Shown piece after piece: positions 1 to 64,000 of a DNA stretch of 64,000 nucleotides. Position numbers and translations under genes: made by a program. Source of the DNA: Thalassospira profundimaris. GTDB lineage: Bacteria > Pseudomonadota > Alphaproteobacteria > Rhodospirillales > Thalassospiraceae. Below the pieces are notes generated by a model. That model saw only the letters and a list, made by a program, of their open reading frames with translations, was not told the DNA's origin and ran no database searches. The first letter of the stretch is position 1, and each line of letters starts with the position of its first letter. The stretch lies in assembly GCF_003326795.1 (NCBI RefSeq), contig NZ_JPWI01000004.1, positions 1 through 64,000 of the forward strand, given 5' to 3'.

Positions 1-309
1 AGCTACACCCGCATGGTGTGTGGCGCGGTTTTTAACAGTCGGTCTTTGGGGGCGCAAGCGGTTTTTGATCTGAATTCGAAATTTCTTCCCGGTTTCCTCT
101 GTGGGTAGAAACTACCCGTTATTCCGAAGCGTCAAGGTTCTCTCCGGGCATGTTTGACAATCTCATTGCAAAGCACGGAAGACACGGAAGACGCAGAAAC
201 AGGTTGGTCAAGAAAGCGGTGCGCCTACCCGGATGCAGAAGACAGATCGTCTCGGAAATGGGGGGATGACAAGAGGAAACGCAACATCAGTCTGTTGCGT
301 TTCTCAATG
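1..309. other. Gene-free left edge
   Basis: I see no convincing coding sequence here. The short open frames lack a ribosome binding site and conserved-looking protein. A small hairpin (GGGTAG / CTACCC) lies near position 105-118. A longer hairpin next to the first gene is listed separately. Confidence 0.5.
276..303 (-). terminator. Hairpin after the receiver-partner gene
   Basis: Arms GAAACGCAACA and TGTTGCGTTTC pair perfectly around a 6-nt loop, seven bases after the stop codon of the minus-strand gene ending at 310. On the minus strand the tail (CTCTTGTC) is only moderately T-rich, so this is a probable but weak intrinsic terminator. Confidence 0.45.
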
Positions 310-864
310 CTATTCGCGGGGTAACTCGTGGCGTTCGGCAAGTTTGGTCAGGGCTGCGACGGTGGCCTGTTCGACCGTCGAGCCAAAGCCGGTAACGCGG
401 CCTGCGAGAATGACATAAAGCGAATCAATATGAAGCTGGATGACAAGCAGCTGTTTTTCATTGGCGGTGGTACGGTCCGCAACGAAAGTTTCCAGCGATT
501 TTGCAATCTGGGTCATCAACGGGTACTGGAACGTACCGCCAAGTGCCTTGACCGAATAGGCAAGGTCTGAGCTGCTGGCCACGGCATCGCTGCGTTTTGT
601 CTTGTCGCCCAGTGCCTGGATGATCTGGCGGCGGCAATCCATCAGGTCCTTGCCGACGTCGCGGACAAAGGTTTCGGAACTGCGTTGCACAACCTGTTCA
701 AGCTCTTCGAGCTGCTCGGGGGACAGATTGATGTCAAATCCCTTGATGAAGTTGACAGCTCGCCGCTTCAAATCGGTTTGGGCGGGAATGATCTGTACAT
801 TCTTCTTTTTCTTTGGCGCGTCCGGCTTCACGATTGCTCCGCTTCCCCAGTCATAATGGGTCAT
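310..864 (-). CDS. Conserved helical partner of a receiver protein
   Basis: This 184-residue protein has no signal peptide or membrane segment and looks mostly alpha-helical. Its ATG overlaps the stop codon of the upstream receiver gene (ATGA), so the two are translationally coupled. The second half (about residues 95-180) resembles a family often found beside response regulators in alphaproteobacteria: a G-T-F-x-Y-P-L stretch, then a helix with LHIDSL, then a helical C-terminus. The His in that helix might be an HPt-like phosphorylation site, but the canonical HPt motif is not evident, so this is only a suggestion. The likely role is binding partner or output of the receiver at 861-1355. Confidence is high that it is a gene and low on biochemistry. 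Confidence 0.7.
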   Translation of the reverse strand: MTHYDWGSGAIVKPDAPKKKKNVQIIPAQTDLKRRAVNFIKGFDINLSPEQLEELEQVVQRSSETFVRDVGKDLMDCRRQIIQALGDKTKRSDAVASSSDLAYSVKALGGTFQYPLMTQIAKSLETFVADRTTANEKQLLVIQLHIDSLYVILAGRVTGFGSTVEQATVAALTKLAERHELPRE

Positions 865-1355
865 TCGTCAAGGCTCCTTCGGTCAGGACCATCAAACTGG
901 ACCTGCCTGCGGCGTCGGTCAGGACCAAAATACGTTCCGGTATTGATGAAACGTCGTGGTCGAGCAATGACCGATACCAATCGACTATAAAGTGCCTTGG
1001 CATTGAATGGTTTGGCAAGAAATTCCGTAATACCAAGGTCGCGTGCGGTTGTTACGTAACGGTGTTCCGAATGCGCAGTCAGCATGATCACAGGAATGAA
1101 CCGGTTGGGCGAGTTGGTCGAATTGCGCATGACGTCAAGAAATTCAAGACCATCCATGCCACGGAGTCGCCATTCACACACAACGATATCAATCTTTTCA
1201 CTGCGCAAGACATCAAAGGCATCATTCGGCGTTTTTACGCGCTGAATGTGACTGGCACCGAGATAGGCCAGTGTGTCGTAGACTACTTGAGCTGAAATCT
1301 TGTCCCCGTCAACGATCAGAAAACTGATTTTACTAAAGTCGATTTTCGCGTTCAT
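861..1355 (-). CDS. CheY-like receiver protein with Glu at the phosphoacceptor position
   Basis: This single-domain response regulator (164 aa) starts at the ATG after a GAGG ribosome site; an in-frame extension to 1472 has no such support. The CheY fold is clear: LIVDGD at the first acidic strand, IMLTAHS with the conserved Thr, and FLAKPF with the conserved Lys. Where CheY has S-D-W-N-M-P-N-M-D-G, this protein has C-E-W-R-L-R-G-M-D-G. The phosphorylated Asp is therefore Glu61, and the second acidic-pocket Asp is Gly. The C-terminal tail carries two GPDRR motifs, common in alphaproteobacterial receivers. It probably works without standard aspartyl phosphorylation. It shares an operon with the coupled partner at 310-864. 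Confidence 0.85.
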   Translation of the reverse strand: MNAKIDFSKISFLIVDGDKISAQVVYDTLAYLGASHIQRVKTPNDAFDVLRSEKIDIVVCEWRLRGMDGLEFLDVMRNSTNSPNRFIPVIMLTAHSEHRYVTTARDLGITEFLAKPFNAKALYSRLVSVIARPRRFINTGTYFGPDRRRRQVQFDGPDRRSLDE

Positions 1356-1635
1356 CCGGCCTCGTTTCCTGAGCATCATCACGAATATGCGTCGCTGTTC
1401 AGGGACTAACAGCAGCAATTCATCTCGGTTGCTGTTGTATAAACCCTTATACCTTTGTCTGGTTTCCAGCAAGGTCTAACCGCCCCTGATGATGCTGGAG
1501 AATCTGACAAATACTGACCTGAGATCAGCAGCAGGCCTGAACTTGCGACGTTTACGTCTTGTTTTTTGAATGCTCGTATCCGGTCCGAACCCACCCATAT
1601 TGGAGGTGGCGGTCATTTGTAAAGAGGGTGATAGA
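1356..1635. other. Intergenic region upstream of the receiver gene
   Basis: This 280-bp stretch between the dCMP deaminase stop and the receiver start holds no supportable gene. It presumably carries the promoter of the receiver-partner operon. I cannot name a specific box with confidence. Confidence 0.4.
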
Positions 1636-2109
1636 TTATTTCATCGGCTTTGTGGTGCCGTCATTGTCGATCACCTGAACAATGACCCCGGATTCGTCAA
1701 ACATTTCGGTCGAAATCTTCATATCCTGTTCCCAGCGTTCAAGAAAATCCGCGGTAAGTTTGGTTTTATCCACGAAGACCTCGGCGATTCCGGCCTGAAT
1801 GATGGCGCGCGCGCAGTCACAGCACGGGAAGTGGGTAACATAAAGCGCGCAACCATCAAGAGATGTGCCGGTATAGCTGGCATTGTAGATGGCATTGCGT
1901 TCGGCATGTTCGGTATAGGCGTATTTTTCCGGGCGCTGGTGGCGGCTTTCGACAGCGTCATCCACACCACGCGGGAAGCCGTTATAGCCAACCGCACGGA
2001 TTTCCTTTTTCGGGCCGATGACAACCGCGCCGACCTGCGTGCTGCGATCCTTTGACCAGTCTGCGATATGGGCTGCAAGACCAAGAAAGCGGTGGTGCCA
2101 TTTATTCAT
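1636..2109 (-). CDS. Deoxycytidylate (dCMP) deaminase family protein
   Basis: This 157-residue zinc-dependent deaminase would convert dCMP to dUMP, feeding dTMP synthesis in the cytoplasm. The zinc site is visible as TEHAERNAIYNA (HAE with the catalytic Glu) followed by PCCDCARAI (PCxxC). The N-terminal STQVGAVVIGP and VGYNGFPRG segments are typical of the dCMP/ComE family. I chose the ATG at 2109 (MNKWHHRF) because family members begin there; an ATG at 2130 and the longer frame to 2220 lack ribosome sites, and even the chosen site is weak (ACAGGG). The gene points toward the receiver pair, but a gap of about 280 bp argues for separate transcription. Confidence 0.88.
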   Translation of the reverse strand: MNKWHHRFLGLAAHIADWSKDRSTQVGAVVIGPKKEIRAVGYNGFPRGVDDAVESRHQRPEKYAYTEHAERNAIYNASYTGTSLDGCALYVTHFPCCDCARAIIQAGIAEVFVDKTKLTADFLERWEQDMKISTEMFDESGVIVQVIDNDGTTKPMK

Positions 2110-2385
2110 TGAATGAAGCCCTGTTTGCATCAATGTGATCGGGGCATTTCGCGTGCGGCGAATGCGGCTTTTCACCTCTTTTAAGAGGGGGCTTCTTGTA
2201 ATTGTCCAGTGAAAAATCACATTTTTGTAAAGGCATTTAAAGAAAAGTCCCTGTTCAAATAGGGGCTGATTGACTATTAAGGGGTTACCCCCAGAAAAAT
2301 ATCAGGACGCCCTGACGCCTCGCCGCAGATGCAGGCCGAAGCGGTAGGGCTCACGTGTAAACCAAATAACAAGAGGTAGTAGCTG

Positions 2386-3804
2386 ATGCGCCGTCAACGT
2401 AAGGCGAAAATCATCGCGACCCTGGGGCCGGCGAGTTCAAAGCCAGAAATCCTCGAGAAAATCGTGAAAACAGGCGTCGATGTATTTCGCCTGAATTTCT
2501 CGCATGGGGAACACTCAGAACATCTGGCCCGTTTTGAAGCTATCCGCGCTGTCGAAGCAAAGCTTGGTCGTCCGATCGGAATTTTGATGGACCTTCAGGG
2601 GCCGAAAATCCGTGTTGGCACCTTTGCCGACGAGAAGGTAGAACTCGAAGCTGGTGACACCTTCAAATTCGACATGGACAAGACGCCGGGTGACAACAAG
2701 CGCGTTTCCTTGCCGCATCCGGAAGTCTACGCAGCCCTGAAACCGGGTGCGAACCTTTTGCTTGATGATGGCAAGCTGCGCATGCGTGTTGAGAAATGCG
2801 ATGACAAGTCGGCTGAATGTACGGTCATCACCGGTGGTCCGCTGTCAAACCGCAAGGGTGTTAACCTTCCTGACGTCATGTTGCCGCTGTCGCCGCTGAC
2901 GGACAAAGACCGTGCCGATCTGGTTTACGGTCTGGAAATGGGCGTCGATTTCGTCGCGCTGTCGTTTGTTCAGCGTCCCGAAGATGTCGCCGAAGCCCGC
3001 AAGCTTATCCAGGGCCGTGCAGCCATCGTTTCCAAACTGGAAAAGCCGCAGGCAATCGAGCATCTCGACGAGATCGTCGAGCTGTCTGACATGGTGATGG
3101 TTGCCCGTGGTGATCTTGGTGTGGAATGCCCGCCGGAAGATGTTCCGATTCTTCAGAAACGGATCATCAAAGCCTGCCGTGAAGCTGGCAAGCCGGTGAT
3201 CGTGGCAACCCAGATGCTTGATTCCATGGTATCGAACCCGGCACCGACCCGTGCAGAAGCATCTGACGTCGCAACTGCGATTTATGACGGTGCCGATGCC
3301 GTGATGCTGTCGGCAGAAAGTGCTGTTGGCAAGTATCCGCTTGAAACCGTTTCGATCATGGACCGCATTCTGGTCCGTGTTGAGCAGGACGAGCTTTACT
3401 ACCGCATGCGTGATGCCAACCGCCCGGATCCGGAACATAACGCACCGGACGCGATCAGTGCCGCAGCCCGTCAGGTTGCTGCCACGATCGGCTCCAAAGC
3501 CGTGGTCAACTATACCACGTCCGGTTCCACGGCATTCCGTGCCGCGCGTGAACGTCCGGAAGTTCAGATTCTTGGCCTGACCCCGCGCATTCAGACTGCA
3601 CGTCGTCTGGCGCTATGCTGGGGTGTGCATCCGGTCTTTACCCGGGATGCGACCAACTTTGCCGAAATGGTCGGCATTGCCTGTGAAGTTGCCCAGCGCG
3701 AAGAATTTGCCGGTCCGGGTGATTCACTGGTGATCACCGCAGGTGTTCCGTTCGGAACGCCCGGTGCGACCAATATCCTGCGCATTGCATGGGTGAGCAA
3801 CTGA
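2386..3804 (+). CDS. pyk: Pyruvate kinase
   Basis: Pyruvate kinase (472 aa, normal length) converts phosphoenolpyruvate and ADP to pyruvate and ATP in lower glycolysis. Hallmarks are the N-terminal KIIATLGPAS and RLNFSHG motifs, MDLQGPKIR, the active-site lysine segment IVSKLEKPQAI, the metal-binding MVARGDLGVE, and the signature VATQMLDSM followed by AEASDVATAIYDGADAVMLSAE. The C-terminal domain (about 350-472) is the regulatory domain. The ATG is preceded by AGAGGT. The gene stands alone with its own terminator at 3841-3873. Confidence 0.98.
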   Translation: MRRQRKAKIIATLGPASSKPEILEKIVKTGVDVFRLNFSHGEHSEHLARFEAIRAVEAKLGRPIGILMDLQGPKIRVGTFADEKVELEAGDTFKFDMDKTPGDNKRVSLPHPEVYAALKPGANLLLDDGKLRMRVEKCDDKSAECTVITGGPLSNRKGVNLPDVMLPLSPLTDKDRADLVYGLEMGVDFVALSFVQRPEDVAEARKLIQGRAAIVSKLEKPQAIEHLDEIVELSDMVMVARGDLGVECPPEDVPILQKRIIKACREAGKPVIVATQMLDSMVSNPAPTRAEASDVATAIYDGADAVMLSAESAVGKYPLETVSIMDRILVRVEQDELYYRMRDANRPDPEHNAPDAISAAARQVAATIGSKAVVNYTTSGSTAFRAARERPEVQILGLTPRIQTARRLALCWGVHPVFTRDATNFAEMVGIACEVAQREEFAGPGDSLVITAGVPFGTPGATNILRIAWVSN

Positions 3805-3840
3805 TCGGGATCATCAAGATATCCGGATAACAGATTTAAC

Positions 3841-3873
3841 AAGCGGGCGGCCGGATCGGTCGCCCGCTTTTTT
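3841..3873 (+). terminator. Intrinsic terminator of pyk
   Basis: The arms AAGCGGGCG and CGCCCGCTT pair perfectly and are followed by a run of T. It lies 36 bases past the pyk stop codon. Confidence 0.9.
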
Positions 3874-4224
3874 GTGCCCAAAGGCCGGATACGGGCAGGG
3901 GAGAGGGCCGGTATCGGTAAATTTCGGTGCGGGAAAAGCGAGCAGGTTTGCCGAACTTTCGCGGTGAATATCACCGGTTTGTATAGTGCGCTGTATTGTT
4001 AATGTTTTTTTGAGTCTTTGCGTCGATAGTCTATTGGTAATCAAGGCTGTGCCAGATGGTTTCAGCCTTTGATGTTGGGGTAATGAATTTATACGTCTAG
4101 TCTGGTTGTGTATCACTGTCGGTTCTGGTTAAACTGTTCTGACAAAACATAAAAAACACAGGTATCTGCATTGTTTGATGCCTGATATGCCGCCAGGCAA
4201 GGGACCAGGGGAATAGCTGCGATA
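3874..4224. other. Intergenic region before the DUF2336-like gene
   Basis: About 350 bp between the pyk terminator and the next gene. No coding sequence is supported. It is AT-richer than the neighbouring genes and presumably holds the promoter of the downstream two-gene unit, but I could not fix a -35/-10 pair. Confidence 0.4.
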
Positions 4225-5739
4225 ATGCTGAGTTGGATGTTCAATCGGCAGAAAAATACGGGTGACGCGGGGCTTGATGACAAAGCCACTGCCAAGCTTC
4301 GTGATCTTGCTGAAACTGTCCGTACAGTCGCACCTGATGCATTTTCTGCCGATGCCGGCAATGCGCGTGGGCGGTCGATCCCCCGCAAAAGCTCCAGCGA
4401 AGAGATTTCAGAACAAAGCGCGCTTGAACATGCGGCACGCCTTTCAACGGAAATGGCGCATGCTGATGATGACGATGATGCTCCGGATTTTGACAGCGAT
4501 GTCCGTATGGATGTTGCGCGCCGTTTGCGCCGTCACCTGCATGATGTCAGTCCGTCCGAGCGCCTTGAGATGGTCGAGGAATTTGTCGCGGCCATTGCCA
4601 ATATGGGTGAATGCTATCGCCCGCAGGTGATCAATCTGATTGAGCAGGAACTGGGCCATACGCCTTATATGACCCGTCAGGCTGCAAGCCGCCTGCGCCA
4701 GGACATTCAGGCTATTGGTCGGGTGTCGATCGGTGAATATATCGAACTTCTGAGCGATTCCGATTTCCTTGATATCATGCGCGGACGCGGCGAGTTTGTT
4801 CAGACCGCTGCCGAACGTGCGCGTGAAGAACAGGAAGCCGCGGCAAGAGCACGCCTGATCGAACAGAAAGCCGAGAAAGAAAAAAGCAGTCTTCTGAACC
4901 GGTTGCTGTCATCTGACGATGCGCCGCGCAATGTAGTGTCCATGACCCCGCATTTCGCAGAACGCAAGACAAATGCCCCGACAACATCGGGCAACGACCT
5001 TATGGGTGGGCAAAGCCGCATTTCGCGTCAGGCCCAGCGTCGTGTCGCGCATTTCATCATGGCATCGCTGTTTGATACGCTGGTCGAGCAGGGACGCATG
5101 CGCACCGAAGTTGCACGTGCCCTTCGCCAGTCCGTGCGCCAGCGTATTGAAAAGGCCCGGTTTGAAAACCGCATGCCGCTTTATGCAGCCGATAGCACAA
5201 TGGCGATGGATGTGACCGATGACGTGATGCTTGATCACGAACAGGAAGCCGCATCAAACCAGAAAATGACGATTGATCAGTATATTCTTGATGCGGTATC
5301 GCGCAACGAGGACGCACTTGTTGTGCAGTCCCTTGCGCATTACGCACAGATACCGGTCAGTGCTGTCTCGAAAATCCTTGATTCCGGAAGCGCGCGCGCG
5401 ATTACTGCCCTTGCATGGCGTGCGGGCATGACTGCACCGTCATCGGTGGTGCTGCAAATCAGCAACGGCATTCCCGAAGCCAATATCGAAAGCCCGGCAG
5501 CGGGGGGACGGTATGCGATGGCCTCAACCGATATGGATTGGTATATCGATTTCTTCAACGACACCAAGCCCGCCACAGCGCGTACACGTGTCGAAAAGGA
5601 AACGGTTGCACCGGCTGTAAACGCCAAGCGGAACCCCGGTTTGAACCCGAATATCCGGCCGCGAACGGGACGCAACAGCGGTGGCCTTGAAGGCTTGGTC
5701 TCTGACAAGCGACTCACCAAGGGTCCAAAAGGAGACTGA
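4225..5739 (+). CDS. DUF2336-like protein
   Basis: This 504-residue cytoplasmic protein has no membrane segment. A charged helical stretch rich in Glu, Ala and Arg (about 190-215) splits it into two helical halves. The second half (about 255-420), including ITALAWRAGM near its end, resembles alphaproteobacterial DUF2336 proteins, which are built of HEAT-like helices and have no established function. The C-terminal 80 residues are basic and low in complexity. The ATG at 4225 has a purine-rich AGGGGAAT upstream at a rather long distance. The next gene starts six bases after the stop, so they form an operon. Family assignment is moderate; no activity is assigned. Confidence 0.75.
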   Translation: MLSWMFNRQKNTGDAGLDDKATAKLRDLAETVRTVAPDAFSADAGNARGRSIPRKSSSEEISEQSALEHAARLSTEMAHADDDDDAPDFDSDVRMDVARRLRRHLHDVSPSERLEMVEEFVAAIANMGECYRPQVINLIEQELGHTPYMTRQAASRLRQDIQAIGRVSIGEYIELLSDSDFLDIMRGRGEFVQTAAERAREEQEAAARARLIEQKAEKEKSSLLNRLLSSDDAPRNVVSMTPHFAERKTNAPTTSGNDLMGGQSRISRQAQRRVAHFIMASLFDTLVEQGRMRTEVARALRQSVRQRIEKARFENRMPLYAADSTMAMDVTDDVMLDHEQEAASNQKMTIDQYILDAVSRNEDALVVQSLAHYAQIPVSAVSKILDSGSARAITALAWRAGMTAPSSVVLQISNGIPEANIESPAAGGRYAMASTDMDWYIDFFNDTKPATARTRVEKETVAPAVNAKRNPGLNPNIRPRTGRNSGGLEGLVSDKRLTKGPKGD

Positions 5740-5744
5740 GTGCC

Positions 5745-6707
5745 ATGAGCAGCAATCACGGCATCTCGTATGACGCGTTGAAATATGCGCTCAATATCAA
5801 GGAAAGTTATCAAAGCGGCGAACCATTGACCGTAACCGGCGCAGCAAAGCAGCAGCGTCTTTTGATGCCGGAGCATTTGCTCAGCAATGATCTGGCATTG
5901 ATGCAATATGATGATCCTTTGGCACTTGCCGTGATTGCGACCCGTGACCCGGAAAGCCCGATGGCGCTGGCGGCTGCGATCCGCATGGGGCCGCATGCCA
6001 AATGCAAGGAACTGATTACCGGCGTGTTTGAAGTCGTTTCCGATGCGACCAAGCATGAGCTGGTTGCCGATTGCGCCAAGCTTCTGACAAAGAACGCCTT
6101 TAGCCCCGAAGCATTCCATCTGGTGCGCACGCGCGCATCCAACCATGTTGTTGAAATCCGCGAGGCATATCGCCGGGCGATGGCCGATAATTTGCGCGCA
6201 CTTCTGGATGGCAAGATGGCGGCGCGCGAGTTTGTCGAAGAATTCATCGAGCTGGCATCAAACGGAAATCTGCGAATTGACATCTATCGCCGTCTGGTGA
6301 TGAAGCTGATGCGATCAGACGCGGTGCGGCCAAGCGTGAAATTCATGCTGCTCGAACGGCTGGACCGGTTCCCGCAGATGGTGAAGCTTCAGATTGTTAA
6401 CGAGGTTAACTCTGCGCCCGATACACCGGAATATCAGACCCTGAAGCAGGAATTGCGCTGGATCTACGAGACCAAGCAAAAGCAACAGCAACAGGCACCG
6501 CAAACCCCGATCAATGCCAGCAAGCAGCAACCAACGGCGGCCGAGCTGGTGGCGCGTTCACAGATTGACTTCGGGGCGGCAGCCGGGATGCATCGGCGCA
6601 ATGCCATCATCAAACCGGCCGAGCCGCAGCTTGCACGTAATGCCAACCCTTCGATCATGCGAAGCGGTGGGTTCAGCACGCGCGAACTGTCTTCCTGGCT
6701 GAACTAG
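5745..6707 (+). CDS. Unrecognised helical protein paired with the DUF2336-like gene
   Basis: I do not recognise this 320-residue protein. It is soluble and helical through about residue 240 and may be built of repeated short helices (runs such as DDPLALAVIATRDPESPMALAAAI). A Gln-rich linker (KQKQQQQ) follows near 245, then a low-complexity tail ending in STRELSSWLN. The start lies five bases beyond the upstream stop, with GGAGA just before it, so it is cotranscribed and probably works with the DUF2336-like protein. No catalytic motif is visible. Confidence 0.75.
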   Translation: MSSNHGISYDALKYALNIKESYQSGEPLTVTGAAKQQRLLMPEHLLSNDLALMQYDDPLALAVIATRDPESPMALAAAIRMGPHAKCKELITGVFEVVSDATKHELVADCAKLLTKNAFSPEAFHLVRTRASNHVVEIREAYRRAMADNLRALLDGKMAAREFVEEFIELASNGNLRIDIYRRLVMKLMRSDAVRPSVKFMLLERLDRFPQMVKLQIVNEVNSAPDTPEYQTLKQELRWIYETKQKQQQQAPQTPINASKQQPTAAELVARSQIDFGAAAGMHRRNAIIKPAEPQLARNANPSIMRSGGFSTRELSSWLN

Positions 6708-6744
6708 AGCTCGTCCAACAGTGCCCGACAAATATCGGGCAGGG

Positions 6745-7059
6745 TCAGCTGACCAGACGGGACGCGGTTTCAGCTTTGCCAAGCGGGGTATGAAGCCCGA
6801 TCTGTTTTTCCAGATAAATTGTGCAAATCACGCGTAACAGCGATGCGAAGTTTGGAATGTCGCCACGTTGTGCGACAACTTCGTCATAAATCTTGCCCAG
6901 AAATTGCGGGGTGGTGAAACCTTCACCCGACGAGATTTCATCAAGGATTTGCCAGAATCGCAGTTCAAGACGCAGGCTGGTTACCACGCCATTGATCCGT
7001 ACAGAACGGCTGACACATTGATAAAGTTCGGGTTCGGCACCTGAATAGATTTGACACAT
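6745..7059 (-). CDS. Ribbon-helix-helix domain protein
   Basis: This 104-residue protein carries the alphaproteobacterial RHH_4-type fold: RSVRINGVVTSLRLELRFWQIL forms the ribbon and first helix, followed by LDEISSGEGFTTPQFLGKIYDEV and SLLRVICTIYL. Such proteins are presumed DNA-binding dimers, but targets are unknown for most members. An AGGAAAGG site precedes the ATG. Upstream lies a strong hairpin pointing the other way (7081-7111). The gene is monocistronic as far as can be seen. Confidence 0.8.
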   Translation of the reverse strand: MCQIYSGAEPELYQCVSRSVRINGVVTSLRLELRFWQILDEISSGEGFTTPQFLGKIYDEVVAQRGDIPNFASLLRVICTIYLEKQIGLHTPLGKAETASRLVS

Positions 7060-7080
7060 GAGGACGGCCTTTCCTGTGAT

Positions 7081-7111
7081 GCGGTCGGTTTTGTATTCCG
7101 ACCGCTTTTTT
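7081..7111 (+). terminator. Plus-strand terminator hairpin upstream of the RHH gene
   Basis: GCGGTCGG and CCGACCGC pair and are followed by seven T on the plus strand. No plus-strand gene ends nearby (the nearest stops at 6707), so it may block antisense transcription into the PfpI region, or the hairpin may act in the leader of the minus-strand RHH mRNA. Confidence 0.6.
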
Positions 7112-7178
7112 CAGGGCCCGTAACCAGTCCAAAGGCAGACCCTGCAGAGTGTTTAACACCAGAGGTCCATGGTCAGGG

Positions 7179-7213
7179 AAAAATCGCCCAAACGCAACTC
7201 ACGATTGGGCGAT
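7179..7213 (-). terminator. Terminator of the PfpI-family gene
   Basis: On the minus strand, arms ATCGCCCAA and TTGGGCGAT enclose a 13-nt loop and are followed by a run of T. It begins a few bases after the stop codon at 7220. Confidence 0.8.
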
Positions 7214-7219
7214 ATCCGG

Positions 7220-7801
7220 TTACAAGTTGATTTCAGTGCCAAGAACAGCAAGGAAGGCGGCAAGCCATTTCGGATGCGCAGGCCATGCCGGAGCGGTGAC
7301 AAGATTGCCATCGGTGCAGGCATCATCAATGGCGATGTCGGCATAAATGCCGCCGCCCAGTTTGACTTCGGGCGCGCAAGCCGGATAGGCCGAAACCGTG
7401 CGTCCCTTGATGATGTCGGCTGCTGCCAGAAGCTGTGCCCCGTGGCAGACCGCAGCAATCGGTTTGCCAGCGTCATTGAAGTCACGCACCAGACGAATGA
7501 CGTCCTCGTTCAGGCGCAGATATTCCGGGGCGCGACCGCCGGGGATCAGAAGCGCGTCATAGTTTTCCGCGCGCGCAGAAGCAAAATCCGCATTCAGTGC
7601 AAAATTGTGACCGCGTTTTTCGCTATAGGTCTGATCGCCTTCGAAGTCATGGATTGCGGTTGCGACCGTATCACCAGCTTTCTTGTCCGGGCAGACCGCA
7701 TCGACCTTGTGGCCGACCGCAAGCAGGGTCTGAAACGGGACCATGGTTTCGTAATCCTCGGCGAAATCACCTGTGATCATCAGAATTTTTTTGGCAGACA
7801 T
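7220..7801 (-). CDS. DJ-1/PfpI family protein
   Basis: This 193-residue protein belongs to the DJ-1/PfpI superfamily (class I glutamine amidotransferase-like fold). The nucleophile elbow [10 protein letters not shown] contains the conserved Cys followed by His, and GDFAEDYE supplies the usual N-terminal Glu. Members include peptidases, glyoxalase/deglycase-type enzymes and stress proteins; the sequence does not show which activity applies. The start at MSAKKILM follows a strong GGGAGGAT site, while the longer frame to 7876 lacks support. A dedicated terminator follows. Confidence 0.92.
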
Positions 7802-7944
7802 TTGATATCCTCCCGGGGGATGTTGTGGTTTGTTTTGTCCTTCACGGTCAGAAATCATACGCCTGTAAGGTGGCATGCGGGTAACAGCGGGCTACTACAC
7901 TGGCAGCAAGTAGCTTTCGTCAGGAACTGGCACGACACGGACGC

Positions 7945-7975
7945 AAAAAAAAAGAGGCCCGTTGGGGCCTCTTTT
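7945..7975 (-). terminator. Terminator of the MscS-type gene
   Basis: GAGGCCC and GGGCCTC pair around a GTTG loop. A run of nine T follows on the minus strand and four T on the plus strand, so it can work in both directions. Confidence 0.9.
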
Positions 7976-7996
7976 AAAGGTTGTGATTTGCGCGGA

Positions 7997-8965
7997 TCAG
8001 CTTTTGCTTTCGGTCGGCTTTTTCGCAGCTGTGGTTTTGGTTGCGGTTTTGGCCGTTGTCGCGCGCGAACGGGTCGCCGGTTTCTTGGCTGGTGCCTTTG
8101 CTACCGGTTTGGCAACAGTTTTGGTCGCACTCGCCGTTTCCGGTGATTCGATGACGTGCAGATCGCGTTGCGGGAACGGGATCGAGAAGCCGGCGGCTTC
8201 CAGTTCGGTTTTCGATTTGCGGGTCAGATCAAAGAAGGCCGGCCAGAAGTCAGCCGTCGCTACCCAGCCGCGTGCGGTCAGATCGACCGAGCTTTCGCCA
8301 AGGGTGGCGACAAAGCTCATCGGTTCGGGGTCTTTGAGAACGCGGGGATCGGACGCAACGAGGTTTTTGAGGAACTCAAGTCCGGCATCAACATCGTCGT
8401 CATAGGAAATGCCAACCTTGATGTCGAGGCGGCGGGTCGGGTTGCGCGAATAGTTTTTGATCGCGCTGTTCCAGATTTGCGAGTTCGGCGCAGAAATGAA
8501 CACACCGTCCGGCGTCTTGAGCAGAGTGGTGAATAACGAGATTTCAACCACGGTGCCCGAGACCGAACCTGCTTCAATAAACTCGTCAATCTTGAGCGGG
8601 CGCAGGATCAGGATCATTACGCCAGCGGCAATGTTGGACAAGGTGCCCTGCAGGGCCAGACCGATTGCCAGACCGGCGGCGCCGAGAACCGCGATGATGC
8701 TGGTGGTTTCAACGCCGAAATTCGACAGGACAGCGATGATGACAAAGACCAGCACGGCGTAGCGGACAATGCTTGCTGCCAAAGGTTTGAGTGTTGCATC
8801 AACAAACTTCGCATTTTTCAGCGAATGGCGCACAAGTGCCGAGGCGCGACCGGCGAACCACCAGCCGACAGCAAGTATGACAATTGCGCCTAGAAGATCC
8901 ATGCCAAAGCCGAGCGCAAACTCCTTTAGCATTACTGTGATCTTGGATACATCGGTTTCGATCAT
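7997..8965 (-). CDS. MscS-type small-conductance mechanosensitive channel
   Basis: This 322-residue inner-membrane channel would release solutes during hypo-osmotic shock. Three transmembrane helices lie at about 20-40, 60-82 and 88-118. The pore helix carries the family signature AAGLAIGLALQGTLSNIAAGVMIL, followed by the beta domain (FIEAGSVSGTVVEI, TPDGVFISAPNSQI) and the C-terminal alpha-beta domain. The last 45 residues are an unusual Lys/Ala/Thr-rich tail with repeated AK, TA and KP units, resembling histone H1-like tails; it would face the cytoplasm. It is transcribed alone, divergently from the OmpA-type lipoprotein. Confidence 0.95.
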   Translation of the reverse strand: MIETDVSKITVMLKEFALGFGMDLLGAIVILAVGWWFAGRASALVRHSLKNAKFVDATLKPLAASIVRYAVLVFVIIAVLSNFGVETTSIIAVLGAAGLAIGLALQGTLSNIAAGVMILILRPLKIDEFIEAGSVSGTVVEISLFTTLLKTPDGVFISAPNSQIWNSAIKNYSRNPTRRLDIKVGISYDDDVDAGLEFLKNLVASDPRVLKDPEPMSFVATLGESSVDLTARGWVATADFWPAFFDLTRKSKTELEAAGFSIPFPQRDLHVIESPETASATKTVAKPVAKAPAKKPATRSRATTAKTATKTTAAKKPTESKS

Positions 8966-9007
8966 TTGACCCTCGTCCGCTCTGTGTCTTGGTTGTATTG
9001 GTTGATA

Positions 9008-9025
9008 CTCATACGACGGTATGAG
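9008..9025. promoter_or_regulatory. Perfect inverted repeat in a divergent promoter region
   Basis: CTCATAC and GTATGAG flank a 4-base centre, between the mscS-type gene and the OmpA-type lipoprotein gene. It could be an operator for either. No regulator is identified. Confidence 0.35.
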
Positions 9026-9191
9026 AGAATAAGCATTACAGGTTTATGTGTTCTTGAAAAGTGTGTACCGACACCCATTTCTTTCTACGGGTATGGAACA
9101 AATCGCGTTTTCGGTCGTTTTGAGACATAATATTACCATCTTTGGTGATAAAGTATCCGCTGAATAACAACCTTCACGACAGGGGTAAGAC

Positions 9192-10091
9192 ATGCAGCTT
9201 CGTCCGACTATTCTTTGTGCACTTGGTGGTGTAGCGCTTCTGAGTGCATGTAGCAGCGTAGATAATTCCGGTACTGCAGCTATGTATGGCGGTAACCCAC
9301 TGACATACAGCAGTTCCGTATCTTCCGCGATTTCCGGTACCGAACCCGCAACCGCATTCGGCAAGGCGCTGAAGGCTGAATATATTGCCTATGCGCAGCG
9401 TGAAGCGGATGAATGGTACGACTTCTTTGATGCTGATTTCTTTGCCAAGAAAGCTGGCAAGGTCGTCGAAGATGAAAACATTCTGCCGGAAGATCCGGCA
9501 AACTGGCGTTTCTCGGCAGAGGAAGTTGCACAGAAACGCGCTGTTCGCGATGAACTGATTGCGCTTCTTGATGATGGCAAGCGCGAAGAAAAGCCTGATA
9601 CCGCTGCCGTTGCGCAGGCACGATTCGATTGCTGGATCGAGGAAAGCGAGGAAGGCTGGCAGGATGACCTGATTAGCCAGTGCTGGAAAGATTTCGAAGC
9701 AGCAATGGCCGAGCTTCGTGCGGTTGAACCGGCACCGATGGCTGCACCGGTTGCCGCCAAGGAAGCACGTCTGTTCACGATCTTCTTCGATTTTGACAGT
9801 GTTGCGATCACCCCGGTTTCCGAGCGCGTTCTTGATGCGGCTGCGGAACAGTGGGCATCCTCGATGGGCAATGTTGCAATCGTCGGTCACGCCGATGCGT
9901 CAGGTTCTGCTGCCTACAACCTGAAACTGTCCGAGCGTCGTGCGCAAGCCGCCCTTGACCAGTTGACCGGTCGTGGCATTAAAGCCGACCAGATCGACAG
10001 TGATGCCGTTGGTGAAGGTGATCTTCTGATCCCGACTCCGGATGGTGTTCGCGAACCGCGCAACCGTCGTGTGACGATTTCGGTCGACTGA
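9192..10091 (+). CDS. OmpA-family lipoprotein
   Basis: This 299-residue outer-membrane lipoprotein has a signal peptide ending in the lipobox LLSAC (Cys20). A middle region of about 160 residues is rich in Ala, Glu and aromatic residues and has no family I recognise. The C-terminal OmpA-like domain (about 190-299) contains FFDFDSVAITP, VGHADASGSAAYNLKLSERRAQ and PRNRRVTISV, the peptidoglycan-binding pattern of Pal-like proteins. It probably ties the outer membrane to the cell wall. The start follows CAGGGGTAAGAC, and a strong terminator follows. Confidence 0.93.
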   Translation: MQLRPTILCALGGVALLSACSSVDNSGTAAMYGGNPLTYSSSVSSAISGTEPATAFGKALKAEYIAYAQREADEWYDFFDADFFAKKAGKVVEDENILPEDPANWRFSAEEVAQKRAVRDELIALLDDGKREEKPDTAAVAQARFDCWIEESEEGWQDDLISQCWKDFEAAMAELRAVEPAPMAAPVAAKEARLFTIFFDFDSVAITPVSERVLDAAAEQWASSMGNVAIVGHADASGSAAYNLKLSERRAQAALDQLTGRGIKADQIDSDAVGEGDLLIPTPDGVREPRNRRVTISVD

Positions 10092-10116
10092 TTTCCGTCA
10101 TTTACCAAATCTTTGG

Positions 10117-10152
10117 CAACGAGGTGGCATCATGCCACCTCGTTGTTTTTTT
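10117..10152 (+). terminator. Terminator of the OmpA-type lipoprotein
   Basis: A long perfect stem (CAACGAGGTGGCA / TGCCACCTCGTTG) with a 3-nt loop is followed by seven T. Confidence 0.95.
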
Positions 10153-10264
10153 ATGTGCTTTTTTCCGTGCCGGACACTTTCGCGGGAATTACAGTTGAAA
10201 TTCGGATTAATCTGCATAATCTCTGCGAAAGATTTCGATACGTAAGAGTGAGAGGCGGGGACAT

Positions 10265-10909
10265 ATGATAAAGGCCATCAAGGCGGTCTTTTCGCGACGC
10301 TCGGGGGGCGTAATACTTGCACTGGCCATGGCGTCAGCAGCAATCACACCGGCAGCAATCGCCGCCGATATCACCCCAGTCGTTCCTTTCGAAAAATATT
10401 ATGCTGATCAGCGCGGGGATGGAAAATACCTGCGATTTAATGCCTTCTCCGGTGAAATTCCGGGGAAACGCATCAAGGCGCTTTTGCGTTCCGGGCAGGT
10501 GATTGGCGACCGTATTCTTCTTTCCGAAGATGTCGCTGTCTATTTCCCGGATGGCTATATCGTTCAGTCCCAGGCGCGGTTTGGAAAATATATCCCCAAG
10601 ACCAGTATCGAGCCCGGCTCGATATCCAAACGCGAACATCTTACTGAAAACCCGCGTTATGCCCTGGTCGAACGTTTCGATACGATCCTGGGGCGTGAAT
10701 GCGCACGCACCGAATATGCTAACGGGTTTGCAGCTCTTCGCATCAAGCCTGACGGGGTAGTGTCGCTGGTGCTCGAAACATCGGGTCTTTATGACCAGAT
10801 CATGGATGAGCACACCACGACCTACAATGTGACCAGTGCGGTTCAGCCGGTCTTTATCGGCAATCAGGGCTTGATGCCCGAGTTGATGGCAAAATGCGGA
10901 CGCGGTTAG
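10265..10909 (+). CDS. Secreted protein of unknown function
   Basis: I do not recognise this 214-residue protein. A basic N-terminus, an Ala-rich hydrophobic core and an AIAA cleavage site near residue 34 form a clear Sec signal peptide, so the mature form is periplasmic. Two cysteines (in GRECART and MAKCGRG) could form a disulfide. The mature part appears mainly beta, with a VYFPDGYIVQSQARFGKY segment. The ATG follows GAGAGGCGGGGACAT. It is a single gene between two terminators. Confidence 0.75.
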   Translation: MIKAIKAVFSRRSGGVILALAMASAAITPAAIAADITPVVPFEKYYADQRGDGKYLRFNAFSGEIPGKRIKALLRSGQVIGDRILLSEDVAVYFPDGYIVQSQARFGKYIPKTSIEPGSISKREHLTENPRYALVERFDTILGRECARTEYANGFAALRIKPDGVVSLVLETSGLYDQIMDEHTTTYNVTSAVQPVFIGNQGLMPELMAKCGRG

Positions 10910-10939
10910 GCTGATAACCATCCCTATGATCGAATGTAT

Positions 10940-10970
10940 AAAGGCACCGGTTTCCGGTGCCTTTTGTTTT
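10940..10970 (+). terminator. Terminator after the secreted protein gene
   Basis: AAAGGCACCGG and CCGGTGCCTTTT pair around TTT and are followed by a T-rich tail. Confidence 0.9.
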
Positions 10971-11004
10971 GCCGGTTGATCGGGGATTGATCTGAAATGG
11001 CAGC

Positions 11005-11436
11005 TCAGAACAAGCGGGGAATTTCAATAGCCGGGCAGCGATCCATCACGGCCGTCATACCATGTTTCTGCGCCTTGATTGCGGCATCCGGGGCCAGGAC
11101 TCCAAGCTGCATCCACACCGCTTTGGCGCCGATTGCAATGGCCTCGTCAATCACACCGGGCGCATCTTCACTATTGCGGAAAATATCGACCATATCGACC
11201 GGTTCGGCAATGTCGGCAAGAGTGGCAACAACCGTCTGTCCGTGGATTTGTCCGCCAGCCTGACCCGGATTGACCGGGATGACGTGATAGCCGCGATCAA
11301 GCAGGAATTTCATCACCCGATTGGATGGCCGTTCGGCCTTGGGGCTGGCACCAACCAGCGCAATCGTTTTTGTGGTTTCGAGCAAGGCTTTGATATTCTG
11401 CTCACTCGGGTTTTCAAACTGGGGCATTTGATCCAT
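11005..11436 (-). CDS. CoA-binding domain protein
   Basis: This 143-residue single-domain protein has the Rossmann-like CoA_binding_2 fold of the YccU type: TIALVGASPKAERPSNRVMKFL for the nucleotide loop, then VIPVNPGQAG and a conserved AVWMQLGV segment. Such proteins bind CoA in the cytoplasm; their physiological role is not settled. The ATG at 11436 and another at 11427 are both possible starts. It is divergent from msrQ. Confidence 0.9.
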   Translation of the reverse strand: MDQMPQFENPSEQNIKALLETTKTIALVGASPKAERPSNRVMKFLLDRGYHVIPVNPGQAGGQIHGQTVVATLADIAEPVDMVDIFRNSEDAPGVIDEAIAIGAKAVWMQLGVLAPDAAIKAQKHGMTAVMDRCPAIEIPRLF

Positions 11437-11623
11437 CCATCATCAGGGGTGATGATGTGATAGTTATATGTTTGCGATTGCGGTGCAACTGTTTGCGGTC
11501 AAGTGCGGGCAGGCAAAGACGGGAAGCCCGTTCTCGCGGAAAGTTGATGACGAGTTTAAATGACGTGGCCGGTCAAATGCGCTTTGAGTAACAGACAGAC
11601 ACACTAGAACAGGCTTTGACTGC

Positions 11624-12505
11624 ATGTATCCATGGCTTGACCCGTCCGGACGTTTTTCCGTTTTCAAACTGGCTGTTTTTATTGCGTTGCTTGTGCCCGG
11701 TGCCTTGTTACTCTGGCCGGTGATCGCGCAGGGCGGGGCAACGATTCCGGTCAAGGACGCGATCCTTCAAAGCGGTGACTGGACGATCCGCATATTGCTG
11801 ATTTCGCTTTTGATCACGCCGTTGCGCCGCATAACCCGGTTTTCAAAGCTTGTGCAGGTGCGCCGTCAAATCGGGGTCGGGGCATTTTGCTATGCGATTA
11901 TGCATCTTTGCCTGTATGCGATCAGCCAGAATCTTGATCTTGGCCGCATAGCAAGCGAGATCGTCTTGCGGATCTATCTGACCATTGGCTTTGTTGCGGT
12001 GCTTGGTCTTGCGGTTCTTGCTGCGACCTCGACCAAGGCCGCCATGCGCAAGCTTGGGGCGAAATGGGGCCGGTTGCACAAGCTGGTCTATCCCATTGCC
12101 GTTCTGGGTGTGGTCCATTTCTTTTTGCAGTCCAAGGTCGATGTCAGTGAGGCGACCCTGATGGCGGGATTGTTTGTTGCCCTGATGCTGTACCGGTTTG
12201 CGCACTGGCGCGGCTGGGCCTTGCGGTCTGCCAGCACACTGATTGTCATTGCGCTGGTTTCCGGGCTGACAACGGCGGGGATTGAATATGCCTGGTACGC
12301 ACTGGCTACCGGTATCCCGGCAGATCGGGTGGCAGCGGCCAATCTTGAATGGATGTGGCCGCTACGCCCGGCATGGAATGTGTTGCTGGTATCGCTTGTG
12401 ATGGTGGTGATTTACCCGTTTGGCCGGGACGGTGCAGGGCGGGCAATCATGTCAAATCTTGCAGGCAGTTTGCGTCTTAAGCCGCAGCACTCGCGCGGCG
12501 GGTAA
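11624..12505 (+). CDS. msrQ: MsrQ haem-binding membrane subunit
   Basis: MsrQ (formerly YedZ) is a b-type haem inner-membrane protein of about six helices that passes electrons to the periplasmic methionine sulfoxide reductase MsrP. This 293-residue protein has the ferric-reductase-like core with the expected histidines (YAIMHLCLY, WGRLHKLVYP, LGVVHFFLQ) and RRQIGVGAF between helices. It is longer than usual and ends with an extra helix and a basic tail. Its partner msrP is normally adjacent but is absent from both sides here. Its 3' end overlaps the convergent exporter gene by 29 bp. Confidence 0.88.
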   Translation: MYPWLDPSGRFSVFKLAVFIALLVPGALLLWPVIAQGGATIPVKDAILQSGDWTIRILLISLLITPLRRITRFSKLVQVRRQIGVGAFCYAIMHLCLYAISQNLDLGRIASEIVLRIYLTIGFVAVLGLAVLAATSTKAAMRKLGAKWGRLHKLVYPIAVLGVVHFFLQSKVDVSEATLMAGLFVALMLYRFAHWRGWALRSASTLIVIALVSGLTTAGIEYAWYALATGIPADRVAAANLEWMWPLRPAWNVLLVSLVMVVIYPFGRDGAGRAIMSNLAGSLRLKPQHSRGG

Positions 12506-13112
12506 GGGCGGTCAGAAGGCCGGCCCCGATCATCACACCACCCCCGACACGGGTCAGACGCCGCATGGCTTCGGGTTTGCGGAACCGTTCACGCAATGCA
12601 CCGGCCATGATGGCCCAGATGGCGACATTGACTGCGGCAAGCGTCACGAAGGTTGCCGTCATGACAATAAATTGCGGCAGGACCGGACTGCCTGCTGTGA
12701 TAAATTGCGGCACAAAGGCGATGAAAAAGACAATGCCCTTGGGATTAAGGGCGGTGACCACATAAGCCTGAAGGAACATGCGCGACGGACGGTTGCGTTT
12801 GGCATCAGGATTGTCTTGCAGAATATCGGGTTTTTCGCGCCACATCTTGATCCCAAGATAAATCAGATATCCCGCCCCGCACAGTTTTAGCACGGTAAAG
12901 GCATCTGCCGAGGTTGCAAGCAGTGCACCGGCGCCGGCAAGCGACACAGTCATTGCAGTCAGATCACCCAGGGCAACACCGGGAACCGTTGCCCATGCGG
13001 TTTGACGACCTTTGCTCAGCGCGTAGCTGACGACAAGCATGATGGTCGGCCCGGGAATAATCAGGATGACGGTGCATGCAACAACAAAGGCGAGCCAAAT
13101 TTCAAACGGCAT
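12477..13112 (-). CDS. LysE/RhtB-family exporter
   Basis: This 211-residue inner-membrane protein has about six helices and the RhtB/LysE signature: IPGPTIMLVVSYALSKGR at the first helix, then GAGYLIYLGIKMWRE and ALNPKGIVFFIAFVPQF. Family members export amino acids or related small molecules; the substrate cannot be read from sequence. I chose MPFEIW at 13112 because a GGAG site lies 10 nt upstream, while the ATG at 13142 has none. It converges with and overlaps the end of msrQ. Confidence 0.92.
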   Translation of the reverse strand: MPFEIWLAFVVACTVILIIPGPTIMLVVSYALSKGRQTAWATVPGVALGDLTAMTVSLAGAGALLATSADAFTVLKLCGAGYLIYLGIKMWREKPDILQDNPDAKRNRPSRMFLQAYVVTALNPKGIVFFIAFVPQFITAGSPVLPQFIVMTATFVTLAAVNVAIWAIMAGALRERFRKPEAMRRLTRVGGGVMIGAGLLTALTRRASAAA

Positions 13113-13208
13113 GGTTGTAACTCCGACAAATATATTATCCATTCACAAAGAACCGTCGGCATGATTGTGTCAAGCCCCCTGCAACCATGCATAGCGGTTC
13201 GCTTCCGG

Positions 13209-14003
13209 CTATTCGTGACGCCATTGCGGATGGCGCTTTTCAACAAAGGCATCGATCCCTTCGCGCGCATCATGCTTTTGCATATTGGCGGTCATGACGT
13301 CGGAAGCATAGCCATAGGCATCGGAAAGCGGCATTTCGATCTGTTTGTAGAATGCCTGTTTGCCAAGTCTTACCGTCATGCCGGAACGTGCGGCAATTCC
13401 AGCGGCAAGGACCGCAGTGGCAGCTTCAAGGTCGGCCTCGTCAACCACATCGGAAACAAGCCCCATGCTAAAGGCAAGTTCGGCGGGAACCGGATCACCT
13501 GTCAGCAACATCCGCATGGCGTGTTTACGAGCGATATTGCGGCTTAATGCGACCATCGGGGTCGAACAGAACAGCCCGATATTCACGCCCGGCGTTGCGA
13601 ATTTCGCCGTGGATGCCGCAACCGCCAGATCGCAACTCGCAACCAGCTGACACCCTGCTGCTGTTGCCATGCCGCGAACCCGCGCAATAACCGGCTGGGG
13701 CAGGGACACGATGCGCATCATCAACCGGCTGCATTGTGCAAACAGACTGGCATGCTGATCGCATTCCGATATGCCACCCATTTCCTTAAGGTCATGACCG
13801 GCACAGAACACCGGTCCCTCGGCCGCAAGAATGACACACCGGATGTCAGGGGAATTTGCGATCTGGTCAAACGCATCCTGAAGGGCCGTCATCATCGCCC
13901 CCGACAGGGCATTGCGCCGGGCAGGGTTGGACATGACAAGGGTGACATATCCATCATGATCATGCCGGATGACGAGTGGGGACGGGGCTGTTTCTGTGGT
14001 CAT
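13209..14003 (-). CDS. Enoyl-CoA hydratase/isomerase-family protein lacking the usual catalytic glutamates
   Basis: This 264-residue crotonase-fold protein starts at MTTETAP after GGAGGAACCC. The oxyanion-hole segments are present (NPARRNALSGAM, FCAGHDLKEMGG, GMATAAGCQLVASCDLAVA), and the overall pattern resembles the ECHDC3 subgroup. The two hydratase glutamates are replaced: GCQLVASCD carries Gln where hydratases have Glu, and FATPGV has Gly where the second Glu would lie. Classical hydration of enoyl-CoA is therefore doubtful; a different crotonase reaction or a non-catalytic CoA-binding role is possible. It is transcribed divergently from the anchored-protein gene at 14170. Confidence 0.88.
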   Translation of the reverse strand: MTTETAPSPLVIRHDHDGYVTLVMSNPARRNALSGAMMTALQDAFDQIANSPDIRCVILAAEGPVFCAGHDLKEMGGISECDQHASLFAQCSRLMMRIVSLPQPVIARVRGMATAAGCQLVASCDLAVAASTAKFATPGVNIGLFCSTPMVALSRNIARKHAMRMLLTGDPVPAELAFSMGLVSDVVDEADLEAATAVLAAGIAARSGMTVRLGKQAFYKQIEMPLSDAYGYASDVMTANMQKHDAREGIDAFVEKRHPQWRHE

Positions 14004-14169
14004 GGGTTCCTCCGTGATGCCTGTTGGTGGTGTCGTTTTTAGTTTTTCTTCTACAGGTGATCGTAGTAGAATTGCACGCAATGGGTCATCAATAAAACCC
14101 TTTAGGCGCATCGCATTGATTGTCGCCAGGATAATAAGTCAAACGGTCAAAAAAACCGTAAGGTTGTGG

Positions 14170-15081
14170 ATGAGTGATAGTGATACGCGGCGTCCCAGCC
14201 GGGCGCCGAGCCGTTTTGTGTCCCGCCAGAAAAGGCAGGAGGCACTAAGAACGCAGAAACCCGTCCGTGAAACGCCGATTAAACGGTTTGATCGGAAGGA
14301 CGTAATGGAGCGCGATCTTGAACGATATCGCGCCGAGGCACGCGCGCGCCTGCTTCAAAAAGGGTTTGATATCCCGGCCTTCCTGATGCCCAAACCCAAG
14401 GTTCTTGACGAAGACGAGGGGGAAACACCCCAGTCATCCGATACTGATTTCCATGACTATCGCCCACCAGTGATGATGGGCCCGAAACCCGCCCCTATGG
14501 TCAACGACAAGAAAATTGCCGAGACCAGACCCGAGCCGGTCCGAAATCCGGTCCGGCCCAAGCCGAACCGGCATGTGCATGTCCAGAACAAGTTTTCCGG
14601 GGCGGCGGCCTTGCATGGAGGGATGAATGGTCCGGTGGCGAACAATGCCGCCCGTGAAGCCGAACAGGCCGCAGCCATCGCACAGGAAAAAACGGCTTAT
14701 GACGACTATGTCGAAAGCCTGAATGGCGGTGCGACCTTGCTGGATCGGGTCCGAGAAAAGGACAATTCAGGTGACTTGGTCGGGGCGGAAGACATTCAGG
14801 GGCGGGTGGATGACCTCAAGGAAAAGGAAGTCCGTCAGTCGCGTATTGATCTGCCCGACAACACAGCAAGTTGGGCTGCGCGCGATGAACTTGATCGCAA
14901 ACGGATGGAGATCCTTGCAAAGCAGGAAATGGCACGCGGCAAGTCGCGTCGGTCCAACCGAAAGCCGATGACATGGGACAAGTTCCTGCCGCGTGTGGCG
15001 GCTTACATGATCGCGGCGGTTGCGGTCGGCTATGTACTGGTGCTGACGGTTAATGAATTCTCGGCAATTATCGGGAAATAG
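14170..15081 (+). CDS. Tail-anchored, proline-rich charged protein
   Basis: I do not recognise the family. The 303-residue protein begins with a basic segment (residues 1-50), has a Pro- and charge-rich middle, a helical section (about 155-270), and a single hydrophobic helix near the C-terminus (about 278-297, AAYMIAAVAVGYVLVLTV). With no signal peptide it should be anchored in the inner membrane by its tail, with the bulk in the cytoplasm. The start at 14170 follows AAGG; a longer in-frame extension runs back over the divergent gene and is rejected. Its tail matches that of the protein at 15335-15622. Confidence 0.75.
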   Translation: MSDSDTRRPSRAPSRFVSRQKRQEALRTQKPVRETPIKRFDRKDVMERDLERYRAEARARLLQKGFDIPAFLMPKPKVLDEDEGETPQSSDTDFHDYRPPVMMGPKPAPMVNDKKIAETRPEPVRNPVRPKPNRHVHVQNKFSGAAALHGGMNGPVANNAAREAEQAAAIAQEKTAYDDYVESLNGGATLLDRVREKDNSGDLVGAEDIQGRVDDLKEKEVRQSRIDLPDNTASWAARDELDRKRMEILAKQEMARGKSRRSNRKPMTWDKFLPRVAAYMIAAVAVGYVLVLTVNEFSAIIGK

Positions 15082-15334
15082 ACCGCTATTGTCGAATAGT
15101 TGCCGTAATCCCCATATATAGAAAATGGAAACAAGCTTTCAAATGAACTGTTTTGGGGCAGTTCATATGCAGATCGAAAAGAACACAAGGCTGATATAGA
15201 CGCGGGGCGTGAGTGACAGACCATCAATAAGGGGGCCGTCAGGATCGTGATGCACAGAATTGCATCATGGAAATGACCGGAAATTTGCGTTTACCCTTGT
15301 TGCAGGAGCCAGCGAATGACGCTGTGATATCGCC

Positions 15335-15622
15335 ATGATGAATGACGAGACTGGTCAGGAAGGCCGCCGCCCTGTTTATCTGCCCGAGAACCGGTATCAT
15401 TGGGCGTCCAATGATGAGGTCACTAAGCCTGTTGTCGATTTGTCGCGCGGTCCTGTCAGAGCGCGTTTCAAGCGTAAGACCGGTTCTTCCCCGACATTAT
15501 CGCCCGGCGAATGGATGCGCGAGAATTTACCGCAAATCGGGGCGACCGCCATTGTTGCCATTGTGATTGGCTGTGTGGTGGTGGCGATCTATACCGATGT
15601 GGCGGGCATTGTTCTGCGATAA
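15335..15622 (+). CDS. Small tail-anchored protein, paralogous anchor to its neighbour
   Basis: This 95-residue protein has a polar N-terminal two-thirds and one C-terminal membrane helix (about 68-90). The tail pattern W-x(4)-LP-x-I-x-A-x(7)-I-G-x-VVV parallels the end of the 303-residue protein just upstream, so the two seem to share a duplicated anchor. Function is unknown. The ATG at 15335 is immediately followed by a second ATG; neither has a strong ribosome site. About 250 bp separate it from the upstream gene. Confidence 0.65.
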   Translation: MMNDETGQEGRRPVYLPENRYHWASNDEVTKPVVDLSRGPVRARFKRKTGSSPTLSPGEWMRENLPQIGATAIVAIVIGCVVVAIYTDVAGIVLR

Positions 15623-15714
15623 TCCGGTTCACATTCCATTGCCAATCTTGTGACTTCTGGTGCGCAAGGTGAGCCTGTCGCCTGCTTGATGCGGGTTGCT
15701 TTTTGTCTAAAATA

Positions 15715-15734
15715 TTGACGTTAACGTAAACGTT
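15715..15734. promoter_or_regulatory. Palindromic operator-like site upstream of the thioesterase
   Basis: The site TTGACGTTAACGTAAACGTT contains interlocking ACGTTAACGT and AACGTAAACGTT symmetry and resembles operators of LiuR-like (MerR-family) regulators of branched-chain amino acid and acyl-CoA degradation. It lies about 70 bp before the thioesterase start and includes a possible -35 box (TTGACG). The regulator assignment is an inference. Confidence 0.4.
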
Positions 15735-15802
15735 ATGTCAGGCTGTGGTGTCTTTATCAATAAAGCCAAGACAAAACTGGCAATCTGGGGAGGCCCGCAT
15801 TC

Positions 15803-16243
15803 ATGAATAATTCCCGAACCCGGACCGGGATCACACCGGCGGATTTTGACGCGATCATGCGTGAAAAGGTTCCGTTTGTCGGTGACATGGGGGTCCGCAC
15901 CGAAAGCCTTGAACATGATACCGCCATTCTGAGATTGCCTTTTTCGGAACGCTATCTGCGTCCGGGCAATGTGGTAACGGGGCCTGCGATCTTTGCGCTG
16001 GCCGATATTGCGCTTTATGCGGTGGCCTGGCTTGTGGTGCCGCAGGCTGATCTGGCGGTCACGACCGAGGCTACGGTGCATTTCCTGTCGGGGGCAAAGC
16101 CCGGAGACCTGATTGCCGAAGCCAAGATCCTTAAGGCGGGCAGGCGGCTTTTGATTGCCGAATGCCATATTCGATCAGACGTTGATAACAGTCTGTGTGC
16201 GCATGTGATCGGGACATATGCGATGCCACCGGATCAAAAATAG
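15803..16243 (+). CDS. PaaI-type hotdog-fold thioesterase
   Basis: This 146-residue cytoplasmic acyl-CoA thioesterase-like protein has the PaaI/4HBT pattern: LRLPFSERYLRPGNVVTGPAIFALADIALYAVAW includes the central hotdog helix with Asp, followed by AVTTEATVHFLSGAKPGDLIAEAKIL. Substrates are probably aromatic or short-chain acyl-CoA esters, but specificity is not visible. The start follows GGGGAGGCCCGC. The palindromic site upstream suggests control by an acyl-CoA- or amino-acid-catabolism regulator. Confidence 0.88.
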   Translation: MNNSRTRTGITPADFDAIMREKVPFVGDMGVRTESLEHDTAILRLPFSERYLRPGNVVTGPAIFALADIALYAVAWLVVPQADLAVTTEATVHFLSGAKPGDLIAEAKILKAGRRLLIAECHIRSDVDNSLCAHVIGTYAMPPDQK

Positions 16244-16309
16244 CCCGAAATCGTGTGGTAAAATAATACCTATCTGTTTAACTTATTGATTTTAAATGAA
16301 ATATTCCTG

Positions 16310-16337
16310 TTGTTTTCCTGTTGAATGCTGGCATAAT
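16310..16337 (+). promoter_or_regulatory. Candidate promoter of rplM-rpsI
   Basis: TTGTTT and CATAAT are separated by 16 bases, placing the start of transcription near 16344, about 55 bases before rplM. Confidence 0.4.
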
Positions 16338-16350
16338 GCGCCGACTTTCA

Positions 16351-16371
16351 ACGAGGGACGTTTCCCTCCGT
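16351..16371 (+). promoter_or_regulatory. Hairpin in the rplM leader
   Basis: ACGAGGGA and TCCCTCCGT pair with a single bulged C around a 4-nt loop, between the candidate promoter and the rplM start. It may serve feedback control by L13 or S9, as is known for this operon elsewhere; here this is inferred from position only. Confidence 0.35.
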
Positions 16372-16398
16372 GGAACCCAGTTTTCGAGTATAGATATA

Positions 16399-16866
16399 AT
16401 GAAAACCTTCACTGCGACACCGAGCGACATCGAGCGCAAATGGTTCGTGGTCGACGCTGAAGACGTCGTCCTTGGCCGCCTTGCTGCTGTTGTTGCCAAC
16501 CGTCTTCGTGGTAAACACAAAGCAATGTTTACCCCGCACATGGACTGTGGCGATCACATCGTCATCGTCAATGCCGAAAAAGTCAAACTGACTGGCCGTA
16601 AACTTCAGAACAAGAAGTTCTACTGGCACACCGGTTACCCGGGCGGCATTAAAGAACGCACCATGGACAAGCTCCTGAACGGTGAGCATCCGGAACGTGT
16701 GATCATCAAAGCTGTTGAGCGTATGATGTCCCGTGGTCCGCTGCGCAGCCAGGTTCTTTCCAAACTGCACGTTTATGCTGGTACCGAGCATCCGCATGAA
16801 GCTCAGAAGCCGGAAGTCCTCGACGTTGCGGCTATGAACGAAAAGAACAAGCGGAGTGCTAAATAA
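16399..16866 (+). CDS. rplM: Large ribosomal subunit protein L13 (uL13)
   Basis: L13 (155 aa) is an early-assembling protein of the 50S subunit. Typical segments are [48 protein letters not shown] and MLSRG-like [18 protein letters not shown]. The start at [15 protein letters not shown] matches the family; a longer frame from 16321 does not. It shares the TAATG overlap with rpsI, so the two are translated together. Confidence 0.98.
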
Positions 16867-17351
16867 TGGCCGACACCAAAACTCTTGAAGATCTCAAGGA
16901 TCTGGCACAGGGCGGTGAAACCGCAGCTGCCGAAGGCACCCTGCCGGAGCCGAAGATCGACGCACAGGGCCGTTCCTATGCAACTGGCCGTCGTAAAAAC
17001 GCAATTGCACGTGTCTGGATCAAGCCGGGCTCGGGTAAAGTCACCGTCAATGGCCGTGAATTCGAAGACTACTTCGCACGTCCGGTTCTGCGCATGGTGA
17101 TCAACCAGCCGTTCGGCGTTACCGATCGTAAAGATCAGTTCGACGTCGTTTGCACCGTTTCCGGTGGTGGTCTTTCGGGCCAGGCTGGCGCAGTTCGTCA
17201 CGGTATCTCCCGTGCGCTGACCCTGTTCGAGCCGGCACTGCGTGGTTCGCTCAAGGCTGGCGGGTTCCTTACCCGTGACTCGCGTGCAGTTGAACGTAAA
17301 AAATACGGTCGCGCCAAAGCCCGTCGTAGCTTCCAGTTCTCGAAGCGCTAA
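16866..17351 (+). CDS. rpsI: Small ribosomal subunit protein S9 (uS9)
   Basis: S9 (161 aa) sits in the 30S head, with its basic C-terminal tail reaching the P-site tRNA. The core begins at [27 protein letters not shown] and ends with the conserved [17 protein letters not shown] tail. An N-terminal extension of about 35 acidic residues is common in alphaproteobacteria. The start codon overlaps the rplM stop by one base. A strong terminator follows. Confidence 0.98.
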
Positions 17352-17381
17352 ACCGGCACGCTTACGCGATACGCGATTTCA

Positions 17382-17416
17382 AGAAGGCCCGCTGGTTCAG
17401 CGGGCCTTCTTTTTTT
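17382..17416 (+). terminator. Terminator of rplM-rpsI
   Basis: AGAAGGCCCGCT and AGCGGGCCTTCT pair perfectly and are followed by six T. Confidence 0.95.
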
Positions 17417-17482
17417 GTGCTTTTTTCACGGCAATTGTGGAAAAGCAGCCTTTAAACCCCTGATTTGAAAGGGACCACCATT

Positions 17483-18382
17483 ATGCAGTACAGAAAGCTG
17501 CACGACGCCGACCTCGATGCCGCAAACGCATTCCTTGCCAATCATGCAGCGACCAGCATGGTTCTGCGCGGGAACCTGCGAACTGCCGGTATCGAGCGAC
17601 GCCGTCATCCGCTTTCTGGAACGTATTTTGGTGCGGTGGATGCAAGCGGTGCGATCAGTGCTGTCATTGCGCAGTTTGGCAGTGGCAATGTTTTTGTCCA
17701 GTCGGGCAATGAAGCAGGCGCGCCGTCGGGGCTGGTTGATGTGTTTCGCTCCGAAATGACGGGTCCGGTTGCAGGTGTGTTCGGAGATGCGGATCAGGCG
17801 GCTGATCTTCTCGATCAGCTTGGGCTTTCGGATGCGGATTTTGCGATCAATGCGTCAGATTTTCTTTATGACCTCGATCTTGCCAAGCTGATTGTGCCGA
17901 TCAATGCGCGGGCCGATGATTTTCAGATGGTCGATGCGGAAAAGGTTGAACGCAGCACGCTTCTGAGCTGGTTGCGCGCTTATGAGATCGAGGCACTGGG
18001 GGCCGAAGATACCCCGGTTCTGGATAGCAAGATCGCATCACGTCTTGTTCATGCCCTTGATGCACGCAACATGTGGGCGCTGATTGTTGATGGCAAGGCG
18101 GTCAGTCTTTCCGGATTCAATGCCCAGATGCCCGATATGGTACAGGTCGGACCGGTCTGGACCCCGCCGGAATTCCGGTCCAACGGTTATGCCCGCATTC
18201 TGGTTGCCAAGACACTACTGGCAGCACGCGCGCGCGGGGTTACCCGTGCGATCCTGTCAACCGACAGCGAAGCTGCTGCCAGGGCCTATGAGGCGCTTGG
18301 TTTCCAGAAGATCGGGCGCTATCGCTTGGCGCTGCTTAAAAGCCCGGTCACACCAAGTGTGACGGAGCGTGCCCTTTCTTGA
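17483..18382 (+). CDS. GNAT-family N-acetyltransferase
   Basis: This 299-residue protein has a C-terminal GNAT fold (about 155-285) with the acetyl-CoA loop in PPEFRSNGYARILVAKTLL and the last strand in AARAYEALGFQKIGRYRLALL. The N-terminal half (MQYRKLHDADLDAANAFL...) resembles a degenerate second GNAT half, as in several two-domain acetyltransferases. The substrate is unknown. I use the ATG at 17483, which follows AAAGGGA at good spacing, rather than the TTG at 17465. It is monocistronic. Confidence 0.85.
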   Translation: MQYRKLHDADLDAANAFLANHAATSMVLRGNLRTAGIERRRHPLSGTYFGAVDASGAISAVIAQFGSGNVFVQSGNEAGAPSGLVDVFRSEMTGPVAGVFGDADQAADLLDQLGLSDADFAINASDFLYDLDLAKLIVPINARADDFQMVDAEKVERSTLLSWLRAYEIEALGAEDTPVLDSKIASRLVHALDARNMWALIVDGKAVSLSGFNAQMPDMVQVGPVWTPPEFRSNGYARILVAKTLLAARARGVTRAILSTDSEAAARAYEALGFQKIGRYRLALLKSPVTPSVTERALS

Positions 18383-18442
18383 TGCGGATTGATGCTGTCA
18401 GAGGCAGGTGCCAATCCATTTATTCACGATTGTTATATGCAT

Positions 18443-18477
18443 GCCACCAGCGTTGATGCTGGTGGCGTGTGTTTTCT
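18443..18477 (+). terminator. Terminator after the GNAT gene
   Basis: GCCACCAGC and GCTGGTGGC pair around GTTGAT and are followed by GTGTGTTTTC. Confidence 0.65.
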
Positions 18478-18637
18478 ATGATCAGGCCGTGTCACCGAAA
18501 TTTGACAATCGAAGATATCGATTTGGGCGCATGGCGGTTAAACTTGCTTAAAGGGTGTGCGGCCATAATGGCTGGCTTGAAAATCATAGATGATGTGAAT
18601 ATTTGCCTGCCCTAAGGGATATCAGAGAGGAAGATTG

Positions 18638-19414
18638 ATGAAGAACTACTTCGTGATCACAGCCGGACGTACCGGCTCTGCCTGGCTGGCGGATTTTCTG
18701 TCTGAGAACCTGAAAATAGAAGCAATCCACGAACCGCTCGAGATTGATGATTTTGGCACCCGGATGCCGGATATCCGGACCATGAGAACGTTCAATAACT
18801 TCGGGAATAACGACTTCATCAAGGATTTCTGGCAGCGAAAGTTCAAAACCATTCCGGATGAAGGCATTTATGCCGAGACAAATCATACCCTGTGCAAATG
18901 CGGGTTGGTCGAGAATGTCATCGCAAATGACCGGGCTGATTTCACAACACTGATTATTCTTAAGAGAAATATTGTAAAACAATGTGTTAGTTATCTCGTC
19001 CGCCATGATTTCGGTAATATCACGATCCCTTGGCAGTGGTATCTGCATCCTTCCTATTCAAGAAAAATAATCAATGCTCAGGCGTTTTCGCAGTTTGGCG
19101 CATTGGGGATGCCGCTTTGGTATTGTTACGAGATGGCTGCGCGGCAGGAATATTACCGGCAGAAATATGCCGACAAGATCGAAATGATTGAAGTGTCTCT
19201 TGATCAAGCGGTGCATGAAGAGGGGGCCAAGTCCTTTCTGAAAGGCCTTGGTATTGCCGGGGACTGCATCATGCCGCCGCAAAAAAATGCCAATAAGGCA
19301 AAGCCAAGCGAAGAAGTGATGAAACAGGTTTCGCATATTGTTGATCAGATCAATTTTGATGAGGCCAAAGTTGTCAGAGAGGCCATCAAAGGTGGTTTCA
19401 GTTTTGAGCCATAA
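18638..19414 (+). CDS. Sulfotransferase-like P-loop protein
   Basis: This 258-residue protein opens with YFVITAGRTGSAWLADFL, matching the 5'-phosphosulfate-binding loop of Stf0/Stf3-like sulfotransferases, which take sulfate from PAPS. LIILKRNIVKQCVSYLV fits the second (3'-phosphate) region, where an Arg and Ser bind PAPS. The acceptor may be a carbohydrate or lipid; nothing nearby reveals it. The ATG at 18638 follows GAGAGGAAG. Codon use and base composition look AT-richer than the neighbours, a mild hint of transfer. Distance from well-studied enzymes keeps the call moderate. Confidence 0.65.
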   Translation: MKNYFVITAGRTGSAWLADFLSENLKIEAIHEPLEIDDFGTRMPDIRTMRTFNNFGNNDFIKDFWQRKFKTIPDEGIYAETNHTLCKCGLVENVIANDRADFTTLIILKRNIVKQCVSYLVRHDFGNITIPWQWYLHPSYSRKIINAQAFSQFGALGMPLWYCYEMAARQEYYRQKYADKIEMIEVSLDQAVHEEGAKSFLKGLGIAGDCIMPPQKNANKAKPSEEVMKQVSHIVDQINFDEAKVVREAIKGGFSFEP

Positions 19415-19544
19415 CTGAGCGGTCCCGGTGACAATCTTTGACAGCTTTCGGAAGCCCTGACGTCGTTTCTTGGCCTTTAATAGCTGTCATTCAGGTTTGA
19501 TCGATCTGTCCGTCAGATGCCCGTAAGCCGGATGAGTAACTGCT

Positions 19545-20894
19545 GTGAAATGCAATCTGCCATTTCGTCGGATGAAGAATTTGGTTGTGCCGGTTGTGTT
19601 GGTGCTGGCAGGAACTTTTGGTTTGTTTTCATCGGGCAACGGTGCGCAGGCACAGGATCTTGCGCAGGTTCTGTATCGTTTTGAGAACCGGGCTTTGACA
19701 CTTGGACGCTACGGGGCGGTTGCGACATTCCAGCAGCGGCTTTTTGCGCAAGCCGCCAATTGTGCCGGTAAGCCTGCCAATAGCTATGGCAAGGCCGATG
19801 GCGTGGTGGGGGCCAAGACCCGTCAGGCGATCATTGATCTTCAGCCATGCCTGAATTCGGCAGTACGTGCTGCGGTCGGTGCGGAAAGTTACGGGGCGAT
19901 CACGACAGGTCTTTGGCGACTTTTGATGCCGCCGCAATTGCCGCCACCCGATGCAATCGAGCGGGCCAATCAACTGACCTTCGCACTGGAAGGAACAGAT
20001 TACGACGTGATCCAGTTCAATTTCTGCCAGTCCGCCAATCCGCGCAGCGGCAAGCGGTATCTTGAAGGCGATCCATATTGCTTTACCAATGATCCGCGCG
20101 CCTATCTGACATGGGGGCCGCGCGGGGCAACTGCCGGGGCAGGGGCGGAAATCCAGCAAATTCTGTTTGCGGCCGAGCGCGCCAATCCCGGATTGCTGCG
20201 TGATATCTTTGGTCCCTTTACCGAAGATATGCACAGACTTGCTCTTGGTAATAATGATGCGGCCTTTGATTTGTTGTGTGCGATCTGGGTGAATGACCGC
20301 GAACGTGCTGATTTTACCCGGCGTTTTGCCGCCTATGGCGCGCGTGCCGAGGTGCAGGAATCCTATCGCCGGGTTTATGATGCGGCCAATGCCGATGGCG
20401 GCAAGATTGCGCGATTCTTCAAATTGTATGCGTCAATAAAACCGCTTATCAGGCGTGATCCGACCGAGATTGATCTGGCATTTTTCATCGACCGCGCAAC
20501 ACATGGTTCGGTGCCGCCAAGCGACATCAGCCAGCTGGTCAGCCAGATGACCAAATTTGTCACCCGCACGCGCAATTTGCCAAGCCCGGGCAATCTGCGC
20601 AAACAGCTTGCCGCCTGGCTTCCGAGCCATCACAAATATAATGACCGGCTGGCGCGCGATGCTATCTTTCTGGTCGATGATCCCGACGTCGTGGTGTCGG
20701 ACGCGCACCGTCGCATGTGGTTGCAGCGATCAGGTCTTAAAGCCAGTGATTTTGGCTTGTCGGATCGACGATATGTCGCAAGCTACCCGGTCGCGGCACC
20801 GACCGGATATGAGCAGATCGAGAAATTCTATACCGTTCTGCCACAGGACAAACGTGCCTGTCCGTCAACAGTACGCCGGGCACGCAAGAAATAA
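19545..20894 (+). CDS. Secreted peptidoglycan-binding-like protein
   Basis: This 449-residue protein has an N-terminal signal peptide (VPVVLVLAGTFGLFSSGNGAQAQ) and then a segment resembling a PG_binding_1 repeat (about 55-110, with YGKADGVVGAKTRQAIIDLQ), which in other proteins binds the cell wall. The remaining 300 residues are helical and not recognised; four Cys could form disulfides. The listed start is GTG; the ATG at 19572 (MKNLVVPV) is equally plausible and gives a more usual signal peptide. It is probably periplasmic. Confidence 0.72.
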   Translation: MKCNLPFRRMKNLVVPVVLVLAGTFGLFSSGNGAQAQDLAQVLYRFENRALTLGRYGAVATFQQRLFAQAANCAGKPANSYGKADGVVGAKTRQAIIDLQPCLNSAVRAAVGAESYGAITTGLWRLLMPPQLPPPDAIERANQLTFALEGTDYDVIQFNFCQSANPRSGKRYLEGDPYCFTNDPRAYLTWGPRGATAGAGAEIQQILFAAERANPGLLRDIFGPFTEDMHRLALGNNDAAFDLLCAIWVNDRERADFTRRFAAYGARAEVQESYRRVYDAANADGGKIARFFKLYASIKPLIRRDPTEIDLAFFIDRATHGSVPPSDISQLVSQMTKFVTRTRNLPSPGNLRKQLAAWLPSHHKYNDRLARDAIFLVDDPDVVVSDAHRRMWLQRSGLKASDFGLSDRRYVASYPVAAPTGYEQIEKFYTVLPQDKRACPSTVRRARKK

Positions 20895-21079
20895 CCGGCC
20901 TCATATACAAGCACCTCATCTACAAGCATTTGAGCATCATGCTTAATTTGCATGGGGATATTGCGGTTTATCAGGGATATTTGCGGCCTAATTGCTTGCA
21001 TCTGGTGGGCTTGTTTGCCAACATCCGCACGTTATCAATACCCGTTCATCACGGGTGCCTAACTTGGAGCAAGATTTAA

Positions 21080-22126
21080 ATGAGTGACGTCAAGGTCAAA
21101 GTCGGAATTCTCGGTGCCAGTGGCTATACCGGGGCAGAGCTGGTTCGCATTCTTGCGCATCATGCTGCCGCGGAAATCACCCTGCTGACCGCCGACCGAC
21201 GAGCCGGGCGTCCGTTCGGGGAAGTTTTCCCGCATCTTGCCCATATCAAATTGCCAACCATGATCTCGATTGCCGAGGCCGACTGGTCAACGGTTGACGT
21301 GATTTTCTGCGCACTGCCCCATGGCACCACGCAGGAAGTCATTGCCGGTCTGCCCGCGCATGTGAAGGTCGTCGATCTGTCGGCGGACTTCCGCCTGTTT
21401 GATCCGGCGACCTACAAGGAATGGTATGGCGCAGAACATGCCGCACAGGATTTGCAGAAAGAGGTCGTCTATGGCCTGACCGAACTGCACCGTGAAAAGA
21501 TCAAGAATGCACGTGTTGTTGCCAATCCGGGTTGCTATCCGACCCCGGTACAGCTGGCACTGACCCCGCTTCTTGAAGGCAAACTGGTTCATGCTGATGA
21601 CATCATCATTGATGCCAAATCCGGTGTGACCGGTGCGGGCCGTGCGCCGAAGGAAGGCACGCTTTATGCCGAGGTGACCGAGGGCATTCATGCCTATGGC
21701 ACCGGTGGGCATCGTCATGCGCCTGAAATCGAGCAGGGCCTCGCATGGGCGAGCGGTCAGGACGTGGTTGTGAACTTTTCGCCGCATCTGATGCCGATGA
21801 GCCGCGGTATCCTTGAATCCATCTATGTCAAAATGACCGATGGCACCACGGCCGAAGACATTCAGGCAGCACTCGAAAAGCGTTTCGAGGGCGAGCCGTT
21901 TGTACGTGTCCTGCCATTCGGTGTGACCCCGCAGACCCGTCATGTGCGTGGTTCGAACTACGTCCTGATGGGCGTGGTCAAGGATCGCGTACCGGGCCGT
22001 GTGATCATTGTTGCGGTTGAGGACAATCTGGTCAAAGGCGCATCGGGCCAGGCGGTTCAGAACATGAATGTGATGCTGGGCCTACCGGAAACCATGGGGC
22101 TCGAGATTGAGCCGCTGTTCCCGTAA
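21080..22126 (+). CDS. argC: N-acetyl-gamma-glutamyl-phosphate reductase
   Basis: ArgC (348 aa) reduces N-acetylglutamyl phosphate to the semialdehyde with NADPH in arginine biosynthesis. The Rossmann loop is VGILGASGYTGAELVRIL; the active-site cysteine lies in VVANPGCYPTPVQLAL; AYGTGGHRHAPEIEQ and SPHLMPMSRGI are characteristic. The start follows TTGGAGC. A small hairpin (ACCCGT / ACGGGT) sits in the leader at 21040-21056. No other arg gene is adjacent. Confidence 0.97.
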   Translation: MSDVKVKVGILGASGYTGAELVRILAHHAAAEITLLTADRRAGRPFGEVFPHLAHIKLPTMISIAEADWSTVDVIFCALPHGTTQEVIAGLPAHVKVVDLSADFRLFDPATYKEWYGAEHAAQDLQKEVVYGLTELHREKIKNARVVANPGCYPTPVQLALTPLLEGKLVHADDIIIDAKSGVTGAGRAPKEGTLYAEVTEGIHAYGTGGHRHAPEIEQGLAWASGQDVVVNFSPHLMPMSRGILESIYVKMTDGTTAEDIQAALEKRFEGEPFVRVLPFGVTPQTRHVRGSNYVLMGVVKDRVPGRVIIVAVEDNLVKGASGQAVQNMNVMLGLPETMGLEIEPLFP

Positions 22127-22151
22127 GCGATCCGAAGTCAGATAAAATGAC

Positions 22152-22184
22152 AAAAGGCGCACCCAGTCGGGTGCGCCTTTTGCT
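22152..22184. terminator. Shared bidirectional terminator, argC and MocR gene
   Basis: AAAAGGCGCACCC and GGGTGCGCCTTTT pair perfectly, giving a T-run in both directions between the two convergent genes. Confidence 0.9.
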
Positions 22185-22195
22185 TTTGGGGCCGG

Positions 22196-23611
22196 TCATG
22201 GGCGCATGGCGCGTTCAAGCACGTCGAATATTTTGGGGTTCTGACATTGCGCCACGTTAAAGCGCATCAGATTTCCTGCTGATTGCGAGATGCTAAAGAC
22301 ATTGCCCGGTGCAAGGACCACACCATCGCCAAGGGCATTGCGGGCTACTTGCGCGGCATCGATCCCGTCGGGTAACGCACACCATAAAAACAGTCCGGCA
22401 TTTGGCGTAACAACGGGATAGATACCAAGTGATGCAAGACGTTTTGCCGTCTGGGTCATGGTGTGCGAAAGCCGGTCTCGCAGCCCGTCCATATGTTTGC
22501 GATAGGTGCCATCCTTAAGCACGGCATGGACCAGTTCCGGGGCAAGATTACTGCTTGAAAAGCCGGTGGCGACCTTAAGGTCAATCAGGCCGTCAACCCA
22601 TTCAGGCCGGGTAGCGATATAGCCGCAACGTATTGAGGCGGAAAGCGTTTTGGAAAAGCTTCCGATGTGAATAACCCGCTCCATCCCGCCCATGGCAGCC
22701 AGACGCGGGGACGGTTGGTTTTCAAAATCGGCAAAGATGTCATCTTCTATGATGATCAGATCATGCTGATCCGCAATTTTCAGAACCTTGTGGGCGACCT
22801 GTGGTGACAAAGACGCACCGGTCGGGTTGTGAAGGCCGGAATTGGTGATGTAAAGGCGGGGCTTGTGGGTGGCGAGGATGTCTGCAAAGGCATCAATATC
22901 CGGGCCGTTCGGGCCAAAGGGCACACTGACGATATTGGCGCGGTGCGCCCGCAAAAGCGCACAGAAATTGAAATAGCAGGGATCGTCAATCAGGACGGTG
23001 TCACCCGGTTCGATCAGAAACCGGCAGAGCATATCAATCGCCTGCGTACCCGATTCCGTCAAAAGGATCTGGTCGGGACCGGCTTCGATCCCGAAAGTCG
23101 CCAGGCGTCGTGACAACAATTGTCGCAAGGGCGCAAGGCCAAGCGGCGTACCATATTCGGTCAGAACGGTGTCAGTTGCGCGCGAAAGATTGCGCAAGGC
23201 GCGCCTGATCGATGTTTCGGGCATCCAGTCGGCTGGCAACCAGCCGCAACCGGGTTTGAGCATATCGGGTCTGGCATCAAGCGACTGGCGCGACACCCAG
23301 AACGGATCAATCGCCCGGTCAAGTTTCGGGCCGATCTGGGCAATCGACAGCGGCGCAGTGTGACCCGATACATAAAAGCCCGATCCGCGCCGTGACTGTA
23401 TGGTGCCGTCGGCAACCAGCCGGTCATAGGCCTCGACCACAGTAGAGTTCGACACAGCCATCTGACGTGCGCAGGCGCGGATTGACGGTAGTTTGTCACC
23501 CGATAGCAGGTTGCGCGTTGCGATCCGGTCACGGATGGTTGCCATGACTTGGGAAACAAGGGTGCCATCCTTGCCGGTGGTGCTGTTGTTCGCGGGCCGG
23601 TGAAAGGTCAC
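22196..23611 (-). CDS. MocR-type transcriptional regulator (GntR wHTH fused to aminotransferase fold)
   Basis: This 471-residue regulator joins a GntR winged helix (about 15-80; GDKLPSIRACARQMAVSNSTVVEAYDRLVADG) to a class I aminotransferase-like domain that binds PLP. The PLP lysine is in HIGSFSKTLSASIRCGY, and NSGLHNPTGASLS is conserved. I prefer the GTG at 23611, which follows AAAGGGC; the ATG at 23722 would run across the promoter and into the divergent gene. Its neighbour is an EamA exporter, and MocR proteins often control such adjacent genes, so it probably regulates that transporter in response to an amine or amino acid. Confidence 0.9.
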   Translation of the reverse strand: MTFHRPANNSTTGKDGTLVSQVMATIRDRIATRNLLSGDKLPSIRACARQMAVSNSTVVEAYDRLVADGTIQSRRGSGFYVSGHTAPLSIAQIGPKLDRAIDPFWVSRQSLDARPDMLKPGCGWLPADWMPETSIRRALRNLSRATDTVLTEYGTPLGLAPLRQLLSRRLATFGIEAGPDQILLTESGTQAIDMLCRFLIEPGDTVLIDDPCYFNFCALLRAHRANIVSVPFGPNGPDIDAFADILATHKPRLYITNSGLHNPTGASLSPQVAHKVLKIADQHDLIIIEDDIFADFENQPSPRLAAMGGMERVIHIGSFSKTLSASIRCGYIATRPEWVDGLIDLKVATGFSSSNLAPELVHAVLKDGTYRKHMDGLRDRLSHTMTQTAKRLASLGIYPVVTPNAGLFLWCALPDGIDAAQVARNALGDGVVLAPGNVFSISQSAGNLMRFNVAQCQNPKIFDVLERAMRP

Positions 23612-23720
23612 TGTATTGCCCTTTGTCTCAGTACAGTTTGCTATATTTGTATTGTATTGTGTCTGGTGACGTGCACTTGGGCAAGTCAAAGATATCTCTG
23701 TCATTGTGATGGAGGTATTC
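23612..23720. promoter_or_regulatory. Divergent promoter region of the MocR and EamA genes
   Basis: This 109-bp region contains short repeats expected of a MocR operator: TGTATTGTATTGTG in direct repetition and CTGTATTG ... CAGTACAG. Exact operators and promoters need mapping. Confidence 0.4.
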
Positions 23721-24593
23721 ATGGCACGGGTTGCTTATCAAACACGCGCTGGCTGGCTGAGCGGCATGATGGGAATTGTGATTTTCAGTGGTTCCTTGCC
23801 TGCGACCAGACTGGCGGTGATGGATTTCGATCCGGTATTCCTGACTGTGGCCCGTGCTGCGATTGCCGGGTGTCTGGCGCTTGCGATCCTTCTGGTATCA
23901 AAGCCTGTACGACCGCAGAAATCGCAATGGACATCGCTTTTGGTGGTGGCGGGCGGCGTGGTTGTCGGCTTTCCGTTGCTGACGGCTCTTGCGCTTGAAC
24001 ATATCAGTTCTGCAAGATCGATTGTGTTTATCGGATTGCTGCCGCTTGCCACGGCGATTTTCGGGATGCTGCGTGGAGGCGAACGACCACGCCCGGTTTT
24101 CTGGCTGTTCTCGGTCTTGGGGAGTGTGCTGGTGGCCGGATTTGCAGCGATTGGCAGTGAACCCGGTGCGCTTTCAGGTGACCTTTATATGCTGGGCGCT
24201 GTCATTGTCTGTGGTCTTGGCTATGCCGAAGGCGGGAAGCTTTCGCGGCATCTTGGCGGGTGGCAGGTGATCTGCTGGGCGCTGGTGATATCGCTTGTTC
24301 CGATGGTAATCCTGTGCGGGCTGACACTGCCGGACAGTACCGACGCGATTGGACTATCGGCATGGCTTGGGCTTGGTTACGTGTCACTGTTTAGCATGCT
24401 GATCGGGTTTTTCTTCTGGTATCGCGGACTGGCATTGGGCGGGATCGCCACGGTCGGTCAGTTGCAGCTTTTACAACCCTTCATGGGATTGATGCTGGCT
24501 TCAATGATTTTGGCCGAGCCGGTCAGCTGGGCGATGATTGTCGTCACGCTTGCGGTTGTGTTGTGTGTTGCAGGGGCCAAAAAATTTGCCTGA
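23721..24593 (+). CDS. EamA-family (DMT superfamily) transporter
   Basis: This 290-residue inner-membrane protein has about ten helices arranged as two EamA repeats (roughly 12-140 and 150-288). GSLPATRLAVMDFDPVFLTVARAAIAG and the second-half FFFWYRGLALGGIATVGQLQLLQPFMGL are typical. Members export metabolites such as amino acids. The ATG at 23721 follows GGAGG; GTG 23706 and ATG 23709 are less likely. It is divergent from the MocR regulator that probably controls it. Confidence 0.9.
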   Translation: MARVAYQTRAGWLSGMMGIVIFSGSLPATRLAVMDFDPVFLTVARAAIAGCLALAILLVSKPVRPQKSQWTSLLVVAGGVVVGFPLLTALALEHISSARSIVFIGLLPLATAIFGMLRGGERPRPVFWLFSVLGSVLVAGFAAIGSEPGALSGDLYMLGAVIVCGLGYAEGGKLSRHLGGWQVICWALVISLVPMVILCGLTLPDSTDAIGLSAWLGLGYVSLFSMLIGFFFWYRGLALGGIATVGQLQLLQPFMGLMLASMILAEPVSWAMIVVTLAVVLCVAGAKKFA

Positions 24594-24605
24594 ATGGCGA
24601 TATCG

Positions 24606-25523
24606 TCACTGGATCGGCTGCGTTGCGTCGGGATTGTCGTCCCGGGAATGCTGGCTCGGCCCCTTGTCGGGCCAATATTGCTCGTGAAGGCGGTCAATGA
24701 AGCCTTCATCAAGCAGGTCTTGCATGATCTGAGATATCTGTTCGGTGCGCGCCATCAGGGGGGATTTGCGCGAAACGGCCATATGGATGTCGTTGTGATG
24801 CCCTGACCGGAACGGGGCCTTGACGATTGTGTCTTCCAGATGATCGCGACGAATTTCGAAATCGGCGTTGGAATCCGATCCAACGATGGCATCAAGCCGT
24901 TTGGCATTGAGCATCCGAAGTAAAATGATCTCGCTGCCAGCTTCGAACTTATCAAGGGACGTGTCGCTATCAAACGGTTCAAAATAACGTGAATCGACCA
25001 CAGCCCCAATGGTCAGATTGCGCAGATCGCCGTAATCGGTGATCGAAACCGGGTTTTCACGATTATAGTAAAAGACCGGTGTCACCTGGCTATAGGGCGG
25101 GGTGACGTAATGGGCAAATTCCGCGCGTTCTTTGGTGAAGGCAAAGCTTGTAAGGACATCTATTTGTCCGTCTTCAAGTGTTTTCAGACAACGCCGCCAG
25201 GGGCAGGGGTGCAAATCAAGTTCCAGTCCGAGGCGACGGGCAATTTCGGTGAGTAGCGCAACATCAATCCCGTGCCGGGAGCCATCTTCATCCTCAATCA
25301 CAAACGGTTCCCAGACGGAAAATGCTGCAATCAGCAATCCGTTGTCGGTCCGGTTAAAGGATGGTTCGTGCGCATCTGTCGGGCCTGCGAAAAACAAACC
25401 TGCAAAAATTCCGGCCACAGCTGCGCCGATAGCACGGGTCAAAAAACGCGTGGCAGTTGTAAGGACAAGGCTGGATGGCATGGATATGATCATGAGCAAG
25501 ATTTGTTGCGACAGGGTTTCCAT
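24606..25523 (-). CDS. Periplasmic solute-binding protein, family 3 (PBPb)
   Basis: This 305-residue protein has a hydrophobic leader and then the type 2 periplasmic-binding fold: LLIAAFSVWEPFVIEDEDGSRHGIDVALLTEIARRLG, HPCPWRRCLKTLEDGQIDVLTSFAFTKERAEFAHY and the hinge-return IVGSDSNADFEIRR. No permease or ATPase genes are adjacent, so it may work with a distant ABC transporter or as a sensor. The N-terminus is uncertain: ATG at 25523, 25493 or 25481 could all start a signal peptide. It converges with the EamA gene 12 bp away. Confidence 0.82.
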   Translation of the reverse strand: METLSQQILLMIISMPSSLVLTTATRFLTRAIGAAVAGIFAGLFFAGPTDAHEPSFNRTDNGLLIAAFSVWEPFVIEDEDGSRHGIDVALLTEIARRLGLELDLHPCPWRRCLKTLEDGQIDVLTSFAFTKERAEFAHYVTPPYSQVTPVFYYNRENPVSITDYGDLRNLTIGAVVDSRYFEPFDSDTSLDKFEAGSEIILLRMLNAKRLDAIVGSDSNADFEIRRDHLEDTIVKAPFRSGHHNDIHMAVSRKSPLMARTEQISQIMQDLLDEGFIDRLHEQYWPDKGPSQHSRDDNPDATQPIQ

Positions 25524-25632
25524 CTTTTCATGTTAGAATTTAAACTGCCAAATCAAGAGAGACCGCACCGCGAGATATACGATTTCACAAGGTGGCGATG
25601 TCTGAACACAAGTTACGAAAGGTCATCTGACC

Positions 25633-26160
25633 ATGCGTCTGTCCTATCGCGGGGTAATGCCCACCATCGATGAAACTGCGTTTATTGCCCCGAATGCGAC
25701 AATTATCGGGGATGTTGAAATCGGGGCAGAGACCGGCATCTGGTTTGGCTGTGTTATTCGTGGTGACGTGCATGAAATCCGCATCGGATCACGTACCAAT
25801 ATTCAGGACCTGACGATGGTACATGTCGCGAAAGGCAAGTTCGGGACCTATATCGGTGATGATGTGACCATCGGCCATGCTGCGATTATTCATGCCTGCA
25901 CACTTGAAGACCGAAGCTTTGTCGGGATGGGGGCCACTGTGATGGATGGTTGTGTGATCGAGCAGGGCGGCATGCTTGGTGCCAATGCACTACTTGCACC
26001 GGGCAAGCGTATTCCGGCCGGGGAATTGTGGGCAGGTGTGCCGGCGCGCAAGGTGCGCGATCTGACACAGGAAGAGATCGAGTTCTTCAAGGTATCTGCT
26101 GATCGCTATGCCGATTTGGCGCAGGAATATGTAAAATCCATCCCGGAAGATCTGAAATAA
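25633..26160 (+). CDS. Gamma-carbonic anhydrase family protein
   Basis: This 175-residue left-handed beta-helix protein belongs to the gamma-carbonic anhydrase (YrdA/PaaY-like) family. Hexapeptide turns run from residue 15 to 140. The metal-site histidines are in MVHVAK and TIGHAAIIHAC. It would form a trimer and bind zinc or another metal; carbonic anhydrase activity is not guaranteed for this subgroup. The ATG follows an AAAGG site. It is a single gene. Confidence 0.92.
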   Translation: MRLSYRGVMPTIDETAFIAPNATIIGDVEIGAETGIWFGCVIRGDVHEIRIGSRTNIQDLTMVHVAKGKFGTYIGDDVTIGHAAIIHACTLEDRSFVGMGATVMDGCVIEQGGMLGANALLAPGKRIPAGELWAGVPARKVRDLTQEEIEFFKVSADRYADLAQEYVKSIPEDLK

Positions 26161-26353
26161 AGACTGCGGGACAAGGGGCGGTGCCAGGCATTTTCTTGCG
26201 CGGTTAAGTTGCAAAGTGGTTTGACGGCGCAAGGATTTTCTGCATCATTCAGCCCGGTTGCGAAAAGGGGATGCGTTCGCTCTCACATAATCAGGCATAA
26301 CCGATCATAAAAACAAAACGGTATGCCAAGGCGTAAAGAAGGCGTGGGAAAAT

Positions 26354-27160
26354 ATGGCGGCTCGGCATTTTATGCCAGGCATCGCAATGCTGTTTGTCTT
26401 GTTGTTCGGGGGGATGCAAACAAGCTTTGCTGAACCGATCAGTGACTGTACGCGCCCGTTGGTGATCCGTGCATCCGAGACCTATAGCCCGTTTAGTATC
26501 AAAGATGCGAACGGTATGGCTGCGGGCATTGACAACCAGTTCATCGCACGGGTTATGCGCGCCACGGGGTGCGAATTCCAGTTTGTTTTCATGCCCTGGA
26601 AACGGGCCCTTTATGCGATCGAACATGGCGATATCGATATTCTGCCATCGGCATCCTTTACCGAGGAACGTGCCAGATATGGATTGTTTTCGGTTCCCTA
26701 TCGCAATGACATCTTCGGGTTTGTGGTGCGCAAGGGGGACGCGCGACGCATCAAGCTGAGCAGTCTTGAAGATGTGGTGCGCCAGCAACTTGTGATCGGA
26801 TATGTGCGCGGCGCCTATCGCGGCGAGGCATTCAAGACATTCAGCGAAAACCCGGAAAATGCCCCCTATATCGCAGACGTATCGATGGCACCCCATGGCA
26901 CGCAGCTTTTGATGGCAAAGCGTATTGACCTCTTGTTGGGGCTTCCGGCGGCATATCTTGCGCAGGCCGAGGCGCTTGGTTTTAGTGGCGGGGTTGAAGA
27001 GCATCCGTTCATTCTGGCCAAAGAGCCAGTGCGGTTGATGTTCTCGTCCAAAACCATTTCGCCGCAGCTGGCCCGGAGATTATCAAACGCCATTACGCGT
27101 GAAACATTCACCGACAGCTATCACAGTCTTTTTGGAAATCAGAGTGTTAGCACCAATTAG
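26354..27160 (+). CDS. Periplasmic solute-binding protein, family 3 (PBPb), second copy
   Basis: This 268-residue protein has a signal peptide (MLFVLLFGGMQTSFA) and a type 2 binding-protein fold: LVIRASETYSPFSIKDANGMAAGIDNQFIARVM, FMPWKRALYAIEHGDIDILPSASFTEERARYGLFSVPYR. It belongs to the same broad family as the protein at 24606-25523 but is clearly diverged. Such orphan proteins lack transport partners and often bind amino acids or signals. Start ATG follows GTGGGAAAAT. Confidence 0.85.
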   Translation: MAARHFMPGIAMLFVLLFGGMQTSFAEPISDCTRPLVIRASETYSPFSIKDANGMAAGIDNQFIARVMRATGCEFQFVFMPWKRALYAIEHGDIDILPSASFTEERARYGLFSVPYRNDIFGFVVRKGDARRIKLSSLEDVVRQQLVIGYVRGAYRGEAFKTFSENPENAPYIADVSMAPHGTQLLMAKRIDLLLGLPAAYLAQAEALGFSGGVEEHPFILAKEPVRLMFSSKTISPQLARRLSNAITRETFTDSYHSLFGNQSVSTN

Positions 27161-27312
27161 CTCACACATCGATCTATGCTGTCTTGTGAAAGCAGATGGT
27201 CACCGGTTGATCCCGGTTGCGAAGTAAGCCGACTTGGTTTAGCAAGTTTCGATCTTCGACACTTAACGTGCCGTGCGCCACCACGCCCGGGCACAGGAAA
27301 TGGACCGGGAAT

Positions 27313-28212
27313 ATGACGCGTTGGCAGGCAAATGCCGTTATCGTCTTTGTGGCCCTGATTTGGGGCACGACTTTTGTCGTTCAGCACACAAGTATGGAAA
27401 ATATCGGCCCGCAATATTTTACGGGGGTGCGTTTTCTGCTTGGAACACTTGCAGTGTTGCCATTTGCACTTCGCGAGTTGCGCAAACTTGGTCGGGCCGG
27501 TCGTTCGCTTGATCGCGTAGATATCCTTGGCATGATCGCAACGGGCATTTCGATGTATCTTGCCAGTATTTTCCAGCAGATCGGCATCATGAGCACCACA
27601 GTGACCAATGCGGCGTTTCTGACCGCATTTTATGTGCCGACCGTGCCGGTTCTGGCCTATGTCGTGTTTCGCAGTCGTCCGCACTGGTCGGTCTGGCCGG
27701 GCGGGGCAATGTGCGTTTATGGTACCTATTTGCTGAGCGGCGGCGATCTAAGCGGACTTGGAAGCGGCGATTTGTGGGTCTTGGCCAGTGCCCTGTTCTG
27801 GGCAGTCCAGGTGGTTTTGATCGGGGTGATGGTCACGCGCACCAATGCGCCCGCGACTGTTGCTGCGACCCAGTTCTTTATTACCGGTCTCCTTGGCATG
27901 GCGATGGGGGCAATGACTGAAACATTCAGCATCGCCGACATTCAGAATGCCGGGTTTGAAATCCTGTATGCCGGGATCATGTCAGCCGGGGTGGCCTTTA
28001 CCCTTCAGGCTGTTGCCCAGAATTACACCGAGGCATCCGATGCCGCCATTATCATGAGCGCCGAGGCGGTCTTTGCTGCGATTGCCGGGGCATGGTTCCT
28101 TGGCGAACGTCTGGCGCCAGAGGAATATGCAGGCTGCGGTGTGATCCTTGCTGCGATCATTGCTGTTCAATTGTTGCCATTGATGCGGCGTCGACCGTCG
28201 ATTGCGATCTGA
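27313..28212 (+). CDS. EamA-family (DMT superfamily) transporter, second copy
   Basis: This 299-residue ten-helix inner-membrane exporter shows IVFVALIWGTTFVVQHTSM at helix 1, GVRFLLGTLAVLPFALRE and the second-half AEAVFAAIAGAWFLGERLAPEEYAGCGVILAAI. The substrate is unknown. The ATG at 27313 follows GGGAA; an upstream in-frame TTG at 27217 is not supported. It is unlike the first EamA protein in sequence, so this is not a recent duplication. Confidence 0.9.
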   Translation: MTRWQANAVIVFVALIWGTTFVVQHTSMENIGPQYFTGVRFLLGTLAVLPFALRELRKLGRAGRSLDRVDILGMIATGISMYLASIFQQIGIMSTTVTNAAFLTAFYVPTVPVLAYVVFRSRPHWSVWPGGAMCVYGTYLLSGGDLSGLGSGDLWVLASALFWAVQVVLIGVMVTRTNAPATVAATQFFITGLLGMAMGAMTETFSIADIQNAGFEILYAGIMSAGVAFTLQAVAQNYTEASDAAIIMSAEAVFAAIAGAWFLGERLAPEEYAGCGVILAAIIAVQLLPLMRRRPSIAI

Positions 28213-28246
28213 TTGGGAATATCCGAACGATTGAATTGATACATGA

Positions 28247-28282
28247 AATGGCAGGTCACTTAATTGACCTGCCATTGACTTT
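28247..28282 (+). terminator. Terminator after the second EamA gene
   Basis: AATGGCAGGTCA and TGACCTGCCATT pair perfectly around CTTAAT; GACTTTTATC follows. Confidence 0.75.
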
Positions 28283-28386
28283 TATCAAAGCAGGGTTCAA
28301 GTCTGTGGGTGTAAATGCGTTGCGTTCGCGATTGAGCTTCCTGCCGCGCCTCCATCAAATCCTGTGATCAGATCGAAGTACCTTTT

Positions 28387-29646
28387 ATGCGTCATCAGAA
28401 CACCCACCCATTCCGTTTCGCACTGATCGCGTCGGCGATGACTGTCGGCTTTGTCGCGTCAGCACGGGCTGAAAGCCCGGAAACCTTCCTGCATCGTCTT
28501 GCCGGACAAACGCCGGATATGGTGGAAGTGGCGAGTGCGGGGAACGCGCCCTTTGCCGATAAAGCGGCACTGGGCGAGGCGCTTTATTTCGATACCAATC
28601 TGTCGGCCAACCGTACACAGGCCTGTGCGACCTGTCATGAACCTTCGATGGCGTTCAAGGATCCACGCATGAATGTGGCCAATGGCGCCTTTTCTCTGGG
28701 GGACGATGGAAAAAGCCTTGGTGATCGAAATGCACCGATGGCAGCCTATGCGAAATTTTCACCGAAATTCCACGTGGGTGACGACGGCATTGCCGTCGGT
28801 GGCCAGTTCTGGGACGGGCGCGCAAGTGATCTTGCCGAACAGGCGGGTGGCCCGCCGCTTAACCCCATCGAAATGGGCATGAGTGACAAGGCAGGCGTGG
28901 TGGCGCGCCTTTTGGAAAATGACGACTATGTCGCCGGTTTCAAGGCGTTGTTTGGCGATGATATCTGGTCAGATAGTGACAAGGCCTATGGTGCCATGAC
29001 GCAGGCGATTGCGGCTTTTGAGCAAGGCGATGACTTTGCGCCGTTTGACAGCAAATATGACCGTTTCCTGCGCGGTGAATATAAAATGACTCCGGAGGAA
29101 GAACTTGGACGGGTTCTGTTCTTCTCGCAGCAGTTCACCAACTGCAATACCTGTCATATGCTCAAGACCAGCCCGACCGCCGAGGGGGAGACATTCACCA
29201 ATTATCAGTTCCACAATATCGGCGTGCCGCGCAACATTGCCACGCGCAAGGCCGTTGGAAAGGATACCGCCTTTACCGATAACGGGCTTCTGGACAATCC
29301 GGCGATTGATGATCCGGCCTATCGCGGCAAATACAAAACCCCGTCACTGCGTAATGTCGCAATCACGGGGCCTTATATGCATAACGGTGTGTTTGCGGAT
29401 CTGGAAACCGTGGTGCGGTTCTATAACAAATATAACAGCAAGGCCAAAGCCAACCAGACCAACCCGGAAACCGGCAAGCCGTGGGGCGCGCCCGAAGTTT
29501 CCGATACCATCTCGATAAAGGAGCTAGAGCAGGGTGATGCTCTTGATGACCAGCGCATCAAGGCTGTTGTTGCCTTCCTCAAGACCTTGACTGATGCACG
29601 ATATGAACCGCTTTTGGTCGAACACGAAAAAGCAGCCGCCAATTAG
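28387..29646 (+). CDS. Di-haem cytochrome c peroxidase family protein
   Basis: This 419-residue periplasmic protein has a signal peptide cleaved near ARAE and two c-type haem motifs, CATCH (about residue 78) and CNTCH (about 257), giving the two-domain layout of bacterial CcpA/MauG peroxidases. TPSLRNVAITGPYMHNGVFADLETVVRFYN is the family hallmark near the C-terminus. It would reduce hydrogen peroxide with electrons from small c-type carriers, though MauG-like oxidation is also possible. It ends in a 4-base stop-codon overlap with the convergent dehydrogenase gene. Confidence 0.92.
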   Translation: MRHQNTHPFRFALIASAMTVGFVASARAESPETFLHRLAGQTPDMVEVASAGNAPFADKAALGEALYFDTNLSANRTQACATCHEPSMAFKDPRMNVANGAFSLGDDGKSLGDRNAPMAAYAKFSPKFHVGDDGIAVGGQFWDGRASDLAEQAGGPPLNPIEMGMSDKAGVVARLLENDDYVAGFKALFGDDIWSDSDKAYGAMTQAIAAFEQGDDFAPFDSKYDRFLRGEYKMTPEEELGRVLFFSQQFTNCNTCHMLKTSPTAEGETFTNYQFHNIGVPRNIATRKAVGKDTAFTDNGLLDNPAIDDPAYRGKYKTPSLRNVAITGPYMHNGVFADLETVVRFYNKYNSKAKANQTNPETGKPWGAPEVSDTISIKELEQGDALDDQRIKAVVAFLKTLTDARYEPLLVEHEKAAAN

Positions 29647-30515
29647 GGCTTGAGCGTTTCGATCACCGCACTTTGCGCAAGGTCGCCAAAACCGGCCCGG
29701 CTGGCAGTTTCGAAGACATCGTATGCTGCCTGTCCGACCGGGACAGAAATGCCATATTCTTTGGTCATGGCAAGCGCATAGGATGCATCCTTTGCCCGAA
29801 GTGCCGTGGTGAAATGGATCCCCTCATGGTGGTTTCCGCTAATCATGCCCGGTACGGTTACAAGTCCCGACCCGCTGGCATTCGCGCCAATTGAAAATGT
29901 TTCGGCCACGGTTGCACCGTCCAATCCGGCCTTCTGGGCAACCGCCACCAATTCAGCCGCAGCGGCAATATGAACTGCGCCCAGCAAATTATGCATCAGT
30001 TTGTAAACCGTTCCTGACCCTACCGGGCCGAAATGCACGATCCGTTTGCCTGTGTCCTCAAGGATCGGCCGGATGCGGTCAAGATCGGCCGGTTCCGTGC
30101 CGATCAAAAATATCGTGTTGCCAGCTTCGATGTCGGCGGGAATACCCGTGACAGGTGCGTCGATATAGGTATGTCCGGCATTTGAAACCGTCCTGGCAAG
30201 ATCAAGCACAAAGGCATGCGAAAGGGTGGAGCATTCAATGGCGATTGTCCCGGGGCTCATTGCCTCAAGCGCGCCGTCATCACCAAGCCACACGGCTTTT
30301 GCGGCTTTGTCGTCTGCCATGAATGAAATGATGGTATCGACGCCGGTGGCGGCAAGTGCAGGGGTGGCGCAGGCAACTGCACCCAGTGCGACCAGCGGTT
30401 CAAGCTTGTCCGGGCTGCGGTTCCAGACCTGTATCTGATAGCCTTTGGAAAGAAGGCGTTTGATCATGGCGGCGGCCATGCGACCTGCGCCGAGAAAACC
30501 GATTTTCTGTGTCAT
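29643..30515 (-). CDS. NAD(P)-dependent 3-hydroxyisobutyrate dehydrogenase-family protein
   Basis: This 290-residue beta-hydroxyacid dehydrogenase has the dinucleotide loop IGFLGAGRMAAAMIKRLL, the DAPVTGIPADIEAGN substrate segment (DxPVxG) and the catalytic Lys in GSGTVYKLMHNLL. The substrate (3-hydroxyisobutyrate, tartronate semialdehyde, or succinic semialdehyde as in GLYR enzymes) cannot be settled from sequence. No strong ribosome site precedes the ATG. Its stop overlaps that of the convergent peroxidase gene. Confidence 0.9.
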   Translation of the reverse strand: MTQKIGFLGAGRMAAAMIKRLLSKGYQIQVWNRSPDKLEPLVALGAVACATPALAATGVDTIISFMADDKAAKAVWLGDDGALEAMSPGTIAIECSTLSHAFVLDLARTVSNAGHTYIDAPVTGIPADIEAGNTIFLIGTEPADLDRIRPILEDTGKRIVHFGPVGSGTVYKLMHNLLGAVHIAAAAELVAVAQKAGLDGATVAETFSIGANASGSGLVTVPGMISGNHHEGIHFTTALRAKDASYALAMTKEYGISVPVGQAAYDVFETASRAGFGDLAQSAVIETLKP

Positions 30516-30600
30516 GTGCGTTGCTTTTAACTGGTAAATGTTTTCCGATGGTTTCGCAAAGATCGTGCGCAGTCAATTGATTACCCGGCGGGAAGCTGAA

Positions 30601-31428
30601 GTGCAAAGAAACACCACCTGTTTAAATGTAATCGCCGTCCTGGGTACACTTCTGATGTACGGATGTGGCTGGAGGGCAAACAGTTCTGATACTGCGTCTT
30701 ATCGCATGATCCCGCTTGTGCCTGATCCGGACGGAGAAAAGCATTGTTCACAGGATTAAAAATGGTGCGTGCAGCTTGCCCAGGATGCCGACACGGGAGG
30801 CGTTTTGGTTTCCGTCACACGGGATGGTAAACCGGGCCGCGAACGGACACTGGCTTATGATATCCTGACTGATGCCGATTCCTTCGGCGCGACAGATCGC
30901 GAAGTTTGGCCGTTTCTGACCACGGCTTCCGACAGGTCAGCCGATGTTCTTGTCGGGGTGATCAGTGCCGTCAATGTTGGCTATTCCGGTGGCGGTACCG
31001 AGGCGCATTTTCTTGACGTGATCAGGCTGGATGCAGGTGACGGTCCGTCGTTATCGACAAACCCGGTTGTCCTGTCGGTGCCAATTGGTGCGGTGAAAAT
31101 GATCCGGGCCTGTTTTAGCGAAGCCGACATCCAGAAGCGCCGGGATGTCTGCCGCGACGAATATCGGTTTGCGGCCGATATTCGTTTGAGCCACCACGGG
31201 ATGGTTGGTTTGCCAGAGATCGAATATGCAAGCAGGGCAACGGCATTTCCCGCGACCGCATCGCTTGATCAGGATTCAACGCAGTTGCCAGGCTTGCGAG
31301 ATGAAGACCTTGTGGAAAGGGTCGATGAAAGATGCAGTTTTGACCGTATCTTTCGGTTTGATGTCGCAAACGGGCGTTATGAACCGGATGTGCGGTTGCC
31401 CGACTGCGACGACTATCTGATGCCTTAG
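30601..31428 (+). pseudogene. Lipoprotein gene interrupted by an in-frame TAA
   Basis: One continuous frame runs from the GTG at 30601 (after GGGAAG) to 31428 with a single TAA at 30757-30759. The first part has a lipoprotein signal ending in LLMYGC; the second has no signal, no good start, and continues smoothly (QD, stop, KWCVQLAQDADTGG). The product would be about 274 residues, with a lipid anchor and a mature domain of unknown family containing several Cys. The simplest reading is a nonsense mutation in a secreted lipoprotein; a sequencing error or a restart at the GTG of 30769 cannot be excluded. Confidence 0.7.
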
Positions 31429-31468
31429 GGGACAAATAGCCGTCGCCGGGGCGTGTGCTGGTTTTGGA

Positions 31469-33271
31469 TTATGACAGGGTGACTTTTACATATTCACCCG
31501 GTGCCGGGCCAAGCACCTTGAGCTTGCCGTCACCTTCCTTGCGCGCCGGGACCTTGCCGCCGGAGCGGCGGCTGATCCAGTTCTGCCAGTCCGTCCACCA
31601 TGACCCTTCGTGCTGGGTGGCCTTGGCCATCCAGTCATCGGGGTTGGCGGGCGTACGGTTATAGGTCCAGTAGCAATATTTCTTGGCCGCAGGCGGATTG
31701 ACCACGCCGGCAATATGGCCCGACGCGGACAGGACAAATTTCACCTGTCCGGACATCAATTGCGTTCCGGCATAGGTCGCCTGCCAGGGCGCGATATGGT
31801 CTTCGCGGGTCGACAGGAAGTAAACCGGGATCTTGATATCGCGCAGGTCAATCGGCTGACCGAGAATCGAGATGCCGCCCGGTTCGCGCAACAGGTTCTT
31901 GTTATACATGTTGCGCAAATAGAAGCTGTGCATGGCCTTGGGCATGCGGGTGGAATCGGAATTCCAGTACAGCAGGTCAAACGGGAAGGGATCCTTGCCC
32001 AGCATGTAATTTGATACGACAAAGGACCAGATCAGGTCATTGGCACGCAGCATATTAAACGACATCGACATATCCCGGCCATCGAGATAGCCCTCCTTGG
32101 ACATGTTGCGTTCAAGGCTTTCGATCTGTTCGTCATCTACAAAGACCGAAAGTTCACCCGGCTTTTCAAAATCGGTGAGTGTTGTAAAGAACGTCGCCGA
32201 TTTGATCCGCTCGTCACCGGTCTTGGCCATATAGGCAAGGGTGGAGCTAAGAAGTGTGCCGCCCAGACAATAGCCAATGGCGTTGATCTCAGTTTCACCG
32301 GTGGCCTGTTCGATCATGTCGAGCGCCGCAAGCACGCCTTCCTTGGCGTAATCTTCGAACGACTTTTCGGCAAGTTTGCTGTCAGGATTGACCCACGACA
32401 GGACAAATACGGTATGCCCCTGATCAACCGCCCATTTGATGAAGGAATTTTCCGGGCGCAGATCAAGGATGTAATATTTGTTGATCCATGGTGGAACGAT
32501 CATCAGCGGGCGTTTGGCGACCTGATCGGTGCTGGGACTGTATTGCAGCAATTCCATCAAGGGCGTTCTGCCGATCACCGATCCCTTGCTGGTGGCGACA
32601 TTTTCCCCGATCTTGAAGGCATCAAGATCCGTCATGCGGATTTGCAGCTTGCCCTTGCCACGTTCAAGATCGCCTAAAAGATTCTGCAAGCCCTTGAGCA
32701 GGTTTTCGCCACCGGTTTCGATGGTGGTGCGCAGAACTTCCGGATTGGTCATCAGGAAGTTGGTTGGCGAAATCGCATCGACAAACTGGCGGGTATAGAA
32801 TTCGACTTTCTGGGCGGTCTTGTCGTCCAGCCCGTCAACATCATGGACCAGATTCTGCATCCATTGCGACGAAAGCAAATAGGACTGCTTGATGTAATCA
32901 AACAGTTCGTTGTTTTCCCATGCCTCGTCCCGGAAGCGACGGTCACCCTTTTGGGGTGTGACGACCGGTTCGGATTCTTCGCCCAGCATGCGCAAGGTGG
33001 TGTTGTGCCACAGCGTATAATATTGCTGCCAAAGTTCCATCTGGGCTTCGACCAGCTTGGCCGGATTTTGCATGATATGGGTGGTCAGTTCGGCAAATGC
33101 CGACCCGATATTGAGCGGATCCGGGTCCGAGATTTCCGGGTCTTCTGCCTGTTTTGCAAGAAATTCAGACACAAGTCGTTGACTTCTCTCGGCAATTTCT
33201 GCCATTGCTGCAGATAGTTTTTCGGGATCCGGGTGCGTGATTTCGGTTTCGATGGCCTGTTGATCGCTCAT
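31469..33271 (-). CDS. phaC: Class I poly(3-hydroxyalkanoate) synthase
   Basis: PhaC (600 aa) polymerises hydroxyacyl-CoA into storage polyester on PHA granules. The alpha/beta-hydrolase core has the lipase-like box GYCLGGTLL with the nucleophile Cys, the general Asp in STREDHIAPW and the His in SASGHIAGVVNPP. The N-terminal helical region and FAELTTHIMQNPAKLVEAQMELWQQY are typical of class I enzymes. The start at MSDQQAIE follows AAGGGAAT; the longer frame to 33346 is unsupported. phaA, phaB and phasin genes are not adjacent. Confidence 0.96.
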   Translation of the reverse strand: MSDQQAIETEITHPDPEKLSAAMAEIAERSQRLVSEFLAKQAEDPEISDPDPLNIGSAFAELTTHIMQNPAKLVEAQMELWQQYYTLWHNTTLRMLGEESEPVVTPQKGDRRFRDEAWENNELFDYIKQSYLLSSQWMQNLVHDVDGLDDKTAQKVEFYTRQFVDAISPTNFLMTNPEVLRTTIETGGENLLKGLQNLLGDLERGKGKLQIRMTDLDAFKIGENVATSKGSVIGRTPLMELLQYSPSTDQVAKRPLMIVPPWINKYYILDLRPENSFIKWAVDQGHTVFVLSWVNPDSKLAEKSFEDYAKEGVLAALDMIEQATGETEINAIGYCLGGTLLSSTLAYMAKTGDERIKSATFFTTLTDFEKPGELSVFVDDEQIESLERNMSKEGYLDGRDMSMSFNMLRANDLIWSFVVSNYMLGKDPFPFDLLYWNSDSTRMPKAMHSFYLRNMYNKNLLREPGGISILGQPIDLRDIKIPVYFLSTREDHIAPWQATYAGTQLMSGQVKFVLSASGHIAGVVNPPAAKKYCYWTYNRTPANPDDWMAKATQHEGSWWTDWQNWISRRSGGKVPARKEGDGKLKVLGPAPGEYVKVTLS

Positions 33272-33532
33272 GGGGCATTCCCTTATGATACCGCCGCAGA
33301 TACTCGGTGACTTCAAAACGTTTTGGGCTTCTTTGCAATATCGCAAGACTTTTAGCGTTTTATGTGTTCGGTATCTGAAAGGCGCTCCGGGTTGAAACTC
33401 TGCTTGATCCCAAGCTTATCATGGTCTTAGCCTAGCGCGTCGCCAAGGGGTAGTACAAGAATTATAAGGTGACGTTTCTGCGGATATTTTAACGCAAGGG
33501 TCATCCAACTGAATTTGGAGCAGCGAAAACAA

Positions 33533-34897
33533 ATGGGCGTTCTGAAATCGACGACAGGGCAGTGGTCGTGGCAGGAAACTGCAAGGGGGAAGCTGCGGAT
33601 GGTTCTGCAGACCGGCTCTGCGCTGGCGGTGGTGCTGACTTTGGGCGCATGTTCCTCTGTTCCTGATGCCATCAATCCGGTCGAATGGGGGAAGTCGGTC
33701 GGGGACATGTTTGACGGCGATGACGAAACCGCCGGTGCCAAATCCGGGGAAGCGATTCCCGGTGAAGATGGCGAATATCCGAATCTTTCCGATACCCCGA
33801 ACAAGCCGATTGTTACTGGTGATGCCGAACGCGATGCGCTGATCGCTGGTCTTGCTGCTGATCGCGCCAATGCACAATATTCCCAGTCTGGCCGCCGTCA
33901 AAGCAGCCCGCCGGTCAATGCTCTTGAAGCCGCGCCGCAAGTAACCGCTGCCCAGCCGGTTATTGCTCCGGCGCCGACCACCCCGGTTACGACCAGTGCT
34001 ATGGCTTCGACGACGTCGGCTTCTGCTGCGACGACCGCTGCAACAACCAGTGCCGTTACTTCGGCACCGACCGGCTCGTCAATCGCCGATGAATGGAATG
34101 CCAAGTCGCCTGTATCCGGTCCGGTTCCAACCCCGGAACCGGCACCTGAACGCCCGGCAGTGATTGCCGGTGCCGCCGCCGGTGGTGCTGCAGTTGCAGG
34201 GGCATCGGGCGGTTCTGCTGCTGATGCGCGCGCCCAGCAGCTTGCTGCCTATGAGGCTGCCCAGAAGTCGTCAGGTGATCCGGTGATGGATCAGTATCAG
34301 CGTCGCCTTGCCGAAGGTCAGGGCGTCTTTGCCGATGAACCCGGTGTTGCGGTCGATTCCGGTCAGGGATTTGACTATTCGCTTTATTCCGATAACGGGT
34401 CGGTCATTGTCGATGAAAGCCAGCTTGGCGGCAGTGCCCCGGTCTATGGCGAATCCGGCATGGTCGATATGACCGTGACCAATGATGCGCTTGCCGCGCG
34501 TCTTGGTGTCGGTTCCGTTGACCAGTTGCCGCCGGCCATTAACGGCATGCAGATCGCCCAGATCCAGTTCGCCCATGGTTCGACCAATCTTGGCGGAACC
34601 GACAATGCCGTCCTGCAACAGGTTGCAAGCACCTGGCAGCAGACGGGCGGGGTTCTGCGCATCATCGGTCACGCGTCGATGCGCACCGGCAATATGTCGC
34701 TTGAACAGCATCAGGCGGTGAACCGTCGTGTGTCCGAAGGTCGTGCATCCTCGGTCGTCTCACGCCTGTTGGCGATGGGTGTCAGCCCGAATGCGATCTT
34801 TGTCGGTGCCGACGGCTCAGCTGATCCGCGTTATTACGAAGGTGTTCCGGCAGGTGAAGCCGGGAACCGTCGTGTCGAAATCTATCTGGATTACTGA
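33533..34897 (+). CDS. OmpA-family protein with long low-complexity linker
   Basis: This 454-residue envelope protein has a hydrophobic leader ending in VLTLGAC, a probable lipobox. A long Ala/Thr/Ser/Pro-rich linker (about 125-240) leads to a C-terminal OmpA-like domain (about 340-454) with IQFAHGSTNLGGTD, IGHASMRTGNMSLEQHQAVNRRVSEGRAS and AGNRRVEIYLDY. It probably bridges the outer membrane and peptidoglycan. Three starts compete: TTG 33515, ATG 33533 and ATG 33599. The last has the best ribosome site (AAGGGGGA) but lacks a basic n-region, so 33533 is listed. Confidence 0.88.
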   Translation: MGVLKSTTGQWSWQETARGKLRMVLQTGSALAVVLTLGACSSVPDAINPVEWGKSVGDMFDGDDETAGAKSGEAIPGEDGEYPNLSDTPNKPIVTGDAERDALIAGLAADRANAQYSQSGRRQSSPPVNALEAAPQVTAAQPVIAPAPTTPVTTSAMASTTSASAATTAATTSAVTSAPTGSSIADEWNAKSPVSGPVPTPEPAPERPAVIAGAAAGGAAVAGASGGSAADARAQQLAAYEAAQKSSGDPVMDQYQRRLAEGQGVFADEPGVAVDSGQGFDYSLYSDNGSVIVDESQLGGSAPVYGESGMVDMTVTNDALAARLGVGSVDQLPPAINGMQIAQIQFAHGSTNLGGTDNAVLQQVASTWQQTGGVLRIIGHASMRTGNMSLEQHQAVNRRVSEGRASSVVSRLLAMGVSPNAIFVGADGSADPRYYEGVPAGEAGNRRVEIYLDY

Positions 34898-35273
34898 TCG
34901 CCACTGGCAAGGTGATCGATTGAACATGGTGTCTGGCAGACTTGCCGGGTGACGCTTTTGGCAGCGCGAAGGGAGAAATCCTTTCGCGCTGTTGTCGTTT
35001 CAAGACGGTTTTGGCTATGACGCCTGCAAGGGCGCGATTAATCCTGAATTTCGGAAATATTGCCGAATTTGCGCCGTCGGTTTGCCGCAAACGCGAATTA
35101 ACCATGGATCGGGCGCATTAATTCGTTGAGTATGATTTCCATAAAAGGTACATCCTTCGAATTGTACGCTTCTTCGGGCCTGTTTTGATGGCTCAAACGC
35201 AATTTTCGTGAATTCGACGATGTGCTTTTCGCATAAAATTCGAAATTCGGCAATTTGATGAGGATGTAGGATA
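34898..35273. other. Intergenic region before the aminotransferase
   Basis: About 375 bp. A stem of about ten pairs (CAGCGCGAAG / CTTTCGCGCTG, 34962-34991) with a GTTGTCGTTT tail probably ends the OmpA-family gene. The rest is AT-rich and holds the promoter of the aminotransferase-hom-glpX stretch. No coding sequence is supported. Confidence 0.5.
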
Positions 35274-36515
35274 ATGTCCCAAGACTTCCACCGCATAAAA
35301 CGTCTCCCGCCCTATGTATTCGCAGAAGTAAATGCGATGAAGGCGGCGGCGCGGCGAGCGGGTGAGGACATTATCGATTTCGGCATGGGCAATCCGGATC
35401 CGGCCACGCCGCAACACATTGTCGACAAACTGGTCGAGACTGTTCAGAACCCGCGCACCCATGGTTATTCGATGTCGCGCGGGATCCCCGGCCTGCGCAA
35501 GGCGCTTGCGGCCTATTATGATCGTCGTTTTGGTGTTGATATCGATCCGGAAACCGAAACCGTTGTCACCATTGGTTCCAAGGAAGGTCTTGCGAATCTT
35601 GCTGCGGCGATCACCAGCCCGGGTGATATCTTTTTGGTGCCAAACCCGTCCTATCCGATCCATGCCTTCGGTTTTATCATTGCCGGTGCGGCTTTGCGCC
35701 ATATTCCGATCGGGCATGATGATCAGGGAACGTTTAACACCGAAAGCTTTATGGAGCAGCTCCATCGCGCGGTGAAACATTCGGTCCCGAAACCAAGCGC
35801 GGTCGTTCTGAACTTCCCGGCAAACCCGACTGCACTGGTGGTTGATCTGGCCTTCTATCAGGAGGTGGTTGATTTCTGCCGCAAGCATGAAATCTATGTC
35901 CTGTCTGATATCGCCTATGCCGAGATTTATTTTGATGGCAACCCGCCGCCCTCGATCCTGCAATGCAAGGGGGCAAAGGATATTGCTGTTGAATTCTATT
36001 CGCTGTCGAAAACCTACTCGATGGCAGGCTGGCGTATCGGTTTTGCCACCGGCAACAAAAAGCTGATCAATGCGCTGACCCGTATCAAATCCTATCTTGA
36101 TTACGGTGCCTTTACCCCGGTTCAGGTCGCGGCAACGGCGGCACTTAATGGCCCGCAGGATTGCGTTGAAGGGTTCCGTAATCTGTATCGTGAACGTCGT
36201 GATATCTTTATCGAAGGTGCGCAAAGTGCGGGTTGGAACATTCCGAGCCCGGCAGCAACCATGTTTGCATGGGCACCGATCCCCGAACCGTTCGTAGAGC
36301 TGGGATCGCTTGATTTCTCAAAGCTTCTTTTGCAGGAAGCAGGGGTGGCTGTGGCACCGGGTCTTGGCTTTGGTGAATATGGTGATCGTCATGTGCGCAT
36401 TGCACTGGTCGAGAACAAACACCGCATCCGTCAGGCCAACCGCAACATCAAACAGTTCTTTGCCAAATGTCCTGATGCAGAATCTGCACGTGAACTGTTG
36501 AAGAAATCTTTCTGA
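35274..36515 (+). CDS. AlaC-type class I/II aminotransferase
   Basis: This 413-residue PLP enzyme of fold type I has IIDFGMGNPDPATP at its N-terminus, NFPANPTALV for the NPT loop, DIAYAEIYFDG and the PLP lysine in SLSKTYSMAGWRIGF. It resembles AlaC and LL-diaminopimelate aminotransferase-like enzymes; the position before hom and glpX suggests a role in pyruvate/glutamate amino-group exchange or aspartate-family metabolism. The start follows GATGAGGATGTAGGATA. A 20-nt perfect palindrome downstream (36541-36560) separates it from hom. Confidence 0.92.
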   Translation: MSQDFHRIKRLPPYVFAEVNAMKAAARRAGEDIIDFGMGNPDPATPQHIVDKLVETVQNPRTHGYSMSRGIPGLRKALAAYYDRRFGVDIDPETETVVTIGSKEGLANLAAAITSPGDIFLVPNPSYPIHAFGFIIAGAALRHIPIGHDDQGTFNTESFMEQLHRAVKHSVPKPSAVVLNFPANPTALVVDLAFYQEVVDFCRKHEIYVLSDIAYAEIYFDGNPPPSILQCKGAKDIAVEFYSLSKTYSMAGWRIGFATGNKKLINALTRIKSYLDYGAFTPVQVAATAALNGPQDCVEGFRNLYRERRDIFIEGAQSAGWNIPSPAATMFAWAPIPEPFVELGSLDFSKLLLQEAGVAVAPGLGFGEYGDRHVRIALVENKHRIRQANRNIKQFFAKCPDAESARELLKKSF

Positions 36516-36540
36516 TATCCGATAAAGCATTCTGTGTTTC

Positions 36541-36570
36541 GCCCGGGACATGTCCCGGGCGTTATTTTAT
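36541..36570 (+). terminator. Terminator after the aminotransferase
   Basis: GCCCGGGACA and TGTCCCGGGC pair perfectly and are followed by GTTATTTTAT. Some read-through into hom is possible. Confidence 0.75.
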
Positions 36571-36638
36571 CAGGACGCGATAACCGGTTTCGGTTATCTG
36601 CGCGCTTGCGAAACGAACCACGTGCTTAAGGAGTTATC

Positions 36639-37943
36639 GTGAAAGACGTCGTAAAAATCGGTGTGGCAGGCCTGGGTACGGTCGGTGCCGGAACCGTTAA
36701 GCTGCTGAGTGAACATCGCGACATTCTGGCCGACCGTTCGGGTCGTCAGATCGTCGTTACAGCGGTATCGGCGCGTGATCGAACTCGTGATCGTGGTTTT
36801 TCGACAGAAGGCCTGACCTGGTACGACGACGCCCGCGATCTTGCTGCGGACAAGGAAATCGACATTCTGGTCGAACTGATCGGTGGCTCCGAAGGCATCG
36901 CCTATGATGTCTGCAAGACCGCCCTTGAAAACGGCAAGCATGTCGTGACCGCCAACAAGGCGTTGATCGCACTCAAGGGCGTTGAACTGGCCCAGATTGC
37001 CGATGCCAACAATGTCACCATCGCCTATGAAGCAGCAGTTGCCGGTGGTATTCCGGTGATCAAGGCGCTGCGTGAAGGTCTGGCAGGGAATGCGATTTCT
37101 CGCGTTACCGGGATTCTGAACGGCACGTGCAACTATATCCTGACCACCATGCGTGAACAGGGGCGCGACTTTGCCGATGTTCTGGCCGAGGCACAGAAAC
37201 TTGGCTATGCCGAGGCCGATCCGACCTTTGACGTTGATGGCATTGATGCCGCGCACAAACTTGCGATTCTCGCCAGCCTGGCATTCGGGGTCGAAGTTGA
37301 TTTTGACGCGGTTGCTGTCGAAGGCATTCGCAGTGTGTCGGCCCTTGATATCCAGCTTGCCGAAGAACTTGGCTATCGCATCAAGCTGCTTGGTATTGCC
37401 AAACAGACTGCCGAAGGCATTGAACAGCGCGTTTCCCCGGTCATGGTCAGCCGTTCAACCCAGATTTCCAAGGTCGAGGGCGTGTTTAACGCCGTTGCCC
37501 TTGAAGGTGACTATGTTGGTCCGGTGGTTCTTCAGGGCCGCGGGGCGGGGGAACGTCCGACTGCATCGGCGGTGGTGGCCGATATCGTTGATATTGCTGC
37601 GGGCCGCAATGCCCCTGTATTCGGTGTTCCTGCCGAACGTCTTAAGAAGAATGTGCGTGCGTCACTCGAAAAGCATACCGGCGCCTATTACCTGCGCCTG
37701 ATGGTATGGGATCGTCCGGGTGTCATGGCCGAAGTCACCGCGACCCTTGCCAAGCATGGAGTGTCGATGGCATCGATGATCCAGCATGGCCGGGCCGAAA
37801 CCGAAGGCGGTGTTGTGCCGGTTGTGATCGTCGCCCACGAAACGACCGAAGCGGCGATGTCCGGCGCTGTTCATGATATCGCAGCCTTCGAAAGCAATTC
37901 GCAGCCGCCGGTTCTGATGCGGATCGAAAGTTTCGCATCTTAA
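36639..37943 (+). CDS. hom: Homoserine dehydrogenase
   Basis: Homoserine dehydrogenase (434 aa) reduces aspartate semialdehyde to homoserine for Thr, Met and Ile synthesis. It shows VGVAGLGTVGAGTVKLL (NAD(P) loop), VVTANKALIA, GILNGTCNYILTTM and YAEADPTFDVDGIDAAHKLAILA around the catalytic residues. The C-terminal ACT domain (about 350-434, LMVWDRPGVMAEVTATLAKHG) gives feedback control by threonine in the family. It starts after AAGGAG and precedes glpX at 145 bp. Confidence 0.97.
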   Translation: MKDVVKIGVAGLGTVGAGTVKLLSEHRDILADRSGRQIVVTAVSARDRTRDRGFSTEGLTWYDDARDLAADKEIDILVELIGGSEGIAYDVCKTALENGKHVVTANKALIALKGVELAQIADANNVTIAYEAAVAGGIPVIKALREGLAGNAISRVTGILNGTCNYILTTMREQGRDFADVLAEAQKLGYAEADPTFDVDGIDAAHKLAILASLAFGVEVDFDAVAVEGIRSVSALDIQLAEELGYRIKLLGIAKQTAEGIEQRVSPVMVSRSTQISKVEGVFNAVALEGDYVGPVVLQGRGAGERPTASAVVADIVDIAAGRNAPVFGVPAERLKKNVRASLEKHTGAYYLRLMVWDRPGVMAEVTATLAKHGVSMASMIQHGRAETEGGVVPVVIVAHETTEAAMSGAVHDIAAFESNSQPPVLMRIESFAS

Positions 37944-38088
37944 AACTTTAAAGCTCAAAGCGCCTCGTACCTGTCAAGATGCGGGGCGCTGTTGTAAAGT
38001 TTCGACGCAAAAATAACAAAATCAAGAAATAGAAAACAACAACGAGACGGGGCCCCCAGACCCTGCATCACACTACGAGGAAGATAAT

Positions 38089-39048
38089 ATGGATCGAAAT
38101 CTAGCGCTTGAAACGGTTCGCGTGACCGAGGCAGCAGCACTTGCGTGCTCGGGCCTGATGGGACGTGGCGACGAAAAGGCAGCCGACCAGGCCGCCGTTG
38201 ACGCGATGCGTAACGCGCTTAACAGCATGGATATCAAAGGCACGGTCGTGATCGGCGAAGGCGAACGCGACGAAGCCCCGATGCTGTTCATTGGCGAAGA
38301 AGTCGGTTCGGGCAATGGCCCGGAAATCGACATTGCGCTTGATCCGCTTGAAGGTACGACCATCTGCGCAACCGGTGGCCCGAACTCTTTGGCCGTTGTC
38401 GCGATGGCAGAAAAGGGCGGCTTCCTGAATGCGCCTGATACCTATATGGACAAAATCGCCGTTGGTGGCGGTCTTCCCGAGGACGTTGTCGATCTTGACG
38501 CGACCCCGCAAGAAAACCTCAAAAGCCTTGCACTGGCGAAGGGTTGCGATGTTGCCGATCTGGTTGTGTGCATTCTTGATCGCCCGCGCCATCAGGAAAT
38601 CATCGCCAAAACCCGCGAAGCTGGTGCACGCATCATGCTGATTGGTGATGGTGACGTTGCCGGTGTGATCGCGACCTCGCAGAAAACCTCGGGCATTGAT
38701 CTTTACATGGGGACTGGCGGCGCACCGGAAGGCGTTCTTGCCGCAGCAGCCCTTCGTTGCATTGGTGGCCAGTTCCAGGGTCGTCTTGTTTTCCGCAACG
38801 ACGATGAAATCGCGCGTGCGAAGAAATGGGGCATTGAAGACCTGACCCGCAAATACAAGCTGGGTGAACTTGCCAAGGGCAATGTCATGTTTGCCGCAAC
38901 CGGCGTGACTGATGGTGCGATGCTGCGCGGTGTGCGCCGCTTCGCCAATGGTGCTGAAACTGAAAGCATCGTGATGCGTTCGCAGTCCGGTACTGTGCGC
39001 TATGTCCGCGCCGTTCACGATTTCAGCCGGAAAATCTGGTACAAATAA
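38089..39048 (+). CDS. glpX: Class II fructose-1,6-bisphosphatase
   Basis: GlpX (319 aa) hydrolyses fructose-1,6-bisphosphate in gluconeogenesis. The lithium-sensitive phosphatase motifs are visible: VVIGEGERDEAPMLFIGEEVG and DIALDPLEGTTICATGGPNS, plus GDGDVAG and YMGTGGAPEGVLAAAAL. The start follows GAGGAAG. The order hom-glpX-(accessory)-recJ recalls related Rhodospirillales where recJ lies closer. A terminator follows. Confidence 0.97.
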   Translation: MDRNLALETVRVTEAAALACSGLMGRGDEKAADQAAVDAMRNALNSMDIKGTVVIGEGERDEAPMLFIGEEVGSGNGPEIDIALDPLEGTTICATGGPNSLAVVAMAEKGGFLNAPDTYMDKIAVGGGLPEDVVDLDATPQENLKSLALAKGCDVADLVVCILDRPRHQEIIAKTREAGARIMLIGDGDVAGVIATSQKTSGIDLYMGTGGAPEGVLAAAALRCIGGQFQGRLVFRNDDEIARAKKWGIEDLTRKYKLGELAKGNVMFAATGVTDGAMLRGVRRFANGAETESIVMRSQSGTVRYVRAVHDFSRKIWYK

Positions 39049-39070
39049 GCAACCGGATATCTGATCTTCA

Positions 39071-39112
39071 AAAAGGGAGTGCCGCGATATAAGTCCGGGC
39101 ACTCCCTTTTTT
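39071..39112 (+). terminator. Terminator of glpX
   Basis: GGGAGTGCC and GGGCACTCCC pair around a 13-nt loop; A-run before and T-run after. Confidence 0.85.
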
Positions 39113-39193
39113 CGTTTAATGACTTGCAGGGCAGGGCGGACTGGGGTACACCCGGCGCCCCCTTCAAGATAGCCAATGATCGGAGCCTGCCTG

Positions 39194-40486
39194 ATGTCTG
39201 AAATTATTGCCCTTGATTTCGGTACGACCAATTCTGTTCTTGCGGTCGCAGATAGTGCAGGCAATGTCCAGTCGGCAAAGTTTGAAGTCGGTGCTAACAG
39301 CTTTGATACCTATCGCACGATCCTCTATTTCTGGGAGGAACAGGAGCTGACAGCGCCCGGCGCGCCGACCCATTCCAGAAGCTGTTCCGGCCCGTTCGCG
39401 ATTGCCGAATATCTTAAGGAAAGCCACGACTGCCGTCTGATCCAGTCGATGAAATCCTACCTTGCGGCCAAGGATTTTGAGGGAACCGAAATTTTCGGAA
39501 CGACCTATTCGATCGAAGACCTGATTGGCACGTTCCTGACGCAAATCCATCACTTCGCGCAGCACAGCCTTGGCTGGTTGGGGCAGCGGGTGATTTCCGG
39601 GCGTCCTGTCGCCTTTGCGGGGAGCAACCCCGATAATGACTTTGCCGAAATGCGCCTGCGCGGGGCTTATGAACAGGCCGGGTTCGATGTTGAAGCCATG
39701 GTGTTTGAACCGCTCGCAGCTTCCTATTATTACGGGCGCGAGCTTGATAAACCTGAAACCGTTCTGGTGGCCGACTTTGGCGGGGGGACCAGTGACTTTT
39801 CGCTGATCCGCTTTACGCCCGGTCTTGGCATTCGCGGCGTGCAACCCTTGGCCCATACCGGTCTTGGCATTGCAGGCGACCGGTTTGACTATCGCATCAT
39901 TCAAAAGGCCGTCTGGCCGCGCCTTGGCTTTGGCTCGGAATATAAGTCGATGGGCGCGACGTTGCCGGTGCCGCGTCAATATTACACGGCCTTTTCGCGC
40001 TGGCATGAACTTGCCATGATGAATCAGCCCAAAACCATCAACGAAATCAAAAGCCTGATCCGTTCGGCGACCCGCCCCGATGATATCGAGGATCTGGTAG
40101 CCATCATCGAGGATGAAATGGGCTTCCACCTTTATCAGACGGTGTCCAAGGCCAAGGCAGAACTGTCAGATCGCGATAGCACGATCCTGCAATTCTCCCA
40201 TGGCGGGGTCGAGATCGAAGAAAAACTGACCCGTGCCGATTTCGAAACCGCGATTGCACCCGACCTTGCCGATATTGAACAGGCGGCGAAAAACTGCCTT
40301 GAGCAATCCGGTCTTGATGCCCGCGATGTGTCAAAAGTCTTCATGACCGGCGGGACTTCCTATGTCCCGGCCGTTCGGAAAATCTTTGAAGACGGCTTTG
40401 GCAAAGACCGCATCGAAATCGGCCAGCCGTTCCTGTCAGTCGCCCATGGTCTTGCGCTTATTGCCGCGGATGAGGGCATTGTTTAG
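39194..40486 (+). CDS. YegD-like Hsp70-family protein
   Basis: This 430-residue actin-fold ATPase has the Hsp70 signatures IIALDFGTTNSVLAVA (phosphate 1), VLVADFGGGTSDFSLIRF (phosphate 2) and VFMTGGTSYVPAVRKIF (adenosine loop), as in YegD. It lacks the C-terminal peptide-binding domain of DnaK. YegD-type proteins have no settled role. The ATG follows CGGAGCCTG; the in-frame start at 39176 is unlikely. The small membrane-protein gene on the other strand overlaps its last bases. Confidence 0.9.
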   Translation: MSEIIALDFGTTNSVLAVADSAGNVQSAKFEVGANSFDTYRTILYFWEEQELTAPGAPTHSRSCSGPFAIAEYLKESHDCRLIQSMKSYLAAKDFEGTEIFGTTYSIEDLIGTFLTQIHHFAQHSLGWLGQRVISGRPVAFAGSNPDNDFAEMRLRGAYEQAGFDVEAMVFEPLAASYYYGRELDKPETVLVADFGGGTSDFSLIRFTPGLGIRGVQPLAHTGLGIAGDRFDYRIIQKAVWPRLGFGSEYKSMGATLPVPRQYYTAFSRWHELAMMNQPKTINEIKSLIRSATRPDDIEDLVAIIEDEMGFHLYQTVSKAKAELSDRDSTILQFSHGGVEIEEKLTRADFETAIAPDLADIEQAAKNCLEQSGLDARDVSKVFMTGGTSYVPAVRKIFEDGFGKDRIEIGQPFLSVAHGLALIAADEGIV

Positions 40487-40674
40487 TGTTGAGATTTCTT
40501 GCTCGCGAGGGCGCGTATTGCTGCTCCAATAATAGCCCCAGTCAGTAAGAATATTACGATAATGAGGATATTTCCTTGTGAGGTGGTTGGTTCAATAATC
40601 GCGATAGCTATTAGTCCAGATAGAATACCCAAAACTGCACCAATACTCGATATCTTGAAAACTTCTTTTAACAC
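40483..40674 (-). CDS. Small two-helix membrane protein
   Basis: This 63-residue protein is almost entirely hydrophobic: two membrane helices (about 8-28 and 36-56) flank a short polar loop, ending in a Lys/Ser-rich tail. Its GTG start overlaps the stop of the upstream FAS1-like gene (TAGTG), so it is translationally coupled. Its last bases overlap the Hsp70 gene. No family is recognised. Base composition is AT-richer than the surroundings. Confidence 0.55.
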   Translation of the reverse strand: MLKEVFKISSIGAVLGILSGLIAIAIIEPTTSQGNILIIVIFLLTGAIIGAAIRALASKKSQH

Positions 40675-41900
40675 TACTGCTCTCCATCGTTGAAAAGTAA
40701 TGTTACCTTAATACCTGTCTTGTCTATCCATTGTTGCAGAGCTAGTCGGATTGTTTCAAAATCCCAACCTGTGCGCCATAGTTCCGGCGGTTGTTCTACA
40801 TCCGAGACCCATTTTCGCATAACTTGATCTGCTTGGGCGGCATTTACGACATTCTTCAAGTCAAGGACAATAATCTTCGATTGCTTCCCGTGGGTCGGAG
40901 CCCAAGCAATTAAAAAGGGCCCAACACTACTAAGGTCGGCACCTTCCAGATTTGCTGCCTTTATGGCATTTTGACCAGCTTGCAGATTGTATCGTTCAAC
41001 GGCAGTCGGGCAGACAGAGTCCGCAGTTCCCGTTGTTAGCTGCGATGCAACTGCATCCTCACTAACTGGCCAAACGGTTACCATCTGTTTTTCTTTAGGT
41101 ATAGGTAGTTGGAACGAGACAGTTAGGCTTGAGACATAAGCTTTGCAGATAATTTCGTGTCGTTGCCGCTCGTTACTCGATGAAGCTTTTATTGGAAAGG
41201 CAATGATTCCGTAAGCAGCATAGTCTGTGGGTGGATATTGTGTCGGGCCAGCAAAAATTCGGGAGGCTGTGAAGGTTTCATTGGGAGAGAGACCGGGGGG
41301 CAAGACCGGTTGTGAGGAGGCTGTAACCAGAACGCCGGGAGATGAGCTTGATGCAAGTACGGACGACCACTCGCTAGCAGGAGTGGTTCGAAAAAGAAAA
41401 CCTGTAGGGATGCTTACACTAGTAGAAATCATCCCTATGTTTGCACCAGCCTCACTGGTCAAGTTCAAAGAGCCGTTGTTCCAGTTTGCTATTACCAAAC
41501 AGCCTCCCAGAGTTTTGAGTGCTAAGGTTCCATCCTTTCGATAAGACAACACATTAAACGCGTTTGATAGGTCCTCTGTGCGTACTACTTGGCAGGAAAA
41601 TATTTCTCTCAAATATGGTTGGTTATTTGGCGAGGTTAATTCAGCAAATGCCTCGTTTGGGATGTTTTCCCACATTGTGTTCTTTGGGGCAAAGAAGATC
41701 GCGGGACCGCTATCCTCTATTTCGTTAGCAAGCCCGGAAAGGTTAAATAACTCAGACGATATCGTGAAGCCATCAGGGCTTAATTGGGAAGAGTCAGTGG
41801 TATCAGCACTGTTAGTTTGAATACTATCTTGTGCAAACGCGAGAGGGGCAGAGGTGAGGAAAAATACGACACTATAGAATACAATTCTTAGCGACAACAT
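40674..41900 (-). CDS. Secreted protein with an N-terminal FAS1-like region
   Basis: This 408-residue protein has a signal peptide (FYSVVFFLTSAPLAFA) and a segment (about 55-110, including GPAIFFAPKNTMW and LREIFSCQVV) that resembles a fasciclin (FAS1) domain, a cell-adhesion fold in secreted proteins. The remaining 280 residues form an unfamiliar extracytoplasmic region with four Cys. A short GTG-started membrane protein follows in the same transcript. The gene is AT-richer than its neighbours and lies between glpX and recJ, suggesting a recent insertion. The FAS1 call is moderate. Confidence 0.7.
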   Translation of the reverse strand: MLSLRIVFYSVVFFLTSAPLAFAQDSIQTNSADTTDSSQLSPDGFTISSELFNLSGLANEIEDSGPAIFFAPKNTMWENIPNEAFAELTSPNNQPYLREIFSCQVVRTEDLSNAFNVLSYRKDGTLALKTLGGCLVIANWNNGSLNLTSEAGANIGMISTSVSIPTGFLFRTTPASEWSSVLASSSSPGVLVTASSQPVLPPGLSPNETFTASRIFAGPTQYPPTDYAAYGIIAFPIKASSSNERQRHEIICKAYVSSLTVSFQLPIPKEKQMVTVWPVSEDAVASQLTTGTADSVCPTAVERYNLQAGQNAIKAANLEGADLSSVGPFLIAWAPTHGKQSKIIVLDLKNVVNAAQADQVMRKWVSDVEQPPELWRTGWDFETIRLALQQWIDKTGIKVTLLFNDGEQ

Positions 41901-42020
41901 GGTGCACCTCTTACTGACTGATTTATCTAAAATGTATATTCTTGCCTTCTAATTATCAATTTTTAGTTGGTTGCGCGTCGTAGCTAAAGATTCGCGATTT
42001 TCATCGCATAGGGGCGCTGA

Positions 42021-42338
42021 TCAGCAGGAAAAATCCCCGCTGCACATGACATCAAGCAACACAAAGGCGCTGACCAGTAGCCCGATGGCAAGGCCGCTCA
42101 GGGCATAAAGCCAGATGCCAAGCTGATGACGGCGAAACACCCATGGCAGAATGCCACCGGCAAGGCAAAGCACCGGGAAGGCGAGGACGCTGAAAAACAG
42201 GAACTGGGTAAGGATGTTTTCCTCTGACCCCGGGGCGTCGAACATCATGGGTGAGAACATCACCAAAGGCATCGACATCACAGCACCAAGCACGGAAAGG
42301 ACGGTCAATCCGATCCGCAGGCCTTTTTTCTGGTTCAT
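42021..42338 (-). CDS. Small membrane protein of unknown function
   Basis: This 105-residue protein has three predicted membrane helices (about 8-30, 44-66 and 73-97) with a PGSEEN loop, and ends in CSGDFSC. I recognise no family. It returns to the usual base composition after the AT-rich pair. It is divergent from the peroxiredoxin gene. Confidence 0.6.
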   Translation of the reverse strand: MNQKKGLRIGLTVLSVLGAVMSMPLVMFSPMMFDAPGSEENILTQFLFFSVLAFPVLCLAGGILPWVFRRHQLGIWLYALSGLAIGLLVSAFVLLDVMCSGDFSC

Positions 42339-42541
42339 TGCTCGTATCCGTTTGTTTTGTTGATTGTTGTCTCAGTCTGCACAGCTTTGAGTTGTCTGCA
42401 AGTCATCGTGACATTGTGAACTTTTCCACAATGCGCAAACGCATCTTCTTTTCGGTTTGAGAAATCACACCTATCTTGAATCTCAATAAGCCCGACCTGT
42501 TGAAACAGGATCGGAGAAATGGTGTTCAGGGAGGAACGCAA

Positions 42542-43078
42542 ATGAATAGCGAAAGTGACGCACATGTGATCGAACGGCTGACCGGCCAAAACCTGCCAGC
42601 CTTGCCGCTTGGCGCGACCAATGACCAGATGGTTGATATCTCTAGTCTTGCGGGGCGCTCCGTCGTTTATGCCTATCCGCGCACAGCCGAACCGGGTGTT
42701 CCGTCGCCCGAAGGATGGGATGAAATCCCCGGTGCCAAGGGCTGCACGCCGCAATCCTGTTCGTTCCGCGATCATGCGGCCGAATTGCGGGCGGTCGGGG
42801 TGGAAAACCTTTACGGGCTTTCAAGCCAGACCACAGACTATCAGAAAGAGGCCGCTGAACGCCTTCATCTGCCATTTACGCTGTTGTCCGATGCCGATCA
42901 CCGCTTCAAGGAAGCCATGGCAATGCCTGATTTCGAAGCCGATGGCATGCGCCTGTTCAAGCGGCTGACTATGGTCATTGATGATGGCAAAATCACCAAG
43001 GTTTTCTATCCCGTCGATGATCCGGCAGCCGATGCCGAGAATGTCCTTAAATGGTGTGGAGACAACCCGCGCGGGTGA
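42542..43078 (+). CDS. PrxQ/BCP-like peroxiredoxin
   Basis: This 178-residue thiol peroxidase has the thioredoxin fold and the GCTPQSCSFRD motif: Cys68 is peroxidatic and Cys73, five residues later, is the resolving Cys of the PrxQ type. It reduces hydrogen peroxide or alkyl hydroperoxides using thioredoxin. YAYPRTAEPG and LYGLSSQTTDYQKEAAERLHLPFTLLSD support the call. The ATG at 42542 follows GGGAGGAACGCAA; a longer frame from 42476 is rejected. Confidence 0.9.
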   Translation: MNSESDAHVIERLTGQNLPALPLGATNDQMVDISSLAGRSVVYAYPRTAEPGVPSPEGWDEIPGAKGCTPQSCSFRDHAAELRAVGVENLYGLSSQTTDYQKEAAERLHLPFTLLSDADHRFKEAMAMPDFEADGMRLFKRLTMVIDDGKITKVFYPVDDPAADAENVLKWCGDNPRG

Positions 43079-43160
43079 AATCGCATGGCCGGTGACGAAG
43101 TTTGCCGAACTTCAAATTATCCGGTTTAAGCGTGCCCGAGATTGCGCTATTTCATAGGGC

Positions 43161-44951
43161 ATGAAAGATCACGCACAAGAAACGACATTCATGGGTATCG
43201 AACGTTCCGTCACCGGCAAATGGTGGCGCGAACGCGCAAGCGATGAACGATTGGCAACCACGATTTCGCAACGCTTTGGCGTGCCGGAAATCGTTGGCAG
43301 GGTGATGGCAAATCGGGGCATAGGTCTTGATGATGCCGAAAGTTTCCTGTCGCCGACCTTGCGCGATCTGATGCCTGATCCGTCATCCTTGCAGGATATG
43401 GACAAGGCCGCATCGCGCATTGCCGATGCGATTGAAAAGGGCGAGAAAATCGCCGTTTTCGGCGACTATGATGTTGATGGCGCAACCAGTACGGCACTGT
43501 TAAAGCGTTTCTTTGCTGCGCTGGGCGCGGATGTTCCGGTCCATATTCCTGATCGCATGACCGAGGGGTACGGCCCGAATGCCCCCGCACTTCTGGCCTT
43601 GCAACGCAATGGTGCCAACCTGATCCTGACCGTGGATTGCGGGGTGACGGCCTATGCCCCGTTGCAGGAGGCCAAAGATGCCGGGATCGAGATCATTGTT
43701 GTCGATCACCATGCTGCCGAGCCTGAATTGCCGCCCGCCATTGCGGTGGTTAACCCCAATCGACTTGATGATGAAAGCGGCCTTGGGCATTTATGTGCCG
43801 CTGGCGTGGCGTTTTTGCTGTGTGTGGCGATGCTGCGTGAATTGCGCAATCGCGGCTGGCTTGAAAAGGCCGGTATTCGCGCCCCGGATTTGCGCAACTG
43901 GCTTGATCTGGTGGCGCTTGGGACCGTGTGTGACGTGGTGCCGTTGCGCGGACTAAACCGCGCCTTTGTCACGCAGGGGCTTAAGGTCATGAAGCATCGT
44001 TCAAATGTCGGCATGACATCCCTTGCCGATGTGGCGGGGGTGAATGAAACGCCAAGTGCCTATCACCTTGGATATGTGCTGGGGCCGCGTGTGAATGCCG
44101 GTGGGCGCGTTGGTGAGAGTTTTCTGGGGACCACCCTGCTTTCAGGGGATAACCCCGCCCAGGCGCAAGATATCGCGCGCAAGCTTGATGAATATAACCG
44201 CGAACGCAAGGCAATCGAGGATATCGTCCTTGATCAGGCGATCAGCGCGGTCGAAGGACAGTCAAAGGTCGCGTCAATGGTGCTGGTCGGCGGGGATGAC
44301 TGGCATCCTGGTGTGATCGGCATCGTCGCCAGCAGGCTTAAGGATCGCTATCACGTGCCGTCGCTTGTGATGGGGCTTGTGGATGGCGTTTATAAGGGGT
44401 CGGGCCGTTCTGTGCGCGGTATCGATCTTGGTGCTGCGATCATTGCAGCGCGTCAGGCCGGGCTTTTGATCAATGGCGGTGGCCATGGCATGGCGGCGGG
44501 CTTTACGCTTGATCCCGAAAAGCGCGATGCGTTTGAGGCCTTTCTTGAAGAACGGTTTGCCAAAATCATCGAAGAAAATGATATTCGCCCGACCATCGCG
44601 GTGGATGGCGCGCTTCACGCCCATGGGGCAACGATTGAGCTGATCAATGCGCTTGAAAAGCTTGGCCCGTTCGGGGCCGGCAATGCCGAGCCGCGGTTCG
44701 TGTTTGTTGATTGTCGTGCGATCAAGGCCGATGTGGTCGGCGCCGACCATGTACGTTGTATCCTGACCGGGGCCAATGGCAAGGGACGGCTTAAGGCAAT
44801 TGCTTTCAGATGCCTTGATAACGATATGGGGCAGACCCTGATCAAGCATGGCGGGCGTCCGTTGCATATTCTCGGACATCTGCGTCGTGATACCTGGCAG
44901 GGCAATGAGGGTGTGCAACTGATTATTGACGACGTTGCATTGCCTGTTTGA
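43161..44951 (+). CDS. recJ: Single-stranded-DNA exonuclease RecJ
   Basis: RecJ (596 aa) is a 5'-3' ssDNA exonuclease in recombination and mismatch repair. The DHH catalytic domain has VFGDYDVDGATSTALL and VVDHHAAEP; PRVNAGGRVG and the DHHA1 motif NGGGHGMAAGFT follow, and a C-terminal OB-like domain ends the protein. Start could be ATG 43161 or 43191; the first is listed. It stands about 210 bp from the MFS gene. Confidence 0.96.
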   Translation: MKDHAQETTFMGIERSVTGKWWRERASDERLATTISQRFGVPEIVGRVMANRGIGLDDAESFLSPTLRDLMPDPSSLQDMDKAASRIADAIEKGEKIAVFGDYDVDGATSTALLKRFFAALGADVPVHIPDRMTEGYGPNAPALLALQRNGANLILTVDCGVTAYAPLQEAKDAGIEIIVVDHHAAEPELPPAIAVVNPNRLDDESGLGHLCAAGVAFLLCVAMLRELRNRGWLEKAGIRAPDLRNWLDLVALGTVCDVVPLRGLNRAFVTQGLKVMKHRSNVGMTSLADVAGVNETPSAYHLGYVLGPRVNAGGRVGESFLGTTLLSGDNPAQAQDIARKLDEYNRERKAIEDIVLDQAISAVEGQSKVASMVLVGGDDWHPGVIGIVASRLKDRYHVPSLVMGLVDGVYKGSGRSVRGIDLGAAIIAARQAGLLINGGGHGMAAGFTLDPEKRDAFEAFLEERFAKIIEENDIRPTIAVDGALHAHGATIELINALEKLGPFGAGNAEPRFVFVDCRAIKADVVGADHVRCILTGANGKGRLKAIAFRCLDNDMGQTLIKHGGRPLHILGHLRRDTWQGNEGVQLIIDDVALPV

Positions 44952-45070
44952 TCTATCAGCGGTTTTGGATGGCGGGCACCGGTTCCAGAGCGGTGTCAAA
45001 AATTCTGGCAGCTGCCATGTAACGCAAAGGCTTGCCGTTCCGTGATGATGGGATTATCCCAGATAACATC

Positions 45071-46321
45071 ATGACAGAACACACAAAACACTCGCCCCCC
45101 ATTGCGCGGACCAGTCATTTCATTCTGGTGCTCGCGCCGATCCTTCTGGCTTTCTCGCTCAGCCAGTTTTTCCGTTCGGCCCAGGCTCTTTTGGCCGAAC
45201 CCTTGCGTGTTGAACTTGCCGTCACCCCGGAACAGCTTGGGCTGGTTTCCGGCAGCTTCCACTTTGCCTTTGCCCTGATGCAGATACCGGTTGGCGTGAT
45301 GCTTGACCGCTATGGGCCGCGCCTTACCAATGGCATCCTGATGCTTGGTACTGTGGCGGGCGTGATCATCTTTGCCAATGCTCATAGCGTCATCGGTCTG
45401 ATGATCGGGCAGGCGGTGATCGGGCTTGGCTGTTCAGCTGCTTTCATGGCCGCGCTTGTTCTTGCCGCGCGCTGGACTGCACCCGAAAAATTCGCAGCCG
45501 CATCGGGACTTATTGTCTCCTTTAGTCTGCTGGGTGTTCTGGCCTCGGCAACGCCACTGGCAGCCCTTGTCGAAACTCATGGCTGGCGAACAGTTTATTT
45601 TGGTCTGGCCGCGATCAGTTTGGTTTCGGTGGTGCTTGATCTTTTGTTCGTGCGCGATACGCCTCCCGGTCATGCGGTTGTTGATCGCAAGGGCGAAACG
45701 GTCCTTGATGCCCTTAAGGGCATGGTGTCTGTCTGGAAGAATCGTCAGGTCTGGCTGTTGTCGGGTGTCGCATTCTTTAGCTATCCGGCGATCCTGACAG
45801 TACGCGGATTGTGGGGCGGGCCGTATTTGCATGATGTCTTCGCACTTGGCCCGGTCGAAGTTGGCAATGTGTTGCTGATCATGACAATCGGCATGATCCT
45901 TGGGCCGCCAGCCTATGGACAGCTTTCACGCAAATTTCCGGCCAAGACCCAGGGACTGATTGTCTTTGCCGTTCTGGTCGGGGCAGGGGCCTGTTTGCTT
46001 CAGGCCTTTCTCGGGCCCTGGGGCGTTGGCGTGGCGGCTGTTCTGATGCTGATTCACGGCTTTATCGGGTCCAGTGCAACGCTGAGCTATGCTGCTTCCC
46101 GGCAGGCTGTCCCGGAACATCAGATTGGCCGTGCGCTTACCACTGTCAATCTGGCGACCTTTGCCGGGCTTTTTGTGTTGCAGGGCGTTGCCGGTCTGAT
46201 CATCGGACAGTTTGAGGCCGGTGCACCGGAAGCATATCAGTCAATGTTTGTGTTTTTGGGAATCGGTCTTGGCGTTGCGGGGATTACCTTCTGGTTCGGT
46301 GCAAAACGCAAAAAGGACTGA
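45071..46321 (+). CDS. MFS transporter
   Basis: This 416-residue transporter has twelve hydrophobic segments and the MFS motif at loop 2-3 (IPVGVMLDRYGPRL, the G-x-x-x-D-R-x-G-x-R pattern). Cargo is unknown. The ATG at 45071 matches a short polar N-terminus; the frame from 45032 adds unsupported sequence. It runs alone; an inverted repeat lies just downstream. Confidence 0.9.
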   Translation: MTEHTKHSPPIARTSHFILVLAPILLAFSLSQFFRSAQALLAEPLRVELAVTPEQLGLVSGSFHFAFALMQIPVGVMLDRYGPRLTNGILMLGTVAGVIIFANAHSVIGLMIGQAVIGLGCSAAFMAALVLAARWTAPEKFAAASGLIVSFSLLGVLASATPLAALVETHGWRTVYFGLAAISLVSVVLDLLFVRDTPPGHAVVDRKGETVLDALKGMVSVWKNRQVWLLSGVAFFSYPAILTVRGLWGGPYLHDVFALGPVEVGNVLLIMTIGMILGPPAYGQLSRKFPAKTQGLIVFAVLVGAGACLLQAFLGPWGVGVAAVLMLIHGFIGSSATLSYAASRQAVPEHQIGRALTTVNLATFAGLFVLQGVAGLIIGQFEAGAPEAYQSMFVFLGIGLGVAGITFWFGAKRKKD

Positions 46322-46330
46322 TCTGGAAAT

Positions 46331-46400
46331 ATTTTTTCCATCCATATCGACCTTGACGGGGGATGAATTCATTCTCATCTGGCAGGTGGATGGAAAAAAT
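46331..46400. repeat. 14-base inverted repeat after the MFS gene
   Basis: ATTTTTTCCATCCA (46331-46344) and TGGATGGAAAAAAT (46387-46400) are perfect inverted copies separated by 42 bases. They may form a terminator-like stem with a large loop, or a remnant of an element; no T-run follows. Confidence 0.6.
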
Positions 46401-46507
46401 GAACCATCAGGTTAAACATCAAGGCCTGGTTTTTTCGGGATTGGGCGGGATATCGCCCTATTTTCGGTGGGGGATTAAAAAAAACGTCATAAGGGCGAAA
46501 AAGCCGC

Positions 46508-46536
46508 TTGACCTGACCCGACCCAATCGCTAAAAA
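46508..46536 (+). promoter_or_regulatory. Promoter of the tRNA-Glu array
   Basis: TTGACC and TAAAAA lie 17 bases apart, with a GC-rich discriminator (CCGGCC) before the first tRNA, as in stringently controlled stable-RNA promoters. Confidence 0.6.
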
Positions 46537-46557
46537 CCGGCCTCGTTAACGCGCTGC

Positions 46558-46633
46558 GTCCCCTTCGTCTAGAGGCCTAGGACACTGCCCTTTCACGGCG
46601 GCAACAGGGGTTCGAATCCCCTAGGGGACGCCA
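46558..46633 (+). tRNA. tRNA-Glu (anticodon UUC), copy 1
   Basis: The 76-nt cloverleaf begins GTCCCCT and ends AGGGGAC-G-CCA (CCA is encoded). The anticodon loop CTTTCAC gives UUC, and GGTTCGAATCC forms the T arm. It is identical to the three copies downstream. Confidence 0.98.
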
Positions 46634-46665
46634 CTCGTTAACATGATGACTTCGATTGGTGCCAT

Positions 46666-46741
46666 GTCCCCTTCGTCTAGAGGCCTAGGACACTGCCCTT
46701 TCACGGCGGCAACAGGGGTTCGAATCCCCTAGGGGACGCCA
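46666..46741 (+). tRNA. tRNA-Glu (anticodon UUC), copy 2
   Basis: Identical in all 76 bases to copy 1, with an encoded CCA. Its 3' spacer is an exact copy of the one after copy 1. Confidence 0.98.
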
Positions 46742-46773
46742 CTCGTTAACATGATGACTTCGATTGGTGCCAT

Positions 46774-46849
46774 GTCCCCTTCGTCTAGAGGCCTAGGACA
46801 CTGCCCTTTCACGGCGGCAACAGGGGTTCGAATCCCCTAGGGGACGCCA
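46774..46849 (+). tRNA. tRNA-Glu (anticodon UUC), copy 3
   Basis: Identical to copies 1 and 2. Its 5' leader and 3' trailer are complementary (46754-46769 with 46848-46864), so the precursor may fold into a long stem beneath the acceptor stem. Confidence 0.98.
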
Positions 46850-46888
46850 CCAACCGAAAGTCATTTGACATTGGCACATCGTGCTTGT

Positions 46889-46964
46889 GTCCCCTTCGTC
46901 TAGAGGCCTAGGACACTGCCCTTTCACGGCGGCAACAGGGGTTCGAATCCCCTAGGGGACGCCA
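46889..46964 (+). tRNA. tRNA-Glu (anticodon UUC), copy 4
   Basis: Identical to the other copies but preceded by a different 39-base spacer. A nine-pair hairpin (CCATCTTTC / GAAAGATGG) begins in its CCA end, and the terminator follows. Confidence 0.98.
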
Positions 46965-46997
46965 TCTTTCTTTGCGAAAGATGGTATACTTACTGAT

Positions 46998-47031
46998 AAA
47001 TGCTCGCAACTAAGGTTGGCGGGCATTTTTT
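46998..47031 (+). terminator. Terminator of the tRNA-Glu array
   Basis: AAATGCTCGC and GCGGGCATTT pair (one G-T pair) and are followed by a run of T. Confidence 0.85.
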
Positions 47032-47047
47032 ATTGCCAGATTACCCT

Positions 47048-47614
47048 TCAGTATTCGGTTCGCGGATCATTCATTAGATTCGGGTTGTTCTTGAACTCTT
47101 TGATCAAAATGTGCCCAATCTCTTTTTGTTTCTCTCTTTCGATTTCATGCAGGTTATTTAATAGGTTAAGGGAAGACGCTTCTAGCTTTGGTGTCTTCAG
47201 GCGGTCAGGGTACGCTGCTATGAACCACAGATGCATTGCTTGGAATTCCGCTGGTGACCTTTTGACGAGCCGCAAATAATCCTCAACGCACGTGAAAAGT
47301 AACAAATCGTTCTGCATATCTGAAAACTGATTCCTTGCTACATCATTCCGAGTTTTTTCATCCTTGGTGCGACCAACATGTTTAAAGGCATTTCTGTATA
47401 GATTTCGTGCTTTAAAGTACCGATTCTGATCAATGCGTGGGTTCGAAGCAATAACGGCACTGTGAAAAGGCTGCTCTCCAGCTTGTTCGCATAGATCGGA
47501 AAGTATCTCACTTGCTGCTCCTGCAAGGGTGTGTACCGAGACCGGATCGCTATTGTCGAAAAACAATTGAATTGCTGTCAGCAGTTGTTGGCGAGCGATA
47601 TGCAATATGTCCAT
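47048..47614 (-). CDS. Unrecognised helical protein next to the tRNA array
   Basis: This 188-residue soluble protein is helical, with N-terminal AIQLFFDNSDPVSVHTLAGAASEIL and a Lys/Glu-rich C-terminus. Similar N-terminal phrases occur in hypothetical proteins of many proteobacteria, but no function is established. The gene is AT-richer than its neighbours and sits just past the tRNA-Glu array, a common integration spot. No integrase or attachment-site repeat is visible. It stands alone. Confidence 0.65.
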   Translation of the reverse strand: MDILHIARQQLLTAIQLFFDNSDPVSVHTLAGAASEILSDLCEQAGEQPFHSAVIASNPRIDQNRYFKARNLYRNAFKHVGRTKDEKTRNDVARNQFSDMQNDLLLFTCVEDYLRLVKRSPAEFQAMHLWFIAAYPDRLKTPKLEASSLNLLNNLHEIEREKQKEIGHILIKEFKNNPNLMNDPRTEY

Positions 47615-47623
47615 GTAGCTATC

Positions 47624-48991
47624 CTAAAATCTGAAGCGCTGCTGTCGCACGATTTTCTTTTTGTGCTGACGATACCGCCGTGTGAGGCTTTCACGCAGCT
47701 GTTCTGCCGTCGGGCGCGGCAGTTCGATGGGTGCGCGCGGGGCAGGTGTGCCCGGATTGGCGTCATCATCGGTCAAATCGTTTTCGGATGCTGTATCGGC
47801 AAACAGATCGACCGGGTCGGCCTGATCAGCGGCAAACAGGTCGGTGACCCCGACGCCGAGAAGCCGGTATTTTGTGCCGTCGATTTCCTTTTTCAGCAAT
47901 GTCAGTGCGGCTTCGAGGATTACGTCTTCACGCAGCGACGGATAGGTCAGGCGCATATTGCGGGTGCGGAGTTTGAAATCCGATGATTTCAATTTCAGGA
48001 CCACGGTATGTCCGGCGATTTCCTTGCGCGCCAGGTCGCTGGCAACACGTGCGGTCAGACGGGTGGCGATGGCGGTTAGTTCATCGAGACCCGCGATATC
48101 GTCATTGAATGTGGTTTCCGATGACAGGCTTTTGCGTTCGCTGCTTTGTTCAACCCGGCGATTATCCTGCCCGCGTGAGAAATAGTAGAACCGCTTGCCG
48201 ATGCTGCCATAGCGCCCCTGCAGGGCATGGATATCAAGCTCCTGAAGCTGTCCGATGGTGGTGATGCCATCGTCATGCAGTTTGCGCTCCATGGCCGGGC
48301 CAACGCCCCACATCATGCGCACAGGCTTGTCGGCGAGAAAATCAACGGCCTCGGCCGCGCCGATCATGGAAAATCCGAACGGCTTGTTCAGGTCTGAGGC
48401 GATCTTGGCCAAAAACTTGTTATAGGAAAGACCGATGGAAACGGTGATACCGACTTCCTTGCGGATGGTTGATTGCAGCTCTACCAGACATTCGGCGGCT
48501 GATTTGCCATGGGTTTCCTGTGCACCGGAAAGGTCCATAAAGGCCTCGTCAATCGATAGTGGTTCGATATCCGGGGTAAGTACCCGCATCATGTCGCGAA
48601 TGCGATATCCTTCGCGCTGATACTTGGCCATGTCAGGTTTCAGAAAAACACCGTCCGGGCACAATTCCCGCGCCTTGAAGGCAGGCATGGCTGAACGGAC
48701 GCCATATTTGCGCGCGACATAGCAGCAGGTCGAGACAACCCCGCGATGGCCGCCGCCGATGATGACAGGGGCATCAATCAATTCCGGCCGGTCGCGCTTT
48801 TCAATGGATGCATAAAACGCGTCGCAATCAAGATGTCCGATGCAAAGTTCGGGCAGTTCGGCATGGGCAATCGCGCGTTTGCCGCCACAGGCCGGGCAGG
48901 GCACATAGGAACCCGCACCGCTTTTGGGCAGTGTCTTGTCAAGATGCAGTCGCCATTTGTGATGGCAGTCTGGGCAAAGCGCGTACAACAT
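47624..48991 (-). CDS. dinB: DNA polymerase IV with an N-terminal zinc ribbon
   Basis: This 455-residue Y-family translesion polymerase copies damaged templates and makes mutations under stress. The palm has HLDCDAFYASIE and the catalytic SIDEAFMDLSG; KFLAKIASDLNKPFG and the little-finger domain follow. It differs from E. coli DinB by an N-terminal zinc-ribbon-like segment (CPDC at residues 6-9 and CPAC at 32-35), known in alphaproteobacteria, and an acidic linker before a basic C-terminal end. The start at 48991 puts the ribbon at the N-terminus; an in-frame ATG at 49048 is possible. No SOS box was identified. Confidence 0.93.
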   Translation of the reverse strand: MLYALCPDCHHKWRLHLDKTLPKSGAGSYVPCPACGGKRAIAHAELPELCIGHLDCDAFYASIEKRDRPELIDAPVIIGGGHRGVVSTCCYVARKYGVRSAMPAFKARELCPDGVFLKPDMAKYQREGYRIRDMMRVLTPDIEPLSIDEAFMDLSGAQETHGKSAAECLVELQSTIRKEVGITVSIGLSYNKFLAKIASDLNKPFGFSMIGAAEAVDFLADKPVRMMWGVGPAMERKLHDDGITTIGQLQELDIHALQGRYGSIGKRFYYFSRGQDNRRVEQSSERKSLSSETTFNDDIAGLDELTAIATRLTARVASDLARKEIAGHTVVLKLKSSDFKLRTRNMRLTYPSLREDVILEAALTLLKKEIDGTKYRLLGVGVTDLFAADQADPVDLFADTASENDLTDDDANPGTPAPRAPIELPRPTAEQLRESLTRRYRQHKKKIVRQQRFRF

Positions 48992-49099
48992 ATCTATTTG
49001 TACTTCTTTTGTTCCTTTGGTGCCAAGGGGTGAAATGTGCAAATCCACTTGATGATCAAAGGTTCCTGTCAGTCTTTGTCAGGAGGTGGTTCTGAACAG

Positions 49100-49122
49100 A
49101 AAAAGCCGGGGAAATCCCCGGC
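49100..49122 (-). terminator. Terminator of the degenerate EAL gene
   Basis: On the minus strand GCCGGGG and CCCCGGC pair around ATTT and are followed by a T-run. Confidence 0.85.
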
Positions 49123-49153
49123 CTGTTAGGAGTTGATCACGCGTGGCGTCAGA

Positions 49154-50416
49154 TCACTTTTGCTTTTGCGCAGCCTTCTGGGCACGCTTTGCGCGGCGCT
49201 GACGGGCAATCATGTTGTCGATATAGCGTCCCTGGAACAGGGTAATGCCAAGCGATTGGCCGAATTTGATCGCGGTCGGCGTATCGCACCGGCACAGAAT
49301 AACGCGTTCACGACCGGAATTTTTCACAAGGTTGTCCATCTCGGAATATTTCTTGCGAATGACATTATCGGTCATTTCTTCGCGCCAAGCGACTTTGATG
49401 AAGTCGGCCTTCAGCCTGTTGCGATCAACAAATGAAAGCGATTCCACCGTCAGGTTATCGATCAGAATGCGATAGCCGCGCTTGTGGAAGTCATCGCGCA
49501 CACTGAGATAGGTTTCAAGGTTCGAAAAAAGATCAACCTGATTAAGCTCGATAATCACATTGCCCGGCCATTTGCTGCGCACGGTTTCATCGAACTTGTC
49601 AAAATCCTTGGAGGTCAGGGTTCCAAGATTAAGGTTGATCGAGAACGAGCTGGCATGGGTCTTGAACGTCCGCTTGCACAGGTAATTGAGCATGCGTTTG
49701 TCCAGAACTTCGGTCATGTGCTGGAACAGCCAGCGGTTCGACGCCAGATCGATATTGGGCATCAGCGCATTGCGCAAATCGGTAATCGATACAAAGAATT
49801 CGTCAAAGACCGGATGCAGTTCCTTGGATCCGCCATGGGCAAAGACGCAAACCGGTTGCTGGCGGATATGCTCGGACAAATCGGCTGTATGGATGGTTTC
49901 TTCAAGCTGGGCCAGATTTTCAGCGTTGATCGGGCTAAGCGCCTGATCCTTTTCACGTTGAAGGGCGGTGCGCATGTTGCTGCTTTGCTGCAGCTTCTTG
50001 GCACGCTCGTCAAGGTGCTGGCACAGAAGAAGGAATTCCTGAAACTCGGTATTGAGGTTGTACCATGTGCAAAAACCGGTTTCCTCGCTGTCATCCTGTG
50101 ACAGGGGATCATCGCGGAACAGATAGCGCAGGGTATCAACAGCCGGTTCGACATCGGCGATCGATTTGTCTTTCCAGACAAAGATCAGATCATTGTTGGT
50201 CAGAACAAAGATACGCCCGACATACAGCTTCACATAGCTTTCAAAGGTATTGGTCGCCACACGAATGTGATAGTCGCGGCGATGGAACGGTTTCATGCGC
50301 GATAGATGAATATGCACAGCACGGTGCCCGTATTTGCGGGTTTCAAGCCGTTGGACATAATCCAGCAACAGGTATTCCTGTAGGGCCTGTTGGCCATATT
50401 GCTGCGGTTCAATCAC
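49154..50416 (-). CDS. Degenerate EAL-domain protein
   Basis: This 420-residue cytoplasmic protein has a C-terminal region (about 225-405) with the layout of c-di-GMP phosphodiesterases: FSINLNLGTLTSKDF, VIIELNQVDLFSN, GYRILIDNL, DFIKVAW and LGITLFQGRYID. Catalytic residues are missing: no EAL motif is seen, the DDFG-type motif reads DNLT, the Asp after Lys is Ala, and the AEGVET site reads CRCDT. It is therefore unlikely to cleave c-di-GMP and may bind it or a partner. The N-terminal 180 residues are unfamiliar. GTG start follows AGGGG. Confidence 0.75.
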   Translation of the reverse strand: MIEPQQYGQQALQEYLLLDYVQRLETRKYGHRAVHIHLSRMKPFHRRDYHIRVATNTFESYVKLYVGRIFVLTNNDLIFVWKDKSIADVEPAVDTLRYLFRDDPLSQDDSEETGFCTWYNLNTEFQEFLLLCQHLDERAKKLQQSSNMRTALQREKDQALSPINAENLAQLEETIHTADLSEHIRQQPVCVFAHGGSKELHPVFDEFFVSITDLRNALMPNIDLASNRWLFQHMTEVLDKRMLNYLCKRTFKTHASSFSINLNLGTLTSKDFDKFDETVRSKWPGNVIIELNQVDLFSNLETYLSVRDDFHKRGYRILIDNLTVESLSFVDRNRLKADFIKVAWREEMTDNVIRKKYSEMDNLVKNSGRERVILCRCDTPTAIKFGQSLGITLFQGRYIDNMIARQRRAKRAQKAAQKQK

Positions 50417-50759
50417 GCGGGACCCCTGAAAGAGAATCTGTTTTTATCGTTACGGCCTCGTTCCATACACCGAAGACCGAAGTCTGATCAAATCATAATG
50501 TTCTGAAGCACTGGTTAATGGTTCTAAACCAATACCCTTTATATGAACTATACATATGGAAGGGACAAGGGGACCTTGCCCGCCCTGCATGATTTAATTC
50601 CTGTAATTTATGCCTGATTGCGGCTTTAACGAATTCTTGGCAAGCAGGATGCAAAATCAATGCGATATAGGGAAAGGGGTGCTGCTATTTACTGGTTGAA
50701 TGCAAAGCCATGCAGCATGATTTCCGGGAACAGGTTTTAGATAATAGGGGATTGGCGCC
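50417..50759. other. Intergenic region between two divergent envelope/signalling genes
   Basis: About 340 bp separates the degenerate EAL gene and the SPOR lipoprotein. It holds both promoters and is AT-rich around 50480-50620. No gene or clear motif is found. Confidence 0.45.
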
Positions 50760-52160
50760 ATGCAGGTATCCGCAAAGCGGACCGGAAACTGGCTGAAAAT
50801 CAGCAAGGGGATTGCTGTGATCGGTATGGTTTCATGGGTGTCGGCCTGTGCGCCGCTGCTGGATCAGGACTTCTGGGACGAGGCAACGTCATTTGCCGAT
50901 GACAATTACACAGCACTTGGCTTGCAGCAGCTTGCAACAGGGGACTATGCCTCAGCCGAGAAGCTTTTTAACGAAGCATTGCGTAAAAATCCGCAAGATG
51001 GCCATGCGATGCTTTGGCGCTCGGTCCTGTATCAAAATACCAATCGGCCTGATCGTGCCCGCGATGGATATGATACGCTGATTGCCATGAACCCGCCGGG
51101 CACGGTTCTGATGTCGACGGCATCTGGAACCCAGCCCCGTCCGCTACGTGATGCTGCTGAATTCAACCTGAACCGTTTGCAACGCGGTCTTCCGGGATCA
51201 CTTAGCATTAATGATCAGATTGCAACCGGTCCATCAGGGCTCGGAACCGGAAGTGGTTCTGCAATCGCTACCCCCATGATGACCAATACCCAGTCTGCAA
51301 TGACCGGTGCACCAACCAAGGCCATGGATATTCCCGCAGGGGCGGCTTTGTCTGGCGGGGACGAGGCAGTTGCGAAACGCTTTTCAATCCTGCGAGACCT
51401 GCAATCTACCGGGTTGATCACGCCGGAAGAATATTCGGCACGCCGCTCCGCCAACCTTGGCGCGCTTCTGCCAATGAGCCAGCCTGCACCCTCGGCGTTC
51501 CTGAATAACCCGCCGCCAGATGGTTCACAGGTCGAGCAACGCCTTAATCAGTTGAACCGTGCCTTGCAGATCGGGGCGATCACGGTGCAGGAACATGTGG
51601 CCGAACGGACTGCAATTCTTGATGCATTGCTGCCCGCACAGCCGCGCCAGCGCGCGGTGCCACCACCGGCGCCACAGGGCCTTATGGATGCTGCCCGTCA
51701 GATTGCGCGTCTTGAAGATTTGCAAGGCATGAAGCTGGTGACGCCAGATGAATTCAAGCGTGAACGCGATGCGATTGAAGCCGCGATTGTCGAACCGGCC
51801 AAGGGAACGGCAATGACGCTCAATGCCGGGGAACCGGTCCGCAAGGTCGCAACCGGCGAAAGCCGTCCGGTGCAGGCAGGTGAAGAAATGGTGTCGGATG
51901 CTGCACAACCGGCGATGGCAAGCGGCAGTAAATCGGTTCATCTGGCATCCTACCGGAATGAAGGGCAGGCAGAGCGCGGCTGGCAGATACTTGCGAGCCG
52001 CTATGGACAGCTCGCCCCCCTGCAGCATGGTGTGACCAGGGCCAACATTCCGGGCAAGGGTACCTATTATCGACTGATGGCAACGGGGCTAAGCGACAGT
52101 GCGGCAAAATCGCTTTGTGCGGATTTGAAGCGTCGCGGCCAGTTCTGCGAGGTCAAGTAG
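50760..52160 (+). CDS. SPOR-domain lipoprotein with three SHOCT-like repeats
   Basis: This 466-residue envelope protein has a lipobox (WVSAC, Cys30), a TPR-like hairpin (about 50-110; GDYASAEKLFNEALRKNPQDGHA), three repeats of a SHOCT-like helix pair (about 205-238, 260-292 and 314-345; core L-x(2)-L-x(3)-G-x-[IV]-T-x-[DE]-E), and a C-terminal SPOR domain (390-466) that binds denuded peptidoglycan at division sites in other proteins. Proline-rich linkers separate the parts. It probably acts at the septum or cell wall. The repeat architecture is unusual. A 13-bp-stem terminator follows. Confidence 0.85.
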   Translation: MQVSAKRTGNWLKISKGIAVIGMVSWVSACAPLLDQDFWDEATSFADDNYTALGLQQLATGDYASAEKLFNEALRKNPQDGHAMLWRSVLYQNTNRPDRARDGYDTLIAMNPPGTVLMSTASGTQPRPLRDAAEFNLNRLQRGLPGSLSINDQIATGPSGLGTGSGSAIATPMMTNTQSAMTGAPTKAMDIPAGAALSGGDEAVAKRFSILRDLQSTGLITPEEYSARRSANLGALLPMSQPAPSAFLNNPPPDGSQVEQRLNQLNRALQIGAITVQEHVAERTAILDALLPAQPRQRAVPPPAPQGLMDAARQIARLEDLQGMKLVTPDEFKRERDAIEAAIVEPAKGTAMTLNAGEPVRKVATGESRPVQAGEEMVSDAAQPAMASGSKSVHLASYRNEGQAERGWQILASRYGQLAPLQHGVTRANIPGKGTYYRLMATGLSDSAAKSLCADLKRRGQFCEVK

Positions 52161-52194
52161 CAGTCAGGGTTTTAAGCCCTATATAAAGATCAGA

Positions 52195-52239
52195 ATAACG
52201 CCGGTGGGGATGAAGAATGACCACCGGCGTTATCGTTTT
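52195..52239 (+). terminator. Terminator of the SPOR lipoprotein gene
   Basis: A perfect 13-bp stem (ATAACGCCGGTGG / CCACCGGCGTTAT) around a 13-nt loop, followed by CGTTTTC. Confidence 0.8.
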
Positions 52240-52272
52240 CGGTGTCATTCTGACAGGGAAATTTCCAGAAAG

Positions 52273-52998
52273 ATGATCTTTGTCTTTAGTGATTTTGGTG
52301 TGATCGGTCCCTATAGCGGAACCATGCGCTCGGTTGTAATGCGCAACGCACCTGATATTGCCATATGTGATCTGATGCTTGATGCGCCGGATCGAAATCC
52401 CAGGGCATCAAGTTATCTTCTTGCCGCACTTGGTCGAGAATTCAAACCCGGTGATGTGGTTCTGGCGGTTGTTGATCCTGGGGTTGGCAGTACGCGCAAG
52501 GGGCTTGTGGTCACGGCAGACGGGGTGACCTATGTCGGACCGGATAACGGTTTGTTTGAAATGATCATTCGCCGGGCGGAAGACGTCACAGTGCGATGCA
52601 TCGACTGGGAACCGGAAACACTTTCAGCAAGTTTTCATGGCAGGGATATTTTTGGCCCGGTGGCGGCAATGGTTGCAACCGGGCAGGATTTTGCCAGCCA
52701 TGTCTTGCCATCAGATCAGCGATATGACGACGCACAAGACTGGCCCGATGCGCTGGCCGAGGTCATTTATATCGACACATACGGCAATCTGATGACCGGT
52801 CTTCCGGCGCAAAATAGTGAGATTAAACTGCGCATTGGTGATCGCATGGTTACGGCCGCGCGTACATTTTCCGATGTGCCCTTGGGGGAACCATTTCATT
52901 ACTGTAATTCGATCGGTCTTTGTGAAATCGCAGTCAATTGCGGACGGGCCGATCAGGTTTTTGAAGCACAGATCGGGATGCCGGTCAGCGTGCAATAG
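52273..52998 (+). CDS. SAM hydroxide adenosyltransferase (DUF62) family protein
   Basis: This 241-residue protein belongs to the family that hydrolyses S-adenosylmethionine to adenosine and methionine and is related to fluorinases. Conserved parts are FVFSDFGVIGPYSGTMRSVV, AVVDPGVGSTRKGLVV, YVGPDNGLFEM, FHGRDIFGPVAAMVA and YIDTYGNLMTG. The start at MIFVFSDFG is chosen because the longer frame from 52204 runs through the terminator stem. Role in the cell is not established. Confidence 0.88.
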   Translation: MIFVFSDFGVIGPYSGTMRSVVMRNAPDIAICDLMLDAPDRNPRASSYLLAALGREFKPGDVVLAVVDPGVGSTRKGLVVTADGVTYVGPDNGLFEMIIRRAEDVTVRCIDWEPETLSASFHGRDIFGPVAAMVATGQDFASHVLPSDQRYDDAQDWPDALAEVIYIDTYGNLMTGLPAQNSEIKLRIGDRMVTAARTFSDVPLGEPFHYCNSIGLCEIAVNCGRADQVFEAQIGMPVSVQ

Positions 52999-53107
52999 TC
53001 ATGTTTCCACAATCCTTGATTGGTTTGTGGGAATAAAATGCTATCTTTCAAGGATGTTACAGAAGTGATCCGTATCGAACTGTCAACGGATGGACGGGGT
53101 CTATTGA

Positions 53108-53932
53108 ATGTCGATTGAGGTTAAGTTCTGGGGAGTTCGTGGAAGCATTGCCTGTCCGTCACCCGATCATGTGGTGTATGGCGGCAATACGAGCTGCCTT
53201 GAAATGCGGATCGCGGGAAAGGTTCTGATCTTCGATGCCGGAACCGGCATTCGCAACCTTGGCAAGGATCTGATCCGCCGCAAGGTGACCGAAGCCACGA
53301 TCTATCTGACCCATACCCATTGGGACCACATTAACGGGTTCCCGTTTTTTGTGCCGGCCTATAACCCGAAGGCGTCCTTCAGGGTGATGGCCGGGCATCT
53401 GACCGATCAGGGCGGCGTTGAACGCGTTTTCTCGGCCCAGATGGCAAATCCGACTTTCCCGGTGCCGCTTTCTGCCATGCAGTCTAAATTGACATTCGAG
53501 GATTTCGCCGTTGGTGATGACTTGCATCCGGGCGAGGGGATCGTGATTAAAACCGCCCCGCTGCGTCATCCCAACGGGGCGACAGCCTTTCGTGTCGAAT
53601 ATGGCGGGCAGGCTGTGTGCTTCGTAACCGATACCGAACATGAACCGGGAAAACCCGACGAGATCATTCTGGATTTCATTCGGGATGCCGATCTTGTGAT
53701 TTATGACAGTACCTATACCGACGAGGAATTCCCGCAAAAGGTCGGGTGGGGGCATTCGACCTGGCAGGAAGGAATACGGTTGTGTCGAGCGGCAAATGCC
53801 AAGCGTCTGGCGCTATTCCACCATGACCCGGACCACAATGATGCCGATATGACTGTCATTGAGCAGCAGGCAAAAGCAATGTGGTCAGGCGCATTCGCCG
53901 CCCGTGACGAGATGGTGTTGCGGATCGAATAG
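53108..53932 (+). CDS. MBL-fold metallo-hydrolase
   Basis: This 274-residue metallo-beta-lactamase-fold protein binds two metals through THTHWDHINGFPFF, with further ligands in APLRHPNGATA, VTDTEH and LFHHDPDHND. The early FWGVRGSIACPSPDHVVYGGNTSCLEMR is typical of a phosphodiesterase-like subgroup in alphaproteobacteria. The substrate is unknown; cyclic nucleotide hydrolysis is possible. It stands alone and converges with the sulfatase gene over a shared terminator. Confidence 0.88.
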   Translation: MSIEVKFWGVRGSIACPSPDHVVYGGNTSCLEMRIAGKVLIFDAGTGIRNLGKDLIRRKVTEATIYLTHTHWDHINGFPFFVPAYNPKASFRVMAGHLTDQGGVERVFSAQMANPTFPVPLSAMQSKLTFEDFAVGDDLHPGEGIVIKTAPLRHPNGATAFRVEYGGQAVCFVTDTEHEPGKPDEIILDFIRDADLVIYDSTYTDEEFPQKVGWGHSTWQEGIRLCRAANAKRLALFHHDPDHNDADMTVIEQQAKAMWSGAFAARDEMVLRIE

Positions 53933-53961
53933 GCGACATTGTGACGGGAATGAACAGGATG

Positions 53962-53995
53962 AAAAAAAACACCGCGCATAAAGCGCGGTGTTTTT
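53962..53995. terminator. Shared terminator, MBL hydrolase and sulfatase genes
   Basis: AAACACCGCGC and GCGCGGTGTTT pair, with A and T runs on either side, so it acts in both directions. Confidence 0.9.
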
Positions 53996-54006
53996 GTGTC
54001 GACGGC

Positions 54007-55542
54007 TTAACGTTTACTGCCTTGCTGCATGTCGTTGACAATCTGGTCAACATCGACCGAGAAGCTTGCCTGTCGTGGCGGGTAATCTTTGAATGATGCA
54101 AAGAACTGGTTGACCACTCCGATTGCCGGGGCAAGGGTCCATGACCGGTTTTCCTGCCATTCATCAAAGCCGCGTGCTTCGTGGAATCTCTCGAACGGAT
54201 CAAGTTTCAGGTTGGTGATCAGCGGGCTTGTCAGATTGTTGGCAACGCCGTTGAACCATTTGTCCTGATCTGTAAACAGGAACTTCCAGTCGCCATAGCG
54301 CAGACCGTGGAATTTGGTTTCGGTGAAATAGAAAAATTCCTTGCGCTTGGTTGGGCCGGCTTGGGTGATCAGGTCAGTCTGGTCGTAACCGTCAAGATGA
54401 ACACGGTATTTCTGATCGCCAATCTTGTATCCGTCGAGAAGCTTTTCCTTCAGATCCTTGTCGCCAAGTTGCGACATGATCGTCGGCACCCAGTCTTCCA
54501 TTGTCATGAATTCGCCAGTGGTGGTACCGGCCGGAATTGTACCTGGCCATTTGACCGCCATCGGCACGCGGAAGCCACCTTCGTAACCGCCAACACCTTT
54601 TTCACCGCGGAATGGCTGGTTGCCGCCATCCGGCCAGCTGTTTGATGCCGCACCATTATCGGTCGAGAACATCACCATCGTGTTGTCCGCAATGCCAAGT
54701 TCATCAAGAAGATCAAGGAGTTCTCCGACATCGTCATCCAATTCCTTCATGCCATCTGCATAAAGGCCATATCCGGTGACGCCATCATAATCCTTGCTTA
54801 GATTGGTGCGGTAATGCATCCGGGTGGTGTTGTGCCAAACGAAAAACGGCTTGTCTTCGGCAACTGCGTCGCGAATGAACCGCTTGGATTCTTCAAGAAC
54901 TTCCTGATCAAGCGTACGTTGCCGTTCGCTTCCGAAATTTCCCAAATCTTCAATGGTCTGGGATCCGTCTTCCTGATGAAGAGAATGGATGATACCGCGC
55001 TGGGCAATCTGTTCGGCAACTTTGGTGCCTGTCGGGTAATCATATTGTTCGACATATTCACCAGCATTCAGATGATAAAGAATGCCATAGAACTCGTCGA
55101 AGCCGTGGTTGGTTGGCAGATGTTCGTCACGGTCGCCAAGATGGTTTTTCCCAAACTGCCCGTTTCGATAGCCCTGCGCACGCAACATTTCGGCAAGGGT
55201 CGGGTCTTCGGATTGCAAACCGATGTCAGAGCCGGGGATGCCAACGGTACTTAGGCCAACGCGCATCGGGTACTGACCTGTAAGAAAGGCTGCACGTCCC
55301 GCGGTACAGGAAGCCTGGGCATAGTGATCCATGAACAACATGCCATCATTGGCTATCCGGTCGATATTGGGGGTGCTGCCACCCATCATGCCACGGTGAT
55401 AGGCGCTGATATTCCACATGCCGACATCATCGCCCCAGATGACCAGAATGTTCGGCTTTTCTGATTTTGGCGCATCCTGGGCCTGAGCGCATAACGGTGC
55501 GATCAGCGCTAGGGCTGTCCAGAGTACTAGGCGTTTGCTCAT
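54007..55542 (-). CDS. Periplasmic arylsulfatase
   Basis: This 511-residue type I sulfatase has a signal peptide (LALIAPLCAQAQ) and the alkaline-phosphatase-like fold. Metal ligands include ILVIWGDDVG and MFSTDNGAA. The modification site reads SCTAGRAAFLTGQYPMR: Cys becomes formylglycine, and the motif is CxAxR rather than the classical CxPxR. The maturation enzyme is not in the window. It could hydrolyse sulfate esters of marine polysaccharides or lipids. The ATG follows AGGTGAT. Confidence 0.92.
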   Translation of the reverse strand: MSKRLVLWTALALIAPLCAQAQDAPKSEKPNILVIWGDDVGMWNISAYHRGMMGGSTPNIDRIANDGMLFMDHYAQASCTAGRAAFLTGQYPMRVGLSTVGIPGSDIGLQSEDPTLAEMLRAQGYRNGQFGKNHLGDRDEHLPTNHGFDEFYGILYHLNAGEYVEQYDYPTGTKVAEQIAQRGIIHSLHQEDGSQTIEDLGNFGSERQRTLDQEVLEESKRFIRDAVAEDKPFFVWHNTTRMHYRTNLSKDYDGVTGYGLYADGMKELDDDVGELLDLLDELGIADNTMVMFSTDNGAASNSWPDGGNQPFRGEKGVGGYEGGFRVPMAVKWPGTIPAGTTTGEFMTMEDWVPTIMSQLGDKDLKEKLLDGYKIGDQKYRVHLDGYDQTDLITQAGPTKRKEFFYFTETKFHGLRYGDWKFLFTDQDKWFNGVANNLTSPLITNLKLDPFERFHEARGFDEWQENRSWTLAPAIGVVNQFFASFKDYPPRQASFSVDVDQIVNDMQQGSKR

Positions 55543-55755
55543 GAGATCACCTGTCCATTCGTTGGTTGCGCATTCGCGGCCTCACAACTGCCTGGTTACA
55601 GCCTAGAACGTATGCTGTGGCGATGTGACGAGCTTATTAGGTAGGGAGTGATTTTGCCCGAGCACGGATCCCGCGATGAAACTGATACACCTCAAAAGTG
55701 TATTGTTCGACCACCGGATGGGCAAGTTTAATTATTATAAACCCGAAGTTTGGTA

Positions 55756-56448
55756 TCAGAAGACGCGTGAGTATTTCGGGAAAACACGGATCTCGATGCG
55801 GCGGTTTGCCTCACGATTTTCTGCGATAGGGTTGCCGGAATCATCGCGGTTTGGAAGTTTGGGTTTGGTGTCGCCATAGGAAATGGCGCGCATCCGTTTC
55901 TGATCGGGATCAACGCCAAGGGCAGAAAAGAACCGAACCACTGCAATTGAACGTCCCGCCGCCAATTCCCAGTTTGACGGAAAACGCGGGGAACTGATCG
56001 GGGTATCATCGGTATGCCCGGTCACTTCAATCTGGAAACCCAGATAGCGCGGTTCCTTAAGCAGGTCGGCAACATCCTTGAGAAACAGGACAGCATCCTT
56101 GGTCAGGTTGGCTGAACCCGGCTGGAAGAACGAGCCGCTGCCCATTTCCATCAGAATGCCTTCATCATCCGTCGAAACATTGACCGCACTGTCCATCGCC
56201 ATGTTGAAGACGACGTCTTTGAGATCGGTTTCCAGAACCTGTGTCGGGCGGACAATATCGCGTTTGCCGATTTGCTCAGCAATACCGGCTTGCACCTTTT
56301 CAAAGACCGGCAACTCAACCTTGGAAAAGCTGACCAGCATGACAAAGAAGGCCATCAGAAGCGTGATGGCATCGGCGTATGTGGCAAGCCAGTCTTCGTT
56401 GACTTCTTCTTCTTCGACCTTGGGGATTTCCCGTCCGCGCCGTGCCAT
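55756..56448 (-). CDS. motB: MotB-type flagellar stator / OmpA-domain protein
   Basis: This 230-residue protein has one N-terminal helix (WLATYADAITLLMAFFVMLVSF), whose Asp carries protons or sodium in stators, and a C-terminal OmpA-like domain (EVTGHTDDTPISSPRFPSNWELAAGRS, EANRRIEIRV) that anchors the stator to peptidoglycan. It pairs with the MotA gene 11 bases upstream. Whether it drives a proton or sodium motor is not visible, so PomB is also possible. The start follows AGGGAAC. Confidence 0.93.
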   Translation of the reverse strand: MARRGREIPKVEEEEVNEDWLATYADAITLLMAFFVMLVSFSKVELPVFEKVQAGIAEQIGKRDIVRPTQVLETDLKDVVFNMAMDSAVNVSTDDEGILMEMGSGSFFQPGSANLTKDAVLFLKDVADLLKEPRYLGFQIEVTGHTDDTPISSPRFPSNWELAAGRSIAVVRFFSALGVDPDQKRMRAISYGDTKPKLPNRDDSGNPIAENREANRRIEIRVFPKYSRVF

Positions 56449-56459
56449 GATGGTGTTCC

Positions 56460-57254
56460 CTACTTCGCAGATTTGTCGATATTGAAGTGGATCGCAGGAT
56501 CGAGGAATGAATTCATCCGGTCCTGAATGGCGCGGGGTCCCTTGCGATCGGCCAGCATGATCAGGCCTTCGGCTATCAGGTAATTGCGAAACCGCATGAT
56601 TTCTTCACGTTGCTGGATCTTGCTTGCAGCAGGCATGAAAAAGAACCGGGCCGCAACAATACCATAAAGGGTCGTGATCAGTGCAATCGCAAGACCGGCC
56701 CCGAGCGACGTCGGATCATCTGCCATTTTGTCGAGCATGATCACCAGACCAACCAGCGTTCCGATCATCCCGAATGCCGGGGCCGCAGCCGCCATGCTTT
56801 TGAGGATCGAAACCGGCACAAGGTTGCGGTTAAAGGCATTATCGATGGCGTTGTGAAGCATTTCGGCCACTTCATCACCATTATAACCGGTAATGATCAC
56901 TTCCATCGCCCAGCCAAGAAACGGCTCGTCCTTGCCCACACGCTCTGCTTCCTGTTCCAGGGCATTGATGCCCTTTTTCTGCAGCAGATAGCCCCATTTG
57001 ACGACGCGGCCGACTTCGCCAGTCAATTGTCCACGGCCCATTTGCGGGGCACGGAAAATCTTGAAAATCAGTTTTAATGCAAGCAGTACATAGCGCGCCT
57101 CATAGGCAATAAAGGTCGCGGCAAGCGTGCCGCCAACCACCATCAGTGCGCTCGAAAGGCTCAAGAATACAAGATAGTTATCGGTCGAAATAAAGATCGA
57201 CCCGACAAACAATCCCAAACCAACCATAATGCCTAATATCGTCGTAAACGACAT
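56460..57254 (-). CDS. motA: MotA-type flagellar stator protein
   Basis: This 264-residue membrane protein has four helices (about 5-22, 33-50, 150-172 and 185-205) and a large cytoplasmic loop, the MotA/PomA layout. AAAPAFGMIGTLVGLVIML and GLAIALITTLYGIVAARFFFMP are characteristic. It forms the stator with MotB. ATG 57254 is chosen; a GTG at 57263 is also in frame. The pair precedes no other flagellar gene, but a chemoreceptor gene lies upstream. Confidence 0.95.
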   Translation of the reverse strand: MSFTTILGIMVGLGLFVGSIFISTDNYLVFLSLSSALMVVGGTLAATFIAYEARYVLLALKLIFKIFRAPQMGRGQLTGEVGRVVKWGYLLQKKGINALEQEAERVGKDEPFLGWAMEVIITGYNGDEVAEMLHNAIDNAFNRNLVPVSILKSMAAAAPAFGMIGTLVGLVIMLDKMADDPTSLGAGLAIALITTLYGIVAARFFFMPAASKIQQREEIMRFRNYLIAEGLIMLADRKGPRAIQDRMNSFLDPAIHFNIDKSAK

Positions 57255-57655
57255 TGTTCCCACAATCCCCCGGTGTCGTCATGGTCGGGCTTTTTACATG
57301 AAATCACCCAGCTTTATAATTAATCTATTAGTTTTTACGTAAGAATAGGACCCCAAAAGCTTGAAGTCTGGTTAATGCTACGCCCGGTAAAGCAAAAAAG
57401 CAGGGGTTATACCGGTGGTTGATGCAGGCTGATGTCCGGATTTCATCTGAATGCAGGGAACGCTGATCTTGTCGATAACGCTTGTCTACTACCTGGCTCG
57501 TTCGGGTAAATAGTCTCCCTGAGGGGTATTACCCATAAAATGAAGTTGGCAATTTGTCTGTCCCGAAACAAGCAAGGCGGGCATTCAAATGAAAAAAGCC
57601 TGCTACAAGCAGTAGCAGGCTTTTTTGGGTAGCTGTTTCAAATGGAAACTGCAAA
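57255..57655. other. Intergenic region between motA and the chemoreceptor
   Basis: About 400 bp. It holds the promoter of motAB and, at 57592-57626, the terminator of the chemoreceptor. A small CCTGAGGGGTATTACCC patch near 57518 shows weak symmetry. No gene is seen. Confidence 0.45.
57592..57626 (-). terminator. Terminator of the chemoreceptor gene
   Basis: AAAAAAGCCTGCTAC and GTAGCAGGCTTTTTT pair perfectly around AAGCA, giving T-runs in both directions. Confidence 0.92.
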
Positions 57656-59368
57656 TCACGTCGTTCGGATATCGACAAGGAACCGGTCAACTTCAGAACG
57701 CAGGTTATCCGACAAGGTTCCAAGTTCGCGGGCAACATCAAGAACCAGATGGGCTGCCTGATCCGTATCGGCAACCGTGTTGCTGACGCGTTCGATGTTG
57801 CTGCTGACTTCCTGGGTGCCAATTGCCGCCTGTTCGACATTCTGGGCGATTTCATCAGTGGCTTCGGCCTGTTCGCCAACAGCGGTGGAAATGGTGTTGG
57901 CCATCTCGGTGATGCGTGAAATCACCGCAGAGATATCGCCAATCGATGTGACGGTTTTACCTGTTTCTTCCTGAATGGCGGTGATCTGTTCGGCGATCTC
58001 GTTGGTGGCGCGTGCGGTCTGGTTGGCAAGGTTTTTGACCTCGGCTGCGACCACGGCAAACCCTTTGCCGGCTTCACCGGCACGGGCGGCCTCAATTGTC
58101 GCGTTCAGAGCCAAAAGGTTGGTTTGTCCGGCGATATCGCTGATCAGGGCGACAATTTCGCCAATCCGGTTTGCAACTTCGGACAGGCCCTGAACGGTTT
58201 CCGACGATTGCTCGGCTTCTCGTGATGCTTCGGCGGCAACCTGTGTGGATTGCTGAGCCTGTTCGCCAATGCGCGAAATAGATTCAGACAAATGATCGGC
58301 GGCATCGGCAACGGTGCGGACATTGACCGTCGCCTGTTCGGATGCGGCGGCAACCGTGGTTGCGCTTTTGCTTGCCCGGTCAGCGGATTCAACCAGCCCG
58401 CTTGCGGTTGACTGCATCTTTTGGGCTGAACTTGAAACGGCACTGACGATCTTGGCGATCACGCCCTCGAAGTTGCCGATGTGACGTTCCAGGCTTTTCA
58501 TCCGTTCGTCCCGGCGATGCGATTCTGCCTGTTGTTCTGCTTCCATCTGCTTTTTGGCAATGGCGTTGGTGCGGAAAATATCCACCGATTGTGCCATGCG
58601 CCCGATTTCGTCGTGACGGGTCAGGGCATTGATTTCGAAATCGGTATTGCCTTCGGCAAGGGCGGTCATGTCCCGTCCAAGGTCAGACAGGGGGGCTGTC
58701 ACAATGCGCGTAAGCAAGACGCGCATGCCGATGATGGTCGCAAGGGCAATGGCCAGACCGCCAATCACGATGCCGATCAGGATATTGTTGGTTTTCTCAC
58801 GTTCCGGGGCAACCGACAGGCTCGATGACAGGACGGCAATGACGTCACCTTTTTGTGCATCCATTGCGCCATGGCAACTAAAGCAGACTTCACGTTCCGC
58901 GCCCTTGGTTTCACCAAGGATAATCGGCATCGACATACGATAAGTGCCGTTTTCCGTATAGCGCCCGATAAGTTGGCCGGTTTCAATTGCTTCGATGTCG
59001 ATCTCGTCACGCGGGGCCTTGATCGGTTTGTCGCCATATTCCTTCATATAGGCTTGCGTAGTGGGGCCCCAGGCGGACCATAGTTCCCCAGGATAATCAC
59101 CATTACGGCTGTCAAACCAGTTGTTGAAAACCTGAATGCCGATGTCGTCGGCATCATCGGGACGGGCGGCCATAACATTGACAATCAGAGCATGAAGCGA
59201 GGTCAATTCATTCTCGCTCAGCTGTCGCAATTTGCTATCCATCGCTTTTTCTTCAACGATGGTCATCATCAACAGAGAAATAATGACAGTCGACGTAACA
59301 CCGAATGCGGATGCCCACATAAAGCGCTTGCGAATACCCATGGCGTTGAAGGCAGACAGAATTTTCAT
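57656..59368 (-). CDS. Methyl-accepting chemotaxis protein with a haem c motif
   Basis: This 570-residue chemoreceptor has a first membrane helix (about 18-38), a periplasmic sensor domain (about 40-185), a second helix (about 190-212), a HAMP domain and the signalling hairpin (tip [41 protein letters not shown]). The sensor domain contains CFSCH (Cys162, Cys165, His166), a covalent haem c motif, just before the second helix, resembling DUF3365/Tll0287-type haem sensors. It could detect redox state, oxygen, NO or other haem ligands. The start at 59368 follows GGGGAAG; the frame to 59494 lacks support. motA and motB lie next downstream. Confidence 0.9.
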
Positions 59369-59634
59369 GTTTCTTCCCCGGTGCGGTGACGGAAAGCAGC
59401 TTTTTGCATCAGCCGGTTTCGCGTTGTCCTGAATCGGTAAAACAATGCATGATCGTGAAAGTTGCGCCTTGATATGACTCAAGTCGATCTTCATATCGGG
59501 TCGTGTGTCTGATCTAGTTTACATTGTATCGGGGATTATCTTGCAACAAAACAGACAGTAGCGGGCTTGTTTCTGACCGGTGGAACGGGCATAACCACGC
59601 CAATGATGACATTTGAATGAAACAGGATTGCCTC

Positions 59635-59898
59635 ATGGCGCTTTCATATAGTGAAACCCGCAAAAAGCTTGATCAGATCACAGCCGAAATGTTGGGGCTG
59701 ATCCGAAAATATGATCTTGATGCTGCCAGTCCGTTTGATGTGATCGAGGTCGCGCGCACCAAGATCTCTGATCAGAACGACTATATCCGTTTCCTTGAGC
59801 TGTCGCTTGAAGGGCGGATTTATGGTGAATATGGTGATGCCCTGCAAAAGCAGATCGACGAAGAAGCCAAGGCACAACAGGCCAAACCGCTGAACTAG
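59635..59898 (+). CDS. Small helical protein of unknown function
   Basis: This 87-residue soluble protein is one helical bundle: MALSYSETRKKLDQITAEMLGLIRKYDL, a DVIEVARTKI segment, and a charged QKQIDEEAKAQQAK tail. No family is recognised. The ATG at 59635 follows AGGATTGCCTC; a 6-residue longer frame is less likely. It is monocistronic. Confidence 0.6.
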   Translation: MALSYSETRKKLDQITAEMLGLIRKYDLDAASPFDVIEVARTKISDQNDYIRFLELSLEGRIYGEYGDALQKQIDEEAKAQQAKPLN

Positions 59899-60134
59899 GT
59901 TTACCACTTGTCGCCTGCGTGAGATGAAATAACGGTTCGTTTTCAAACATGAAGACGAGCCGTTTTTCAATTCGGGCACCCTGTCACAAAATCTTCCTGA
60001 TCTTGTCACCGTCGTGCAGTTGAGTGGCCATGAAGTTCGGACTATATGGCTGCTGTAAAAGATGCACCGAAAAAGGTGTGTTTCTTTCGCAAGACACAAC
60101 CCGCGAAAGTCCAACGAGCAACAGGATGGCTGAC

Positions 60135-60368
60135 ATGAAAAAGAGTTATGTCCAAACTCTGATGGAAGTCGAAAAAGTATTCGGTCAGATCAATGACCAT
60201 GATTTCCGCCTTTACCGTGCTGTCTGGGGCAATCGTCAGGCCGCCCAGACCGGTTTGCCGCGTGGCACGCGTGCTGAAATCAGCAAGAAACTTGCAAATG
60301 ATTTTATCGCACTGGGTAATTCAAATCACCGCACCCATCTTCGGGTGTCAGCACCGCACGCTGCCTGA
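60135..60368 (+). CDS. Small basic protein of unknown function
   Basis: This 77-residue basic protein (MKKSYVQTLMEVEKVFGQINDHDFRLYRAVWG...) is of unknown family. The ATG at 60135 follows AGGATGG; ATG 60126 is also possible, and the long frame from 60024 is not supported. A hairpin with a short T tail lies just downstream. Confidence 0.5.
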   Translation: MKKSYVQTLMEVEKVFGQINDHDFRLYRAVWGNRQAAQTGLPRGTRAEISKKLANDFIALGNSNHRTHLRVSAPHAA

Positions 60369-60392
60369 ACGCATTCGCGCGTTCAGGGTTTC
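60364..60392 (+). terminator. Hairpin after the small basic protein gene
   Basis: CCTGAACGC and GCGTTCAGG pair around ATTCGC; the following GTTTCC gives only a weak T tail. The first arm overlaps the end of the gene. Confidence 0.5.
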
Positions 60393-60530
60393 CGGGCATA
60401 GGACCCGATGAGACTTGCCAATCCGGCAGCTTTCAGGCATCAAGTGTCGCCGTATGTACAACGGGATTCTGATATTCAGGGACCTCGTTGATTGTTGCGA
60501 AAACCACCTGAAAGCTGGCCGGAGTATTCC

Positions 60531-61058
60531 ATGTCGATTAAGTCGTTGATCCGTACCATTCCTGATTACCCGAAAAAGGGGATCATGTTCCGCGACATCA
60601 CGACACTGTTCGAGGATGCTGACGGCCTGCGCGACGTCATTGACAGCTTTGCCGCCGAATTTCAGGACAAAAAGATCGACATGATCGCCGGGATCGAGGC
60701 ACGCGGTTTTGTCATTGGTCCGGCTGTCGCACTTGCACTGGGTGTCGGATTTGTCACCATCCGCAAAAAGGGCAAACTGCCTGCGGAAACCATTGGTGTT
60801 GAATACGAACTTGAATATGGCTCTGACGTCATTGAAATCCATAAGGATGCAATCAAGCCGGGCAGCCGTGTTCTGGTCATGGATGATCTGATTGCGACGG
60901 GCGGCACTGCACTGGCGGCGATTGAACTGATTGAAAAGGTCGGGGCAGAAGTTGCTGCCTGTGCCTTTATCATTGATCTGCCTGACCTTGGCGGCGCAAA
61001 GAAAATCCGTGATCGCGGCGTCGAGGAATTCCATCTTGTCGAATTTGAAGGCGACTAA
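60531..61058 (+). CDS. apt: Adenine phosphoribosyltransferase
   Basis: Apt (175 aa) converts adenine and PRPP to AMP in purine salvage. IRTIPDYPKKGIMFRDITTLFED and IAGIEARGFVIGPAVALALG are family signatures; the PRPP loop is VLVMDDLIATGGTALAAIELIEK. The ATG at 60531 follows GGAG, while the frame from 60492 adds unsupported residues. It is a single gene. Confidence 0.97.
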   Translation: MSIKSLIRTIPDYPKKGIMFRDITTLFEDADGLRDVIDSFAAEFQDKKIDMIAGIEARGFVIGPAVALALGVGFVTIRKKGKLPAETIGVEYELEYGSDVIEIHKDAIKPGSRVLVMDDLIATGGTALAAIELIEKVGAEVAACAFIIDLPDLGGAKKIRDRGVEEFHLVEFEGD

Positions 61059-61172
61059 ACATACGCCTTTGTGACGGATTTTCGAAATCCCTGCCTTTTC
61101 CCATTATCTTGATGTATAATGCATGAGTTGAATTAGGTTTCACTCATTGCCTTGATATGGCAGGAAAAGGAA

Positions 61173-61619
61173 ATGCTTACACCGGTTCAGACAGCACAGA
61201 CAGTCTCACAGGTCAGCCAGTATGGCCGACTTGCGGCGGCCGGTGCGCGCGGTGTATCGACAGTTGACCGCAGTACGCAGGTCGAAGAATCCTCGCAGCA
61301 TTATACCTATAACCCTGATGATGACGGGATTTTGTTCAACGCCTATGTGGACGGCAAGAACAAGCGTCAGCCGGGGCAGGGCAATCCGGGTGAACAAAAA
61401 GACCAGCGCGCCGAACAGCGTCATCTTTCAGCAGCAAGGCGTTCCAGTGACCGCGAAGGGGCCGTTGATGCCGCCTCCGATCAGGACTTTGCGTCGATGC
61501 TGGACCCGTCAATTCCCTTTGATCTTTCCGCCAATAGCGGCACATCGTTCTATGCATTGGTCAATGCGGTGGCCCATGGTTATGGCATGCGTGGAACCCG
61601 GCTTGATGCATCAGTCTAG
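61173..61619 (+). CDS. Unrecognised polar protein
   Basis: This 148-residue protein is polar, with low-complexity Gln/Ser/Arg stretches and a hydrophobic C-terminal patch (SGTSFYALVNAVAHGYGMRG). It has no signal peptide or known motif. The ATG at 61173 follows GGAAAAGGAA. It precedes the Panacea-like gene by 120 bp, and the two might be related, but that is not shown. Confidence 0.55.
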   Translation: MLTPVQTAQTVSQVSQYGRLAAAGARGVSTVDRSTQVEESSQHYTYNPDDDGILFNAYVDGKNKRQPGQGNPGEQKDQRAEQRHLSAARRSSDREGAVDAASDQDFASMLDPSIPFDLSANSGTSFYALVNAVAHGYGMRGTRLDASV

Positions 61620-61740
61620 GCGGATCGTTTGACTTTGTGCCGATCTTTTCGAAATTTCCCAAATCTCTGTGCGGATGCTTGTTGGCATATGCCAATGGCC
61701 TTATGATGGCCGATATCTCCGTCAGACCATCGGGCCAAGC

Positions 61741-62283
61741 ATGAAGAACAAGCCGGTTCTCAGTACAGTTTTCGAAGCTGCTTTCAGATTTATCGATCTC
61801 GCGCTGAACGATAACGAATATTTGCAGCCACAGAAATTGCATCGCCTTCTGTATCTGGCGCAGGCCTATTACGGGGCGAATTATCACGGCAATATGCTGA
61901 TGCCCGCCATCTTCGTTGCCGAGGAATTCGGACCGGTCGAACCTAACCTTTATGCGGTGATGGAAGAAAGCCGTCCTGACGTACGTCTAAAGGCCATTGA
62001 TCCCAAAACGTCCCATTTCCTTGAAAGCATCTGGTCGCAATTTGGCCATCACACGGTTGAACATCTTAGCATGACCGTGCGCAACCATCCGCCCTTTACC
62101 AAGGCCTATAAGGAAGGGATCGGAACGATCATTCCCTTTGATGAACTGGTTGAGTTCTATGCCTCTGTTCGCAAAACGGCGACGACCCCGGAGGCAAAGG
62201 AAGTCGTGCGCCCGCGTGTCATGCGCTCGCACAAGGGCAAACCGGTTGCGACCACCGACTGGCTTCCACGCCGCATCAAATAA
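61741..62283 (+). CDS. Panacea (SocA-like, DUF4065) domain protein
   Basis: This 180-residue protein has the Panacea/SocA pattern: LQPQKLHRLLYLAQAYYGANYHGNMLMPAIFVAEEFGPVEPNLYAVM, with the K-L-x(2)-L-[LY]-Y-x-A-Q and GPV features. Such domains are adaptors or antitoxins (SocA helps ClpXP degrade the SocB toxin in Caulobacter) and occur in varied toxin-antitoxin and phage-defence genes. No toxin is recognised beside it. The start at 61741 matches homologue layout, but the ribosome site is weak; a longer frame starts at 61669. Confidence 0.72.
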   Translation: MKNKPVLSTVFEAAFRFIDLALNDNEYLQPQKLHRLLYLAQAYYGANYHGNMLMPAIFVAEEFGPVEPNLYAVMEESRPDVRLKAIDPKTSHFLESIWSQFGHHTVEHLSMTVRNHPPFTKAYKEGIGTIIPFDELVEFYASVRKTATTPEAKEVVRPRVMRSHKGKPVATTDWLPRRIK

Positions 62284-62301
62284 CTTGGAATTCTGTCTGG
62301 T

Positions 62302-63345
62302 TTATTGCCCGGCTGTCATATCAGCACAGGGATCCTTGCGCAGGATGTCGTTGGTAAACCACAGGAAATCAATATCGTTGGGATTCCCGAAACGCTCAGC
62401 ATAGTCTTGCGGTTTTGGCGGATTGTCACTTGGATCATCCGCTTCGATCAGGCTGACGACGGCAATTTCATTCGGGGGCAGGTCAGGTTCAAACCGGGCA
62501 AGGTGCCAGGGAACGGCAATCGTGTTACGCACATGCATGGCACCGGCAATCAAAAACGCACCGTCAGATCCCTGTAAGGCAGTTGCATCGACCATTGCGC
62601 GGGCAAGTGACGCATCACGCGCAAACTGTGCTGTTGCGAACCCGTCGAGCATGCTTTCGGGCAGCGCATTGCAATGACTTTCTGCCATCTCGACGCGAAA
62701 CCGGGTCAGGATATCCTCAGGCATTTCAGGCAGATCAAGCTTTGTCGCCAACTGATCGGGCAGGGCTGATACGCCATTCGAAATGAGTGGCCGCAAAAGA
62801 TCGTCCGGCAGATTGCCTGCGATCATTTTCAGATCATTATCGCGGGCGACCTGGGCAATCGGGGCATAGTCATGCCATGACGGCCAGCCGCGCTCTTCCC
62901 AATCGAGTTCCTGCCCCAGATCAAGAACCGGCACGTCCTGCCACTTCTGATCAAGAGAAGCCTGTTGGTCGCGGGTAAACATTTCCCAGACCACAGCTCG
63001 GTGGCGCTGATCGGATTTGCTCAGTGCATCAATCAGGTGGGACTGATGATGGTGATGAACCGGATTGTCATGTTTCTCGCCGATCAGAACATATTTCCGA
63101 TCTGACAGCCGACGCACCAGTTCGTCAAACATGATGTATTCACCAGCCAGAAGATCAAATATCAGACCGGGTGCCGGGGGCAGGGCATTGATATCTGTTT
63201 CGTGCTGATGTGGTTTGCCATTTGTATCGTGGGCGGCAAGCTGGCCGGGCGCGATAACCGTAAACAAACCCGATGCCACCGCCAACACGCACACATTGCG
63301 TCGCATTGTTGCTGTGTAAAACCTTTGAACAGGTTGTTGTGACAT
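62302..63345 (-). CDS. ChaN-like haem-binding family protein
   Basis: This 347-residue exported protein has a signal peptide (LAVASGLFTVIAPGQLAAHD) and a ChaN-like domain: VLIGEKHDNPVHHHHQSHLIDAL, VVWEMFTRDQQ, LDWEERGWPSWHDYAPIAQVARDNDL and FLIAGAMHVRNTIAVP. ChaN proteins bind haem through a tyrosine and aid iron or haem uptake in some bacteria. The ATG at 63345 has no clear ribosome site. It is 34 bases from the end of the trans-sulfuration gene on the same strand, so they may share a transcript. Confidence 0.85.
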   Translation of the reverse strand: MSQQPVQRFYTATMRRNVCVLAVASGLFTVIAPGQLAAHDTNGKPHQHETDINALPPAPGLIFDLLAGEYIMFDELVRRLSDRKYVLIGEKHDNPVHHHHQSHLIDALSKSDQRHRAVVWEMFTRDQQASLDQKWQDVPVLDLGQELDWEERGWPSWHDYAPIAQVARDNDLKMIAGNLPDDLLRPLISNGVSALPDQLATKLDLPEMPEDILTRFRVEMAESHCNALPESMLDGFATAQFARDASLARAMVDATALQGSDGAFLIAGAMHVRNTIAVPWHLARFEPDLPPNEIAVVSLIEADDPSDNPPKPQDYAERFGNPNDIDFLWFTNDILRKDPCADMTAGQ

Positions 63346-63378
63346 CGGGCAGGTATTCCAGTTTGAAAACGTTATGGC

Positions 63379-64000
63379 TTACTTGCTTAACCGCAAGGCC
63401 GTTTCCAGGTCGTTAACAAGATCTTCTGCATCTTCAATCCCGACCGACAAACGCAGCAAATCAACCGGAACCGGGCTGGTCGGACCTTCGACAGATGAAC
63501 GATGCTCGATCAGGCTTTCAACACCGCCAAGCGATGTTGCACGCTTGAACAGTTTGCACTGGTTATGGAAATCGACCGCACGCTTTTCACCGCCTTTAAC
63601 ACGTAGCGAAAGCATCCCGCCAAATCCGCCGGTCATCTGTCTTTTCGCAACTTCGTGACCGGCATGGCTTTCAAGGCCGGGATACTGGACCTGCTCGATT
63701 TCCGGGTGGTTTTCGAAATGCTTGGCAATCGTCATGGCATTGGCCGATGCCCGTTCGACACGGATCGCAAGGGTACGCATCCCGCGCAACAGAAGCCACG
63801 TTTCAAATACGCCCAGAACCGCACCACCCGATGCATGCTGTTTGCAGACGCGCTGCCAGAATTCATTGTTCGATGCGGTGGTCAATGACCCGGCCAGAAC
63901 GTCACTATGACCGTTAAGGTATTTGGTGGCTGAATGCATGACGATATCAGCACCAAAATCAATCGGGCGGGTCAGAAGCGGGGTGGCAACCGTATTGTCG
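63379..64000 (-). CDS. PLP-dependent trans-sulfuration enzyme (Cys/Met family), 3' part
   Basis: The C-terminal 206 residues of a cystathionine gamma-synthase/lyase-type enzyme are present; the gene continues beyond the right edge. The PLP lysine is in VMHSATKYLNGHSDVLAGSL, preceded by DNTVATPLLTRPIDFGADI at the window boundary. SLGGVESLIEHRSS is also a family marker. Which reaction (MetB, MetC, CGL or methionine gamma-lyase) cannot be told from this part. Confidence 0.93.
   Translation of the reverse strand, partial: DNTVATPLLTRPIDFGADIVMHSATKYLNGHSDVLAGSLTTASNNEFWQRVCKQHASGGAVLGVFETWLLLRGMRTLAIRVERASANAMTIAKHFENHPEIEQVQYPGLESHAGHEVAKRQMTGGFGGMLSLRVKGGEKRAVDFHNQCKLFKRATSLGGVESLIEHRSSVEGPTSPVPVDLLRLSVGIEDAEDLVNDLETALRLSK

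Follow-up and report, generated by a model that had tools for sequence, protein, structure and literature searches.

A chemoreceptor with a putative c-type haem Cache sensor domain, outside the PF11845 and PF21563 models, in a Thalassospira-type genome

Chemoreceptors that carry a c-type haem are already known, as DcrA of Desulfovibrio vulgaris (in a paper reportedly dated 1994), the Geobacter proteins GSU0582 and GSU0935, and the sCache_heme family have all been published. DcrA, which PMC8396549 names as the earliest haem-c sensor to be reported, is described there as a chemoreceptor with periplasmic haem c and an additional cytoplasmic PAS domain, and is said to sense changes in redox state and oxygen. 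The same source presents GSU0582 and GSU0935 (PDB 3B47 and 3B42) as redox sensors that also bind NO. According to its account of the GSU0935 crystal, the iron is bound by Met60 and His144 in one haem, and Met60 is said to be a ligand of the reduced haem that dissociates when the haem is oxidized and gives way to CO or NO. As reported in PMC3460858, the Geobacter sensors form swapped dimers. The sCache_heme family, also referred to as DUF3365 or Tll0287-like (PF11845), is defined in PMC12889525 by a Cache fold with a CXXCH helix between strands 3 and 4.

The chemoreceptor described here is encoded in a stretch of 64,000 nucleotides from a Thalassospira-type genome, hereafter the window. The first-pass annotation of this DNA had placed a CFSCH motif in the periplasmic domain of the receptor, shortly before its second membrane helix, and coordinates, reading frame and hydropathy all agree with that placement. 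The features discussed below are the following:

57656..59368, minus strand: methyl-accepting chemotaxis protein of 570 aa (reading frame, HAMP and MCPsignal domains, start site)
59369..59381, minus strand: ribosome-binding-site-like stretch CCGGGGAAGAAAC ahead of the ATG (by eye)
59252..59323, minus strand: first membrane helix (TM1), about residues 16-39 (hydropathy; AF2 helix 12-68)
58796..59251, minus strand: predicted Cache-type periplasmic sensor domain, about residues 40-191 (AF2 mean pLDDT 85; Cache matches)
59171..59173, minus strand: Met66 codon, helix-1 candidate for the distal haem ligand (78 of 79 rows have Met, the remaining one His)
58871..58885, minus strand: CFSCH, putative haem c attachment motif, residues 162-166 (reading frame; alignment conservation)
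58862..58864, minus strand: Met169 codon, three residues past the motif His (conserved in 79/79 rows)
58709..58795, minus strand: second membrane helix (TM2), about residues 192-220 (hydropathy 192-225; AF2 helix 187-217)
58565..58717, minus strand: HAMP domain (PF00672, E = 2.9e-6, over the cut-off)
57758..58264, minus strand: MCP signalling domain (PF00015, E = 1.9e-33, over the cut-off)
56460..57263, minus strand: motA-type stator gene (PF01618, E = 1.1e-21)
55756..56448, minus strand: motB-type stator gene (MotB_plug and OmpA)
28387-29646, plus strand: protein of the diheme cytochrome c peroxidase/MauG family (PF03150, E = 1.5e-46; two CXXCH)

The reading frame of the receptor starts at an ATG (59366-59368, minus strand) preceded by GGGGAAGAAAC, which by eye resembles a ribosome-binding site. 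Because this stretch sits before the ATG of the 570-residue frame, that start is preferred, and a 612-residue version of the open reading frame is probably over-extended. The protein is ordered as TM1, sensor, TM2, HAMP and MCPsignal, the last two identified with Pfam and the two membrane helices, which bracket approximately 150 periplasmic residues, predicted by hydropathy; this is the anatomy of a methyl-accepting chemotaxis protein. GSU0582 and GSU0935 share with it TM1, a periplasmic domain with one CXXCH, TM2, HAMP and MCP signalling domains, as well as a Met in helix 1. The receptor would also resemble DcrA, as the latter is described in PMC8396549, in being a chemoreceptor with periplasmic haem c, the PAS domain of DcrA setting the two apart.

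The minus strand at 58871-58885 reads TGCTTTAGTTGCCAT, which encodes CFSCH, and the motif sits approximately 26 residues ahead of TM2, on the side that hydropathy predicts to be periplasmic. Its Cys162 and Cys165 are the only cysteines of the whole receptor, and the chance expectation of a CXXCH, given the receptor's own composition, is 8.6e-5. As six CXXCH motifs occur in the stop-to-stop frames of at least 100 codons, genic or not, of the 64-kb window, the motif alone is weak evidence, and its conservation is the strong part. Conservation in relatives had been set beforehand as a check that could refute the haem proposal, and the motif was found in every row of two alignments. In the first of these, composed of the window protein and 27 relatives from a genome scan (one for each of 27 loci; 83-92% identity in Thalassospira, and 48-50% in the best segment for Magnetospirillum and other relatives mostly labelled Rhodospirillales), C162, C165 and H166 are invariant (28/28). 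The wider set of 79 rows contains repeats of the same or near-identical genomes and also takes in histidine kinases and one diguanylate cyclase; here the two Cys and the His are each present in 79/79 rows, repeats included, while the two inner letters of CXXCH vary, and Arg69 is likewise conserved in 79/79. Moreover, the 16 diverged rows have 12 invariant columns, which include the two Cys and the His of the motif as well as the Met of helix 1 and the one that follows CXXCH.

Sequence models of the known families do not recognize the sensor region, in which searches with Pfam and NCBIfam gave no credible match. Unlike members of PF11845, the window protein is not matched by that model at E up to 1; nothing in its own genome is, nor is any of the 28 near-alignment rows, even at E up to 10, and the model matches weakly only 6 of the 16 diverged rows (best E = 8.8e-5). 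PF21563 (Mcp40H-20_sensor) also leaves the window protein unmatched at E up to 1, with no match in its own genome, whereas a profile built from PF21563 members does find the Geobacter sensors 3B42 and 3B47. Since both models miss it, the receptor would represent a divergent haem-c Cache branch outside the two. A Piezo_cap match in 9 of the 28 near rows (best E = 3.8e-4) was taken as spurious.

Remote kinship to the PF11845 haem-c domains emerged from profile-profile comparison. When the 79 rows were compared with 30 PF11845 domains, a stretch of 40 columns around the motif matched at 96.8% (E = 2.5e-10). Masking CXXCH lowered this to 84% and to a score of 41, still twice the highest value obtained from 100 column shuffles (20.2), and the strands kept their register; the reversed profile scored 11. 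For the near family by itself, the masked comparison with PF11845 members gave only 50-56%. In addition, the wider profile, built from the 16 diverged rows, matched 45 of 249 genomes of the phylum and landed on PF11845 matches at at least 10 places, each time over the motif and what follows it; of its further matches, the seven loci that were read all keep CXXCH and a helix-1 Met. Against 28 PF21563-type domains, a whole-length comparison gave E = 3.6e-13 and, masked, a score of 52.9 (best shuffle 23.4), but it was set aside as proof of kinship, being carried by the membrane helices: without these and CXXCH the score was 16.2, within the shuffle range (best 20.8). Overall, these sequence comparisons support a kinship to the Tll0287 side but, on their own, leave one to the GSU side as no more than plausible. 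Searching PDB sequences with the sensor domain, by phmmer or by profile, returned no true relative (in one of these searches the best match was a lipoprotein cytochrome c, E = 1.8, over the motif), and using the domain of a GGDEF protein as a bridge to PDB sequences did not return one either. Proteins of other classes that look by eye GGDEF- or HD-GYP-like (L114-L120) also carry a related CXXCH sensor domain; four of them were scanned with Pfam, and only L117 exceeded a cut-off, that of PF21563.

The periplasmic part was modelled with AF2 from 27 rows. The best model reached a pLDDT of 85.4 and a pTM of 0.81, and the remaining four had mean pLDDT values of 85.3, 83.0, 64.4 and 48.0, two of them being poor. 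The predicted elements are strands at 60-65, 99-102, 107-115 and 141-150, with a helix at 125-132 that contains the motif (127-131 in the model), so that the CXXCH helix is placed between strands 3 and 4. The receptor thus has the conserved CXXCH, the predicted Cache fold and the position of the motif helix by which PMC12889525 defines sCache_heme domains and, as in that family, the domain precedes MCP, kinase or GGDEF outputs. When the periplasmic model was compared with solved structures by VIA-align, Tll0287 came first (Z = 10.3, rmsd 3.3, 131 aligned residues), tied within one unit with the haem-free WalK (Z = 9.8) and CitA (Z = 9.4), whose overall Cache fold the receptor is predicted to share; WalK lacks the expanded haem loop, according to the legend of figure 1 in PMC12889525. 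With the full model, including the membrane helices, WalK and KinD were found at Z 8-10, and Tll0287 was not among the best 50 matches listed. Foldseek gave no match at E < 0.001 for the receptor models; GSU0582, whose PDB entry is a swapped dimer, was listed second, at E = 0.011 and rmsd 16. DvhD, second in the first Foldseek list, was discarded as a haem lead, as it is called a dCache domain and the main text of its paper has no words beginning with "heme" in that spelling. Based on predicted fold, motif and anatomy, the receptor is best filed as a methyl-accepting chemotaxis protein with a putative haem-c Cache-type domain, and not as a member of PF11845 or PF21563.

By analogy with Met60 of GSU0935, Met66 ranks first among the candidates for a second ligand of the haem, and the single exchange of this residue for His, at locus L102, fits such a role. 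In Tll0287 and in a Pseudomonas putida relative, by contrast, a Cys acts as second ligand, as stated in PMC12889525. His59 was ranked behind Met66 as a distal ligand, being a His in 65 of the 68 near rows and in none of the 11 remote ones, 10 of which have a His four residues ahead of the Met. Among PF21563-type domains picked for having CXXCH, one helix-1 Met is invariant (28/28); it is level with Met66 in one profile alignment and one helical turn apart from it in another. This Met aligns to position 26 of chain 3B42, over a stretch of only 6.2 bits, and we number that position Met60 because the His of CQSCH is position 110 of the chain and His144 in PMC8396549. The spacing from Met to His is 100 in the receptor and 84 in GSU0935.

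A sample of 385 genomes from the class contained the sensor domain in 3, and a sample of 199 from the order contained it in 51, among them 22 of the 23 genomes that belong to the window's genus. The domain is a portable sensor; in the ten remoter proteins scanned, Pfam identified behind it histidine-kinase domains in eight (L093 with HisKA only), MCPsignal in one and GGDEF in one. In one family of the order, the domain is present two or three times per genome in 12 of the 20 genomes that carry it (L054-L058, L101-L107), a paralogue expansion. The domain also occurs at 48% identity in a metagenome-assembled record titled Stygiobacter sp. (L023); as Stygiobacter is not known as a proteobacterial genus, this may reflect transfer or a mis-binned contig.

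Regarding haem supply, the genome contains CcmE, a c-type haem maturation gene, and the cytochrome c peroxidase that the first-pass annotation had noted elsewhere in the window was recovered as the CCP_MauG protein listed above. The genome also has a strong cytochrome cd1 match (PF02239, E = 9.3e-149), which is read as NirS, and no NirK match reaching the cut-off.

Taken together, we consider it rather probable that the protein is a membrane-spanning chemoreceptor in which a single c-type haem is covalently attached to the periplasmic Cache domain and takes part in a Met66-linked redox or NO switch. Covalent binding of haem by the sensor is very likely, judging by sequence and model, and the cell probably steers by redox state or NO through this receptor. 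The predicted fold, the placement of the motif and the remote homology to known haem-c Cache sensors all support the original reading of the domain as a haem-c sensor. Every argument for haem is drawn from sequence and prediction, and the two cysteines might form a disulphide or bind a metal instead; nevertheless, all 79 rows end the motif with His, the motif is predicted to be periplasmic and a Ccm gene is present, and we regard a haem-free sensor as extremely improbable. Less remote, and still improbable, is a haem that is structural or merely tuning, the real ligand being a small organic compound of the sort that ordinary Cache chemoreceptors bind. The closeness of the predicted fold to WalK and CitA, equal to that to a haem protein, would suit such a ligand, but the haem motif and two Met are among the few positions that never vary, and kinases and a cyclase are driven by this domain too, which also holds for the published haem sensors described in PMC12889525.

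It is also conceivable, albeit unlikely in our view, that the receptor is specifically an NO chemoreceptor, with a haem that binds NO tightly and not O2, the cell steering by NO that its own nitrite reductases or those of its neighbours produce. A signalling-type sCache_heme protein of Pseudomonas azotoformans is reported in PMC12889525 to bind NO and to release it slowly, and the window's own genome has the putative NirS. Moreover, reductase matches (called as PF02239 at E <= 1e-140, a threshold of our own, or NirK over the cut-off) are commoner in genomes of the order sample with the domain (32/51) than in those without it (47/148), in a comparison that ignores relatedness. However, 12 of the 22 domain-bearing genomes of the window's genus have neither reductase and, together with the disregard of ancestry in that association, this led us to reject denitrification as the explanation of the domain's distribution; the conserved helix-1 Met would, in addition, compete with NO, as in the Geobacter sensors. 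Given the 12 genus genomes that carry the receptor but lack both reductases, we favour a switch driven by redox state, or by redox state plus NO, over a pure NO sensor.

In the mechanism proposed for such a redox or redox-plus-NO switch, Cys162 and Cys165 would bind the haem vinyls, His166 would be the proximal iron ligand, and the distal position would likely be taken by Met66 as long as the haem is reduced. Met66 would be displaced on oxidation of the iron or by a diatomic gas such as NO, and this would shift helix 1, which the AF2 model shows running on from TM1 without a break; by way of the membrane helices and HAMP, the movement could then reach the CheA-coupled hairpin and alter swimming. 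More tentatively, the relatives may form a separate haem-c Cache branch, mainly Rhodospirillales-type and including Magnetospirillum, in which the Met66/His166 pair is kept and the chemoreceptor is redox-switched. Should this hold, signalling haem-Cache domains would therefore not all be NO sensors, contrary to what the 2026 preprint (PMC12889525) proposes. The conserved helix-1 Met makes the choice between a redox switch and an NO sensor directly testable.

The receptor points to a haem-c chemoreceptor in a Thalassospira-type genome, and what is new is the divergent branch outside PF11845 and PF21563 together with its conservation pattern, a modest extension of the family. The presence of this branch in 51 of 199 sampled genomes of the order suggests that the two models report only part of the haem-c Cache family. 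In Magnetospirillum relatives, redox taxis could depend in part on such a receptor. For the oxygen-related receptors of M. gryphiswaldense, the passages searched of a 2025 study (PMC12442639) name protoglobin, hemerythrin, PAS and Cache receptors, and no haem-c receptor. No haem-c chemoreceptor of Thalassospira or Magnetospirillum is announced in the literature titles searched, which cover subscription journals thinly.

Concerning the neighbourhood, motA and motB, next to which the first-pass annotation had placed the receptor, lie downstream of it on the same strand, and they do so in 15 of 16 Thalassospira loci, motA being farther from the receptor in L001 and L002 than elsewhere. Among the 11 non-Thalassospira loci that the first search returned, some of them short, none had motA and motB downstream of the receptor. 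As the adjacency is seen in Thalassospira-type loci and not elsewhere, it adds little about the signal, and its use as a functional clue was abandoned. Other neighbours include a ChaN/Tiki-type haem-binding uptake protein approximately 3 kb from the receptor (62302-63345, minus strand; PF04187, E = 1.6e-48) and a protein with a SocA/Panacea-like antitoxin domain (61669-62283, plus strand; E = 1.4e-4, below the Pfam cut-off). Finally, Thalassospira-type loci have in common a 93-residue open reading frame next to the receptor (59617-59898, plus strand), which is 66-90% identical among them and has no Pfam match at E up to 0.001.
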